A DNA stretch of 53,461 bases. Source: Pyrodictiaceae archaeon (GTDB taxonomy: Archaea; Thermoproteota; Thermoprotei_A; Sulfolobales; WANQ01). The DNA is taken from the NCBI GenBank assembly GCA_015521735.1, contig WANQ01000017.1, positions 1 through 53,461 on the forward strand, read 5' to 3'. The notes below the pieces were generated by a model. The model made no database searches. It saw nothing but the letters and a program-made list of their open reading frames with translations, and was not told the origin of the DNA. Position 1 is the stretch's first letter. Every line of letters starts with the position of its first letter. A program made the translations under genes and the position numbers. Positions 1-53,461 of this stretch are shown piece after piece.

Positions 1-71
1 AGGTATGCAAGTGCAGGCGCAATTAGTATATAGGGAACATACTTCTCCATGCGTGAAGGCTTTGATTGCAC
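1..71 (-). CDS. ABC sugar-type transporter permease, N-terminal fragment (gene runs off the window edge)
   Basis: Only the first 23 codons are inside the window. The peptide begins with a short basic stretch (QSKPSR) and then MEKYVPYILIAPALAY, the usual start of the first membrane helix of MalF/UgpA-type permeases. I prefer the GTG at 71 because GGTG lies seven bases upstream, while the in-frame ATG at 50 has no ribosome site. It lies 91 bases downstream of the solute-binding protein gene on the same strand, the normal order of such operons. The function is inferred from this short peptide and its neighbour. The substrate is unknown. Confidence 0.6.
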   Translation of the reverse strand, partial: MQSKPSRMEKYVPYILIAPALAY

Positions 72-162
72 GGAAAAGCACCTTCATTGAGGAGAGGAGT
101 GTGGGGAGGAAAAACATGTATTATTTTATTCTCATATTCTCAGTCATATCATGGTTAATGTT

Positions 163-1608
163 TTAGGATTTAGAGTCTGGCGGTGGTAGTGGTGCACCAG
201 TTTCTTCGAAAAGTTTCATGAGTACCGGTGCTAGCTCACTTATTACTGACTTTATGTCTTCATTATTCAATACTATTCTCTGGAACGCTGTTATGTATAC
301 ATTTTTGAAGTCTCCACCTCTAGCTCCAAGGCTTGGTATTAATGCTACTAATGCATCTTGTGTTGCTAACTGACTACCTACTCCCTCCGCTAAAATCTTT
401 AATGGACCAGCTGTTATCTTACCTGAAGCCTCCATTACTGTTGGGAAGAATCCAACATTCTCTAATACCTTTACTTGGGTTTCAGGTCTTGTTAAGTACT
501 CTATTAGCGCCCATGCAGCGTCCTGGTGTGGTGCGTTCTTCGGTATAGCTAGTCCAGCAATTACTAGTATGAATCCTCTACCCTTAGGCCCTCTTGGTAC
601 TGGTACTACTACGAATTGATCTGGCTTCTGTACTATAGCATCCTTTATTCTAGCTGTATGGTCCCATGCAATCCATACTTCTCCCTTGAGTAGCGGATCG
701 GCCATAGCATCCCATGTAGTACTGCTTGGGTGTACGTACTTCCATAGCTCTTTAAGGTATTCCCACATCTTCACTGCATCATCACTGTCGAAGTTCTTTA
801 CTTGTGCGCCAGTAAATGCTGGGTATAGGTATCCGTGTAGGAATCTAACAAATAGTCCCTTAGGTCCAGCAGGGAAGCCTACCTTCGGGCCACCTGTTTC
901 CTCATAGAGCTTCTTAGCCCATGCTAAGAATGCATCATAGGTCCACTTACTTGTACCCTTTATTACATCCTCCTCTGTAAGACCTTCTGGTAGGTACTTG
1001 AATGCTTCTTTGTTAACAACCATTACATAAGTGGCGGTCATCCATGGCACATATGCTTTTATTCCATATAACTGGCTATAGTCTTCTAATACCTTGGGGA
1101 ATGTTCTACCAGGTAGTTTTCCAAACTTGCTTAGATCTTCTAGCCAGCCTTTTGATGCAAAGTAGTCTAAGCCTCCGTGGAGATCACCTATTACACTAAT
1201 CGTTACTTTACCGCTTGTCTGCTCTGACTCCATTCTAATAGATAAGTCCTCATAGGATATGCCCACAAACTCAACGTCAATTCCTGTCTCTTTCTTAAAT
1301 TCTGCTAGCAAGGTATTTTTAACAAATGCTTGTTCTTCTGGAGGTACTAGTTGTGTTGAAGCCCAAATAATCTTAGCGGGTTTTGCAGTAATAGTAGGTG
1401 TGGTTGGCGTCGTTGGTGTTGTTTGCGGAGCGCCAACAGTTGTAGTTACGGTTGTTGTCACAGTCTTGGTCTCCGTGACAGTAACCGTAGTAGTTAGTGG
1501 AGCGGCAGTTTGTTGTCCAGCATAATATGCAGCTATAGCAACGATAATCAATATTATTATGCCTATAATGGTTAAGGAGGTAGTACTTACCATACCAGAA
1601 CGGAGCAT
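163..1608 (-). CDS. ABC transporter extracellular solute-binding protein (family 1, sugar type), membrane-anchored
   Basis: This is the ligand-catching lipid- or membrane-tethered component of an ABC importer acting outside the cell. Residues about 9-28 form one strongly hydrophobic segment. A Thr/Val-rich linker (residues about 38-75, many TVT and TTP repeats) follows, which is the typical archaeal stalk and is probably O-glycosylated. The mature domain starts near AKIIWASTQ. The pattern LLAEFKKETGIDVEFVGISYEDL, and the later AWALIEYLTRPETQ and helper motifs, match maltose/trehalose/oligosaccharide binding proteins. AGGGGT lies about seven bases before the ATG. Two TATA-like runs lie 20-45 bases upstream on this strand. 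The permease gene follows downstream. The exact sugar cannot be read from the sequence. Confidence 0.85.
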   Translation of the reverse strand: MLRSGMVSTTSLTIIGIIILIIVAIAAYYAGQQTAAPLTTTVTVTETKTVTTTVTTTVGAPQTTPTTPTTPTITAKPAKIIWASTQLVPPEEQAFVKNTLLAEFKKETGIDVEFVGISYEDLSIRMESEQTSGKVTISVIGDLHGGLDYFASKGWLEDLSKFGKLPGRTFPKVLEDYSQLYGIKAYVPWMTATYVMVVNKEAFKYLPEGLTEEDVIKGTSKWTYDAFLAWAKKLYEETGGPKVGFPAGPKGLFVRFLHGYLYPAFTGAQVKNFDSDDAVKMWEYLKELWKYVHPSSTTWDAMADPLLKGEVWIAWDHTARIKDAIVQKPDQFVVVPVPRGPKGRGFILVIAGLAIPKNAPHQDAAWALIEYLTRPETQVKVLENVGFFPTVMEASGKITAGPLKILAEGVGSQLATQDALVALIPSLGARGGDFKNVYITAFQRIVLNNEDIKSVISELAPVLMKLFEETGAPLPPPDSKS

Positions 1609-1802
1609 ATTGTACCCCTATTACACGTTTATAAATCTGGAGATATAAATAGGTTACTATTAAAACGCTTATATAACTAGTAAAAATTATTTGATAATAG
1701 TTAAGTTATTACCTTAGAGTGGTATGGGTGGTAAAGACTTAGTAGTTAATGAAAAGTATACTTAAATACCCTAGGCAAGGTCATAGATTTAGGAGAATAG
1801 AT

Positions 1803-2078
1803 ATGGTTGCAAAAGACCAGTTAATAGGATGGCTTCTACTAGCAGTATCTATAATAGTGATAATAGTATATGGATACCTAGTATTCTTCACTGAATACTC
1901 ACTACTACTGCTAAAGCTAACGGGATTCATAGCTGTACTAGTAGTGTTTGCACTTATAGGATGGATAGGTTACACCTTAGCAACAACACCTCCACCAAAA
2001 CCATTAGAGGAGTTAGAGAAGGAGTTAGAAGAAGAATTGAAAAAACTCGAAAAAGAGGTAAGCGAGAAGGGGAAATAA
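1803..2078 (+). CDS. Small two-helix membrane protein with cytoplasmic coiled coil
   Basis: The protein has 91 residues with the ATG at 1803, which has GGAG nine bases upstream. An upstream in-frame ATG at 1749 would add 18 polar residues and lacks a ribosome site. Two hydrophobic helices (about residues 8-27 and 35-56) are followed by a proline hinge (TTPPPKP). A highly charged Glu/Lys helix (about 66-88) then has heptad spacing and should form a coiled coil. I recognise it only as a conserved-looking small membrane protein with no assigned function. A winged-helix regulator gene lies 120 bases downstream on the same strand and may share its regulation. Confidence 0.7.
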   Translation: MVAKDQLIGWLLLAVSIIVIIVYGYLVFFTEYSLLLLKLTGFIAVLVVFALIGWIGYTLATTPPPKPLEELEKELEEELKKLEKEVSEKGK

Positions 2079-2080
2079 CC

Positions 2081-2110
2081 TATAAGTAGTTTACGAGCTA
2101 TCTACTTATA
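2081..2110. repeat. Perfect 9-bp inverted repeat between the small membrane protein and the regulator
   Basis: TATAAGTAG and CTACTTATA face each other across a 12-base spacer, starting just after the stop codon of the upstream gene. As RNA it would form an AU-rich hairpin. As DNA each arm holds a TATA-like core. It could be a 3'-end hairpin or an operator for the winged-helix protein encoded next door. Confidence 0.5.
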
Positions 2111-2198
2111 TACCATTAGGGAGTACATAGTAATAATGTAGGGTCTACAGCAATCATATACGGTTAAATTGTAAATTTTTAATGGGGGTAAAGAATTA

Positions 2199-2693
2199 TT
2201 GGATGGCTTAACCAATAATGCTAGGATAGCTGAATATAGTCCCACGGTAGCTCTACACGACCTTCACAAGAGGAAGAACTTGATTAATACTACTGGTGAT
2301 GGATTACTAGTAGTAATTCTCATGGGCTTCGAGGATATCAGAGAAATAGCACGTATAAGTAACATGGATGTAGACGACGTCAAAAATGTGCTTGGCGACT
2401 TAGAAAAGCAGGGTCTTGTAATGAAAATAGAGAAGGGGTTACTACTTAAGAAAACCCTATACAAGCTTACAAGTGATGGCTACCGTAGAGCTGTCTACGC
2501 TTACGCTAAATTCAAGAAAGACGCTGAAACAATAAAAGACCTAGTAGATAAGGGGTTCATAGATGATGCTACAACAATCATATCAAACTACTACCCCAAC
2601 TCAATATGGATTTTCCGTACATTCAATCTATTAAGTGATAATATATTAAGGCTCTTAACAGATAAGCTAATGAGTAGGCAAGGAAAATATTAA
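2199..2693 (+). CDS. Winged-helix transcriptional regulator (MarR/ArsR-like)
   Basis: The start is TTG, with a GGGGGT run about ten bases upstream. No in-frame ATG is near. Residues about 33-90 fit a winged helix-turn-helix. A recognition-helix pattern IREIARISNMDVDDVKNVL is followed by DLEKQGLVMKIEKG and a wing ending in YKLTSDGYRRA. The C-terminal 70 residues are helical and probably form a dimer or sensor region. It presumably binds promoter DNA. Likely targets are its own promoter region and the small membrane protein upstream, but that is inference. I cannot assign a ligand. Confidence 0.7.
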   Translation: MDGLTNNARIAEYSPTVALHDLHKRKNLINTTGDGLLVVILMGFEDIREIARISNMDVDDVKNVLGDLEKQGLVMKIEKGLLLKKTLYKLTSDGYRRAVYAYAKFKKDAETIKDLVDKGFIDDATTIISNYYPNSIWIFRTFNLLSDNILRLLTDKLMSRQGKY

Positions 2694-2713
2694 GGATTAA
2701 AATAATGTTTTCC

Positions 2714-3490
2714 TTAACTCCTCTGTTTACATGCTAGTAGGTAACAAGAGGCTAACATTAGTACAAGTCCCATATTAGTTAACATAATAGCTGAGATAAG
2801 ACTACCTAGTTCTAAAGATAATGGTCTTCGACCACTATTTTTCTTATAAGATATATGGGGTTTATACAATGGTTTATCCAAGTAGTACGTTATAGTACAC
2901 GGATATTGTACTCTTACTCATGCGTGAAGTTCGCCTTGAGCATCACCGTTGACCTTTAACAGTATTGCTGTAGTATTTAGAGGTACTGGTAAGGGGTCTG
3001 CACTTATCAATATCTTTACAGTGTTTTCACTGGAGACGTTAGCATAGAGTAGCTCCTTAGTACCTCTCACTTCGCAAGCTAGTAGGCAACTCTGGAGGAC
3101 TACTCGTTATATCTCCAAGTCTTAGGGTCACGGTATAGGGTATACAAGTAGACATGAGACTAGAGGCTTTTATGACCATATCTATACTATCTAGCAGAAT
3201 AGTCTCATGGTCTCGCCCAGCTATTAACGTCGTACGCATATGTTCACTATCTATAGTCTTGTCTCAAATACGCTGCTTTCCGAGGGTACGTATAATACGA
3301 GTCTTCCAAGTGTACAGTTCTTGGTCTCCAAGATATTGGTGTTAATCTTAGTAATGTTGCCTCTAGGCATCCTTACATGTAATCCGCCTTTACCAGTCGT
3401 GCTCGAAATAGACTAATGCAGTTGATTAAATGCACTGACCTAAGGGATCGTATAGTCGTTGATAACACTGTTATTCTTCTAGCGTTTTAG
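2714..3490 (-). pseudogene. Decayed gene for a membrane-anchored surface protein
   Basis: Three reading-frame segments on this strand join into one plausible protein. The C-terminal frame (3100 down to 2714) encodes ELLYANVSSENTVKILI, then DGDAQGELHA-like residues, an in-frame TGA at 2918-2920, and further on a hydrophobic anchor (GSLISAIMLTNMGLVLMLAS) with a short basic tail. The middle segment (about 3260-3080, including MRTTLIAGRDHETILLD) is in another frame. The segment upstream (about 3418-3255, GGLHVRMPRGNITKINTNI) is again in the first frame. So two frameshifts, near 3255 and near 3085, nearly compensate each other, and one nonsense codon interrupts the rest. The N-terminus above 3420 is unreadable. 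No other gene is visible in this gap. The original function is unknown. Its layout (surface domain plus C-terminal helix) resembles other proteins in this window. Confidence 0.65.
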
Positions 3491-3584
3491 GTGTGAGGAT
3501 AAATGTATTAGGTATTGGTGGGCTTCATTATTAAGTCATTATTAAGTTGCGATAATGTTTCGATTTGTATTTTAGGTTTATTGG

Positions 3585-4061
3585 TTAAGCTTCTATTACG
3601 CCTTGTGTAGGAGATATTACTGTTAAGTCTCTTGTTTTGAATTTTTCCTTAATCTTGGGCCAGGCTCTTAATATTTTACTCCAATCTTCTATGTCCTCTG
3701 TAACTACGATCTCTATATTGTTTTGTGCAACTAGTGCTGCATGTAGAGCATCGTATGTTGTTCTAGATAGCAAGGCTATTTCTTTAGCGTAGTCAAAGGT
3801 TCTCCTATTTAGTTCTAAGATTCGTAGCGGTAAACTTAAGTAAGAGTTTACGGCCTCGTAGGCAGCTTCAACGCTAATCCCTGATAACGCTCCGAAGAGC
3901 TCAAATATTATAAGATGTGAACCATAACCTATGAATTCCTTGGATACAAGCATATCCAGTATAGTATAGCAGTCTTCGTAGTATTGAGGATGTTTTAAAG
4001 CTACGTAGATGAATACATTGGTATCAATGTATACCTGTTTCCCTCTTAAGAGACTCTTCAA
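3585..4061 (-). CDS. vapC: VapC-family PIN-domain ribonuclease toxin
   Basis: PIN domains cut RNA using three or four acidic residues that hold Mg2+. Here they are visible as D13 in YIDTNVFIY, an acidic position in FELFGAL, D in TTYDALHAALVA (about residue 99) and the acidic VTEDIEDW motif. The length (158 residues) is normal for the family. The start overlaps the last 38 bases of the AbrB-type antitoxin gene, the standard order and coupling of VapBC modules. The RNA target cannot be read from the sequence. The pair sits inside a zone of decaying genes yet is itself intact. Confidence 0.85.
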   Translation of the reverse strand: MKSLLRGKQVYIDTNVFIYVALKHPQYYEDCYTILDMLVSKEFIGYGSHLIIFELFGALSGISVEAAYEAVNSYLSLPLRILELNRRTFDYAKEIALLSRTTYDALHAALVAQNNIEIVVTEDIEDWSKILRAWPKIKEKFKTRDLTVISPTQGVIEA

Positions 4062-4290
4062 CGAGTTTCACCGCATCAATTCTTTTAGGTCCTTTAAGGA
4101 ATTTGTCGGCTATTGTGGAAAGTCTTTTCAATGCATCAGAGCCTTTAATGGGCTCCAATACTATTTTACCATTAATTATTCTAACAAGTAATCTATCACC
4201 TATACTTATGCCTAAAGCTTCTCTAATCTCCTTAGGAATAGTGACCTGAAATTTACGTGTAACAATGACTTCCTCCAAGTTCTTCACCAC
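4024..4290 (-). CDS. vapB: VapB-type antitoxin with AbrB/SpoVT DNA-binding domain
   Basis: The N-terminal half (EEVIVTRKFQVTIPKEIREALG, then GDRLLVRIINGKIVLEP) is the swapped-hairpin AbrB fold. The C-terminal tail (residues about 55-88) is charged and should bind and block the PIN toxin encoded by the overlapping gene. Tandem GTG codons at 4290 and 4287 are both possible starts. A TATA-like AATTTAAAT lies about 25 bases before them, so the mRNA is probably leaderless. A near-perfect dyad touches the start codon and is a candidate autoregulatory site. Confidence 0.85.
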   Translation of the reverse strand: MVKNLEEVIVTRKFQVTIPKEIREALGISIGDRLLVRIINGKIVLEPIKGSDALKRLSTIADKFLKGPKRIDAVKLVEESLKRETGIH

Positions 4291-4307
4291 GGTACTACAG
4301 TACTACC
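4291..4307. promoter_or_regulatory. Candidate VapBC operator: 17-bp imperfect palindrome
   Basis: GGTACTACAGTACTACC reads as two 8-bp arms around a central base with a single mismatched pair. It lies directly against the antitoxin start codon and just downstream of the TATA-like element at about 4313-4322 (minus strand), so it covers the expected transcription start. AbrB-fold antitoxins, alone or with toxin, usually repress their own promoter through such dyads. Binding here is inferred. Confidence 0.55.
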
Positions 4308-4465
4308 ATAGGATTTAAATTTACCTACCAAGAACTTCCTAGAATCCAGCATGCATGGTAAAAATGATGGTATATAATGGTTAAAAATGTTCTCTGAAAA
4401 TCTATCTATAAAATTTAGCTCTAGATTTAGCTAAAGATGTAGTAGAGTATTAGGCAACTATATGG

Positions 4466-5468
4466 GTGTATTTCTTGACCTATGGCGTAGTGGACTTAAA
4501 GAATACAGTATTTAAGCGTTTACGAGTACTCAGGCATTTCATGGAGGAGAATGATTTATCAATACTAATTCTATTTGAGGGAGATGGTATAGCCTATAAG
4601 CTAGCATTAACACGACACTTTAATATCGTGATGATATTCCTTGAGGAAGTTTACATATTCGTCGACACGGCTTTATACCATGAGGCTGTACAAGAGAGTC
4701 CTTGGAAAGTAGTACTAGTAGAAGACTTTAGTCTAAACCAACTAGTTAAGGAGATTCTATCAATACTTGGAGAAGATGTTTCAAGGGTAAGGTTTGGAGT
4801 TAATAAGATGTGGGGTAGAGGTAGGCTTACATTTCTCTACATGGATCTACTAGATGCACTACGATCTAAGTCTATAGAGGTAGTGGATGCTACACCTATG
4901 CTTGTAGAAGTATTCGATAAACCATATGATGAGGAAATAGCCATCATTAACCGGATTTCTAAAGTAACAAGTAGCTTCTGGTCCACGAACTGCTACACCT
5001 CATGCTAAGACCTCTACCCGTAGGATAGGTTATGGGGAACCAGTGATCGTTGATATAGGACTTTTCTGGATGGGCTATGATGGCTGTATAGCCTATACTT
5101 TTATAGCTGGCCAAAATAGGTACTGGAAGGATGTCCTGGAGAAGGTAAAGCATGCACTATACTTGGGTCTAGAGCAAGTTAGACCGGGAATACCAGTTCG
5201 AGTCCTAGATGAGGTTCCACGAAGCGAGTTAAGGAAGCAAGGTCTTCCGGATTATCCTCACTTAACAGGTCACCCAGTAGGCGGTTTCTACAAACCTGTT
5301 ATAGCAGACTTCATAGACTATAGACTTGAGGCTAACATGATCTTCGCATACGAGCCTGCAACATACGTCCCTGGTAAGGGTGGTATACGCATAGAACCCC
5401 ACGTACTAGTTACTAGTAGTGACTACGAAATCTTAACAGAATTCCATAAGAAAACGCTTGAACATTAG
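4466..5468 (+). pseudogene. M24-family peptidase (Xaa-Pro dipeptidase/aminopeptidase-like), broken by an internal deletion and frameshift
   Basis: The first frame begins at GTG 4466 and encodes the N-terminal creatinase-like domain up to KPYDEEIAIINRISKVTS. Near 4965-4972 the reading continues in another frame as ASGPRTATPHAKTSTRR, then VIVDIGLFWMGYDG, HLTGHPVGG, EPATYVPG and GGIRIE, the C-terminal pita-bread catalytic domain. Family members have about 25-45 more residues at the junction, so a small deletion with frame change is the likely lesion. The second metal-binding Asp of the family (GDITRTF in E. coli PepP) is Cys here (GCIAYTF), so even the ancestor may have been catalytically weak. 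The His and the two Glu ligands remain. Confidence 0.8.
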
Positions 5469-5809
5469 CATAAGGTTTGAATACAAACATGCACATTACT
5501 ATAATCCTTAATACCTCCCTCATAATCTATGGTCAACTCAATCCTTTTATCCCTACTTGAAAACTCATCATAAGTAATTTCTATAACATTAACAAGTAAG
5601 TCTCTTAAGTCACTTAAGCTCCTTCTATACCACCTCCATTCATTGATGTGTTCACCTTTAATGCTAAGTGGTTTGAGTCCATAATTAAGTATAAATCTCA
5701 TTGTACTAGTAGGTCTTCCACTATGATTAACTATGGTAACCCTAGATGACCCTTTCAGCCATCTATCATTTATGTTTAGCTTTAACTTTAAAACATACTC
5801 TGAAACCAT
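5465..5809 (-). pseudogene. Truncated N-terminal fragment resembling an M1-family aminopeptidase
   Basis: About 114 residues remain, against more than 500 in the family. The pattern EYVLKLKLNINDRWLKGSSRVTI, then a leucine-rich strand region and IELTIDYEGGIKDYSN, resembles the beta-sandwich N-terminal domain of M1 aminopeptidase-like proteins. No HExxH zinc motif follows, and the frame stops just where it meets the end of the broken M24 gene on the opposite strand. I chose the ATG at 5809. A TTG at 5836 would add nine residues. The family call rests on pattern only. It could instead be an unrelated short protein. Confidence 0.45.
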
Positions 5810-5902
5810 ATAATCTAATCCACTACGGGAACTCAATTCCTACATCACCGTTCATAACATGTACTACGATACAGTTCATCTAGGGTTAAGTTGTATGGTC
5901 TC

Positions 5903-6865
5903 CTAATATTGATCCTTTTCAATGTTCTTGCTAAGCCGTATTATGTCATTATCTACTATTTTATATCCTAGACGTCTTAGCAGGTCTTCATATATGTTCC
6001 ATGTCTGGATGAATATCTTAGCTATGCCTGCTTTTATGGCTAATTGCTCTGATACGAGGATAGCCTTTCTAAGTAATTCATCGTTGAGTGTTTCTATGGA
6101 CCAGATGATTAGTGAGGCCTCATTCTCTCTATAGTAGTCTAGTAGTGTGACGATAGGTTTTCCCTCAACAACTAATTCGTATGCTAAAGGACTTGTTTGC
6201 GGAGGAAGATATTTGTCCTCCCATGCAGAATACCATGTGAAGAGTCCTGGCCTATAGGTCCCTATTACTAGCTTCATATTTAAAGGTGGCTCGTTAACGT
6301 TGAGTTCATTGAACCTGTAGTCTATGCTGTAGTGGAGAGGTTTTAGTTTCTTAATAGCTTTAATCTGGAAGGCAATGTGTTTGAATCCTAGCTTAGAGTA
6401 AAAGCCTACAGACTCTTTTTCAGGTATTGTATCTAGATATTTATAGCCTCTAAACCTAGCCCATTTAACACCTTGATTAACTAGCTTCGTACCTATACCC
6501 TTTCCTCTTTCACCTTCCTTAACCCAAAGTACATTAATATATGCTCTTGGCCCAAGCAGGCAGTCGTCATGTGGTAGTAGTTCTATCTCGCCAACAACTT
6601 CACCGTTAATTAAAGCTGTGAAAACCTCACCTCCTAGCCTTCTATAAAGGTTCAAATAGAATACGCAGGCATCGTAATCAGCCCACCAACCGCAAACTCT
6701 AAGCCTCTCATCTCTAGGCAATGCTTTAACTTCTGGGCAGTGTACATCTACATAATATCTACAGTCGTTATCAACAGCTTTCCTAACCTCTATCACAGAT
6801 AAACCCTCAAATACGAATTCTACCGATAAGATAGAGTAAATAGGTACCTCGACGATCCCTAGCAT
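5903..6865 (-). CDS. GNAT-family acetyltransferase, probably tandem GNAT
   Basis: The first domain (about residues 25-170) shows the acetyl-CoA binding motif A, VLWVKEGERGKGIGTKLVNQ at about 113-130, and the family's closing SVGFYSKLGFK at 152-162. The second half (about 190-320) has the same overall rhythm and ends with IYEDLLRRLGYKIV, a degenerate version of that closing motif, so it may be a second, inactive GNAT fold. The substrate is unknown. A few residues at the N-terminus (MLGIVEVPIYSI) may precede the true start, because the domain begins nearer VFEGLSVIEVRKA. It stands alone on its strand. Confidence 0.75.
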   Translation of the reverse strand: MLGIVEVPIYSILSVEFVFEGLSVIEVRKAVDNDCRYYVDVHCPEVKALPRDERLRVCGWWADYDACVFYLNLYRRLGGEVFTALINGEVVGEIELLPHDDCLLGPRAYINVLWVKEGERGKGIGTKLVNQGVKWARFRGYKYLDTIPEKESVGFYSKLGFKHIAFQIKAIKKLKPLHYSIDYRFNELNVNEPPLNMKLVIGTYRPGLFTWYSAWEDKYLPPQTSPLAYELVVEGKPIVTLLDYYRENEASLIIWSIETLNDELLRKAILVSEQLAIKAGIAKIFIQTWNIYEDLLRRLGYKIVDNDIIRLSKNIEKDQY

Positions 6866-6927
6866 CTAGTAATCAAAGTTCTCATGTACTCTACAAGGTA
6901 TGTCAATTTAAAATCTCCTTGGTTATT

Positions 6928-7731
6928 TTAGGGCCAGGGTTTACCATAAAATGTTGTTATTATTGGCGTTCCTTCGAGATCAAATGTTGTATCTTCTGGG
7001 AGAACGTTGTACACGTAGATATTAGGTTGAATCTTTGCTAAGGATATGGTGATTATTTTTAGTGCTTCAGCACGCTTTGATTTTGAGGTGTGTGCTTCTA
7101 CTCTTATTACTACGTATTGGAGGTTAGCGAGATTGTTTAATCTGTAATGCCATGGCTGGGGTAGTTCTGTTATCCCTGTTATCACTACGTATTTGTGATT
7201 AAACCTAGGGTCATTACCAGGTATCCAATGATCTGGGTCATCTCGGGTAAATACTCTATATGCACTATGTCTAAGTAAGTCGTTTGTAAACCCGTATGCA
7301 CATATAGTCTTGTTTACCCAAGAATCAAATACTACTTGAGTTCGCGGGAACGTAGTGTAGGCTCTTGTGGTTACTGGATGTTCTCCTATGGTTGCTGTGA
7401 CTGTTGCTGTAACGTTTTCAGTGCATTGCACGTAGACTTGTTCAGGTAAGTTTACGCTTACACGCTCCAACTCTATACTCTGATTCTCGTAGGGGTTCTC
7501 TACTCTAACGATTGCAATATACTCTATGAGAGTCTTATTACCTAGTATTGGAATATTACTTGAAGTATTATGAATCCTGATATAAAGGTAGACTAAACTA
7601 GTCTTCAAGTAATACTCTTGTTTAGAAGCTTGCATTAGCCAAAATGATTGTTGGCTTAGAACTATACCTATGACTACTAGTAACAAAACCCCTATACCTA
7701 TAATCAATCCTAGTAGTATACGCCGAGTCAT
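6928..7731 (-). CDS. Membrane-anchored surface protein of unknown function
   Basis: One hydrophobic helix at the N-terminus (residues about 5-27, after MTRRI) is followed by about 240 residues of mostly beta-type, Asn/Thr-rich sequence. Several NxT/NxS sites suggest N-glycosylation outside the cell. I place the start at ATG 7731 because GGGTGA lies about nine bases upstream. A TTG at 7758 would only add MLLLGDLFS. There is no recognisable family motif. Two Cys residues (in VQCTEN and TICAYG) could form a disulfide. The function is unknown. Confidence 0.6.
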   Translation of the reverse strand: MTRRILLGLIIGIGVLLLVVIGIVLSQQSFWLMQASKQEYYLKTSLVYLYIRIHNTSSNIPILGNKTLIEYIAIVRVENPYENQSIELERVSVNLPEQVYVQCTENVTATVTATIGEHPVTTRAYTTFPRTQVVFDSWVNKTICAYGFTNDLLRHSAYRVFTRDDPDHWIPGNDPRFNHKYVVITGITELPQPWHYRLNNLANLQYVVIRVEAHTSKSKRAEALKIITISLAKIQPNIYVYNVLPEDTTFDLEGTPIITTFYGKPWP

Positions 7732-7845
7732 ACTAAATAAGTCACCCAGGAGGAGCAATCATATTGCGCTAACATATCTAGAATTATAGCCTTAATATAA
7801 GTAACCATAAAAACAAGACAGAAAACTACCTCAATAGCCGCTTTA

Positions 7846-8185
7846 CATAAAACTATTAGAAGAAGCTGAAGAAGAACTTGCTAAGAATGATATTCGTTAA
7901 ACAGCTGAAAAGATTTGAGGAGCAACAGCACTAGCTATTAAGGCGTATGCTTATTGGAGAGATAAGAGAAGACTTAGAGATCATAAAGAATTATGGGAGT
8001 ACAAGGATATAGTAGCAGAAGAACTAGGTGAATGGGTTAGAGCAGCATTCCAACGAGCAAGTTCTTTACATATATGTTTTTATGAGGGATGGTGCACTAG
8101 AAAAGATGTTGAAGGTATACGTGATATAGTAAGAAAACTCGTTAAATCAATATTAGAAAAGATTATAGAGAAGAAGATAGGTTAA
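7846..8185 (+). pseudogene. PaREP1-family protein, inactivated by two nonsense codons
   Basis: One frame reads LLEEAEEELAKNDIR, stop, TAEKI, stop, GATALAIKAYAYWRDKRR, then HKELWEYKDIVAEELGEW and a long helical end SILEKIIEKKIG before a normal TAA. Family members read smoothly through here, typically with Q/E and W at the stops (TAA at 7898-7900, TGA at 7916-7918), so two point changes explain the damage. PaREP1 proteins are short helical HEPN-like proteins repeated in many crenarchaeal genomes and often poorly conserved in place. The start is not defined: only about 17 codons of the frame are readable upstream of the first stop. Confidence 0.75.
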
Positions 8186-8472
8186 TGTAGTCATCAATAG
8201 AAGGCTAGTATTAAACTTAGCCTTAATCAAGAGATACTTACACAGATTCCTAAACAGGTTGGCTTGTTAAAAGAATTCTTAGAGTGTATAAGGTGATCTA
8301 ATACTACAGGCAAGCCTTTCTATACTATAGCGGGTCGGCAAGGAGAATTTTCTTCATTTACTGGTCATTAGACCGTCGTTTCCTCATCCCCATATTACTG
8401 TTATGGTTAACTGCTATTTAAGTAGGCATTATATTTTCATATGACTAGGTGGTGTATAGTAGAGGTTGCTTT
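8186..8472. other. Non-coding stretch upstream of tmcA
   Basis: I find no convincing gene here in any frame. Short readings such as LNRRLVLNLALIKRYLHRFL have no start signal and no family look. A TATA-like CTATTTAAG at about 8413-8421 is the probable tmcA promoter, with the start of transcription expected near 8446. Confidence 0.5.
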
Positions 8473-10683
8473 ATGGTGGCTAATGTTTTAGATGTTGTAG
8501 GAGAATATGTTTCTAAGCTAAGGAGTAGTAGGTATCGTGGATTACTAGTGGTTACTGGTGTTGATGGTAAGCGTTTTTCTGGAATCCTAAAGTTGCTTGC
8601 TAGCCATTATCCTAGATTACTATTATGTACGCGTAAGCATATTGATTACGAACATAGTGGGGGTCTTGGTGTACATAACGTATTGGTTGCTGGCTACTCT
8701 AAGGTTAAGAGATTATTGGGGTACGAATTTGATGGTGTTCTATTAGATGTTGATAAAGGCTTAGAGCCTAACATTATTGGCTTAGTTGGTGAAATGGTTA
8801 GGGGCGGTGGTATTCTAGCCCTATTTTCATCTAAGAACTACGATGATATAGACTTAGGGTTTCCAGGTGGTTTAAGTTACTATACGAAGTATGTTAAGAA
8901 AATGATTGGTAAGGCTAAGAACCTGCTTGTGGTGGATGGTGATTATATTCTATTGTATAGAGTGATTGACGGTATAGGATCTATGAAACTTGTTGATCTA
9001 CGTCTACGTAAACATAACATATACGTGCATGGTTTAAAGGTTTCTCCTAGTCAGCTTGAATGGATTGATAAGTTTATCTACTTTATGAAATCTGGTCGTA
9101 GACTACTGTTAGGGGTTGGTGATAGGGGTAGAGGTAAGAGTGCTGCAATAGGTATAGCTTTAGGTATAGGTTGTGTTAAAGGATATTATAGTGAGGTTCC
9201 AGTCGTAGCTAGTAGTGAGTATAGTGTACAAAGCCTTTTCATGCTGTTGGAGAAGACTTTAAGCAATCTAGGACTTAAAGTAGTGGTTAAGCGTAGAGGG
9301 GATTTAATCTATGCTATTGAAGCTGATGAGTGTAGGATAAGTTATATGGCTCCATGGGAAGTTGATAGAGGCTATAGATTACTAGTTATCGATGAAGCAG
9401 CCGCCATAGGTGCTAGTAGGCTTAGAAGACTTTTAGCTCAATCACGAAAGATAGTTGCAACGACAACAGTTCACGGCTATGAGGGTAGTGGTCGTACAGC
9501 TGTAAGAGTTATTCACTCAATGGTTAAAGCAGTGATTGAACACGTGTTTAGGGAGCCTATAAGGTACCCTATTGGTGATCCCTTAGAGCAGTGGATCTAT
9601 GATACCTTTCTATTAAACGTTGAGCCTGAAGATAGGGTTATATTAGGTCAGCTTAGATATAATGTGATTGATAGGAAGTTATTGGTTGAAGACCCTACTC
9701 TACTTCGTAGGATATATGGTATACTGGTACTAGCCCATTACAGGAATGAGCCGAACGACTTAGCATTACTTCTTGATAATCCTAGGCACTTTGTAAGAGC
9801 TATTAGCAGTATAGCTGATTCTCGTGAAGAAGTTGTTGGTGTAGTTCAAGTAGCAGTTGAAGGCCCTTTATCGAGTAAGGATGTTGGGGTTTTAAGAAGG
9901 GGTTTAAGTATTAAGGGGGTTCTACTTCTTGATAAGATGTTTAAGTATGCTAATGATTTTGAGGAAGAGTTAACGAGGCTTAAGGCTTGGAGAATTGTAA
10001 GAATAGCTGTAACACCTAGTCTGCAGAGAAGGGGTATAGGGTCAAGGCTTTTAAGGGAACTAGAAAATGAGGCTTTAGAAAACAATATCGACTTTATTGG
10101 CGCAATGTTCTCTGGCCACGATGTAATAGATTTTTGGGTTAAAAACAACTATAAGGTATTCTATATTAGTCCTAGATTTAATAAGATTACAGGAGAAAAG
10201 AATATTGGTGTGATAAAACCTTTATCTCGTGAAGCTTCAAGGATTTTAGACGTGGTCTTAAATAGGTTTAAGAGCCATCTACTATGGTCACTACATGTAG
10301 TATACCGGGACTTGGCTGTAGAGAAAATACATAAGGTGTTGTCTTCACTTACTCCTACTAGTTCATCTAGGGTAGGATTATGTTTAACTAAAGATGACGT
10401 GTCTAGGCTTAAGGCATACCTTGAATACAAGGGGTTACATGAATCATACTATGATGTACTCCATAAACTAGTATTAATTAGCTTAGCTGAGGGAGTCAAG
10501 GTATTAGATGAGAAGGAGGAATTAGCGGTTATAGCTCGTAGTCTCCAAGGTAAGCCTATAAACGATGTAGCTAGTATACTTGGACTAGGGGTTGACGAGG
10601 TAAAGGAACTAGTTGAGAAGGCTTATAGGAAGATAGCTAAGTACTTTATTAAAGCATATCAGAAGTATTTATGTACTATGTAG
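8473..10683 (+). CDS. tmcA: tRNA(Met) cytidine acetyltransferase TmcA
   Basis: TmcA makes N4-acetylcytidine in tRNA using acetyl-CoA and ATP. The archaeal enzyme of this type also acetylates other RNAs in some species. The order of parts is complete. An N-terminal DUF1726-like region comes first. The helicase-like ATPase has Walker A GDRGRGKSA (about residues 216-224), LLVIDEAAAIGASRLRRLL and ATTTVHGYEGSGRTA, followed by EPIRYPIGDPLEQWIYDTFLL. The GNAT domain has RIAVTPSLQRRGIGSRLLREL, and a helical C-terminal tail follows. The length of 736 residues fits archaeal members. I chose ATG 8473, which has GAGGT seven bases upstream, over tandem GTG codons at 8449/8452. It leads a four-gene run on this strand. 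Confidence 0.95.
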   Translation: MVANVLDVVGEYVSKLRSSRYRGLLVVTGVDGKRFSGILKLLASHYPRLLLCTRKHIDYEHSGGLGVHNVLVAGYSKVKRLLGYEFDGVLLDVDKGLEPNIIGLVGEMVRGGGILALFSSKNYDDIDLGFPGGLSYYTKYVKKMIGKAKNLLVVDGDYILLYRVIDGIGSMKLVDLRLRKHNIYVHGLKVSPSQLEWIDKFIYFMKSGRRLLLGVGDRGRGKSAAIGIALGIGCVKGYYSEVPVVASSEYSVQSLFMLLEKTLSNLGLKVVVKRRGDLIYAIEADECRISYMAPWEVDRGYRLLVIDEAAAIGASRLRRLLAQSRKIVATTTVHGYEGSGRTAVRVIHSMVKAVIEHVFREPIRYPIGDPLEQWIYDTFLLNVEPEDRVILGQLRYNVIDRKLLVEDPTLLRRIYGILVLAHYRNEPNDLALLLDNPRHFVRAISSIADSREEVVGVVQVAVEGPLSSKDVGVLRRGLSIKGVLLLDKMFKYANDFEEELTRLKAWRIVRIAVTPSLQRRGIGSRLLRELENEALENNIDFIGAMFSGHDVIDFWVKNNYKVFYISPRFNKITGEKNIGVIKPLSREASRILDVVLNRFKSHLLWSLHVVYRDLAVEKIHKVLSSLTPTSSSRVGLCLTKDDVSRLKAYLEYKGLHESYYDVLHKLVLISLAEGVKVLDEKEELAVIARSLQGKPINDVASILGLGVDEVKELVEKAYRKIAKYFIKAYQKYLCTM

Positions 10684-10760
10684 TTTCAATCAGCTTTTTA
10701 TACTTCCTGTAACGAGTTTTGATTAAGGCGGATACTTAGGATTGTTTCTGGTGAAATATG

Positions 10761-11135
10761 ATGGTTAATATTCTTGATAAAAGGCTTAGGGAAATACTAG
10801 GTATTATGGAGGAATTGAGTTTACTATTGAATTCTGACGATGAGGTCTCAGTTTATGATCCCTCAGTAATACTTAGAGCTTATACTAGTGGAGATGAGAA
10901 TATAGCTACAACTGATGTATGGCTATCTATTGAGCTTGAACCAGCTTTTGGTGATGCAGGTGTGCCTATAGAGGTTATTGAACGTATAAACGAGATAGCT
11001 AGTAGATATGGTTTAAAGGCTATAGCAATAAATACTACTGAGTACGGCTTAGTAGAAATAGTATTAGCTTATGAGTCTACTGGTAGAGGTATTAGAGGAG
11101 AAGGCGAAGTAGAAGAATGGGAGAAACGTAAGTAA
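10761..11135 (+). CDS. Conserved-looking small acidic protein of unknown function
   Basis: The protein has about 124 residues, is soluble and acidic, and shows alternating helices and strands. The N-terminal helix is LDKRLREILGIMEELSLLL. A central region has DEVSVYDPSVILRAY and VWLSIELEPAFGDAGVP, and the C-terminus is charged (EGEVEEWEKRK). ATG ATG is present. The second ATG has GGTGA at good spacing, so I start there. It sits 74 bases after tmcA on the same strand. I do not recognise a family. Confidence 0.6.
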   Translation: MVNILDKRLREILGIMEELSLLLNSDDEVSVYDPSVILRAYTSGDENIATTDVWLSIELEPAFGDAGVPIEVIERINEIASRYGLKAIAINTTEYGLVEIVLAYESTGRGIRGEGEVEEWEKRK

Positions 11136-11203
11136 GTTAATCTACTTAGGATTTTTTATAGCTAAGAGTAATATCTACTTATAACTACTTTATGGTGTTA
11201 TGC

Positions 11204-11713
11204 ATGCTAGTAGGTGTTATGAGTGATAGCCATGATAATACGAGTAAGGTATCATTGGCAGTAGAGTTCTTTAATAATGTGGGCGCTGACGTGGTTTTCC
11301 ATTTAGGAGATATCATCTCGCCCTTTACACTTAAAATACTTGGAGGTCTTGAAGCTGAGGTTTACGTCTTATATGGTAATAATGATGGTGATAAGGTGTT
11401 GTTATCTAAGACTGCTAGGGAGATAGGTGTTAACATTAGTGATCCACCTTTAGTCTTAGAGCTTGGTGGCTTAAGGGTAATAGCTATTCATGGCTGGGGT
11501 TCTAGGGAATATACTAGAGGTATTGTAGAAGCGTTTGCCTCATCGGGTAAGTACGATATAGTATTGTATGGTCATACACATGAAGTTGAGGTTAGAATAC
11601 TCGACAAGGTGTTGGTGGTTAATCCTGGTGAAGTACATGGATATTTATCTGGTAGATCTACTATAGCATTAATTGATACTAAGAAAATGAGTACTGAGGT
11701 TGTAGAATTATGA
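11204..11713 (+). CDS. YfcE/MJ0936-type metallophosphoesterase
   Basis: This is a compact calcineurin-like phosphodiesterase of the MJ0936/YfcE group, which hydrolyses phosphodiester bonds with two metal ions. The metal motifs are in order: GVMSDSHDN (D and H), VFHLGDI (GD), LYGNNDG (GNND/H position), IHGWG and LYGHTHE (GHTH). The start MLVGVMSDSHDN is typical, so I use ATG 11204. A TATA-like ACTTATAAC lies about 24 bases upstream, so the mRNA may be leaderless. An in-frame ATG at 11192 is the alternative. The gene's last four bases overlap the start of deoC. The physiological substrate is unknown. Confidence 0.9.
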   Translation: MLVGVMSDSHDNTSKVSLAVEFFNNVGADVVFHLGDIISPFTLKILGGLEAEVYVLYGNNDGDKVLLSKTAREIGVNISDPPLVLELGGLRVIAIHGWGSREYTRGIVEAFASSGKYDIVLYGHTHEVEVRILDKVLVVNPGEVHGYLSGRSTIALIDTKKMSTEVVEL

Positions 11714-12420
11714 ATGTAGAAGAGTATCTACGTAGTATCAGCCTAGAGAAACTGTCATCGTATATAGATCACACGTTACTTAAACCTAATACTACGTTTA
11801 ATGATGTAGTAAAGGCTGTTGAGTATACTAGGAAGTACGGGTTTGCATGCCTAGTTTTATCTCCTTACCATGCATTGAGGTTGCTAAGGGATAGAGAGTT
11901 GTCTAGAAATATACGTGTATGTAGTGTTATTGGGTTCCCTATGGGATATGTGAGTACTAGAACTAAGTTTGAGGAAGCACGTGAGCTTATAGATAATGGT
12001 GTTTCTGAAATAGATATGGTTATGAATATTCAAGCGTTTAAGGAAGGCTTGTATGATAAGGTAGTTGATGAGATAAGTAAGATTGTTGAATTAGCTCATA
12101 AAAATAATGTTGCTGTAAAAGTAATAATTGAGACGGGTTTGCTTAGTGATGAGGAGAAGATTAAGGCTACTGAGCTAGTTGTTGAAGGTGGTGCTGATTA
12201 TGTTAAGACTTGTACTGGCTATCTAGGAGGACGTGCAACCATACATGATGTAATCTTGTTGAAGAAGGCTAGTAGAGGTAGGGTTAAGGTTAAGGCTTCT
12301 GGTGGTATACGGCACCTATATGATGCTATAGCATTAATATTAGCAGGAGCAGATAGGCTTGGTACTAGTAGTGGTGTACAAATAGTTGAAGAATACTTAA
12401 AGCTTAAGGAAAAGACATAG
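11710..12420 (+). CDS. deoC: Deoxyribose-phosphate aldolase
   Basis: DeoC splits 2-deoxyribose 5-phosphate into glyceraldehyde 3-phosphate and acetaldehyde through a Schiff base. The Schiff-base lysine is K166 in DYVKTCTGYL. The second active-site lysine is K195 in KVKASGG, and the conserved acid is D102 in SEIDMVMNI. The length (236 residues) is normal for archaeal DeoC. The start overlaps the phosphodiesterase stop in an ATGA, so the two are translationally coupled. A phosphodiesterase next to DeoC would fit nucleotide salvage, but that link is inference. Confidence 0.95.
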   Translation: MNVEEYLRSISLEKLSSYIDHTLLKPNTTFNDVVKAVEYTRKYGFACLVLSPYHALRLLRDRELSRNIRVCSVIGFPMGYVSTRTKFEEARELIDNGVSEIDMVMNIQAFKEGLYDKVVDEISKIVELAHKNNVAVKVIIETGLLSDEEKIKATELVVEGGADYVKTCTGYLGGRATIHDVILLKKASRGRVKVKASGGIRHLYDAIALILAGADRLGTSSGVQIVEEYLKLKEKT

Positions 12421-12439
12421 TATTAGAAGAATTAGTCTA

Positions 12440-13885
12440 TTAATATCCGATGATTTTTCGGAATTGTTCTATGTAGTCGTTGAATACATTATTTTTCTTA
12501 AGCCATGCTCCATACTTGTATAGGGCCCAAGCAGCTTTTGCAGCTCTTTCAACGGATATGTACATTGGTATTCCTAGTTTCTCGGCTTTACTTGCTTGTT
12601 TCCATGTATATGTTCCTCCAGTAGCAGCTCCTATTACCGGTATTGGTGTATCTAGTTCTTTATTCACTTTTCTTACTCTCTCAATGAATTTTTCTACTAG
12701 TTGTTCACTAATGCCTGGAACCATGAAGTATGGTATCCATATTATGATGTCTACTTCACCGCTTTTCATTAATACTTCAACTGATTCCACTAGGTGTTCA
12801 TCTCTAGCTGACCCTGTTACATCTACTGGGTTATGGGGGCTTGCTATTGGTAGTAGTATTTTCCTTAACTTCTCCTCTGTACTCTCTGATAGTTTTGGCA
12901 CGTTTAATCCTAATTCAATGCAGGCATCTGTCGCCATTACTCCACTGCCTCCACCTACTGTTAGTATAGCTACTCTATTGCCTCTTGCTGGTGGTTGTAG
13001 TGCTAGTGCTGTAGCCATGTCGAATAGTTCTTCCATTCCATAAGCTCTTATAACACCTGTTTGCTTAAATACAGCATCGTAGACTTTGTCTGCTCCAGCA
13101 AGACTACCGGTGTGGCTTGCTATAGCTCTTGATCCGGCTTCTGTACGACCAGATTTTAATGCTATAACTGGTTTTATTGGAGTGGTTTTCTTAAGTGCCT
13201 CCATGAACCGTTTTCCTTTCTCTACTCCTTCAATATACATCGTTATGACTCTAGTATCTTTGTCTTCTATGAGATACTCTAGTAGGTCGGCTTCATCTAT
13301 GTCCGCTTTATTTCCTAGGCTTACGAACTTGCTAATACCTATTCCTCTCATAGTAGCCCAGTCAAGTATTGCTATACCAAATGCTCCACTCTGTGAAAGA
13401 AATGCTATTGGCCCATGGTCTGGGAATCCCTGTCTTTCAGGGTTTATGAAGGTTGTATTTACGCCAGTCTTAGGTACGTATACTCCTACTACATTGGGGC
13501 CAAGTAATCTCATCCCATACTTCTTTACTATTGATACTAGTTGTTCTTCAAGTTCGGCTCCTTTAGGTCCTACTTCTTTGAATCCACCACTAATCACTAT
13601 TAGTGTTTTAACGCCTTTCCTTCCGCATTCTTCAGCAACTTTAGGTACTTTTTCAGCAGGTATTACTATTACTGCTAAGTCTACTTCACTGGGTATATCA
13701 AGTATACTTGGATATGCTTTTAGCCCTAGTATTTTATCGGCATTAGGGTTAACTGGATATATTTTCCCCTTATACTTTTGCTTAAGATTGTATAGTACTT
13801 GGTAGCCAGGTTTTTGAGGATTTCTTGAAGCACCTATAATGGCAATAGTTCTAGGATTAAATAATGCTTCAATAGCTTTAACCAA
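12440..13885 (-). CDS. acdA: ADP-forming acetyl/acyl-CoA synthetase, alpha subunit
   Basis: This subunit carries the CoA-binding and ligase domains of the archaeal enzyme that converts acyl-CoA, ADP and Pi to acid, CoA and ATP. It opens with the CoA-binding fold (LFNPRTIAIIGASRNPQKPGYQV). It contains LSQSGAFGIAILDWA, the catalytic-loop histidine in ASHTGSLAGADKVYDA and the glycine-rich LTVGGGSGVMATDA. The beta (ATP-grasp) subunit is not in this window, so it must be encoded elsewhere. The start is TTG at 13885. A TATA-like AATATTTATC about 40 bases upstream implies a leader of about 15 bases. It could act on acetyl-, propionyl- or branched acyl-CoA. Propionyl-CoA made by the decarboxylase at 35-39.5 kb is an attractive substrate. 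Confidence 0.9.
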   Translation of the reverse strand: MVKAIEALFNPRTIAIIGASRNPQKPGYQVLYNLKQKYKGKIYPVNPNADKILGLKAYPSILDIPSEVDLAVIVIPAEKVPKVAEECGRKGVKTLIVISGGFKEVGPKGAELEEQLVSIVKKYGMRLLGPNVVGVYVPKTGVNTTFINPERQGFPDHGPIAFLSQSGAFGIAILDWATMRGIGISKFVSLGNKADIDEADLLEYLIEDKDTRVITMYIEGVEKGKRFMEALKKTTPIKPVIALKSGRTEAGSRAIASHTGSLAGADKVYDAVFKQTGVIRAYGMEELFDMATALALQPPARGNRVAILTVGGGSGVMATDACIELGLNVPKLSESTEEKLRKILLPIASPHNPVDVTGSARDEHLVESVEVLMKSGEVDIIIWIPYFMVPGISEQLVEKFIERVRKVNKELDTPIPVIGAATGGTYTWKQASKAEKLGIPMYISVERAAKAAWALYKYGAWLKKNNVFNDYIEQFRKIIGY

Positions 13886-13962
13886 ACTATACCCTAATAC
13901 AAGTATCCATAGTTGAATAGATAAATATTTCTAAACCAGTGTGCTAAGAGATGCACTATAGT

Positions 13963-14208
13963 CTACATAAATGGTGGTGCATCAATATATGCATACTCTA
14001 CTTGCCTCTCGTATTGCATAATTACTAGTAGGTATTCAAGTATAATGTTAATAAAATACTCTATTACTTCAACTTCTTCGGAAAAACCATTGAGTCTTAA
14101 CTTATGTAAAGCCTTACATAAGCTACTTAGCAAGTCGTCTTCAGAATTCCTAATACTCGAATAATATTTGCAAATATAATTAATAGAATTATCTTCTTTA
14201 CTAGGCAT
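13963..14208 (-). CDS. Small helical protein of unknown function
   Basis: The protein has about 81 residues from ATG 14208 (MPSKEDN), which has GGGG just upstream. The longer reading to 14253 would overlap the divergent gene's promoter and lacks a ribosome site. The sequence is predicted helical and Cys-poor, with SINYICKYYSSIRNSEDDLL and a hydrophobic C-terminal helix VIEYFINIILEYLLVIMQ. I see no known family. Expression is uncertain. Confidence 0.45.
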   Translation of the reverse strand: MPSKEDNSINYICKYYSSIRNSEDDLLSSLCKALHKLRLNGFSEEVEVIEYFINIILEYLLVIMQYERQVEYAYIDAPPFM

Positions 14209-14260
14209 AGCTTCCCCAACTATACATATAAGTGTAAATAAGGTGTGGGTCATAGAAACA

Positions 14261-14269
14261 TTTATAAAT
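14261..14269 (+). promoter_or_regulatory. TATA box for the surface-protein cluster
   Basis: TTTATAAAT lies 18-26 bases before the ATG at 14287, so transcription should begin at or very near the start codon. This fits a leaderless mRNA and is the main reason for choosing that start. Confidence 0.6.
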
Positions 14270-14286
14270 CTCTCCTATATGTGGGG

Positions 14287-15066
14287 ATGCTTATTCCAGG
14301 GATTACAAGAGTAGGTCTAATACTACTAGTATTGCCTTTGCTAATGCTTATATCATATGTGCTTATACCTATTACAGTTCATAGTGTAGATCGTGGGAAA
14401 GATAAGGAGTATTCTACGTTATCTATATGTGTTTATAGTCATAGCTGCGTTAACCCTGTAATATTAAACATGTCTAGTAAGCTGGTAAATGCATATAACT
14501 ATCATAATGTAACGTTCATATTATTTGGAGATATGCTACAATTATTACGTAGTAATCTAGTTAGACATTGCGACGTAATCGTTGGTTTAAGTAATCTACT
14601 AACATATGTATTGTTAAAGAAAGGTGTTATTAAGGCCAAGTTTATAGGAATAGGGTTTCAACGCATAGGTATTCCTTATTCATTAACTTTAATGTATGCA
14701 ATTCCCTATTCATACAAGGTATTAAAGCTAAATAGTAACAACATAACTGAGTATGTTGAAAAAATCATTATTAATGAATTGCTGGGTAAAGAATCTATCA
14801 AAAACTCTCCCTTGGATAACTATGGTAGCAAAACTCTATTAGTATATGAGGTACTAGTTATCCAAAGCAATATACCACGTGAATTACTCAAAGATTTGCT
14901 AAATTTAGTAAATGCTACTCGTAAATGTAATTCTTTAAGTGAATTAGATAGTAAAATTCCTGTAGAGAATATAGTAAGTCAACTCGAATTACTTCGAACA
15001 CTAAGGAGAATAATTAGAAGTAATGCATATGCAACGGCTATGGGGGATATAGATAATGGTAACTAA
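14287..15066 (+). CDS. Membrane-anchored protein with a degenerate thiamine-binding-protein-like domain
   Basis: A hydrophobic N-terminal helix (ITRVGLILLVLPLLMLISYVL) anchors or exports the protein. The following region, LSICVYSHSCVNPVILN, then VTFILFGDMLQLLRSN and CDVIVGLSNLLTYVL, has the order and spacing of thiamine-type ABC solute-binding proteins (VYTYDSF..., then a DVVVGIDN motif). The match ends before the usual second lobe, and the protein is about 60-80 residues short. There is no ABC permease or ATPase gene nearby. I therefore read it as a binding-protein-like surface protein rather than a working importer component. Its last 11 bases overlap the next gene, so the two are coupled. 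An upstream GTG at 14245 is less likely because the promoter lies after it. Confidence 0.5.
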   Translation: MLIPGITRVGLILLVLPLLMLISYVLIPITVHSVDRGKDKEYSTLSICVYSHSCVNPVILNMSSKLVNAYNYHNVTFILFGDMLQLLRSNLVRHCDVIVGLSNLLTYVLLKKGVIKAKFIGIGFQRIGIPYSLTLMYAIPYSYKVLKLNSNNITEYVEKIIINELLGKESIKNSPLDNYGSKTLLVYEVLVIQSNIPRELLKDLLNLVNATRKCNSLSELDSKIPVENIVSQLELLRTLRRIIRSNAYATAMGDIDNGN

Positions 15067-15721
15067 AGCAGTATTAGTCATGGTTATTTTATCCTATCTA
15101 ATGTTAGGTCTAGCTAATAATAATGTCACGGCCGGGGAAAATAGTTGTGAAGAACTACTGAGTCGCATAGCTGAAAAGATAAGAATATTAAAAAGAACCT
15201 TAAATACCTCAACTACGTACTATAAGGGATATAACAGAATAGTAAGAGTAATAGACAATTACATACAAAGCAACTACGGCAATCTAAGTTGTAGAGAACT
15301 AGCTTTAATAAACGAAATAATTGATGCAATAATATTAGACATACTAGAGAGTACTAGTAGACATAATGTTAAAGCCAATACCATAACAAAAACCAGTACA
15401 ACAATTATGGTTATTAAGAATTCTGGCATTCTATATAGCAAGGTAAGTGAAAGTAAGAATTCGAGTACAGAGTCCATAGCACCTTTGGATTCTACAAGTA
15501 CAGTTATAACAATTAACACAAGTACTATAATACCCTATAACCTGACAAACTATGGAGGATCACTTATAACTTCAATACAACTTAATAAACTAGTAAGTAG
15601 CAGTAATCTAAGTCATAGAACATTAACTGTAGGACTTGGAGTTCAAACCGTAGTTACATCTATTATAACTATTGTCATGTTGTTAATCCTGCTAATTATA
15701 ATGTTTAAGCCTAGAATCTAG
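15056..15721 (+). CDS. Surface protein with signal peptide and C-terminal membrane anchor
   Basis: Residues 1-25 form a signal peptide (VTKAVLVMVILSYLMLGLANN). The outside part begins with a helical Cys-containing domain (NSCEELLSRIAEKIRILKR, and a second Cys in GNLSCREL). A Ser/Thr/Asn-rich stalk with several N-glycosylation sites follows. A helix at about 197-217 (VVTSIITIVMLLILLIIMF) then has the basic tail KPRI. No family is recognised. The two Cys probably pair. It overlaps the upstream binding-protein-like gene and is likely part of the same surface assembly. Confidence 0.6.
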   Translation: MVTKAVLVMVILSYLMLGLANNNVTAGENSCEELLSRIAEKIRILKRTLNTSTTYYKGYNRIVRVIDNYIQSNYGNLSCRELALINEIIDAIILDILESTSRHNVKANTITKTSTTIMVIKNSGILYSKVSESKNSSTESIAPLDSTSTVITINTSTIIPYNLTNYGGSLITSIQLNKLVSSSNLSHRTLTVGLGVQTVVTSIITIVMLLILLIIMFKPRI

Positions 15722-15748
15722 TCTAGGGAATTCATTAGAATACATTAT

Positions 15749-15768
15749 CCGGTAATCTGATATACCGG
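15749..15768. repeat. Small hairpin (6-bp stem, 8-base loop) between two surface-protein genes
   Basis: CCGGTA and TACCGG enclose ATCTGATA, 28 bases after the upstream stop codon and about 50 before the next ATG. It may be a mild transcript-processing or pausing structure. No T-run follows, so it is not a typical terminator. Confidence 0.35.
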
Positions 15769-15819
15769 GAGGGTATTAACTAGGCATTGAAAGCATATCG
15801 CTCTAAGGTGTAGGGCCCA

Positions 15820-16215
15820 ATGAGGCTTACTTTAACCCTAATACTATTAACATTATTATCGGCATCCATACTATTAATAGCATATAGTTTATCTAGTACA
15901 CAAATACTGCATGTAATAGCAGAGAGCAATACTAATGCAACTAATAATACTACAGCCATAAATATAACACAAAAAGTAATTGATAATGAAAAGAAAATAG
16001 AGGATTTATCAAAAAGAGTATCACAGCTAGAATCAACTATGAACGGCGTAAATGAAAAACTAGACACCATAGAGTCAAGGCTTACATTAATATACCATGT
16101 CTCTGTTGCAGCACTAATAGTAAGTATTGTAGCATTAATAGCAGTAATAGCTGTAGCATTAACATATAGGCAACGTAAGGAGAAGAAGAAAATAGCTGGA
16201 AAAATGAGGAAATAG
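15820..16215 (+). CDS. Small surface or membrane protein: signal helix, coiled coil, C-terminal membrane helix
   Basis: The N-terminal hydrophobic stretch (LTLTLILLTLLSASILLIAYSL) is followed by an Asn/Thr-rich linker with glycosylation sites. A heptad-patterned helix comes next (VIDNEKKIEDLSKRVSQLESTM and on to about residue 88). A second membrane helix (VAALIVSIVALIAVIAVAL) and a strongly basic tail (RQRKEKKKIAGKMRK) end the protein. The coiled coil would lie outside and could oligomerise with the preceding gene's product. The family is unknown. It continues the same-strand cluster after 98 bases. Confidence 0.6.
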   Translation: MRLTLTLILLTLLSASILLIAYSLSSTQILHVIAESNTNATNNTTAINITQKVIDNEKKIEDLSKRVSQLESTMNGVNEKLDTIESRLTLIYHVSVAALIVSIVALIAVIAVALTYRQRKEKKKIAGKMRK

Positions 16216-16303
16216 AGATAGGGCGAAATCTAACAACTAGGAGTATACCCCAATACACCAATTAATACTTCTTTTACTAGACTAAAGAATTCAGCTAATG
16301 CGA

Positions 16304-16353
16304 TCAGTATTTGCCGTCTTCATCACTTTATCAGAGCACAGACTTATCATCAC
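16304..16353 (-). ncRNA. C/D box sRNA (2'-O-methylation guide)
   Basis: On this strand the boxes are exact and evenly spaced. C is GTGATGA, followed by a 12-base guide (TAAGTCTGTGCT), D' CTGA and a 4-base spacer. C' GTGATGA is followed by a 12-base guide (AGACGGCAAATA) and D CTGA. The 50-base core is the classic archaeal size. The short D'-C' spacer suits the symmetric box C/D RNP with L7Ae, Nop5 and fibrillarin. The RNA begins about 11 bases after the stop codon of the upstream membrane-protein gene on the same strand, so it may be processed from that gene's 3' UTR. I cannot name the target. The sites to search are the complements AGCACAGACTTA and TATTTGCCGTCT. Confidence 0.85.
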
Positions 16354-16363
16354 ATGACCTCGT

Positions 16364-16783
16364 TTAGGGATATGGTATAGGTAGGGGTTGTATTATACCT
16401 ATTTCAACTAATATTATAGCTACAGCCGTGTATACAGCTGATACGACAGCATATTTAAGAAGTGTTAGCCAAGTAAGGCGGGGTTTACCCTTAACAACAA
16501 TTTCAGTACCAGTATGCATTAATACAAAGCCAAGCACATTGGTCATGAGGTAGGAAGCAGCAAATGCTGGAGCAAATAGATCCGGGTTAAGTATTGAAGC
16601 TATACTAGCAGCAACATAAGCAATAGGTATATTAACAAATAAGTCATTCCACCATGAAGCAGGTGATAGAATATAACCTATAAACGCAATAATACTACCA
16701 CCAGCAAACCTCCAATTAAATAACCTCTTAGCAATACTAGTAATTCTCCCTAAAACATTATTAACAGCTTCAGCCAAATCCAC
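16364..16783 (-). CDS. Small multi-helix membrane protein of unknown function
   Basis: After a short amphipathic N-terminus (LAEAVNNVLGRITSIAKRLF) the protein has about four hydrophobic segments (near residues 29-45, 50-68, 70-95 and 110-130). It contains the pattern GYILSPASWWNDLFVNIPIAY, which recurs in archaeal membrane proteins of unknown role. The start is GTG 16783. The gene's end is immediately followed by a C/D box sRNA on the same strand. No catalytic motif is visible. Confidence 0.65.
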   Translation of the reverse strand: MDLAEAVNNVLGRITSIAKRLFNWRFAGGSIIAFIGYILSPASWWNDLFVNIPIAYVAASIASILNPDLFAPAFAASYLMTNVLGFVLMHTGTEIVVKGKPRLTWLTLLKYAVVSAVYTAVAIILVEIGIIQPLPIPYP

Positions 16784-16888
16784 TACACCAAGTATATCGT
16801 AGCCTAGTTAATACCCTACTATACTAATTAGCTTAAAAACCCTACACACACATCAAAACTAACTAGAATCAATAAGAGGTAAAATAGA

Positions 16889-17563
16889 ATGAAAGATAAA
16901 GAGTGGATTATATGGAATGGAGAAAACCTCTTATGGAGTGGAAACGGAGAAGAATATCTAAGAGGAGTAGGCCTAAAATACCTAGTACATCCAGCATTTG
17001 AGGAAGGATACCATAAAATAATAACAAGCTACAAACCAAAAAAGCACTACAAACTAATGCTAATTCTACCATGTAGCTACGGGAAACCATACTCACAAAG
17101 CTACATACACTACTTCATAATAAAGGCAATAAGAGAGACAGGATACTATAATGAAATACACCAAGTAATAGTAACAAATGCTGGAATAGTACCAAGAGAA
17201 CTAGATGAATACTACCCATACGTAGCATATGATTGGAACCCACTATACGAGACAGCTAGCATAAAAGAGAAATACACAGAAATACTCGCAAAGAGGCTAA
17301 AAGGCTACATAGAAAAATTCAGAGACTACTACGATAAAATAGCATGTTATCTCAGATGGAATAGTGATAGCTATAAAGCAGTAAGAATAGTATCAGAACA
17401 ACTAGGAATAAATATACCAAATCTAGCACCAAAAACAGTACCACAAAAAGAACTTCTAGAAGTATCACTAAACGGAATATACGAAGACGAAGACCTAGTA
17501 CTAATAACCCCAACAGCACTAAAAAGCCTAGTAGAAGGCATAAAGAAGATAATAGAAGACTGA
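16889..17563 (+). CDS. arcS: Archaeosine synthase ArcS, short (split) form with DUF5591 core
   Basis: ArcS works on preQ0-modified guanosine at position 15 of archaeal tRNA in the route to archaeosine. The family signature PCSxxKPYSxSxxH appears as PCSYGKPYSQSYIH at residues 61-74. NAGIVPRELDEYYPYVAYDW and a helical end complete the core domain. At 224 residues it lacks the transglycosylase-like and PUA parts of long ArcS, so it matches the split or minimal form. The radical SAM gene that starts six bases later is a strong partner call (RaSEA). The tRNA transglycosylase itself is not in this window. AGGTAAAATAG lies just before the ATG. Confidence 0.8.
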   Translation: MKDKEWIIWNGENLLWSGNGEEYLRGVGLKYLVHPAFEEGYHKIITSYKPKKHYKLMLILPCSYGKPYSQSYIHYFIIKAIRETGYYNEIHQVIVTNAGIVPRELDEYYPYVAYDWNPLYETASIKEKYTEILAKRLKGYIEKFRDYYDKIACYLRWNSDSYKAVRIVSEQLGINIPNLAPKTVPQKELLEVSLNGIYEDEDLVLITPTALKSLVEGIKKIIED

Positions 17564-17568
17564 TAAAC

Positions 17569-18309
17569 ATGATAGGAGTATTCAAACAAGAAGACGCACT
17601 AGGCAAAAGACTAGTAATAGTATTCAAAGGACTACCCTGTAGTTGGGGGAAATGCAATTTCTGCCCCTTCGCACTAGAACAAGGAAATCTAAAACAAGTA
17701 ATAGAAATAAATAGAAGAATACTCGAAGACGCAGAAAAAATACTGGAAAAAGAACACATAGACAGAATAACAATATTCAATGGAGGAAGCTTCTACGAAC
17801 TACCCCTTGACACAATTATTAGACTAAACAATATAACGAGGAATAGGATAGTAGACATAGAAACAAGACCAGAATTCATAGACTACAACATAGTAGTAAA
17901 CACAATCAACATACTAGGATCAAGAAGACTAGTAATAAGAATAGGCTTTGAAGTAATAGATGAGTACGTGAGAAACAAGATATTAAATAAAGGCATACCT
18001 CAACAAGAAATACACAGAATAGCAAACCTACGAAAACAATTAATGAAAAACAATATACCAGCCGAAATAATAGCATACGTGCTATTCGGAATAGAGGGAA
18101 TAAGCGAAGACATGGTAATTAAAAGCGTAGAAGAATTCAACAAACTATTCGATGGAGTAATAGCAATAAAATACAAGAAATACCTACCAAAACATCCACG
18201 TCAAACAAATGTTTCAGAAAAACTAATCAAATACTTGAAGGAAAACACCTTACTAGTAGATATGGGAGAAGAAGAATACTGGGAAATAAGTAAAGAAACA
18301 AATAGCTAA
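17569..18309 (+). CDS. RaSEA-type radical SAM enzyme of archaeosine synthesis
   Basis: Three cysteines at residues 24, 29 and 32 (LPCSWGKCNFCPF) form a CX4CX2C cluster motif instead of the canonical CX3CX2C. The CSW...C..C pattern is what I expect of the RaSEA/TIGR01210-like group. NGGSFYELPLD is the GGE-type SAM-binding strand, and IETRPEFIDYN and RIGFEVIDEYVRNKILNKG are further features of that group. In this pathway RaSEA works with ArcS: ArcS adds lysine to preQ0-tRNA, and the radical enzyme releases archaeosine. The gene begins six bases after arcS, so the two should be co-transcribed. The gene name is inferred from motif and context. Confidence 0.75.
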   Translation: MIGVFKQEDALGKRLVIVFKGLPCSWGKCNFCPFALEQGNLKQVIEINRRILEDAEKILEKEHIDRITIFNGGSFYELPLDTIIRLNNITRNRIVDIETRPEFIDYNIVVNTINILGSRRLVIRIGFEVIDEYVRNKILNKGIPQQEIHRIANLRKQLMKNNIPAEIIAYVLFGIEGISEDMVIKSVEEFNKLFDGVIAIKYKKYLPKHPRQTNVSEKLIKYLKENTLLVDMGEEEYWEISKETNS

Positions 18310-18338
18310 AAGATAAACATGGTATAGGGAAGCACTAT

Positions 18339-19082
18339 TTGAGTAAGGGTTACGGTGAGCTAAAGGATAAAATAGAAATAACTACGCAACAACAACAAAA
18401 AACAGTAATCACCATAGCAAAGAACAATAACAAAGTAATATATACTAGGAAGACGGGAAACATGGAAATACATAGAATAATAGGTGGTAAAGACATTAAA
18501 GTAACCTTACAACCAGTATTCTCAGTCTTCTACCCAGATATATCAAAACAATACACAGAATATATACTAATAAAGCTACGTAGCCCAATAGATATAGCAC
18601 CTCAAGAAACACTAAAAGCATATACAACCATGCCCGTTGACATAGGAGTTACAGTAAGTAATGGAGAAAAACAATATTTCATAGACCTAGTATTCTGTAA
18701 CAACATGAAATTAGCACTATATGGAAGTGTTAACGAAGGAATAATAGCACGCTACCACGAAGCAAATATAACTACTAATAAAAACGTGTATGAGGCAAAC
18801 AAGCCTGGATTAAGTATAGTAGAATTAGGGTTATCCAATAGACTAAATGAATGGGTAACAATAAGTAAAATACTAGTTAACGTAAACGCAATGAAACTAT
18901 GCTATAAACCTAGCACATGGCAGGCATACACTAGTAAAATAGTATTTACAGCAATTACACGGCTAACAGCTAATATAGCATACCACTCCATATCATGTGT
19001 GAATGCTGTTGAAGCATTAAAGCCACATACAGCTAAACTACCAGTAATAAAGCATAAAACATCAATGCCTTGGGGATATTAG
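18339..19082 (+). CDS. DUF432 family protein, partner of the MscS channel
   Basis: Residues about 35-200 match the DUF432 pattern: a PVFSVFYPD strand, YILIKLRSPIDIAPQETLKAYTTMPVDIGV, then FIDLVF and MKLALYGSVNEGIIARYHE. The function is unknown, but these proteins commonly lie beside, or are fused to, MscS channels in archaea. Here the stop is three bases from the MscS start, so they form a tight operon and the protein may regulate gating from inside the cell. The start is TTG 18339. No membrane helix is seen. Confidence 0.75.
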   Translation: MSKGYGELKDKIEITTQQQQKTVITIAKNNNKVIYTRKTGNMEIHRIIGGKDIKVTLQPVFSVFYPDISKQYTEYILIKLRSPIDIAPQETLKAYTTMPVDIGVTVSNGEKQYFIDLVFCNNMKLALYGSVNEGIIARYHEANITTNKNVYEANKPGLSIVELGLSNRLNEWVTISKILVNVNAMKLCYKPSTWQAYTSKIVFTAITRLTANIAYHSISCVNAVEALKPHTAKLPVIKHKTSMPWGY

Positions 19083-19085
19083 CAT

Positions 19086-19934
19086 ATGACACTGAATCAA
19101 TCCACACTAAATACACTACTATCTAGGATAAACTTAGAGCAAATAGCAGTAGCAACAATAGTATTCGCAGTAGGACTCCTAGTAGGCTACTTACTAAGAA
19201 TACTAGTTCATAGAACTACTATAAGATTCATGCCAACATACATAAGCAGTTTACTAGCTAAAGCAACATACTATGTCATCGTAGTAATATTCGCTATAAT
19301 GGCTTTAGGCATTATGGGAATAAACGTCTCCGGACTAATACTAGCAGGAGGAATACTAGGAATAATACTAGGATTCGCACTACAATCAATTGTATCAAAC
19401 CTTGTATCAGGTATATTCCTCTACTGGGAACGACCATTCAAGCCAGGAGATATAGTTGAAATAGAGGGCATGGCTGGTACAGTAGTTGACATAAACATAA
19501 TGTCGACCAGAATACTAGGATTCGACGGCATAATGATACGTATACCCAACGAAAAAGTCTTCACCTCAACAATTAAGAATATTACAGCAAAACCGGTAAG
19601 AAGACTAGAATTCACCTTAGGAATAGCATATAAAGAGGATGCTGAGAAAGCCTACAATGTCTTAAGAGAAGTAGTTGAGAAACACCCATTAGTACTCGTT
19701 GAACCACCACCAGAAATATACGTAGAGGAACTAGCTGATAGTAGCGTTAATATAAAGGTTAGAGTATGGGTACCAGTAAGAGAATGGATGAATGTTAGAA
19801 AGGAACTCCTATGGAAACTCAAGAAGGCATTAAGCAATGCAGGAATAGAAATACCATTCCCACAGAGAGATATATGGCTTCGTAGCCCAGTTAAAGTAAT
19901 ATTATCAAAAGACAGGGATCAAGAAGAGAGTTAA
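19086..19934 (+). CDS. Small-conductance mechanosensitive channel (MscS family)
   Basis: MscS opens under membrane tension to release solutes during osmotic down-shock. Three hydrophobic helices lie at about residues 17-40, 58-80 and 88-105. The pore-lining third helix has the Gly/Ala-rich pattern LAGGILGIILGFALQS, and SNLVSGIFLYWERPFKPGD is the conserved entry to the cytoplasmic beta domain. TVVDINIMSTRI and RIPNEKVFTSTIKN are the next family motifs. The length of 282 is normal. The adjacent DUF432 gene is its likely partner. The gene ends in a small hairpin. Confidence 0.9.
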   Translation: MTLNQSTLNTLLSRINLEQIAVATIVFAVGLLVGYLLRILVHRTTIRFMPTYISSLLAKATYYVIVVIFAIMALGIMGINVSGLILAGGILGIILGFALQSIVSNLVSGIFLYWERPFKPGDIVEIEGMAGTVVDINIMSTRILGFDGIMIRIPNEKVFTSTIKNITAKPVRRLEFTLGIAYKEDAEKAYNVLREVVEKHPLVLVEPPPEIYVEELADSSVNIKVRVWVPVREWMNVRKELLWKLKKALSNAGIEIPFPQRDIWLRSPVKVILSKDRDQEES

Positions 19935-19955
19935 ACACCCAACTGGATAGGGTGT
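19935..19955. repeat. Hairpin after the MscS gene (6-bp stem, 9-base loop)
   Basis: ACACCC and GGGTGT enclose a 9-base loop starting right after the stop codon. It may mark the transcript 3' end. The following bases are not U-rich, so it is not an intrinsic terminator of the bacterial kind. Confidence 0.35.
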
Positions 19956-20047
19956 CCATCTAGTAGGTATTTAAGTCCGAGATAATACTATCTAGAGTGG
20001 ACAAGGAATATTATCATAGGATTCACTACCACGTATACTTGTGAAGG

Positions 20048-20554
20048 GTGAGTTTTTTGTCGATAACTGAAGAGAAGAAGAAACCCTATCTTCTAGAACT
20101 ACTAGGCCTAGACATAAACCCAGTAGTAGGGGGTAGGAGAATAAAAGTCCTTGTAAGTAAGCTAGGCTTAGACGGACATGATCGTGGAGCTAAGGTAGTA
20201 GCTAGAGCATTAAAGGATGCAGGTTTTGACGTAGTATACCTTGGAGTACACCAAACACCTGAAAGCGTGGTTAACACAGCAATAGAGGAAGACGTAGACA
20301 TCATAGGTGTTAGCATACTATCTGGATCCCATATAGAATTAGCCCAAGACTTAATGAAACTCTTAAAGGAGAAAGGAATAGACTACATACCAGTATTCAT
20401 GGGCGGCATAATACCTCCACAAGACATACCTATACTTAAGAAAATAGGAGTCAAAGAAGTTTTTGGCCCAGGTACACCTCTTAAAACCATTATTCAAAAA
20501 GTATACGAAATGGCTGTAAAGAAGAGGGAACTCGAAAAACAACTCAGGAGGTGA
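20048..20554 (+). CDS. mcmA2: Methylmalonyl-CoA mutase, B12-binding subunit
   Basis: The cobalamin-binding motif DxHxxG...SxL...GG is complete: [22 protein letters not shown] (His binds the cobalt from below), then [11 protein letters not shown] and FMGGIIP. It forms the mutase with the large subunit encoded two genes downstream. The enzyme interconverts succinyl-CoA and (R)-methylmalonyl-CoA using adenosylcobalamin. The start is GTG 20048. A TTG at 20057 with GGGTGAG four bases upstream is an alternative that would remove three residues. The epimerase gene follows after seven bases, so this is a single operon. Confidence 0.93.
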
Positions 20555-20561
20555 ACAATAC

Positions 20562-20975
20562 ATGGTTAAGATTCTTAAAATAGACCATCTAGGTATTGCT
20601 GTGAAAAACCTAGATGAAGCAGTTAAACTCTACAAAGACATACTAGGCCTCGAACTTGTTAAAGTAGAAGAAGTTCCAGAAGAAAAAGTAAGAATAGCAA
20701 TGTTCAAAGTAGGTGAAAGCTACATAGAATTACTAGAAGGAACTTCACCCGAAAGTGCTATATCAAAATTCATAGAAAAAAGAGGTGAAGGCATACATCA
20801 TATAGCGTTAAGAGTAGACAATATACATGAAGCCGTTAAAGAGTTAAAGAATAAGGTTAAGCTAGTGTACGAGGAACCAAGAACAGTAGCTAAAGGAGAG
20901 AGAACAATAACATTCATTCACCCCAAATCAGCTCACGGCGTTTTACTAGAACTAGTTGAAAGGAGAGAGGAGTAA
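20562..20975 (+). CDS. mce: Methylmalonyl-CoA epimerase
   Basis: This vicinal-oxygen-chelate fold protein of 137 residues interconverts (R)- and (S)-methylmalonyl-CoA. It starts with [25 protein letters not shown]. Further family motifs are [31 protein letters not shown] and HGVLLELVE, which together give the metal His/Glu ligands. It sits between the two mutase genes with gaps of seven and four bases. The start is ATG 20562 after AGGAGG. The decarboxylase at 35-39.5 kb needs the S form, so this gene links the two enzymes. Confidence 0.94.
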
Positions 20976-20979
20976 CGAA

Positions 20980-22671
20980 ATGGTCTTCGATATTTCAAGA
21001 ATAGAGAAGATAAGAGAGAAAATGGCTGAATGGACTAAAGAAGTAGTAGAACCTATATTGAAGAAGCTACCTGAACGTAAAAGAGAGTTCTTAACTGAAG
21101 AAGGCATAGTAGTTAAGAGAGTATATACACCCATTGACTTGGCAGAAAAGAACTGGGACTACTTGGAGAAACTAGGATTCCCTGGACAATACCCGTTTAC
21201 ACGTGGAGTATATCCAACAATGTATAGAGGTAGAATATGGACTATAAGACAATACGCAGGTTTTGGCTCAGCAGAAGACACCAATAAGAGATACAAGTAC
21301 CTACTAAGTATTGGGCAAACAGGACTAAGCATGGCTTTTGACCTCCCAACACAGCTAGGACTAGACCCTGATCATCCACTAGCATGGTATGAGGTTGGTA
21401 AAGTAGGAGTATCAATGCCTAGCGTAGTTGAAATGGATATAGTGTTCAAGGATATTCCAATGGATAAGATCACCACCTCAATGACGATAAACGCTACAGC
21501 AATAGAAGTACTATCAATGTACATAGTTGTTGCTGAAAGCAGAGGAATAGACAGAAAAATTCTTGGAGGAACCATACAAAACGATATACTCAAAGAATTT
21601 ATAGCACGCAACAACTACATCTACCCACCAATACCATCAATGAGGTACGCCACAGATGCAATAATGTGGTGTGCCAAAGAAATGCCTCGATGGAACAGTA
21701 TAAGTATTTCAGGATACCACTTCGAAGAAGCAGGAGCAACACCAGCACAAGAAATAGCATTTACCCTCGCAGATGGAATAGAATACGTTAAATGGGTTGT
21801 AGAGAGAGGCATGCCCGTAGACAAGTTCGCACCAAGACTAAGCTTCTTCTTCGCAGCACGTACAAACCTATTCGAACAAGTAGCAAAGTTCCGTGCAGCT
21901 AGACGTATGTGGGCTAAGATAATGAAGGAGAGATTTGGCGCAAAGAATCCTAGAAGCATGATGCTAAGATTCCATACACAAACAGCAGGAGTACTACTAA
22001 CAGCTCAGCAACCAGAAGTAAACATTATTAGAACAACTATTCAAGCACTAGCAGCAGTTCTAGGTGGAACACAAAGCCTACACGTAAACAGCTACGATGA
22101 AGCACTAAGCCTACCTACAGAAAAAGCAGTAAAACTATCAGTAAGAGTACAACAAGTAATAGCCTACGAGTCTGGAGTAATCGATACAGTTGACCCATTA
22201 GGCGGAGCCTACTATATAGAATGGCTAACAGACGAAATAGAGGAGAGAGCATGGAAAATAATAGACCAAATAGATAAACTTGGGGGAATGGTAAGAGCCA
22301 TAGAAGTAGGCTATCCTCAAAGAGAAATAGCTAAATCAGCATACGAGTACCAGTTAAAGGTAGAGAAAGGCGAAATACCAATAATAGGAGTAAACATATT
22401 CGTTGAACCAGAAGAACCTAAAATAGAAGTACTAAAAGTTAACCCAGCAGTACGTGAAAGAGTAGTAAATAGGCTAAGAAAACTAAGAGAAGAAAGAGAT
22501 AACGTTAAAGTACAAAGACTACTAGATCAAATAGCTAAGGTAGCAGAAAAAGAAGATGAAAACTTATTCCCATACATACTTGAAGCAATAAGGGCTAAGG
22601 CAACACTAGGCGAGATAAGTAAAGTACTTAGAGATGTATGGGGAGAATGGAGAGCACCAGAAGTATTCTAG
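20980..22671 (+). CDS. mcmA1: Methylmalonyl-CoA mutase, large (catalytic) subunit
   Basis: This is the TIM-barrel substrate domain of the split archaeal mutase, 563 residues. It carries YPFTRGVYPTMYRGRIWTIRQYAG, FDLPTQLGLDPDHP, GVSMPSVVEM, SISGYHFEEAGA, the RFHTQTAGVLLTAQQPEVN segment and GGTQSLHVNSYDEALSLPTE, all family signatures. I start at ATG 20980, which has GAGAGGAG seven bases upstream. A TTG at 20956 would overlap the epimerase gene and lacks such a site. It works with the B12 subunit at 20.0 kb and needs the MeaB chaperone gene at 46.3 kb. The direction is set by the cell's needs. Here it would feed the Na+-pumping decarboxylase. Confidence 0.95.
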   Translation: MVFDISRIEKIREKMAEWTKEVVEPILKKLPERKREFLTEEGIVVKRVYTPIDLAEKNWDYLEKLGFPGQYPFTRGVYPTMYRGRIWTIRQYAGFGSAEDTNKRYKYLLSIGQTGLSMAFDLPTQLGLDPDHPLAWYEVGKVGVSMPSVVEMDIVFKDIPMDKITTSMTINATAIEVLSMYIVVAESRGIDRKILGGTIQNDILKEFIARNNYIYPPIPSMRYATDAIMWCAKEMPRWNSISISGYHFEEAGATPAQEIAFTLADGIEYVKWVVERGMPVDKFAPRLSFFFAARTNLFEQVAKFRAARRMWAKIMKERFGAKNPRSMMLRFHTQTAGVLLTAQQPEVNIIRTTIQALAAVLGGTQSLHVNSYDEALSLPTEKAVKLSVRVQQVIAYESGVIDTVDPLGGAYYIEWLTDEIEERAWKIIDQIDKLGGMVRAIEVGYPQREIAKSAYEYQLKVEKGEIPIIGVNIFVEPEEPKIEVLKVNPAVRERVVNRLRKLREERDNVKVQRLLDQIAKVAEKEDENLFPYILEAIRAKATLGEISKVLRDVWGEWRAPEVF

Positions 22672-22730
22672 ACACAACACTATATTTTAACCTAAAACAA
22701 CATATTTTCACTCTAGCTAAGGAATGAGCT

Positions 22731-24050
22731 ATGAACAAAAAACACGCTTTACTAATAACACTGATTACCGTATTATTCTTAACCATAATGTATACTAGCC
22801 TAGTAGCCTATGGCGGATGTAGTCAAGTAGTTGAAAACATCAATTGGACTAGCTTCTACAACGAAGTTTGGAATAATGCAGTAAAGGTAGGAAAGGTAAA
22901 CGTATCGGGTAACACCATCACTGTATACTATGTTAACATGAGCACAAAGTATTTCTACGAACTCTACACGGGGTCTCAATGCCGTATATCATTATATAGT
23001 GTAGGTAAGCCCTCAACAAATATTTGGCAAGTACTAGTAAACTCTACATCAAAGCAAGGAGGCTCTATAGCATATGTTCTAGGTGGAGTACAACTATCAC
23101 CATATGAGTATGTCCCCTACGCCAAAATATTATTCAATACCACTCCACCACTATTAATAATGGACTTGTTATTCATAGAATCCGCACGTGGATTTGCTGT
23201 ACCCCTACCAGTATTCATGGAACTTATAGGCAATACGACAAACACTATGCTAGTAATAGACATGGGTCTTACAAAAACAATAGATCAAATAACAGAGAGT
23301 CTATTAGATGATGAGAGAATAAGGCTAATAATATATAGGATTAACAAGCTAATAGGATACCAAGTACTTAAATACACTTATAGATACGTTCATGAGAATA
23401 AAAGCATAGTCACATTAGAATCAAATGAGGTAGTAGTTCAAGAAAACAATAAAACGCCATCAATTCTAGTAGCAGGCATTAAGTTATCATATGAAACTAT
23501 GCAACCATTAATAATGGGCCATATACTATTAGTTTCACCAAAAATAAACGTAACCAATAGTAGCATAGAACATTTTATTAGGAAGCTCATGCTAAAATAC
23601 AACATTACTTTAAGGCAAGGCTTAGTACTAGCACAGTTAACAGAGCCGATCCTTATTAGGAATAGAACATCACTTAAATTAATAGTAACAGAAAAGGAAT
23701 ACACTAGAATAGTGCATGAATTCATAAAACTATACAATAACTACACACCACTACTGGTACATGAAGCACCTAAGATAACGTTTAAGAATGTCAACGAATA
23801 CATAGTGATAGGACTTAACGATATAGTTGATGCAACGCAAAGTATAGTAGACTTAATTAAGAAAGAAAACACTATTACATACACTATAAGTACAATCACT
23901 ATTAGTGGTAATGAATCGTCGAGAAACATAAGTGTTAAGGCTGAATTCCCCACAACCACTAGGTTAAACTGGATAGAATTAACTATAGCTTTTTTAGCAA
24001 TAATATCTGTATTACTGGTAATTATCTTAGTGAAAACCAAGCTCAGATAA
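22731..24050 (+). CDS. Large surface protein with signal peptide and C-terminal membrane anchor, unknown
   Basis: The N-terminus (KKHALLITLITVLFLTIMYTSLVAYGG) is a signal sequence. About 390 outside residues follow, with many N-glycosylation sites and Cys only in GGCSQVV and SQCRIS. The C-terminus is a single helix (IELTIAFLAIISVLLVIILV) and a short basic end (KTKLR). The middle is alpha/beta, with an internal feature LLDDERIRLIIYRINKLIGYQVLKYTYRY. No known family is recognised. It follows the mutase operon by 59 bases but need not be functionally related. It resembles the other anchored proteins in this window only in layout. Confidence 0.6.
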   Translation: MNKKHALLITLITVLFLTIMYTSLVAYGGCSQVVENINWTSFYNEVWNNAVKVGKVNVSGNTITVYYVNMSTKYFYELYTGSQCRISLYSVGKPSTNIWQVLVNSTSKQGGSIAYVLGGVQLSPYEYVPYAKILFNTTPPLLIMDLLFIESARGFAVPLPVFMELIGNTTNTMLVIDMGLTKTIDQITESLLDDERIRLIIYRINKLIGYQVLKYTYRYVHENKSIVTLESNEVVVQENNKTPSILVAGIKLSYETMQPLIMGHILLVSPKINVTNSSIEHFIRKLMLKYNITLRQGLVLAQLTEPILIRNRTSLKLIVTEKEYTRIVHEFIKLYNNYTPLLVHEAPKITFKNVNEYIVIGLNDIVDATQSIVDLIKKENTITYTISTITISGNESSRNISVKAEFPTTTRLNWIELTIAFLAIISVLLVIILVKTKLR

Positions 24051-24114
24051 AAATAGCATATACATATTTATTGTTACTTACTAACCCGCAATTAGAGTCT
24101 ACAAGGCGAGGCAT

Positions 24115-25086
24115 ATGTCAAAGTTTAGGCTTAGGCAAGAAAAACTCGATAAATATAAGGCTAAAACATGGGATGTTGTAATAATAGGTGGTGGTGCAGC
24201 TGGTATTGCAGCCGCAATATACTCAGCAAGATATATGTTAGATACAATTATTGTAACAGAAACTGAAGGTGGCACACTTCTTGAAGCAGCTGAAATAGAA
24301 AACTATCCTGGCTTCCCTTCTATAATGGGGCCAAAACTTGCAACTAGATTTTATGAACATTTAAGAAAATACAATGTATCTGTAATAAGGGCAAGAGTAA
24401 CAGATGTATCTAAGACTAATAATGGTTTATTCATAGTTAAAGGTACCAGAGGCCTAGAGTTGAAGACTAAGACAGTAATAGTAGCAGTAGGTACTGTGCG
24501 TAGGAAACTAGGAGTTCCAGGTGAAGAGGAACTACACGGACGTGGAGTAAGTTATTGTACAGTATGCGATGCACCTATCTTCAAAGGCAAAATAGTAGCT
24601 GTTGTAGGTGGAGGAGATTCAGCACTACAAGGAGCACTACTAGCATCAAAATATGCCGTTAAGGTATACCTCATACACAGGAGAAGCACCTTCAGAGCAC
24701 AACCAATATATGTAAAACAAGTTAAGGAGAACCCTAAAATAGAACTAGTACTTAACGAAACAGTAGTAGAGATAGGTGGCAAAGATAAAGTAGAATGGAT
24801 AAAGCTTAAATCAGGTAAAATACTTAGAGTAGACGGTATATTCATAGAGATAGGAGAAGAACCACCTAAAGAATTCCTTAAAAGAATAGGATTAGAACTA
24901 GATGAAAAAGGCTTTATTAAAGTCCGTGAAGACATGTCAACTAATATACCTGGAATATTCGCTGCAGGCGATGTAACCAATATACCATTAAAACAAGTAG
25001 TAACAGCAGTATACACAGGTGCACGAGCAGCAACATCAGCCTACGAATACATATCTAAGGCTAAGTATAGTGGCTGGGGAGCCTAA
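24115..25086 (+). CDS. trxB: Thioredoxin-disulfide reductase (TrxB-like)
   Basis: This FAD-dependent, two-dinucleotide-domain enzyme passes electrons from NAD(P)H to a disulfide partner. FAD binding is VVIIGGGAAGIAAAIYSARY near the N-terminus. The redox-active CxxC is CTVCDAP (about residue 144). The NAD(P)H site is VVGGGDSALQGALLAS. The second FAD motif is GIFAAGDVTNIPLKQVVTAVYTGARAA. GGCGAG lies just before the ATG. It is one of the shorter archaeal TrxB-like proteins, with a basic N-terminal extension (SKFRLRQEKLDKYKAKT). The stop is only two bases from the start of the epimerase gene. Confidence 0.9.
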   Translation: MSKFRLRQEKLDKYKAKTWDVVIIGGGAAGIAAAIYSARYMLDTIIVTETEGGTLLEAAEIENYPGFPSIMGPKLATRFYEHLRKYNVSVIRARVTDVSKTNNGLFIVKGTRGLELKTKTVIVAVGTVRRKLGVPGEEELHGRGVSYCTVCDAPIFKGKIVAVVGGGDSALQGALLASKYAVKVYLIHRRSTFRAQPIYVKQVKENPKIELVLNETVVEIGGKDKVEWIKLKSGKILRVDGIFIEIGEEPPKEFLKRIGLELDEKGFIKVREDMSTNIPGIFAAGDVTNIPLKQVVTAVYTGARAATSAYEYISKAKYSGWGA

Positions 25087-25087
25087 G

Positions 25088-26071
25088 TTGAACTACGATA
25101 GCAAAGTAATAGTAACTGGTGGAGCAGGATTCATAGGTAGCTACATCACTGAAAAATTAGTTAAAATGGGTAAAGAAGTAATTGTAATAGACAATTTCTC
25201 TAGTGGGAACATAGACAACCTAAAAGACGTATTATCAAGCAGTCTTCTAAAAATAGTAAGGGCTGATTTAAAAAAAGATGGAGAATGGCCTAAATACTTT
25301 AGAGACGCAGAAATAGTATTTCACTATGCAGCTAATCCAGAGGTAAGAATATCCTCTATTAATCCTAGAACACACTTTGAAGAAAACATTATAGCATCGT
25401 TTAATGTATTAGAAGCTACTCGTAAATACGATGTAAAGTACATAGTTTTTGCATCATCAAGTACAGTGTATGGTGATGCAAAGAAAATCCCAACACCAGA
25501 AGACTATCACCCACTTGAACCAATATCCATATATGGTGCAAGTAAGCTAGCAGTTGAAAACCTAATAATATCCTACACTAAATTATATGGTTTAAAAGCA
25601 TTGATACTAAGATACGCTAATATAATAGGACCTAGGAGTAATCATGGAGTAATAATAGATTTTGTCAAGAAACTCAAGAGAAACCCCTTCAAACTCGAAA
25701 TACTAGGTGATGGCTCTCAAAGAAAAAGCTATTTATACATAACGGATGCTCTAGAAGCAACCTTCCACTTATTAAACCACTTTATGAGTAAGGCTAGCAA
25801 GGAATATGATGTATTCAATATAGGAAATTACGACTGGATAACTGTAAAAGAGATAGCACAAATAATTGTAAGAGTACTAGGTTTAAGCAAAGTAGAGTTC
25901 ACGTATAAACCTGCAACAAGTGATGGTAGAGGCTGGCCTGGTGATGTAAAATTCATGTTACTAGATATATCTAAAGCTACGTCTACTGGCTGGAAACCAA
26001 AGTATACTTCTAGAGAAGCAGTGGAACTTACAGCTAGATACTATGCTAGAACCCTATGGAGGCAAATATAG
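25088..26071 (+). CDS. NAD-dependent sugar-nucleotide epimerase/dehydratase (GalE-like)
   Basis: The short-chain extended fold opens with VIVTGGAGFIGSYITEKLV. The catalytic triad region reads FASSSTVYGDA, then the YGASKLAVENL motif (YxxxK). The substrate region has NIIGPRSNHGVIIDF and DGSQRKSYLYITDALEAT. TTG 25088 is chosen because GGGGAG lies six bases upstream and the domain begins at once. The longer reading back to 25019 lies inside trxB. It likely epimerises UDP- or another nucleotide-sugar for glycans of the surface proteins. The exact donor is not decidable from the sequence. Confidence 0.88.
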   Translation: MNYDSKVIVTGGAGFIGSYITEKLVKMGKEVIVIDNFSSGNIDNLKDVLSSSLLKIVRADLKKDGEWPKYFRDAEIVFHYAANPEVRISSINPRTHFEENIIASFNVLEATRKYDVKYIVFASSSTVYGDAKKIPTPEDYHPLEPISIYGASKLAVENLIISYTKLYGLKALILRYANIIGPRSNHGVIIDFVKKLKRNPFKLEILGDGSQRKSYLYITDALEATFHLLNHFMSKASKEYDVFNIGNYDWITVKEIAQIIVRVLGLSKVEFTYKPATSDGRGWPGDVKFMLLDISKATSTGWKPKYTSREAVELTARYYARTLWRQI

Positions 26072-26143
26072 TACCACTTAAATCATAGCGTTATTAATTA
26101 GTATACATGTATAGGCTAGTTTTAACGTAGTGGTTGAAGACCC

Positions 26144-26590
26144 TTGAGTAAATCCTATGATAAGGTAAAGAAGAGACTTGAAGAACTACTAGCTGATGAG
26201 GAATCTGAGGTTAGAAGATACGTAGATCTTGCCCAGAAAGCAAGTGACCTCAAAATAAAGAATGCATTAAAGACAATAGCTGAAGACACAATAGTACACT
26301 ACTATGTACTAAAAGGCTTATTGGAGGCAATAAGAGAAATAGAAATGCTTAGAAGAAGGCTAATAGAACAACAGGGAGAGGCTAGGTTAGAGGATATAGC
26401 GTCAAGTCTACTAGGCCATGAGAAAATGGAATCTCTTATTGAAGCAGCCTACTTAGACTTACTAGACCTAGTAGACATTGGTAGTATGAAAGCAGTACTT
26501 AAAGCATTAAGCAATGAAGAGGAGAAGCACGCTAAGTTAATAGAACATATATTAGAAATGGCTGGGTATAAGAAGAGGGGTAAGAAATGA
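26144..26590 (+). CDS. Ferritin-like (rubrerythrin-type) helical protein
   Basis: The 148-residue protein is almost wholly helical, in four helices. Metal-site residues are visible as E in LLADEESEVRRYV, E and H in AEDTIVHYYVLKGLL, GHEKMESLIEAA and the final EEEKHAKLIEHIL (ExxH). It may bind iron and handle peroxide or oxygen stress. The second ExxH motif is imperfect (EDTIVH), so activity is uncertain. The start is TTG 26144. The stop overlaps the start of the next gene by four bases, indicating a two-gene unit. Confidence 0.7.
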   Translation: MSKSYDKVKKRLEELLADEESEVRRYVDLAQKASDLKIKNALKTIAEDTIVHYYVLKGLLEAIREIEMLRRRLIEQQGEARLEDIASSLLGHEKMESLIEAAYLDLLDLVDIGSMKAVLKALSNEEEKHAKLIEHILEMAGYKKRGKK

Positions 26591-26883
26591 TTGTGATTAA
26601 ACAAGTTGAAGTAAAGGGTAAAAGAGTTCTTGGAATAGAGTTGAGGAATTTAGGGAAAGCACCATTAATAATAGTTAAAGGCGATAAAGGATACATTATG
26701 TGCGGTTACCTAAACATTGATGTTGCAGAAAAACTCGGCGATGCTGCAGTAGTTGTAAGTGGTGTAAGTAGTGTTGAGGAGTTATTAGAGAAGCCCGTGA
26801 AGGCTGTTACAAGTAAAGCTCGTGAATATGGAGTAAGAGAGGGTATGAAGGGTTTAGAAGCTCTTGAAAAACTTGTATCCTAG
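26587..26883 (+). CDS. DUF1805 family protein
   Basis: The 98-residue protein has the family pattern YIMCGYLNIDVAEKLGDAAVVVSGVSSVEELLEKPVKAVTSKA, matching DUF1805 (YunC-like), whose function is unknown. The single Cys in MCGYLN is a conserved family feature. It is translationally coupled to the ferritin-like gene (ATGA overlap). Its last 30 bases overlap the end of the ABC permease on the other strand. Confidence 0.8.
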   Translation: MIVIKQVEVKGKRVLGIELRNLGKAPLIIVKGDKGYIMCGYLNIDVAEKLGDAAVVVSGVSSVEELLEKPVKAVTSKAREYGVREGMKGLEALEKLVS

Positions 26884-28161
26884 CTTTCTTCCCCTACGCT
26901 TACCAGGCCTACCTATTAATAGTTTTTCTCCTTCAAATCTCCTACTCACTAAGAAGACTAGTAGTATTAGAAGAGCTATTGTGGCAACGATATTCACTAC
27001 TAGGTACGTGTAGTTGCCTACTATAAATGATTTAAGTGCTACTAGAGGGGAGGTAAACGGTATCATTGATATAGCTAGTACTACTGGTAGTGGTGTTAAA
27101 CTAAAGTCTATGAACATGGAAGCATAGAGTGGTATAAACACTACTAACCATAAATAGCCTACGACACTTTGAGCACTCCTAACATTTTCACCAAAGCTCC
27201 CCAAGTATAATCCTAGTGTTGATACTACCATTACTGTTAAGAAAACTGTTAAAGCATAGACAATTAATCCTCCAATACCTATTACGCCAAACACATTAGT
27301 CCCAACGCTACTCTGCGAACTAGTGGATACCTCAGTAATACTCTTCATATATAAGTAGAAGCCAGCCATAGTCGAAATAGATGCTGCTAAAGCTATTATT
27401 ATAGATCCAGTAAGTTTTGCTAATGCAATACTCTTCCTGCTAATAGGTAGAGTTAATAGTACTTCTAAGGTCTTTTCCTCTTTTTCAACACCGATACTTG
27501 TAGCTGCAATACTTGCGGCATAGATCATTACTATCATTGGTGCTAGTGGAAGCATAAACATTTGACTATACATAGCACTAATATATGACAACGAGTAGAC
27601 CACTTTACCTATTATAATGTTACCCTGTACCTCGATAGGATTCATTACAAATGATGGTGGTAGGGTAGTAGTGTTACTTATTAATATAGATGATAGGTAC
27701 TCAGCAAACCCGTTAACTAAGCCTATGACCGCATTAGCTATGCCTAGTGATGCAATACTTATATCTGATAGCCTAACATAGACTTCCACGCTTCCTTGGA
27801 TACCCATGCTAATGTTCTTTGAAAACCCTTGAGGTATAACGAGTACGCCTATGTAGTCTTTACTAGCTAATAACCTTGTTACGTTGATGTTGCCTCTATT
27901 AACTATGTCTATGGTTGTGTTCATTCTCTTCAAGTACTCTATAAGTAGTTTTGAGTAAGTGGATTTGTCGTAGTCTACTACTGCTAGTTTCATGCCAGTG
28001 CTTACAGCTTCCTTTACCTGTTGGATACTGTACTTAGTTGTTTCTGAAACCACTATGCCCATTACACCGTATATTATGAGTGGTAGTATTATCATTCCAA
28101 ATAGTATCTTCCTATCACGTATGAGATCCTTTACCTCCTTAACTATAAGTCTCTTGAGCAT
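26854..28161 (-). CDS. ABC-2 type exporter permease (NatB-like)
   Basis: The 435-residue protein has the ABC-2 layout. One helix follows MLKRLIVKEVKDLIRDRKILFGMIILP, and then comes a long extracytoplasmic domain (about residues 45-190). A block of five or six helices comes last, beginning near MFMLPLAPMIVMIYAASIAATSIGVEKEEKTLEVLLTLP. The start is ATG after GGTGGAGGAAC. The ATPase gene precedes it on the same strand with a 23-base overlap, so the two make one exporter. The substrate is unknown. Its C-terminus overlaps the DUF1805 gene on the other strand. Confidence 0.85.
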   Translation of the reverse strand: MLKRLIVKEVKDLIRDRKILFGMIILPLIIYGVMGIVVSETTKYSIQQVKEAVSTGMKLAVVDYDKSTYSKLLIEYLKRMNTTIDIVNRGNINVTRLLASKDYIGVLVIPQGFSKNISMGIQGSVEVYVRLSDISIASLGIANAVIGLVNGFAEYLSSILISNTTTLPPSFVMNPIEVQGNIIIGKVVYSLSYISAMYSQMFMLPLAPMIVMIYAASIAATSIGVEKEEKTLEVLLTLPISRKSIALAKLTGSIIIALAASISTMAGFYLYMKSITEVSTSSQSSVGTNVFGVIGIGGLIVYALTVFLTVMVVSTLGLYLGSFGENVRSAQSVVGYLWLVVFIPLYASMFIDFSLTPLPVVLAISMIPFTSPLVALKSFIVGNYTYLVVNIVATIALLILLVFLVSRRFEGEKLLIGRPGKRRGRKLGYKFFKSF

Positions 28162-28894
28162 GTTCCTCCACCAACTTAGAGAATAGTTCTTCTAGATTAG
28201 ATGCATTGTATTCATGTAGTAGTTTCTTGGGATCACCTTCTAAGCGTAAAACGCCTTTATGGATTATGCCTATGCGATCACATAGATATTCTACTTCGAG
28301 CATGTTATGGCTTGACAACAAGACTGTTACGCCATAGCTTCTTGCATAGTTCTTAATAATGTTTCTTACATGTACTGCATGTACAACGTCTAATCCACTT
28401 GTAGGTTCGTCTAGTATTGCTAGCTTGGGTTTAACCATAAGCGTACGAGCTACAAGTAATCTACGCTTCATACCCTTACTATAAGTTGAAATCTTCTCAT
28501 ATATTTTGTCTCCTAAACCACTTATACGGATAGCTTCTTCAACCATGTCCTCTAGTTCTCTTTTATTTTCCGCGTAAAATCCTGCTATGAACTCTAAGTA
28601 TTCTAAGCCAGTTAGATTCTTATACGCTCCAGCTTCCTCGGGTAAATAGCTTATTAGCTTTCTAACTTTCTCTGCTTCTTTTACAACGTCATAGCCTGCT
28701 ACTATTACCTTACCACTAGTTGGTTTAAGTAGAGTTGCTATTATTCTAAGTGTTGTTGTTTTACCTGCACCATTAGGTCCTATAAGACCGTATACTTCAC
28801 CTTCATATACCTTGAAAGATAAATGATTTACTGCTACAATATTACCAGGATACACTTTTACCAGATCATCTACTAGTACAACCACATTACTCAC
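28139..28894 (-). CDS. ABC exporter ATP-binding protein (NatA-like)
   Basis: All nucleotide-binding motifs are present: Walker A GLIGPNGAGKTTTLR, the Q-loop region SYLPEEAGAYKNLTGLEYLEF, a signature written YSKGMKRRLLVARTL (degenerate relative to LSGG), Walker B LAILDEPTSGLD and the switch His in LLSSHNMLEVEYLCDR. The start is GTG 28894 with GGTGA about six bases upstream. It pairs with the overlapping permease gene to make a drug-, ion- or lipid-type exporter. The cargo cannot be read. Confidence 0.9.
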   Translation of the reverse strand: MSNVVVLVDDLVKVYPGNIVAVNHLSFKVYEGEVYGLIGPNGAGKTTTLRIIATLLKPTSGKVIVAGYDVVKEAEKVRKLISYLPEEAGAYKNLTGLEYLEFIAGFYAENKRELEDMVEEAIRISGLGDKIYEKISTYSKGMKRRLLVARTLMVKPKLAILDEPTSGLDVVHAVHVRNIIKNYARSYGVTVLLSSHNMLEVEYLCDRIGIIHKGVLRLEGDPKKLLHEYNASNLEELFSKLVEEHAQETYS

Positions 28895-29290
28895 TTCACA
28901 TCACCATACTCTCCAGCGTACTCTAAAATATCCTCTACTCTTAAACCCAGCCTCTAGCCTTTTCAACGTTAGCGGTGATAATGAATGATACCTTTCCTCT
29001 CAATTTATATAATTGTTTACCTTATAACACCAAGCATTCTAAAGACCCTCTTGACACGAGCTAAGCTTAGCTTTTATTTAATGTGGCTTCACCTCTGGTA
29101 TGCTCTCTTTACTTGTACATGGAATTTACTTCAACTAACATTTTCGCATCGCGTGTGTAAAAGAATTCTTTGTACAAGGTAAATGAAGTTTATACTAGTA
29201 CCAGAAGTTCTAGGGGAAACCCCTTTATAACATAGCTACGTGTTTAGGCTTACAGGAAAACTATTTAAAGCGAAAGGGTGGGTGAAAGCT
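28895..29290. other. Non-coding gap with divergent promoter signals
   Basis: No convincing gene is found on either strand. A symmetric TATA-like AATTTATATAATT (about 29002-29014) could drive transcription of the ABC exporter to the left or a transcript to the right. A perfect 14-bp palindrome AGCTAAGCTTAGCT (29059-29072) is followed by a T-rich run. Near speE a dyad AGGGG-AAA-CCCCT (29212-29224) overlaps a TATA-like TTTATAACA (29224-29232). The 65-codon reading at 28985-29182 has no ribosome site and no family look. Confidence 0.5.
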
Positions 29291-30187
29291 ATGGATGATC
29301 TTCCCAGAGTAGATCCAAGTAGGGGGTTAATAGGGTTAAACATTATTCAGCCCTCAAGCGATAACACGTTCATGACCTTTAAGGTAAAGAGGCTACTAGC
29401 TCTAAAGAGGTCAAGGTATCAAGAAATAGTTGTTGCCGATATAGAGGATTTTGGTAGATCTCTTATCTTGGACAACTATATTCAGAGCTCTGAAGTAGAT
29501 GAATACATATACCATGAATCACTAGTACATCCAGCAATGGTTGCTCATCCTAATCCTAGAAAAGTTCTCATAATAGGTGGTGGGGAAGGTGCTACACTAA
29601 GAGAGGTGTTAAAGCACGAGTGCGTTGAGAAAGCGGTAATGGTTGATATTGATAGAGAAGTAGTTGAAATGGCTAGAAAGTACTTGGAGAAGTGGCATCA
29701 AGGAGCATTTGATGATCCTAGAGCGGAAGTAGTTATAGCTGATGGATTAAAGTATGTTAGGGAAGTCAAAGAAAAGTTTGACGTTATTGTACTCGACTTA
29801 ACTGATCCTTATGGAATAGAGATATCAAAGAAGCTTTATAGTGAAGAATTCTATAGAGCCATATACAATATATTGACTGATGAAGGCTTAATGGTGACTC
29901 AAGCAGGCTCATCATTCTTCTTCGAGAAGGTATACGACTATGTTCTAAGATCGGTTAAGAGCGTGTTCCCTATAGTAGTTGAATACAATGTATGGGTACC
30001 AGTCTTCGGCTATGCTAACAACTTTATAGTAGGCTCGAAGAAGTATGATCCATTAAAGCTTGGTGTAGAAGAAGTTGACAATATACTAGCTAAACGAGGT
30101 GTGAAGACAAGATTCTATAATGGTAAAACACATGTAGCTTTAATGTATACGCCCATCTACAGGGCTAGTGGAGCTATTAAGAGATGA
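29291..30187 (+). CDS. speE: Spermidine synthase (polyamine aminopropyltransferase)
   Basis: The enzyme transfers an aminopropyl group from decarboxylated SAM to a diamine, or to agmatine in many archaea, releasing methylthioadenosine. The SAM-binding motif is VLIIGGGEGATLREVLKH. The catalytic acid region is VVIADGLKYVR and VIVLDLTDPYGIE, with the family's DxTDP pattern. The N-terminal SRYQEIVVADIEDFGRSLILDNYIQSSEVDEYIYHESLVHPAM is typical. I start at ATG 29291, which has GGTGA five bases upstream. A GTG at 29240 would add an unusual extension. The deaminase-like gene at 32 kb could process the methylthioadenosine product. Confidence 0.93.
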   Translation: MDDLPRVDPSRGLIGLNIIQPSSDNTFMTFKVKRLLALKRSRYQEIVVADIEDFGRSLILDNYIQSSEVDEYIYHESLVHPAMVAHPNPRKVLIIGGGEGATLREVLKHECVEKAVMVDIDREVVEMARKYLEKWHQGAFDDPRAEVVIADGLKYVREVKEKFDVIVLDLTDPYGIEISKKLYSEEFYRAIYNILTDEGLMVTQAGSSFFFEKVYDYVLRSVKSVFPIVVEYNVWVPVFGYANNFIVGSKKYDPLKLGVEEVDNILAKRGVKTRFYNGKTHVALMYTPIYRASGAIKR

Positions 30188-30206
30188 ATACAGTATAGCG
30201 TATATG

Positions 30207-30614
30207 CTAGTAGAGTATTCTACGGATAACTTGTATTTCCTTAACATGATATCCTTTTTCAAATCTTTCCTCAATATCACGTAGTTTTCTTTCAACTTCA
30301 CTTAAGTGTTGGTCTAGGTAGTTAGCTCTACCTAGTACTCTTCTAGAGTGAATATGCTTCCACTGATTTTGTAGTGCTTGTGCAAGTGTTGCTAGTAGTT
30401 TAAGTCTTCTTGAAATACCCATTAACTCATCATAGAACATAGTAGTTGTTAACGCTAATGCCTCAATTTCCGTCGAGGCTTCTTCTAGTACTTTGTCTGC
30501 ACTAGCACTCATTAGATGTGCTATTAGTTCTCTTCTAAGCCTACTTATACTATCTATTACTTTTCTTAACTTATCCAAGCTCTTATTAATGGTTTCCTGC
30601 ACTAGTTCCCCCAT
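30207..30614 (-). CDS. Small helical coiled-coil protein of unknown function
   Basis: The 135-residue protein is predicted almost entirely helical. Charged heptads run through ETINKSLDKLRKVIDSISRLRREL and ANYLDQHLSEVERKLRDIEERFEKG, with a more hydrophobic middle (ALALTTTMFYDEL). Its stop is 19 bases from the end of speE, in convergent arrangement. A TATA-like AAATTAAATCC lies about 35 bases before the ATG. I do not recognise a family. Confidence 0.55.
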   Translation of the reverse strand: MGELVQETINKSLDKLRKVIDSISRLRRELIAHLMSASADKVLEEASTEIEALALTTTMFYDELMGISRRLKLLATLAQALQNQWKHIHSRRVLGRANYLDQHLSEVERKLRDIEERFEKGYHVKEIQVIRRILY

Positions 30615-30674
30615 AGTTAACTATACTATGTGTTTAGGGAGGGGATTTAATTTTACTCAAATAGTTTATTTATG

Positions 30675-31805
30675 CTAGTAATAGTCTCCTAGTAGGAATA
30701 TGTTGCCTATATATACTTCCTTAAGGCCTTTTTCACGTGCTATTCTGTAGGCGTTGAAAGCATGTCTTCTACTTGTTGGAGGTAAATCTCTTAGCCTATG
30801 GTCAGGGTGGAAGGCAAGTAGTACGTAGGGTATATTTGGATTGATGCTAGCCAAGTATTCAGCTATACGTTCAACTTCTTCTTCATCAACATAGCCTGGT
30901 ACAAGAAGAGTACTTACTACTAATGGTGGAGGCTCTGGCCTCTCATCGAAGAACTTAGCTACTATTTTTACGTTTTCTCTAACTCTTTCAACACCATCTA
31001 CTCCTGTAAGAGCTTTGTAGATGCTAGGTGTCCATGCCTTGAAATCTATTTTAACTATACCTCCACTAACCACACTTAACTTAGCCATCTCAGCCATTAT
31101 CTTAGGATTTTCTAGCCCATTCGTTTCCCAACATATTCTCTTAATGACTCTTCTCTTCTTAGCCTCTTCTAGTATTTTCCTAGACGCATTAATTGCAAAT
31201 ACTATATGTGGTCCTGGATCACCACCAAAGTAACATACACATGTTACTCTAGGGTTAAGTGCTGCTTCAACTAGTTCATCTATACTCTTCACGTGTCTTG
31301 GTTCAGGATTTAGGGGCATAAATCTGTGCTCCCAGTTTTGGCAGAATAGGCAGTCAAGATTGCATCCGCCAAAGAATACAGCTAGGTTATAGTACCCGTA
31401 TTCTACGCCTTCAACCATAGTATAGGTGGGGTAGCCTCTACTAGTTGTTGCTGGACAAACAGGTTCTGCGACGCAATTAGTTGGGTGGGGGTCAAGATAC
31501 CATAATACAACAGCTTTACCATAACCTGTAACTGGCCTTAACACACCATCCTTGTTAACCATTACGCCACAGTAACCCCTACCACCACGAGGAATACTAC
31601 AGTTATTAACACATAGACTACACTTAACGCCATTACTATCTCTGGGAGGTACTGGGGGTAAACCTACCTTAACTCTCCATTCAACATGGCTTCTCATAGC
31701 TATCTTTAATGCTTCAATAGGTTTACTTCTAAGACACTTGGCACATACACCTATAACATTACTAATAGTTTTAGAGGAAGATCCACATAGACTACACTTA
31801 CCCAT
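30675..31805 (-). CDS. Radical SAM enzyme of the PFL-activase-like group with N-terminal zinc ribbon
   Basis: Residues 4-25 form a small Cys4 zinc ribbon (CSLCG, CAKC). A second Cys pair group (KCSLCVNNC, GYCG, about 62-79) follows. The radical SAM cluster motif is CNLDCLFC (148-155), with CYFGGDPGPHIVF and ICWETNG behind it. The frame belongs to the COG1180-like pyruvate formate-lyase-activating group, which includes the AmmeMemoRadiSam enzymes. Their partner proteins AMMECR1 and Memo are not in this window, so the exact role is open. No clear ribosome site is seen before ATG 31805. Confidence 0.8.
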   Translation of the reverse strand: MGKCSLCGSSSKTISNVIGVCAKCLRSKPIEALKIAMRSHVEWRVKVGLPPVPPRDSNGVKCSLCVNNCSIPRGGRGYCGVMVNKDGVLRPVTGYGKAVVLWYLDPHPTNCVAEPVCPATTSRGYPTYTMVEGVEYGYYNLAVFFGGCNLDCLFCQNWEHRFMPLNPEPRHVKSIDELVEAALNPRVTCVCYFGGDPGPHIVFAINASRKILEEAKKRRVIKRICWETNGLENPKIMAEMAKLSVVSGGIVKIDFKAWTPSIYKALTGVDGVERVRENVKIVAKFFDERPEPPPLVVSTLLVPGYVDEEEVERIAEYLASINPNIPYVLLAFHPDHRLRDLPPTSRRHAFNAYRIAREKGLKEVYIGNIFLLGDYY

Positions 31806-31859
31806 AACCCTACTACCCTAGTACTCTAAACTAGTATTATTTGTGGTACAACGTAAATA

Positions 31860-31867
31860 CTTTATAG
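31860..31867 (+). promoter_or_regulatory. TATA box of the second C/D box sRNA
   Basis: CTTTATAG lies about 27 bases before the expected RNA 5' end near 31890. Its position independent of the flanking minus-strand genes suggests the sRNA has its own promoter. Confidence 0.5.
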
Positions 31868-31894
31868 CTTGGATGCCTAGAAATAGCCTAGTAA

Positions 31895-31947
31895 GTGATG
31901 AAAAGGTGGGAGCCGAGCAATAAATGATGAGTAAGGCTGAGCGCTGA
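31895..31947 (+). ncRNA. C/D box sRNA (2'-O-methylation guide)
   Basis: Box C GTGATGA is followed by an 11-base guide (AAAGGTGGGAG) and a relaxed D' box CCGA. After a 7-base spacer, C' ATGATGA is followed by a 13-base guide (GTAAGGCTGAGCG) and an exact D box CTGA. The 53-base core is the usual archaeal size. It lies between two minus-strand genes but runs on the plus strand, with its own TATA box upstream. The D' box departs from CTGA by one base, which is common for D'. The guide complements to search are CTCCCACCTTT and CGCTCAGCCTTAC. Confidence 0.75.
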
Positions 31948-31949
31948 AT

Positions 31950-33218
31950 CTAGAATTCCTGTAGTACTTCCTGTAGTTTATCCTCTATGTGTCTTAGAGC
32001 TTTATAATAGGTGTCTTTTGATATAGTTTCTACGTGGCCTTCGTTCAATACTATTTTTCCATTAATTATTAGGGTATGTGGCTTATATGCACCTAGTAGT
32101 AAGTCTTCATATATATTTGTCCTTGGCTTACCATTATGTATCCATAGAACTAGGTCTGCTAGATAGCCTTCTCTTATGAGTCCTAGTTTTAGTGGTTTAA
32201 ACATGCTTGAAGCATAAAGTGTTAATGCATCGAATAGGTCTTTAGCTGTTAGAGGCTCACCTATTAGTCTTGAGGAAGTTATAGCACTTAATACTTCGTC
32301 TACTACGCTTTGTGTAGGTGATATATCTAGTCCTAGACCTAGCTTTACACCTAGTTGTAGCATTCTTCTTGCTCTAGCAATACCGCTTCTAAGTAGCATA
32401 TTTGTTGTTGGGTTATGGGCTACTAGTACTTTATGTTTAGCTAGAACTCTAAGCTCGTCGTCATCAAGCCATACTCCATGAGCTAATATGGTGTCATCGC
32501 TTAGTAAGCCTAGCTTGTCCAGTACGTAGACTACTTTAACACCATATGTTCGTAGACTATATTCCTCATCCTCCCATACCTCATCTACATGCATATGTAT
32601 TCCAATATTCTCTTCAGCTTTTATTCTAGCAATTTCCTCTAATACTCCTCTCGACACAAGCCTTATAGTACATGGTCCAAGGCTAACCTTAATCCTACCT
32701 GACCTCCCATTCCACGCTCTATAGAACCTCATGTTGTCCTCTAAAGCCTTCCAATCATCTTCGTAGAATCCTTGATTCATTATTGCTACAGATAAATTGG
32801 CTCTAATACCAGACTTCTCTACGACTTCAGCAATACTATCCATATTGAAGTGCATATCAGCTATACCACCTATACCTTGACCAATGTAGTCGTAAATGGC
32901 TATCACCGCAGAATAATACGAGTCTAGTGATGTTAACTTAGGCTCCCATCTCCAAGCAATACTTGAAGCCCATTCATCTAAATGACTCCATGACCCTACA
33001 ATCCTAGATATAGGGTATAATCCTAGATGCGTATGAGCTATATAAAATGGTGGTGTAGCAATAAGTCCTCCACCATCAATTACTATTCCAGACTTTGTAC
33101 ACTCCCTACTAAGCCCTGTTATCCAGTTATCCTCAATACATATATCTACGCCTTGCTTAACAATCTCAGAATCAACTACTGTAATATTCCGAATAAATAT
33201 GGGCTCACTATTTCCCAA
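31950..33218 (-). CDS. Amidohydrolase, MTA/SAH deaminase-like (MtaD/TrzA group)
   Basis: The TIM-barrel metal-dependent hydrolase has its metal motifs in order: AHTHLG (about residue 62), IHMHVDEVWEDEEY, AHGVWLDDDELRVL, NPTTNMLLRSGIARAR and LGLGLD. A composite beta domain (NGKIVLNEGHVE) ends the chain. It most resembles 5-methylthioadenosine/S-adenosylhomocysteine deaminases, though cytosine- or guanine-deaminase activity is not excluded. With spermidine synthase 2 kb away producing methylthioadenosine, MTA is an attractive substrate. The start is TTG 33218 (no in-frame ATG upstream). A TATA-like TTTTATATGAG lies about 50 bases before it. Confidence 0.75.
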   Translation of the reverse strand: MGNSEPIFIRNITVVDSEIVKQGVDICIEDNWITGLSRECTKSGIVIDGGGLIATPPFYIAHTHLGLYPISRIVGSWSHLDEWASSIAWRWEPKLTSLDSYYSAVIAIYDYIGQGIGGIADMHFNMDSIAEVVEKSGIRANLSVAIMNQGFYEDDWKALEDNMRFYRAWNGRSGRIKVSLGPCTIRLVSRGVLEEIARIKAEENIGIHMHVDEVWEDEEYSLRTYGVKVVYVLDKLGLLSDDTILAHGVWLDDDELRVLAKHKVLVAHNPTTNMLLRSGIARARRMLQLGVKLGLGLDISPTQSVVDEVLSAITSSRLIGEPLTAKDLFDALTLYASSMFKPLKLGLIREGYLADLVLWIHNGKPRTNIYEDLLLGAYKPHTLIINGKIVLNEGHVETISKDTYYKALRHIEDKLQEVLQEF

Positions 33219-33311
33219 GGCTTATCACGAGGGGCGAGAATTAGAATATTGTTAGAGACTCATATAAAATTATTTGTTCATAGCATAAAACATTATCTTA
33301 CCCTATAACCT

Positions 33312-33782
33312 CTATAATAGTTTCCCATACTTACTTAAGAATTCATCTTCACGTAGTACTACTGACAAATTCTCGTTGTTTACACTTAAAAACTCGATGA
33401 GCTCAACATCTCTTGTTAGGAATAAAATTCTTCTTGTTAAAGCTGTTGCATATAGTAGTAAATCTATAAGGTCTTTAAATCCTCTTCTACGTAGCTTTAA
33501 CGCCTTAAGATATCCTTTCATAGTAGGGTAAGTTAACTTGAATGCTTCACGTATTGACCTTAACCCTAATTTTACTCTTTCTTCATCGTAGCTTATTCTT
33601 GATATTTTCCCGATAACCTCCATGATATTGAAGGGTGTATAGTATACTTCAATGATGTTCCTGTCAAATAGGGTCTTTAATACGGTTAATGTATTTCTAA
33701 TTTCTTCTACTTCTACACCAATAATTGGTAGAAGATAGGTTGTATCAAGTAGTATCTTAGTCTTTACCTCTAAATAACTCAT
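33312..33782 (-). CDS. PIN-domain protein, toxin of a second AbrB/PIN pair
   Basis: The fold begins KILLDTTYLLPIIGVEV (first Asp), carries a conserved Glu in FNIMEVIGKI, and has the acids FKDLIDLLLYATAL and FLTRDVELIEFL. These are the four-acid PIN pattern for RNA cleavage. I start at ATG 33782 (MSYLEVK). The longer reading to 33833 would lie deep inside the antitoxin gene. The 26-base overlap with that gene indicates coupling, as in VapBC. It is sequence-distinct from the VapC at 3.6 kb. Confidence 0.75.
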   Translation of the reverse strand: MSYLEVKTKILLDTTYLLPIIGVEVEEIRNTLTVLKTLFDRNIIEVYYTPFNIMEVIGKISRISYDEERVKLGLRSIREAFKLTYPTMKGYLKALKLRRRGFKDLIDLLLYATALTRRILFLTRDVELIEFLSVNNENLSVVLREDEFLSKYGKLL

Positions 33783-34011
33783 CCTGTAGTTCCTCTGACT
33801 CCTTCTCAAATTCTTTAAAGCTTGTCTTAGCAAACTTCGGATAATTTAATGCTAAGTCAAATGGATTAGGTAAGGGTTCAATTATTATCTTGTTATTCTT
33901 AACCATAAGCCTTATACTAGTACCCTCTTTTATTCCAACTGCTTCAGCAATACCTTTAGGAATGTATAGTGTATTTTTCTTACCAATACGTGTCTTATAA
34001 ACTAGGCCCAT
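33757..34011 (-). CDS. AbrB-family antitoxin, partner of the adjacent PIN protein
   Basis: From ATG 34011 the protein has about 84 residues. The AbrB strand pattern is VYKTRIGKKNTLYIPKGIAEAVGIKEGTSIRLMVKNNKIIIEPL. An acidic, helical tail (about 50-84) should contact the PIN toxin. A longer reading with an upstream start at 34104 would intrude on the neighbouring dehydrogenase gene, so I reject it. A TATA-like CTTATATTA lies about 35-40 bases upstream. AGTACT/AGTACA repeats at 34012 and 34031 are possible regulatory half-sites. Confidence 0.72.
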   Translation of the reverse strand: MGLVYKTRIGKKNTLYIPKGIAEAVGIKEGTSIRLMVKNNKIIIEPLPNPFDLALNYPKFAKTSFKEFEKESEELQDELFRGKD

Positions 34012-34094
34012 AGTACTTAGACCCAGATATAGTACATAGTCTAGGATAATATAAGATTTTCTAGGAATAGTCAACATTATCGGGATAATTGTTG

Positions 34095-35072
34095 TTAATT
34101 GCATGGTGTTAATGGATTTAAGGGTTTCTTGTGTTCTTCTAGAAACCTTATTATAGTCTTAGCTACACGTTGACTTGTTTCAATCATTGCTTCACGTGTA
34201 TATCCAGCTATATGAGGTGTTAATACAACATTGTCTAGGCTTACTAATGGGTTATTAGGGTCTATGGGCTCCTTGGAGAACACGTCTAAAGCAGCACCTT
34301 TTATTAATCCTTCTTTAAGTGCTCTCACCAAGTCTTCTTCTACTATTACTTTGCCTCTACTTACATTAACTAGTATAGAATTCTTCTTCATCATGGACAG
34401 TTTAGTGTAATCTATGAACCCTATAGTGTCTTTGGTTAAAGCTATAGATACTATGACTATATCCGACTTACTTAGCAGTTCATGTAGTTCACGGTATTCT
34501 ATTCCTAGTGCGTGCTCTACCTCTGGTTTTCTTCTTCTACTCCAATATATAATCTTGCAACCCATATGCTTAAATAGTCTTGCAATATTAGAGCCTATTC
34601 TACCAAGACCTATAATGCCAACGGTTTTCCCCTTTAAACTAGTACCCAAGAGTTCTCGTGGTGCTGGCCCTTTTCCCCAAGACCCACTCCTAACATATCT
34701 ATCACCTAAGACAATGTTTCTAAGCAACGCTAATGTTAGCCCTAATGCATGCTCTGCTACTGCTTCAGCAATAGCATCTGGCTCATATGCTACACAAATA
34801 CCTTTACTACTACATAGCTCTAAGTCTATATTCTCATAGCCACTACCGTGAAGTACTATTAGCTTTAACCTATTAGCGTAGCTGAGGATCTCCTTGTCAA
34901 CTACATGTATTGGAGCAACAACTAGAACATCAGCATCCACTAGCTCTTTTTGAAGCCATTCTTTTGGCGGATATCTTCCATCATATACTACAACATTGTA
35001 GCCCCTATTCACCAATAATTCTATACCAGATCTATGTACACGTAAAGCATAGACTATCTTAGCCTTACCCAT
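34095..35072 (-). CDS. D-isomer-specific 2-hydroxyacid dehydrogenase (glyoxylate reductase/phosphoglycerate dehydrogenase type)
   Basis: The NAD-binding core is GKTVGIIGLGRIGSNIARLFKHMG. The active-site residues are R in NVSRGKVIVEEDLV, the D/E in ALDVFSKEPIDP and the His in LTPHIAGYTREA. The catalytic domain includes HGSGYENID. Substrate specificity within the family (3-phosphoglycerate, glyoxylate or hydroxypyruvate) is not decidable from these motifs. It starts at ATG 35072, within a nested dyad. It follows the decarboxylase genes on the same strand by 68 bases but need not be in the same transcript. Confidence 0.85.
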   Translation of the reverse strand: MGKAKIVYALRVHRSGIELLVNRGYNVVVYDGRYPPKEWLQKELVDADVLVVAPIHVVDKEILSYANRLKLIVLHGSGYENIDLELCSSKGICVAYEPDAIAEAVAEHALGLTLALLRNIVLGDRYVRSGSWGKGPAPRELLGTSLKGKTVGIIGLGRIGSNIARLFKHMGCKIIYWSRRRKPEVEHALGIEYRELHELLSKSDIVIVSIALTKDTIGFIDYTKLSMMKKNSILVNVSRGKVIVEEDLVRALKEGLIKGAALDVFSKEPIDPNNPLVSLDNVVLTPHIAGYTREAMIETSQRVAKTIIRFLEEHKKPLNPLTPCN

Positions 35073-35101
35073 CCCCTAAAACCCTAGTCTAGGGAAGGGA
35101 T
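35071..35101. repeat. Nested dyad at the 2-hydroxyacid dehydrogenase start
   Basis: On the dehydrogenase strand ATCCC pairs with GGGAT (which contains part of the ATG), and inside it CCCTA pairs with TAGGG around GAC. If transcription starts upstream, the outer stem would hide the start codon. If the TATA-like CTTAATTAT at about 35109-35117 sets the start near 35088, the dyad acts on DNA instead. Both readings are inference. Confidence 0.4.
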
Positions 35102-35140
35102 ATGAGAGATAATTAAGTCTAAGCTAAAGTAGTGTACATG

Positions 35141-36391
35141 TCAAGCCCAGCCGTAGAATCTTTGTACAAAGTCTATGTATATTCCAGCAGCTGTAGCAGT
35201 ACCAATAACTCCTGCTACATTGGGACCCATAGCGTTCATTATTATGAAGTTTGTTGGATCTATTCTCTGTGCTTCTCTCTGACATACTCTAGCCGACATT
35301 GGGACAGCTGATACTCCTGCAGCACCTATTATTGGGTTTACTTTACCCTTTGTTGCAAAGTACATGATCTCGCCAAATATTACTCCACCAGCAGTTGATA
35401 TAGCGAAGGCTAATAACCCCCACAGGAATATTAGTGCAAACTTCGTTAGGAATTCTTCAACTGTTATACCCATCTGCTCCGAGTAATACCTTATCATGTC
35501 CATACTCATGGTTGACCCCACAGTTATTGTCAACAGTATTGTCAATATATTCATGAACTCGTTTGCAGCAGTCTTGCTAAGCCTCTCAACAACCTCAGTT
35601 ATACCACTCTCACGGAAGAGGTTGCCTAGTGCAAGCATTCCTATCAATGGAGTAGCCTTAGGGACAAATACAGTTGCAACAACCATTAGTATTATAGGGA
35701 ACATTAATGCTTCCAGCTGATGTACTTGTCTAGGGGGCTTCATTTTAACAGCTCTATGCTTTCTTGGAAGCAAGCGTATAATAGGTGGCTGAATCAACGG
35801 TACAAGCGACATATAAGTATATGCTGCTAGAGCAGTAGGTCCTAAGAGATAAGGTGCTAGCTTAATAGTAGTATAGATAGTCGTTGGCCCATCAGCACCA
35901 CCAATAATACCTATACTTGCAGCCTCATTTAAATGGAACCCCATGTAAAGTGTTCCAAGCATTGCAACGAATACTCCTAATTGAGCTGCAGCACCAAGTA
36001 TGAATGTATAGGGTTGCGCTATCAACGGTCTAAAATCTGTTAATGCACCTAGCCCTAGGAATATGAATAATGGGACTAACTCTGTTTGTACAAATAAGTA
36101 GTATAGTATGAATAGTGGTCCTGCTCCACCTTGTACTAAGTCGGTTATAGTTAATGGTACTCCTGGTTGAAGTGTTTCTGGTGGAGCAGCTAGATGAGCC
36201 AAGGGTATATTCGCTAAAACCATACCGGTACCTATACCAGTTAAAAGTAATGGCTCTATCCTCTTAGCTACAGCCAAGTATATGAATAGTAAGCCTATTG
36301 CCAGGAATAGTAGCTGGTATGGGTTAAAGTTAAACAAGCCCGTATGTAGGAAGAACTTCACTATAGAATCAACAAGTAGGTTACCAGGCAT
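35141..36391 (-). CDS. mmdB: Na+-transporting decarboxylase beta subunit (methylmalonyl-CoA/oxaloacetate type)
   Basis: This is the membrane subunit that couples decarboxylation of carboxybiotin to export of Na+. It has many hydrophobic helices, with the conserved GLGALTDFRPLIAQPYTF, then GIIGGADGPTTIY (Asp in the Na+ path) and an ending GAAGVSAVPMSARVCQ, plus NFIIMNAMGPNVAGVIGTA. The length (416 residues) is near the family norm. It is the third gene of an operon with the anchor subunit and biotin carrier. The alpha subunit is encoded divergently at 37.9 kb. I use mmdB because mutase and epimerase genes occur in the same window. OadB activity is the alternative. Confidence 0.85.
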   Translation of the reverse strand: MPGNLLVDSIVKFFLHTGLFNFNPYQLLFLAIGLLFIYLAVAKRIEPLLLTGIGTGMVLANIPLAHLAAPPETLQPGVPLTITDLVQGGAGPLFILYYLFVQTELVPLFIFLGLGALTDFRPLIAQPYTFILGAAAQLGVFVAMLGTLYMGFHLNEAASIGIIGGADGPTTIYTTIKLAPYLLGPTALAAYTYMSLVPLIQPPIIRLLPRKHRAVKMKPPRQVHQLEALMFPIILMVVATVFVPKATPLIGMLALGNLFRESGITEVVERLSKTAANEFMNILTILLTITVGSTMSMDMIRYYSEQMGITVEEFLTKFALIFLWGLLAFAISTAGGVIFGEIMYFATKGKVNPIIGAAGVSAVPMSARVCQREAQRIDPTNFIIMNAMGPNVAGVIGTATAAGIYIDFVQRFYGWA

Positions 36392-36407
36392 AGACTATCA
36401 CCACAGC

Positions 36408-36914
36408 CTACTCTAATACTACGAGGGGATCACCTGAGTTAACGAAGTCTCCTGGACTAACCCTAATCTCTTTTACAACACCATCTCTAGGAGGATATAC
36501 TTCAAGCTCCATCTTCATAGACTCCAGGGTTAACAGCACAGTACTCTTTGAAACCCTTTGACCAGGCTTAACTAGAACCTTCAATATCTTACCTGGAACT
36601 GGTGCTTCAACTACAACTCCACCAGTAGGTGGTGCCTTAGGTACTTCAGGTTTAGATGTAGAAGTAGGTGGTTGAGGCTTAGCTACTTCCACTGCTTTAC
36701 TGGTTTCTTCAACAGCGGGTTTTTCTTCTCTTCTAGCTGGCTGAGGTAATGTAGAAGGCTTAGGTGTTGTAGCTATAGTTGTTGTTAATGGTGCTTCTAC
36801 TTCAACTTCATACCCATCTACTTTAACCTTGAATTTTCCAGGTGAAACCTCTGTTACCGTAACAGTGTATTCTTTCCCACCAACCCTAACAATATACTCA
36901 CGTACACTACTCAT
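36408..36914 (-). CDS. mmdC: Biotin carboxyl carrier protein of the decarboxylase
   Basis: A small N-terminal domain (EYIVRVGGKEYTVTVTEV) is joined by a Pro/Thr-rich flexible linker (about residues 44-98) to the biotinyl domain. The lysine that carries biotin is K134 in ESMKMELEV, a variant of the usual AMKM. The gene lies between the anchor-subunit gene (three-base gap) and the beta-subunit gene, typical for Na+-pumping decarboxylases. The start is ATG after GGTGGTAGGAT. A biotin protein ligase gene is needed elsewhere. Confidence 0.9.
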   Translation of the reverse strand: MSSVREYIVRVGGKEYTVTVTEVSPGKFKVKVDGYEVEVEAPLTTTIATTPKPSTLPQPARREEKPAVEETSKAVEVAKPQPPTSTSKPEVPKAPPTGGVVVEAPVPGKILKVLVKPGQRVSKSTVLLTLESMKMELEVYPPRDGVVKEIRVSPGDFVNSGDPLVVLE

Positions 36915-36917
36915 ATC

Positions 36918-37352
36918 CTACCACCTAATCCTACGAGACTTATTCCAACGAGTATAATCTAGTTCATTCAAGTTCATAGTTGAATCAATTCTCCAAGATA
37001 AAACCCAGTAGTTAACAGGCTTATACTTAGGACTAGGTTTACGTAACCCCATTTTCTCCTCCAAGTATAAGCGTACGCCTGTTATAGCAGCTGCAATAGC
37101 TTCAACAGGTATTGTTGGTGTTGGAGGCTTTACCTCAACAGGTTTAGGCGGTGCAGGAGCAGCTTCAACTTCTACCGCTTCTCTAGGCCTCTTACGTTCA
37201 CGTGATGAAACATACTTTGAAACAACTATTGACATAGCCTTTATCGATAGAGTTAATATGATTAATATAGTGAAGGTCATAGTAAACCCTAAAACAGCAA
37301 GTACTGTACCTGCTTCAAGCTCTTGAGCCCTCGTGACATTGAATTTAAACAT
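36918..37352 (-). CDS. Decarboxylase gamma/delta (OadG-like) membrane-anchor subunit
   Basis: One membrane helix (TVLAVLGFTMTFTILIILTLSIKAMSIV) is followed by a charged segment, a Pro/Ala/Val-rich linker (VEVEAAPAPPKPVEVKPPTP) and a C-terminal helix. A Trp-rich tail (NYWVLSWRIDS, IRW) ends the protein. OadG-type proteins hold the complex together and bind the alpha subunit with their soluble tail. It begins the operon; the other subunits follow. The Trp-rich extension after the linker is not a feature I know for the family. The start ATG has no clear ribosome site, and the leader region is about 110 bases. Confidence 0.75.
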   Translation of the reverse strand: MFKFNVTRAQELEAGTVLAVLGFTMTFTILIILTLSIKAMSIVVSKYVSSRERKRPREAVEVEAAPAPPKPVEVKPPTPTIPVEAIAAAITGVRLYLEEKMGLRKPSPKYKPVNYWVLSWRIDSTMNLNELDYTRWNKSRRIRW

Positions 37353-37519
37353 CTCTAAAGCTATGCTAGCAACATCTACCAGTTTCTCGCACCTCTAAGT
37401 AAGCTATACTAAAGCTAACCACGTAAAGCTACTAGCATCCTACTAGGCTACAGAAGTGAATGACTTGGAGGAGGTATATTAACTTAAGGGATAATAGCCT
37501 CTCATAGAAAAGGAATTAC

Positions 37520-37840
37520 TTAGGTATATCTAGGCCTCTTTAACCAAGCATAAATAGCATATAATAGTATTGGGATGTAAAGCAATATTACCACGGGCTC
37601 GTGAAGACTTACTGGTTTTACAACAACATACAACACTATGGTAATGCCTAAAACATAGGCTACAACCAATAACTGTACTAACACTCTTAGTCTAGCCATA
37701 TAGCCTAGTAAGAGTGCTCCAAAGCCAAGGACAAGTATAGTTAAGGTATTCTTCTGATAAGCACTTATATTAGACATGGATAAAGCAATTAATACTATAA
37801 CCCATAGAATAAGCACATAGCTTAAACGAGTATAGTTCAT
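37520..37840 (-). CDS. Small four-helix membrane protein of unknown function
   Basis: The 106-residue protein has about four hydrophobic segments (LSYVLILWVIVLIALSM, TILVLGFGALLLGYM, VQLLVVAYVLGITIVLYVV and VVILLYIPILLYAIYAW) and a basic end (LKRPRYT). It lies between the two halves of the decarboxylase gene set, on the strand of the beta-subunit operon, with its stop 167 bases upstream of that operon's first gene. It might be a late addition to the complex, or a bystander. No known family is recognised. Confidence 0.5.
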   Translation of the reverse strand: MNYTRLSYVLILWVIVLIALSMSNISAYQKNTLTILVLGFGALLLGYMARLRVLVQLLVVAYVLGITIVLYVVVKPVSLHEPVVILLYIPILLYAIYAWLKRPRYT

Positions 37841-37932
37841 GGCGCTTATTCACCGCATCGTTTATATTAAACCAGTCCTAAAGCCACTATGTAACCCTCC
37901 ACTAATTCCAGGATTTAAAGGTGACACCATAC

Positions 37933-39501
37933 TTGAGTACTCGACCTGAAATACAGAAACTAAGGGAAATGCGTGAAAAAGCTAAGCTTGGTGGAGGACC
38001 AGAAGCAATAAAGAAGCAACATGCTAAAGGAAAGCTTACAGCACGTGAGAGAATAGAACTCCTCCTAGACCCAGGCACATTTGTTGAAATAGACATGTTC
38101 GTAACACATAGGGCTACAGAATTCGGCATGGATAAAAGAAAGGCTTTAGGCGATGGTGTAGTAACAGGGTTTGGTAAAGTAAATGGTAGAAAAGTATTCG
38201 TTATCGCACAAGACTTCACGTTCATGGGTGGTTCTCTAGGAGAAATGCATGCAGCAAAAATAGTTAAGACGCTGAAAACAGCGTTAAGTGTAGGAGCACC
38301 AGTCATATTCCTAAACGACTCTGGTGGAGCACGAATACAGGAAGGAGTTGATAGCTTAAAGGGTTATGGAGAAGTATTCTACATGAACGTAATGGCTTCT
38401 GGAGTTATACCGCAAATAGCAGCTATAATGGGGCCATGTGCAGGTGGAGCCGTCTATTCACCAGCATTAATGGACTTCATAGTAATGGTTAAGAAGACTA
38501 GCTTCATGTATATTACTGGTCCAAGAGTAGTAAAGGCAGCTATAGGTGAAGAAGTAGACCACTTCCAACTAGGCGGAGCAGAAGTACATGCAACTAAGAG
38601 TGGAATGGCCCATTTCATTGCTGAGGATGACAAGCATGCAATAGAGATAATAAAGAAGCTACTAAGCTACCTACCAAGCAATAACATGGAGGATCCACCA
38701 AGAATACCAACTGGCGATGACCCAGAGAGAAGAGATTACGAGTTAGATAACATAGTGCCAGAAGACCCCAATAAACCATACAATATGTACGATATAATTA
38801 ATAGAGTAGTAGACAAGGACACATTCTTTGAAGTACACGCCCTATGGGCTAGGAATGCCATAGTAGGCTTTGCTAGACTCAACGGCTACACTGTTGGAAT
38901 AGTAGCTAATAACCCAGCATACATGGCTGGAGTACTAGACATCGACTCATCAGATAAAATAGCTAGATTCGTAAGATTCTGTGATGCATTCAACATACCA
39001 ATAATAACATTCGTAGATGTTCCAGGATACCTACCAGGTACAAGACAAGAACATGGAGGCATAATAAGGCATGGAGCAAAAGTACTCTACGCGTATAGTG
39101 AAGCAACAGTACCCAAGCTAACAGTAATAGTGAGAAAAGCATATGGTGGAGCATATATAGCAATGGCTAGTCGGCACCTAGGAGCAGACTACGTAGTAGC
39201 ATGGCCAACAGCTGAAATAGCAGTCATGGGGCCGGAAGGGGCAGCTGAAATAATATTCCGTAAAGAATTAGAGAAAGCTAAAACACCAGAAGAAAGACAA
39301 GAGCTACTAAACAAGTTAGCTAAGGAGTATAGGGATAAGCTAGCTAACCCGTACGTAGCAGCGTCTAGAGGCTATGTAGATGATGTAATAGAACCTAATG
39401 AAACTAGGCCAAAGCTAATAAAAGCATTAGAGCTATTACTAACGAAGCGAGAAGTAAGGATAAGAGTACCACCAAAGAAACACGGAAACATGCCTGTCTA
39501 A
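37933..39501 (+). CDS. mmdA: Methylmalonyl-CoA decarboxylase alpha subunit (carboxyltransferase; PccB-like)
   Basis: This crotonase-fold carboxyltransferase moves a carboxyl group between acyl-CoA and carboxybiotin. Family motifs are HAKGKLTARERIELLLDPGTF, QDFTFMGGSLGEMHAAKI, NDSGGARIQEGVDSL, GPCAGGAVYSPAL, FVDVPGYLPGTRQEHGGIIRHGAKVL and RKAYGGAYIAM. The TTG at 37933 has GGTGA eight bases upstream. A GTG at 37921 is the alternative. Its divergent partner genes (beta, biotin carrier, anchor) make a membrane decarboxylase, and no biotin carboxylase is seen nearby. It could in principle also serve a propionyl-CoA carboxylase. The final four bases overlap the reductase gene convergently. Confidence 0.92.
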   Translation: MSTRPEIQKLREMREKAKLGGGPEAIKKQHAKGKLTARERIELLLDPGTFVEIDMFVTHRATEFGMDKRKALGDGVVTGFGKVNGRKVFVIAQDFTFMGGSLGEMHAAKIVKTLKTALSVGAPVIFLNDSGGARIQEGVDSLKGYGEVFYMNVMASGVIPQIAAIMGPCAGGAVYSPALMDFIVMVKKTSFMYITGPRVVKAAIGEEVDHFQLGGAEVHATKSGMAHFIAEDDKHAIEIIKKLLSYLPSNNMEDPPRIPTGDDPERRDYELDNIVPEDPNKPYNMYDIINRVVDKDTFFEVHALWARNAIVGFARLNGYTVGIVANNPAYMAGVLDIDSSDKIARFVRFCDAFNIPIITFVDVPGYLPGTRQEHGGIIRHGAKVLYAYSEATVPKLTVIVRKAYGGAYIAMASRHLGADYVVAWPTAEIAVMGPEGAAEIIFRKELEKAKTPEERQELLNKLAKEYRDKLANPYVAASRGYVDDVIEPNETRPKLIKALELLLTKREVRIRVPPKKHGNMPV

Positions 39502-40583
39502 ACACTAAATCTCCTAATAATCCTAGTTATACTTAAAGCCTTGCCAAGACCACAAGATAGTAATCTCAGCATCGTCAACGTACTTGGTTTTTTGAAAGCT
39601 AGCTCATATACAACCCACTCACATTCACTAACAAGAGACTTCAACTTCTCAACGTTAAACACGTTTCTACGCTTAACAACATATCTTAAAATCCTAAGCT
39701 GTAATTCTATAAGCTTCCTCCACCCCATTCTATCTATGATCTTAGTGTATAGCCTCCAGTCACCCCTAGATAAAGCTTCTACAAGGCTCCAAGCTGAAGC
39801 AATAGAAGGCCTCATACCTTCACCAGTAAGAGGTAAAACCATGCCCATAGCCTCACCTATAATAGGATAGCTTGGATCCAAGAACTCTCTACTCAAACCA
39901 CTAACACTCACATAGCCTACAAGAACTCTACGAACCCTATAACTACTAAACCTAGACTTAACATACTGGTTAAGCCTTTCAACAAGCTCATTATAGTCTG
40001 CGTACCCGCCAATACCTATATGCGCTACTCTATCATTAAACGGGAAAACCCATAAGTAGCCAACAAAACCACTCCAAGTACGTAGTTCAAAATACTCTGG
40101 TTCACTTAAACGTATACCTTCTACTAAAAACTCTACACCAAGCATAAGATCTCTTAACCTAGTCTTCCACATAAAACCCGTTGCAATAACTGGTAGATAC
40201 CCCTCATGAACCCCTAGCACATGATTAAGTCTCACAAACCTATTTCTATGAAAACTAATGTTCTCGGAACTCAACAAGTATTCAAGAAGACTAGGCCTAT
40301 CAACCATGTAAGCTATACTTCTACGACTACTATAGTCTACAAGCTCTACATCATCATAGTATATCCTAAAGCCCTTAATCTTATTCAAGACATATCTCTT
40401 AGGAATAACACCAATGTACTCTTCAACTCCTCTTACAAGACCCCAACCACATGCCTTAAGACCAGGCCTACTACGAGCCTCATAGACAACTACATGGCTA
40501 TTAAACTTACGTGAAGCAAGATACGCGAACGCTGCTCCTGCAGGACCAGCTCCTATTACTACGAATCCTTCATAACCCACCAC
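39498..40583 (-). CDS. FAD-dependent geranylgeranyl reductase-family protein
   Basis: The FAD motif GFVVIGAGPAGAAFAYLASRK opens the chain. The family's CGWG and PSYPIIGEAMGMVLPLTGEGMRPSIASAW segments are present. Such proteins reduce isoprenoid double bonds of archaeal lipids, or oxidise or reduce related substrates. The sequence around the second motif, LPLTGEGMRPSIAS, fits that group (GLGLA in plain monooxygenases). The C-terminal helical part is long. The start is GTG 40583. It overlaps the end of mmdA by four bases, probably by chance. Confidence 0.75.
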   Translation of the reverse strand: MVGYEGFVVIGAGPAGAAFAYLASRKFNSHVVVYEARSRPGLKACGWGLVRGVEEYIGVIPKRYVLNKIKGFRIYYDDVELVDYSSRRSIAYMVDRPSLLEYLLSSENISFHRNRFVRLNHVLGVHEGYLPVIATGFMWKTRLRDLMLGVEFLVEGIRLSEPEYFELRTWSGFVGYLWVFPFNDRVAHIGIGGYADYNELVERLNQYVKSRFSSYRVRRVLVGYVSVSGLSREFLDPSYPIIGEAMGMVLPLTGEGMRPSIASAWSLVEALSRGDWRLYTKIIDRMGWRKLIELQLRILRYVVKRRNVFNVEKLKSLVSECEWVVYELAFKKPSTLTMLRLLSCGLGKALSITRIIRRFSV

Positions 40584-40622
40584 TACCCCTACACCTATAG
40601 AGTTAGATGCTAGGTTCGAGCA

Positions 40623-41246
40623 ATGCTGAAAGCATTAAAATCGCTAATAGCTCTATCCATATCTGGACTTAAAAGGATAAAATACTATATATTGGTAGTC
40701 ACCATAGCCTTCTTATTAGGTGGCTTACTAGGAGTATTCTATTGGAACGTGCTTGGAGAACAATTATTTGAGAGTATGAGTGGTATTGTAGAAGAGATAA
40801 CAGTTAACCCACTATATACGTACGCATACATATTGTCACATAACTTGTTGATAGTAGTAGTTATAGGTTTCTTACTAGGTGTAACAATTATTACACCACC
40901 ACTAGTAGCATTGTTCAACGGGCTAGGCATATCATCAATAGTAGTCTATGTACAGGAAAAGCTAGGAATACCAGCAATAATATCAGTATACTCTATGTTA
41001 CCCCACGGAGTATTCGAGATACCAGCACTAATAGTATCAACAGCTACTGGAGTAGACTTTGGAGTAACATTATGGAAGAAGATATTTAAGAGAATAGAAA
41101 AAGAAGAGTATATTCATAGGCTTAAACAGCAACTAGCACTAGCGCTAACATCAATACTATTACTAGTAGTAGCAGCAGCTATTGAGACATCTCTAATAAT
41201 ACTAGCTTTGAATATAGGTGGAGGAGTAGTAGAAAGTATTCCTTAA
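40623..41246 (+). CDS. SpoIIM/DUF95-family membrane protein
   Basis: The 207-residue protein has about five membrane helices. The family signature is SMLPHGVFEIPALIVSTATGVDFG. It carries a positive helix after it (LWKKIFKRIEKEEYIHRLKQQ) and a C-terminal membrane pair. In archaea its role is unknown; in Bacillus SpoIIM helps septal wall removal. It stands alone on this strand. Confidence 0.8.
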   Translation: MLKALKSLIALSISGLKRIKYYILVVTIAFLLGGLLGVFYWNVLGEQLFESMSGIVEEITVNPLYTYAYILSHNLLIVVVIGFLLGVTIITPPLVALFNGLGISSIVVYVQEKLGIPAIISVYSMLPHGVFEIPALIVSTATGVDFGVTLWKKIFKRIEKEEYIHRLKQQLALALTSILLLVVAAAIETSLIILALNIGGGVVESIP

Positions 41247-41264
41247 AAGAATACTGGATTACCA

Positions 41265-44200
41265 TTACCCTCTCCAACAATCAATAGTATTGCTTAACGT
41301 GTATGGCGATGTTGAAGGTACTGTTATCGCTCTATTAGCTATGTCCACACATGCTCCTGTTGCTGGATCTACTGTTCCCTCAACACTACTCCAGTTTCCT
41401 CTAGTATACTTGTACTCGATGTACAAGCCTGCTGGGAAGTATATGTTTCTCTCCCATACATTGATACTGTCTCTTAAGACATTAGCATCATACGGCATTG
41501 ACGTAATAGCAGAACTTCCTACATCTCCTACAACGAATACTATGATGTGTAGTGTTTTACCTAGCATTGACGTGAAGTTCTGACCAGTAATAGCTGTCCA
41601 GTTAAGCGCTATCTCAATTGTTTGCAGACCTCTATCACCAGGCATTAGTGGATTCCAAGCAGCTTTAGTATCTGGAAGTATTGGATTACCGTCACGGTAG
41701 TTCTCAAAGTCATAGTAGTTCCATGCACTCCCATTCCATATAGCTATGTCCGCTGCCGTAATATTACCTGTACTCCCATTCCACCAGAAGTATACCATAA
41801 TCTCTGGGAATATAGTTGCATTAGAGAATCCTATAGCTCTGCTCCATGCATCACTTGTTCCATTATACCCTGAACCAGGTGTGGAGTCGTAGTCTATTGC
41901 TATACCATACGCTACATTCCAGCTTTCATCATTACTAGTATTAAATGCTATCAATAAGTGTGTGTCATTCCATGTAACCCATAATGTGTCTAGACTTGCT
42001 CCTCTAGGTTGGCTAACGTTTTCCGGCATACTGTAGACTATCCAGTAATCAACCCATTCATTAAGATAACCGTTAACATGTATAACCCATTGAGTTTCAC
42101 TAATATTTACTGACATTATTGGTGTGAACAATATTATGGCTAGCACTAATGCCGCCTTTCTATTCCTATATGATGCAATAGCTAATACGATAATCATTGC
42201 TACCAGTAGTATTATAGCAGTAATCCTCGGCTCAGGTATTGGCTGTGGAACTGTTGAAACATACACCTCTACAGCAGTTGAGAACAAGTCTATGTCGCTC
42301 CACTCACTCTTAGGATAGAGTGCTAGTGCATTAGGACTCCAGGAACCTATACTCGGAGCAAAGTAAACCGTTGTCCCAGTAGGTGTAGTTGATGGAGCTG
42401 TAACATTGAATTGAATTCTTATGGGGTCTGTTATATTAAACCTAATGTTTGCTCCATTAAGGTTAACCCATAGATCATTTCCTGCAACTACGTGTACTAC
42501 AGCTTCATAAAGACCAGTCCTAGGGAATCTAATAGGTATGACGTAATAGTGATACCCTTGGCTATCACTACCAATATACTCTCCCACATAATCATTAACG
42601 GGCCACCAAGCAGCACCCCACGCGGAGACCCCACCCCAACGTAGAATAGCATAGATATTTGACCCATTAGCACCTGGAGCATAAACCCTCACTATAACTT
42701 TCACTATATCTCTACTTGAAGCATTTACTACCTGTATAGTTGATGCATTATATGAGCCCTCAAAGAACCCGCCATCCCATGAAATATTTATCTCAGTTAT
42801 ATTAGCACTAGTAACACTCTCATTAGTTAATGGTAGTACCTCTATTCTATAGTTGCCTATAAGTGACCATGTAGTAGAATACGCGTCAGACCATGCACCA
42901 TTCTGATCATATCCAGTATTAGCTATAACAGCTACTTCATATTTACCTGGTGCCAAGTTTTTGAAAGTATAGTTGTATACGTCATTGTTACCGCTATCAC
43001 CTAGATAGGTCATTAAATCCCATCGAGTATCATACCATGTACCTCCCCAATCTTCTACAGGACTCCATAAAATAATCATTCTAATACCCTCAAGTTGTCC
43101 TGGATCCGCCGTAGTATTAGTTGAGGTATTACCATATACTTCTATAGTAAAGTTGATATCCTGTCCTTCCCAAATCCAAATAGCTTCTTCTTGTCTTCCA
43201 ACCCATTGTACTTGTGTTCCAGAACGATAATGTATTGGAACATCGATAGGCCAAGGTAAATCAGGCGTTAAGTTAAGTTGATCATATATGAACTTTATAT
43301 ATAGCCTAAACAAGTAGTCAAAGTTCTCCTCACCAGGTACTTCTTGATCTCTACCATACCACCAGAACCAATCACTACCTTCAGCAGCATACATGTACCA
43401 CCAAGCCTTCGTAAGAGTTCTATTAGGATCATATGCTTCAAGATCTTGTCGAGTTTTGAGCAGGATTTGCCATGCAACATTCTCCTCCCACTCGCCAATC
43501 CATCTCATAAGATCTCCTATACCATCACCATCATCATCTATCCACGATCCTGTTGGAAGATACCATATCTCGTTCTGGAATCCCTGTCCTGTTTGAACTA
43601 ATTGAATATATTGTGATAAACTTATTGCCTCCAAGCTAGTATTATCAGCTATTAATTTATAGGTCCAGTAAAGGAACCTCCATCCATCATCCCAGTACCA
43701 CTCCCATGGATTTTCACCGTCAAGAGCTATTACTACAAGATGCCCTCCACCAAACTGCAAGTACAAGTTGTATAGTTTGTTTACCAGATCTTGTGCAGCA
43801 CCCTTGTAAAGTTCCCAATCGCTTAAATTGTTTGCAGGATTAGTAGAATTATACCCGTATTGATCTAGCCAGTCATCGTAGTTAAAGCTTATTAGATTAG
43901 ATAATCCTATGTCCCTAAAGAATATGTAGAATCTTACTATACTGCCATTACTTAGCCTTACATCCTGGTACCATGCACTGTAGAGCTCTGACCCAGTGGG
44001 ATCTCTACCAAGGAATTGTTTCAATAAGCTTTGATCGGTTACTAAGTGGTTAATACCCTTTTCTGCTACTATAGGTAACAACTCATTACATACAGCTTCT
44101 TCTGCAGGCCATATACCTGTTGGTGATTGATTAAATATGTATTTGTATAAATTTATTGATATCTTCATTTGCTCTCCAACATCTTCTGGATACGAGAAGT

Positions 44201-45056
44201 AAGGGTATGGTATTATCGCTCTAAGGGTTCTACGTAAGGCGTTACTAGTATTTATTAGTAGAGGTGCTATCGGATGGAATCCTGGAGTAGTTATAAACTG
44301 AGCCCATCCGTTTTGGTTTGCTTGTCTCCATATAGTTATTGTTTGGTTTAAGTAATAGTATATTTTGTTGAGTACTATCTGCTTCTCTGTTTCATTAAAC
44401 AATGCATAATCAGCATACTGGCTATCTCTAGCTTTAACCCATATAGGATAAAGGTCTGGGTCATTGTATAGTATACCCTTATTAAACCATACGAGATTGA
44501 AGAATACTTGTAAGTCCAAGTAGTCGTAGTCTGTGAAGTTTAATGCTATAGCAGTCCAGTTATCATTGGTTGCACTTCTAAGGTTTTCTCTCTTATCTAG
44601 TAGATACTTATATCTAGGCCATTGAGGTATTTGTCTATCCCAGTTAGCACTAAAGAAGTTTTGTACTATGAATATCTTGTCGTCTAATGTTAGATTAGTA
44701 ACTGGTTTCTTACTAAGATCCCACCACTTATCAGTTGTATTATTTGAAACATAGTCTATTAATTGTTTCATTAGCGAGCCTACAACATTGAATGTTACAG
44801 ATACGTTACCTTGGAAGTCAGCTACGAGTTTAACCATGTGGTAGTAACTCTTTAGTGCATGGAGTCTTACCCACGGTAATAAGCTTTCACTTTCATTGTA
44901 TGGATTCTTATACCAGGGTTGATGGAAATGCCATACGAAGGCAACGTATAATGGTTGTTGTGCTTTAGTAATAAGTACTGTATTTGACGTGATATTGAAG
45001 AAGGTTAATAGTAGTAACACTATTATTAAGGTTCCTAAAGGTCTCAGTAAGTGCAC
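41265..45056 (-). CDS. Very large extracellular GH57 amylolytic enzyme (amylopullulanase-like) with internal membrane segments and C-terminal starch-binding-type region
   Basis: A signal peptide (LLRPLGTLIIVLLLLTFFNI) is followed by the GH57 catalytic barrel. Numbered from the longer start, the motifs are HFHQP (50-54), PWVRLHALKSYYHM, the catalytic Glu region GIWPAEEAV (321-329) and the Asp region ALDGENPWEWYWDD (451-464). Beta-rich accessory domains then run to about residue 940. At about 952-988 two hydrophobic stretches are separated by the basic YRNRK. After them come a glucodextranase-C/DOMON-like domain (NGYLNEWVDYW... and NVAYGIAIDYDS) and a final part with AGLYIEYKYTRGNWSSVEG and NRAITV, the second half of a CBM20/48-like fold. 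I start at GTG 45056, as TATA at about 45083-45094 lies too close to ATG 45077. See finding on its chimeric layout. Confidence 0.85.
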   Translation of the reverse strand: MHLLRPLGTLIIVLLLLTFFNITSNTVLITKAQQPLYVAFVWHFHQPWYKNPYNESESLLPWVRLHALKSYYHMVKLVADFQGNVSVTFNVVGSLMKQLIDYVSNNTTDKWWDLSKKPVTNLTLDDKIFIVQNFFSANWDRQIPQWPRYKYLLDKRENLRSATNDNWTAIALNFTDYDYLDLQVFFNLVWFNKGILYNDPDLYPIWVKARDSQYADYALFNETEKQIVLNKIYYYLNQTITIWRQANQNGWAQFITTPGFHPIAPLLINTSNALRRTLRAIIPYPYFSYPEDVGEQMKISINLYKYIFNQSPTGIWPAEEAVCNELLPIVAEKGINHLVTDQSLLKQFLGRDPTGSELYSAWYQDVRLSNGSIVRFYIFFRDIGLSNLISFNYDDWLDQYGYNSTNPANNLSDWELYKGAAQDLVNKLYNLYLQFGGGHLVVIALDGENPWEWYWDDGWRFLYWTYKLIADNTSLEAISLSQYIQLVQTGQGFQNEIWYLPTGSWIDDDGDGIGDLMRWIGEWEENVAWQILLKTRQDLEAYDPNRTLTKAWWYMYAAEGSDWFWWYGRDQEVPGEENFDYLFRLYIKFIYDQLNLTPDLPWPIDVPIHYRSGTQVQWVGRQEEAIWIWEGQDINFTIEVYGNTSTNTTADPGQLEGIRMIILWSPVEDWGGTWYDTRWDLMTYLGDSGNNDVYNYTFKNLAPGKYEVAVIANTGYDQNGAWSDAYSTTWSLIGNYRIEVLPLTNESVTSANITEINISWDGGFFEGSYNASTIQVVNASSRDIVKVIVRVYAPGANGSNIYAILRWGGVSAWGAAWWPVNDYVGEYIGSDSQGYHYYVIPIRFPRTGLYEAVVHVVAGNDLWVNLNGANIRFNITDPIRIQFNVTAPSTTPTGTTVYFAPSIGSWSPNALALYPKSEWSDIDLFSTAVEVYVSTVPQPIPEPRITAIILLVAMIIVLAIASYRNRKAALVLAIILFTPIMSVNISETQWVIHVNGYLNEWVDYWIVYSMPENVSQPRGASLDTLWVTWNDTHLLIAFNTSNDESWNVAYGIAIDYDSTPGSGYNGTSDAWSRAIGFSNATIFPEIMVYFWWNGSTGNITAADIAIWNGSAWNYYDFENYRDGNPILPDTKAAWNPLMPGDRGLQTIEIALNWTAITGQNFTSMLGKTLHIIVFVVGDVGSSAITSMPYDANVLRDSINVWERNIYFPAGLYIEYKYTRGNWSSVEGTVDPATGACVDIANRAITVPSTSPYTLSNTIDCWRG

Positions 45057-45161
45057 TCTCCCTACCCTAAATATCATCGTAATATATATTTAAGAACTCT
45101 TGGAGGAAAAGCTGAGTGGTATTACTAGAACACCATCTACTCAAGAGATAAACGTAAACAC

Positions 45162-45226
45162 CTAAGCCAAGTAAAGAATACTTGTTGAGAGCTAACTTTT
45201 TAAGCATAGTTCCTTGGCTTAGCTCT
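45162..45226. promoter_or_regulatory. Two nested inverted repeats flanking the PGI/PMI promoter
   Basis: A 10-bp repeat CTAAGCCAAG (45162-45171) and CTTGGCTTAG (45213-45222), and an 8-bp repeat AGAGCTAA (45188-45195) and TTAGCTCT (45219-45226), share four bases at their right arms. A TATA-like CTTTTTAAGC lies between the arms at about 45196-45205, which would place transcription near 45226, just before TTG 45251. They could be operator dyads, or alternative RNA stems if transcription starts earlier. Confidence 0.45.
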
Positions 45227-45250
45227 AGAGCAGATGAGGGTTAAAAGGTC

Positions 45251-46249
45251 TTGGAAGAACTATACCTTCAATGGCCCGATAGGACACGGCTCCAAATAAA
45301 TTCTTGGGATAAAGTTAGAGTAGAAGTTAAGCCTAGAAGCATAGTCTTCTGTGGTATGGGTGGTAGCGGAGTTATAGGAGACTACGTGTACATGCTCTCA
45401 TATACTGTTAAAGACTATCCACCAGTAATAGTAGTTAAAGACTACCTACTACCTGAGTTCATTAACTCAAATGACCTAGTATTCATAGTAAGCTATTCGG
45501 GAAACACTCTTGAAACACTCTCATGCTTCTATAAGGCCCTAGCCAAGACACGTAACATCGTGGTCATAGCATCTAATGGTAGGTTAATAGAGGAGGCAGA
45601 AGATAAGGGGATACCTTATAAAACAATACCATTAAACCTTATGCCACGTACAGCTTTACCCGACATGCTCTATGCTGTTCTAGGAGTACTAGATTCCTCT
45701 GGGCTAAGTCTTGTAAGCTTAGAGGATGCTGTTAAAGCCCTAGAGTTTCTAGCCTCAAATACCAAGCAAGCAGTAGAAGAAGCTAAGATAGTAGCAGAAC
45801 ACCTCTATGATAGAATACCAGTAGTAGTCACTACATCAAGATTCTATGGACTAGGTTTTAGAGCTAAGAACGAGTTCAATGAGAACTCAAAGGTTCCCGT
45901 AAAAGTAGAAATATTACCTGAATGGGGGCATAACGATATAGTTGGATGGGAATATAATGGTAGGTATCCTTGGAGCATACTAACAATACATGGAGTAAAC
46001 GATAGTGTATCTGAACTATTAATGGAGTTCACTGAGAACTACTATAAACAAATAGGCTTGCCAGTAAAACCACTGATACTATCCGGTAACAATATGCTTG
46101 AAAAACTACTATATGGTAGCCTAGTTGTAGGACTAGCATCAGTATACCTAGCTAGAATGTATAAGCGTAACCCAGCTGAAACTAAGAGTATAGTCCAATA
46201 CAAAAACATGCTACACAAAATAAGCCATGAACTAATAAAACCTAGATAA
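45251..46249 (+). CDS. Bifunctional phosphoglucose/phosphomannose isomerase
   Basis: This is the crenarchaeal PGI/PMI: it isomerises glucose 6-phosphate and mannose 6-phosphate to fructose 6-phosphate. The sugar-isomerase motifs are CGMGGSGVIGDYVYM and VSYSGNTLETLSCFYKAL. The catalytic Glu and His are in VEILPEWGHNDIVGWEY, and IVQYKNMLHK closes the chain. The length of 332 is slightly above the usual 300-325. The start is TTG 45251 after GGTTAAAAGGTC. It connects the sugars released by the GH57 enzyme to glycolysis. Confidence 0.9.
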   Translation: MEELYLQWPDRTRLQINSWDKVRVEVKPRSIVFCGMGGSGVIGDYVYMLSYTVKDYPPVIVVKDYLLPEFINSNDLVFIVSYSGNTLETLSCFYKALAKTRNIVVIASNGRLIEEAEDKGIPYKTIPLNLMPRTALPDMLYAVLGVLDSSGLSLVSLEDAVKALEFLASNTKQAVEEAKIVAEHLYDRIPVVVTTSRFYGLGFRAKNEFNENSKVPVKVEILPEWGHNDIVGWEYNGRYPWSILTIHGVNDSVSELLMEFTENYYKQIGLPVKPLILSGNNMLEKLLYGSLVVGLASVYLARMYKRNPAETKSIVQYKNMLHKISHELIKPR

Positions 46250-46280
46250 CTTTCCTAAGTCTATGAGAGATGTATAAACT

Positions 46281-47246
46281 ATGATGACTAAGCATGAAAA
46301 GAGAACACTAGCTATTAAAGCCCTAGAAGGAGATAAACTAGCCTTATCCAAACTCATAACATTAATTGAGGAGTCAATGGACAACTTCATAGACATAGCA
46401 GACATTGTATGGCATAGAACGCTTAAAGCAAAAGTTATTGGAGTAACCGGTATGCCAGGTGCAGGTAAAAGCACGTTAATCTCAAGATTAACCAGATTAC
46501 TTAGAAAACAGGGTAAGAAAGTAGGTATAGTAGCCATAGACCCCTCAAGCCCCATTAGCGGTGGTAGCCTACTAGGCGATAGAATTAGAATGCAGTACGC
46601 ACTAGATGAAGGAGTATTTATGAGGAGCATGCCAGCTCAAAGAGAAGGAACACTACCGTGGAGAGCTCTCCTAACAGTAGAAATACTAGATGCAATAGGA
46701 TACGACTACGTGATAATTGAAACAGTAGGCGCTGGTCAAAGCGACGTACAAGTAATGAACGCTGCCGACACAGTAATAGTAGTTCTAATGCCTGGAGCAG
46801 GAGATGAAATACAAGCACTAAAAGCAGGGCTCATGGAGATAGGAGACATATACGTAGTAAACAAAGCAGATAAACCAGAAGCAGAAACAACGTACAATCA
46901 AGTAAAATTCGCATTAGAAAACATAACCAAGAGCCAGGGCTGGAAACCAAGAATACTACTAGCATCAGCTATAATGAATAAAGGTGTAAGGGAAGTATTA
47001 GAAGCAGTAGAAGAACACCTAGAATTCCTAGAGAAAACAGGAAGCCTAGTCAGTAGACGTAAGCGTAGGAGAATACTTGAACTAGAACTACTAGTTAAAG
47101 CTAGAGTTGAAGAACTACTACACAAGCTTATAACAACGAATAGTAAAGCCAAAGAAATAGTAGACAACGTTTACCAAGGCCTACTAGACCCTATAAGTGC
47201 TTCCAAGAAACTACTAGGTCTAGTACTAAAGGAGTCTAAGATCTAA
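46281..47246 (+). CDS. meaB: Methylmalonyl-CoA mutase-associated GTPase MeaB
   Basis: This G3E-family GTPase loads and protects the B12 cofactor of methylmalonyl-CoA mutase. Walker A is GVTGMPGAGKSTLISRLTRLL (residues 54-74). The other switches and base-recognition motifs are AIDPSSPISGGSLLGDRIRM, DYVIIETVGAGQSDVQVMNAAD and YVVNKADKPE. It is 321 residues, normal for the family, with a helical C-terminal dimer arm. The mutase genes lie 24 kb away rather than next to it. The gene begins after 31 bases from PGI/PMI, so it may be in that transcript. Confidence 0.95.
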   Translation: MMTKHEKRTLAIKALEGDKLALSKLITLIEESMDNFIDIADIVWHRTLKAKVIGVTGMPGAGKSTLISRLTRLLRKQGKKVGIVAIDPSSPISGGSLLGDRIRMQYALDEGVFMRSMPAQREGTLPWRALLTVEILDAIGYDYVIIETVGAGQSDVQVMNAADTVIVVLMPGAGDEIQALKAGLMEIGDIYVVNKADKPEAETTYNQVKFALENITKSQGWKPRILLASAIMNKGVREVLEAVEEHLEFLEKTGSLVSRRKRRRILELELLVKARVEELLHKLITTNSKAKEIVDNVYQGLLDPISASKKLLGLVLKESKI

Positions 47247-47291
47247 GAATTAATTAAGGATATTAACTGGAAACCTACACGGAGACATCAT

Positions 47292-47906
47292 TTGGCTAAG
47301 ATACTAGCACTTATGGATGAATACGTACGCTCTCTATCATACATAATACTTAGCCCTAAGAAAATCACGAGTCTAGGTAACAGTAAAATCATAGTGTACA
47401 GTCTAATCACGTTAATACTTATAGCGTCTTCAAAGGAGACAGTGATAATAGGCTCAATATTCTACAAGGCCATTAAGTGGACCATAACGTTATTCCCAAG
47501 ATACTCGTTCATATACGCCTACGCAGACTACGTCTCGTTCTGGATAGTATTAATAGCTCTACTAATAGAGATAGGTGTATGTTATGTGTACGCATTAATA
47601 CTACATTACACCGTGAGATTACTTGGAGGAAAATCTAAGGTAATAGTCACCTTAGGTTTAACAGCTTATGCATGGGTAGTAGATTTAGTATTAATAGTAG
47701 TGGGTTTAGCAAGTATAAGTATAGATATACCATTAACTATAACTATAATACTAGCTTCATTACTTATATCACTGATATTGAAGCTAGTATTAATAGCTAG
47801 GTCAATATCAGTAGTATATGGGTTAAAGCCCTCCACAAGTATACTAGCTGTAATACTAGTAGCAATCCTTCTAGCAATAATAGGGTTAACAATAATAATT
47901 GCGTGA
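47292..47906 (+). CDS. Multi-helix membrane protein, possibly Yip1-like
   Basis: The 204-residue protein has about six hydrophobic segments. The short N-terminus (MDEYVRSLSYIILSPKKIT) resembles the start of archaeal Yip1-domain proteins. There is a polar loop LRLLGGKSK-like stretch in the middle. The start is TTG 47292 with GGAG about seven bases upstream. It overlaps the next gene by four bases (GTGA), so it and the next two genes form a unit. The family call is tentative. Confidence 0.5.
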   Translation: MAKILALMDEYVRSLSYIILSPKKITSLGNSKIIVYSLITLILIASSKETVIIGSIFYKAIKWTITLFPRYSFIYAYADYVSFWIVLIALLIEIGVCYVYALILHYTVRLLGGKSKVIVTLGLTAYAWVVDLVLIVVGLASISIDIPLTITIILASLLISLILKLVLIARSISVVYGLKPSTSILAVILVAILLAIIGLTIIIA

Positions 47907-48742
47907 TAACATTGGATAGAGAAATAGCTATAGGAACCATAATAATAGTACTAGCACTAATAGGACTATTGCATCCAATAATAGTGCTGGTAACCTATAA
48001 ACCAATGAAAACGACATTAGATCAAGTAAGCTTAGTTAAAGCAATCTATGAGTCAATGATTAAACCTAGAATAATATTCACGGGAAAACAAGACACCATA
48101 ACCATACCTAACAATACTAGTGTATTAGTACTCAAAGCCAGAAGTAGTATCATAGAATTGAAAGATGCATGCAATGGAAGCATAGTGTTAAAGGACTTGG
48201 CAAACATACCTTCAGAGTATATAGTACATGAAGCAAATAACACGTTAACAATAACAATAATAGGATACTACGCAGAAATAAGCATACCATGTAACCTAGC
48301 AGTACTAAAAATAGATTCAAGAATAGCATACCTAGACCTCAAAATACTAGAACATATACCAAACATACTAGATGTATACCTACTGGGAAGCATAGCAAAA
48401 GCAGACAGTATTATAAATAAGCAAATAATAACGACGATTACGCTAGAAGATAGTCTCCTAGAATACTCAGCAACATACCTAAAATACATTGGTGAAAACA
48501 GTATAGAAGTTAAAGCAACATCATCAATAGCTTACCTAAACGTATCAATACCTAAAAACACAAGGTTACGAATAATCAAAACCAATATTGGGGGAGTAAT
48601 AGAGGTTTTAATCAATGGGTCTAAAGTCTTAGAACCATACCATATCGATGAAGCATACTATGAGTCTAAGACAAGGCTTCACATAGGCGTAACAAGTATA
48701 GGTGGTGGAGTAAGAGTAGATGTTATTAGGAGAAGTCGATAG
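47903..48742 (+). CDS. Membrane-anchored beta-rich protein (DUF4097/toast-rack-like)
   Basis: One N-terminal helix (IAIGTIIIVLALIGLLHPIIVLV) is followed by about 240 residues of repeated short beta strands (for example ITIPNNTSVLVLKARSSIIELKD, NVSIPKNTRLRIIKTNIGGVIEVLING, LHIGVTSIGGGVRVDV). Strand-and-glycine repeats of this kind give beta-helix-like toast-rack folds. It probably lies outside the cell. The start is GTG 47903. The next gene begins 16 bases later. The function is unknown. Confidence 0.5.
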   Translation: MITLDREIAIGTIIIVLALIGLLHPIIVLVTYKPMKTTLDQVSLVKAIYESMIKPRIIFTGKQDTITIPNNTSVLVLKARSSIIELKDACNGSIVLKDLANIPSEYIVHEANNTLTITIIGYYAEISIPCNLAVLKIDSRIAYLDLKILEHIPNILDVYLLGSIAKADSIINKQIITTITLEDSLLEYSATYLKYIGENSIEVKATSSIAYLNVSIPKNTRLRIIKTNIGGVIEVLINGSKVLEPYHIDEAYYESKTRLHIGVTSIGGGVRVDVIRRSR

Positions 48743-48757
48743 CAGGACAGAGTAATA

Positions 48758-50284
48758 ATGGTGTTGTCTAGAATAGTTAATAAAATCCTACAATTACATG
48801 ACAAGGTAGTATCAATAATAGCACCATTCGGTAAAGTAGTTGACTTAGAAGAGATTATAGTAGTGGTTGATAGTAATAAGCCTATTATCAATAGCACTAA
48901 ACTTGAAGTAAACAACAATACTATTAATCTACTAGTAGTGTCAAAGAACATATTAGTCGCAGACGTATATTATGATGTCCTAGGAGGTATAATAGCATCT
49001 AAGCTAACAAGCCTACATAAAATACTCTATGATAAAGGCTTATGGGCTAATAAGCTAATAGAAGAATACAAGGAGAAAATCATTAATAGAGAAATAGCCT
49101 TCCTCTCATCACTAGGCAATATAGTGTCATATGCTAGAATACCAGCTGAGTACTTTCCAGTAAAAAACATATCAGTACATGCAAAGGTGAATACATCTCT
49201 ATTAAACATTATTGCTAAAGCCTATAATATTCTCAAAGATAAATTGTTACTAATGATGCGTAAAGAATACGAGTATTTACTTAAAAACGTTGCCTCAAAA
49301 CATGGTTCCACTATAATATTCAGTGAAGGATATGTAAGGATAGCTGCAGGTAGCGTAAAATCACCTATCGTTAAGACAACTAGAGCATTCAAGGAAACGA
49401 TAATGCCCATTACGAGCCAATTACTGGGCATGATAACTGGTATACAAAAAACAATTAACGGAGAAGTAAGTGGAGTAAGTATACCCAAGCTCTTCAAGTA
49501 TCCGCACTTACTAATACAATTAGACGAAGGCCTACTAGCATTAGGTGATTGGAGAGAAATAATAACAGAGGAACTAGGTAGAATAGAAAAATTAGGTAAG
49601 CATAGTCCCATAGACTCAGCTGAATTATATTCAATGGGTAATGAGAAATTAGTAGTTAAACAATACTTCACCCTAAGCGGTATAAAATGGGTATTAGCAT
49701 CAATAGTAGCATCAATTTTAAAAAGATTCTCAGTACTTCCAGGAGAAAGACAATTAAATGAGTATACAGCAATACTAGAATTAAAGAAGAATAACATTCC
49801 AAGTAGAGATATAGTACTAGTAGATCCAATATCATATGTTACAGTTTTCAAATATGTTGAAGGAGAATCACTACCTCAAGTGGCTCGAGAGCACTTATCA
49901 AAAGCATACAGACTTGTTGGCGAGCTTATTGGGAGTATTCACTCTATAGGAATAGTTGTAGGTGATACTAAGCCTGAAAACTTCATATACAATAACGTAG
50001 CAGGACGAGTATATGTAATTGACTTGGAGCAGTCCAGGAAATCACAACGCATAGAAGAACAGGCATGGGATATAGCAATGTTCATATATTTCCATGCACT
50101 ACCAAATATGGCTAATAAAGCTATGTATTTGGAGAAATTTTTGGAGGGATACACTAGTGTGGCAGGATCAAAAGCTATTAGTGAAGCAGCTAAGATAAAA
50201 TATATGATACCATTCACATCAATAGCTCCAATACAGCAACTAGTTAAATTACATGGACTACTTAAAAAATACTATATTATTTGA
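48758..50284 (+). CDS. Protein with C-terminal kinase-like (RIO/Bud32/Kdo-kinase-type) domain and unknown N-terminal region
   Basis: Residues about 300-500 fit a small protein-kinase-like fold. The ATP lysine is in KLVVKQYF, the Glu in RQLNEYTAIL, and the catalytic loop SIGIVVGDTKPENFIYN (Asp and Asn kept) replaces the usual HRDxxxxN. DLEQSRKSQ is a DFG-like metal motif. The first 290 residues have no recognised domain and include SVHAKVNTSLLNIIAKAYNIL. It is the last gene of a three-gene strand unit after the Yip1-like and DUF4097-like genes. The substrate could be a protein, a sugar or a lipid. The 13-base convergent overlap with the KaiC-like gene is notable. Confidence 0.65.
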   Translation: MVLSRIVNKILQLHDKVVSIIAPFGKVVDLEEIIVVVDSNKPIINSTKLEVNNNTINLLVVSKNILVADVYYDVLGGIIASKLTSLHKILYDKGLWANKLIEEYKEKIINREIAFLSSLGNIVSYARIPAEYFPVKNISVHAKVNTSLLNIIAKAYNILKDKLLLMMRKEYEYLLKNVASKHGSTIIFSEGYVRIAAGSVKSPIVKTTRAFKETIMPITSQLLGMITGIQKTINGEVSGVSIPKLFKYPHLLIQLDEGLLALGDWREIITEELGRIEKLGKHSPIDSAELYSMGNEKLVVKQYFTLSGIKWVLASIVASILKRFSVLPGERQLNEYTAILELKKNNIPSRDIVLVDPISYVTVFKYVEGESLPQVAREHLSKAYRLVGELIGSIHSIGIVVGDTKPENFIYNNVAGRVYVIDLEQSRKSQRIEEQAWDIAMFIYFHALPNMANKAMYLEKFLEGYTSVAGSKAISEAAKIKYMIPFTSIAPIQQLVKLHGLLKKYYII

Positions 50285-51663
50285 AGCTTTCCATTCTTAA
50301 ATACCATTTTATGCCATTTATTATCAGTTAAGTTCATACGTGACTTCAACACCATTAATTCCCGTACTATTACGTCATTTTTCAAGTTAATCCTTAAAAC
50401 TATTACGTTATCTACAATTGTATCTAGGAGACCTCCATCTCTAAAGTAGTCTCGTGCTATACTCATGATCACTGGAATATTCTCATTCTTAAACAACAGT
50501 ATGAGCTCCTCTATTACACGTTCAAATTCTACATCACCTAGTACACGGTAAAGCGATGAAAGACCATCTATAATTACTAAGTCTTTCCCTAAACCACTCT
50601 CTATTGCTAGCTCTCTCAGTAAATACCTTAGCCTACCAGGAGTGACAGTATAGGGGTCAACATATATTATCCTAAGACCACTTGCATGAAGCTTAAACGG
50701 GTTATATCCTAAGAGTACTAAAGTCTCATTAAGCTGTGAAACAGGTTCGTCAAGTGAAATATATAGCACTCTACGACCTCTTAAAGCATTTTCTGCTGCA
50801 ATAGATAGAGTTAATAGTGTCTTACCACTACCTGAAGGCCCTATTATTAGAGTTGATGTACCCTTAACTACTCCCCCATTTAATAACTCATCAAGTCCCT
50901 CTACAAATGTTTTTATCCTTGAAGCTTTATCCATGTACACCTTGCTTAAACTCAAGGGCGTATGGACTATGAAGCCTACTCCAGGTACTATACTATACTC
51001 TAATGATATTTCAGCTAACGATGTACCTCTCATCTTTACGATATTCATGTATCTACGATAAGCTCCAGGTTTCGAATAATCTAGTCTCAATATTATTACT
51101 GTATCAGCTATGAATTCTTCAACACTATAGCCTATTTTTGTTTCACCTATAGGTAAATCTGCTATAAGTATAGTTGTAACATTAAACGATGTAGCAAGAT
51201 TATATATAGCGTTATGTAGTGTAGCTCTAGCTTCAACAGGGCCTAGAACCTGCATTATGGGTGTTATAGAATCTATGACCAGTCTCTTAGCCTTCAACTT
51301 GAGTACAGTCTTGAAAACCTCATTAGTAATAGAGGCTATTGCATCCTTACTAATAGTTGTGGGTATCTGTATAAAAGATACTAGATTATTCTTCTCCAAT
51401 GATTCAAAGTCCATGTTATACTGACGCATAAACTCATAGAACCTTTTACGTGGTTCAGCAAAACTAACATAAACACCAGGTTCACGCCACTTAAGAGCAC
51501 CATCATGGATAAACCTAGCTGAAAACGTAGACTTACCAGTACCAGGATTACCGGCAAGAAGCACAATTGACCCTCTAATAAAGCCGCCCTCAGTTACTTC
51601 ATCAAAACCTGGAACACCAGTAGGACATCGTTCTACTTCACTACCTAAACTATCTGTATTCAA
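50272..51663 (-). CDS. Double KaiC-domain ATPase
   Basis: Two RecA/KaiC-type ATP sites are visible: GNPGTGKSTFSARF (residues 38-51) with LVIDSITPIMQVLG, and GPSGSGKTLLTLSIA (about 268-282) with LVIIDGLSSLYRVLG. The start TGVPGFDEVTEGGF and the start of the second repeat EGLDELLNGGVVKG are typical KaiC-domain openings. Archaeal members of this group are linked to signalling rather than to a clock. The function here is unknown. The gene ends 13 bases inside the kinase-like gene on the other strand. Confidence 0.85.
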   Translation of the reverse strand: MNTDSLGSEVERCPTGVPGFDEVTEGGFIRGSIVLLAGNPGTGKSTFSARFIHDGALKWREPGVYVSFAEPRKRFYEFMRQYNMDFESLEKNNLVSFIQIPTTISKDAIASITNEVFKTVLKLKAKRLVIDSITPIMQVLGPVEARATLHNAIYNLATSFNVTTILIADLPIGETKIGYSVEEFIADTVIILRLDYSKPGAYRRYMNIVKMRGTSLAEISLEYSIVPGVGFIVHTPLSLSKVYMDKASRIKTFVEGLDELLNGGVVKGTSTLIIGPSGSGKTLLTLSIAAENALRGRRVLYISLDEPVSQLNETLVLLGYNPFKLHASGLRIIYVDPYTVTPGRLRYLLRELAIESGLGKDLVIIDGLSSLYRVLGDVEFERVIEELILLFKNENIPVIMSIARDYFRDGGLLDTIVDNVIVLRINLKNDVIVRELMVLKSRMNLTDNKWHKMVFKNGKLQII

Positions 51664-51843
51664 ATAAGCTACCCTCTACTTACCCTTTACTCTACCTCCT
51701 ACAGTAACCTACTTATCCTACTAATATATTATTTTTACACATCTTACAGTAAAGAATTAATAAAAATCAATCTAACAATAAGGTACTGTATTACAAGTAT
51801 TAGTTAGAGCTTAGTAAATAGTTATATACCTGGAGAATAAATA

Positions 51844-52269
51844 GTGTTCATAGGTGTACATAAAGCATTGAGTGAAATAGCTATTAGAATACCACGTGAA
51901 CTAGAAGTTAGGTTAGAAGAACTAGTTAACAAGATAGTTAAAGAAACATATGGTGAAGCACTACTCTCATCAATTAAATCATACATAGATGTAGAAGAAA
52001 AAGATCGAAGTCTAGTAGAACTACTACTATACAATCCTAGAAAACTAGTAAATTATTTAGCAAAGGTATTCAGTGAATCAGAAAACGCGGCATATAACTT
52101 CTTAAAAACAATCTTAGATAAACTCTACAATAACATAGGTGAAATACCTGAAATAGACATAAATGAAGCGTTAAATGAGCTAAGAATAGGTAATGAAGAA
52201 AAAATACAGACAATAGTACTAGAACTAGCTTACAAGCTTAGAGTAAAAGCTAAGAAGCCATTATTCTAG
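51844..52269 (+). CDS. Small acidic helical protein of unknown function
   Basis: The 141-residue protein is predicted almost entirely helical, opening IGVHKALSEIAIRIPRELEVRLEELVNKIVKETYG and ending in KLRVKAKKPLF. The start is GTG 51844 with GGAG about eight bases upstream and a TATA-like TTATATA about 20 bases before it. I do not recognise a family. Its last nine bases overlap the next gene on the other strand. Confidence 0.55.
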   Translation: MFIGVHKALSEIAIRIPRELEVRLEELVNKIVKETYGEALLSSIKSYIDVEEKDRSLVELLLYNPRKLVNYLAKVFSESENAAYNFLKTILDKLYNNIGEIPEIDINEALNELRIGNEEKIQTIVLELAYKLRVKAKKPLF

Positions 52270-52518
52270 GCCTACTAAACCCTCTTCACTACACATACGT
52301 TTAACTAAACCTAGAATCTCAGAATACAATCTACTCTCTTCACCGAAAACTCTCTTAAGAACACCTAGAATATAGTTCACGCCTACCTGACTAACCCCTT
52401 CTACCTCTACAATACTCTCCACAAGAGACCATGTAGCTACACCATATTTACTAGCAATGTATTCGGCGATAGCCTTAAAGAGCTCCTTACTACGTATATT
52501 ACTGCATTTATCTAGCAT
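52261..52518 (-). CDS. Small helical protein of unknown function
   Basis: The 85-residue protein is mostly helical, with NIRSKELFKAIAEYIASKYG and VSQVGVNYILGVLKRVFG. The two Cys (KCSN, MCSE) are far apart. It begins at ATG 52518 and overlaps the end of the previous gene convergently. No family is recognised, and it may be a non-coding reading. Confidence 0.45.
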   Translation of the reverse strand: MLDKCSNIRSKELFKAIAEYIASKYGVATWSLVESIVEVEGVSQVGVNYILGVLKRVFGEESRLYSEILGLVKRMCSEEGLVGLE

Positions 52519-52591
52519 AGACAGCTACCCTCAAGAGCACGGTTCACAGGTATATGCGAGAGGAATAAAAATATTTAGGAAGGTGAAGTCC

Positions 52592-53461
52592 ATGGCCAAT
52601 AAGATTACCGAGAACATATACCTATTAGATGTAGAACCTCTAGGATACCCTAAGCAGATCTCAGTATACCTAGTAGTAAGCAATAATAAAGCATTACTAG
52701 TAGATACTGGGCCTAGAATAGTAGTAGACAACTTATTGGAACTGATAAGTGAAGTAGTAGATAAGCCCAAAATACTGCATATAGCACTAACCCACATACA
52801 CATAGACCATGGGGGAGGAGCAACACTACTAGCCAAAAGACTAGCAAGCAAAGGAGTAGAAGTAAAAATACTAGTCCACCCAAGAGGAGTGAAACACATA
52901 GTAAACCCCGAAAAACTATGGAATGCATCACTACAGGTACTAGGCAAGGCAGCAGAAATACAGGGGAAGCCAGAACCCATAGAAGAAAAATACGTAACAG
53001 CAATAGGTGATGGTGAAACAATAAGTCTAGACGGAGTAGAAATTAAAGCAATACATACACCAGGCCATGCACCACACCATGTAGCATACATAGTATACCC
53101 AGACAACATAGCGTTAACTGGAGATGCAGTAGCAATACACTACGATGGAAGAATGCACCCAGTAAGCCCACCACCATTCAAACTAGACCAAGCAATACAA
53201 AGCATAGACAAAATCAAACAATACAAACCAGAAAAAATAACGGTAACACACTATGGAGTAGCCCTAGAACTGGGAACCCAAGCACTAGAACACGGTAAGA
53301 AAAAGATACTGGAATGGTACCAGATAATCAAACAACTAGTAAGCCAAGGCGTAACCGAGCCAGAAAAAATACTAGACGAAATACTAAGAAGAGACCCAGA
53401 AACAAAATACATAGTAGAGGTAAGAGAAAACAACCCAATATTCAAAGGATCAGCACTACAA
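52592..53461 (+). CDS. MBL-fold metallo-hydrolase, N-terminal 290 residues (3' end outside the window)
   Basis: This zinc-type beta-lactamase-fold hydrolase shows HxHxDH as THIHIDHGGG (residues 67-76, His68, His70, Asp72, His73). LLVDTGPR precedes it. The later ligands lie in HTPGHAPHHVAYIV, ALTGDAVA and VTHYGVA. About 80 further residues are helical. The gene runs past the window end, so its length and any additional domain are unknown. GGAAGGTGAAG lies seven bases before ATG 52592, and a TATA-like AAAAATATTTA lies about 15 bases further up. The substrate could be a thioester, lactone or phosphodiester. Confidence 0.85.
   Translation, partial: MANKITENIYLLDVEPLGYPKQISVYLVVSNNKALLVDTGPRIVVDNLLELISEVVDKPKILHIALTHIHIDHGGGATLLAKRLASKGVEVKILVHPRGVKHIVNPEKLWNASLQVLGKAAEIQGKPEPIEEKYVTAIGDGETISLDGVEIKAIHTPGHAPHHVAYIVYPDNIALTGDAVAIHYDGRMHPVSPPPFKLDQAIQSIDKIKQYKPEKITVTHYGVALELGTQALEHGKKKILEWYQIIKQLVSQGVTEPEKILDEILRRDPETKYIVEVRENNPIFKGSALQ

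Follow-up and report, generated by a model that had tools for sequence, protein, structure and literature searches.

The window, by which we mean the whole stretch of 53,461 nucleotides of contig WANQ01000017.1 from a Pyrodictiaceae archaeon that was analysed, contains a predicted C/D box sRNA on its minus strand. The features of this locus are as follows:

15820 to 16215, plus strand: convergent gene for a coiled-coil protein whose C-terminal segment is membrane-like
16304 to 16353, minus strand: body of the C/D box sRNA, from box C to box D
16304 to 16307, minus strand: box D, CTGA
16308 to 16319, minus strand: D guide AGACGGCAAATA, 12 nt, predicted target UUUGCCGU in 23S rRNA (U at about E. 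coli position 392)
16320 to 16326, minus strand: box C', GTGATGA
16327 to 16330, minus strand: D'-C' spacer, TAAA
16331 to 16334, minus strand: box D', CTGA
16335 to 16346, minus strand: D' guide TAAGTCTGTGCT, 12 nt, predicted target in 23S rRNA (C at about E. coli position 413)
16347 to 16353, minus strand: box C, GTGATGA
16364 to 16783, minus strand: co-directional upstream gene for a 139-aa membrane-like protein, possible source of a precursor transcript

Read on the minus strand from 16353 to 16304, the elements follow one another as GTGATGA-12 nt-CTGA-TAAA-GTGATGA-12 nt-CTGA, which gives 50 nt from box C to box D and two guides of 12 nt each. The initial annotation had reported exact C/C' and D/D' boxes, two 12-base guides and a 4-base spacer, and each of these was recovered on reading the sequence. 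Its placing of box C closely behind the stop codon of a protein gene is likewise correct, a gap of 10 nt (16363-16354) separating box C from the TAA at 16366-16364. Under a first-order Markov model, with loose spacing allowed, perfect C/D'/C'/D arrangements are expected by chance 7.9e-6 times in the window and 3e-4 times in the 2.03-Mb genome, as against one observed in the window, in agreement with the earlier judgement that a chance arrangement was very improbable.

The locus shows RUGAUGA (C and C') and CUGA (D and D') in the order C-D'-C'-D, and both its guides and its total size lie within the ranges of archaeal C/D sRNAs (guides of 10-12 nt, about 50-70 nt in total; PMC7994747). Archaeal C/D families of Rfam (sR17, snoPyro_CD and sR14) match exactly 16304-16353, all below their gathering scores: sR17 (RF01144) scored 26.0 bits where 36 are required, and snoPyro_CD (RF00095) 21.6 where 45 are. 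For these two families it is chiefly the boxes, together with the end of the D' guide, that produce the full-length match, whereas the guides are unlike, so that the sRNA of the window belongs to another guide family. With the sets known from Sulfolobus, Pyrobaculum, Ignicoccus and Nanoarchaeum it shares (i) the boxes, the guide lengths and the compact size of about 50 nt, (ii) a double guide whose predicted sites lie within 100 nt of each other, which is typical of double guides (PMC7994747), and (iii) the lack of a clear promoter, together with a position near a coding gene's 3' end (PMC7994747, PMC3491384). Nothing basic sets it apart from them, although its guide pair was found in only 2 of the 115 genomes of the order. 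Judged by its sequence, the locus is thus an ordinary double-guide archaeal C/D box sRNA gene, that is, one of a known kind.

In the 2.03-Mb genome, the half pattern C-D'-C' was found at six distinct places, while a reversed-pattern control gave none. In all six there follows a second guide, 12-13 nt long, and then an exact box D, which indicates that the genome carries a set of C/D sRNAs to which the window locus belongs; since a strict pattern probably missed others, the set comprises at least six. Other members of the set served as positive controls against the rRNA of relatives. Three of them fit pairs of 23S sites, at about E. coli positions 785 and 804 (L072), 2611 and 2634 (L071), and 121 and 83 (L076), and a fourth, L075, fits 16S at positions 657/689 of L058. 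Several of these sRNAs thus match closely spaced conserved rRNA sites, which validates the way in which targets were sought. L072 and L075 lie at a greater distance from coding genes. The remaining one, L073 (G000:C34:52772, minus strand), is complete and shares sequence with the 3' end of a reading frame; the scan of relatives' rRNA gave no clear target for it. Elsewhere in the window, between two genes of the minus strand, lies another C/D-like arrangement, one box of which is imperfect (31895-31947, plus strand; GTGATGA-11-CCGA-7-ATGATGA-13-CTGA); the rRNA of relatives offered no convincing target for it.

A DNA search with the whole sRNA found no relative, and an orthologue came to light only when a pattern of guide plus box, with 2 mismatches tolerated, was searched for in the 115 genomes of the order. 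Matches fell in the window and in G003 alone, the latter a genome from another genus of the same family, and an independent search with the second guide returned the same two places. The G003 sRNA reads GTGATGA GAAGTCGGTGCT CTGA AAAATAATAG ATGTCGA GAACGGCAAAAA CTGA. The guide cores GTCxGTGCT and ACGGCAAA are common to both RNAs and stand in the same order, while the spacer and box C' are altered; such retention of both guides is as expected if selection acts on the guides. Conservation as an RNA gene is therefore seen through one orthologue among 115 genomes.

Covariance models gave no 23S or 16S match in the genome itself. BLAST recovered only the 3' part of its 23S gene, at the end of contig C15, the target segment being missing from the assembly. 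None of the family's four genomes has this segment, and targets were for this reason predicted on relatives from the order. The 3' part of the 23S gene that is present (L082; G000:C15:21226-22684, minus strand) is interrupted by about 780 extra bases, perhaps an rRNA intron, between the equivalents of positions 2701 and 2713 of the L018 23S.

In the 23S rRNA of relatives the guides single out a pair of sites that lie 22 nt from each other in its 5' part, which we take to be domain I. Methylation is predicted on a U at about E. coli position 392 for the D guide and, downstream of it, on a C at about position 413 for the D' guide. The choice of sites was examined in the 23S of 12 relatives and assessed with 4000 shuffled guide pairs, each scored for its best pair of nearby sites. 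The G003 pair reached 39.0 at positions 489 and 511 of L027, a score equalled by none of the 4000 shuffles (mean 24.2, sd 2.3, maximum 35.0), and the equivalent sites were the best for these guides in 9 of the 12 relatives. For the window's guides the same two sites were the best in L027, with a score of 30.0 that 58 of the 4000 shuffles reach, and again in L022, L024 and L026, while in 8 of the 12 relatives the pair scored best at other sites. As the two sRNAs are homologous, the result for the window is not independent of that for G003; what the window's guides show is that the target predicted for G003 is still readable in them. Complementarity across the fifth nucleotide upstream of D and D' is accordingly supported by relatives' 23S, strongly for the G003 guides and moderately for those of the window.

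Neither of the two guide-target strings has an exact 12-nt match in the rRNA of relatives, and the tRNA targets that the initial annotation had also contemplated did not materialise: a scan of 30 tRNA loci of the genome with their flanks (some untrimmed; 11 further tRNAs lay outside the scan) yielded no convincing site, the best score, 17.5, falling outside the tRNA itself. A candidate D' site at position 2292 of the L017 23S was dropped, as it fits the window guide and not that of G003.

At the two paired sites, the D guide forms 8 continuous base pairs with the commonest form of its target. The D' guide pairs along GCAC, meets one internal mismatch and then resumes pairing. This mismatch lies beside the predicted methylated C, where the guide expects an A and all relatives' rRNA examined have C or U, which makes the D' target less certain than the D target. 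It also lends some weight to a reading in which the sRNA is real and its D' guide has drifted, so that this guide would have no target, or another one, and the D guide alone would act on 23S; orphan guides are indeed common, amounting to 28% in Pyrobaculum (PMC7994747). Against such drift, what remains of the D' guide still fits the site beside the D target, with the same geometry as in G003, for which the D' target GGCACCGACTTC of G019 pairs with all 12 nt of the guide (one G-U included), and the rRNA of the organism itself may have the matching A. We therefore regard loss of the D' target as the less probable course, though one that deserves to be kept in mind.

The genes around the sRNA bear on where its transcript might come from. 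No Pfam or NCBIfam family was found for the 139-aa membrane-like protein encoded upstream, and its relatives occur in Omnitrophota, Nitrospira, Woesearchaeota and methanogens. According to the initial annotation, the sRNA might be cut out of the 3' UTR of this gene and so link a membrane-protein mRNA to rRNA methylation. Excision from a longer precursor is plausible, and there would be nothing unusual in it: among the archaeal C/D sRNA genes of six model species, only about 20% have a TATA-like motif, 25% overlap the 3' end of a gene, others are separated from a coding gene by less than 25 nt, and maturation requires the internal boxes only (PMC7994747), a picture of genomic placement that holds for Nanoarchaeum as well (PMC3491384). 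The proposed link found no support. In G003 the orthologous sRNA is preceded by a phosphoesterase gene in divergent orientation and followed, after 20 nt, by an HD-domain gene, the shared neighbour being a nearby homologue of the coiled-coil protein on the other side (41% identity over 94 aa). G001 and G002 have relatives of the membrane gene, yet no such sRNA follows these. The link to the membrane gene is thus not conserved and calls for no special explanation; on the genomes compared, the association is positional only, a common and evolutionarily loose arrangement. That the level of the sRNA reports on or regulates the membrane-protein gene, as the 10-nt gap behind the stop codon and the lack of a clear promoter might suggest, is accordingly very improbable, the more so as the arrangement is common in archaea (PMC7994747) and L071, in the same genome, begins 6 nt behind an unrelated stop codon. 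A functionless chance arrangement of boxes, with 8e-6 expected per window, is contradicted by the orthologue carrying both guides and by the complementarity of the guides to rRNA, and its likelihood is negligible.

In RNAs of this class, L7Ae, Nop5 and fibrillarin bind to a k-turn and a k-loop, which arise from the C/D and C'/D' pairs. The initial annotation had taken the locus for a C/D box methylation guide, which is supported by the repertoire in the same genome, the conserved orthologue and the paired target site in the 23S of relatives. Together with the boxes, these observations lead us to favour, with a probability of about 0.88, a double-guide C/D sRNA that would direct two 23S methylations, at about positions 392 and 413, and would probably derive from the transcript of the upstream gene. 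In this scheme, the D guide would pair with its site in the 5' part of the 23S rRNA and bring about 2'-O-methylation of the U, and the D' guide, pairing 22 nt further downstream, would do so for the C. The RNA would probably form the 3' portion of the upstream transcript and then be trimmed back to its box core, which is protected; a weak promoter belonging to the sRNA itself might also supply the transcript.

The predicted 23S region falls outside the reported methylation hotspots, in which it departs from the archaeal sets considered above, and in a domain for which a lower density of methylation is described (PMC4644070). It is conceivable, if rather doubtful, that the organism's own 23S has the base matching the D' guide; guide and rRNA would then have changed together, at a site outside the known hotspots. 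The retention of the sRNA while neighbouring genes change agrees with the view that such genes live off the surrounding transcription. Overall, an uncultured archaeal family gains with this locus one guide RNA for which a concrete pair of targets is predicted.
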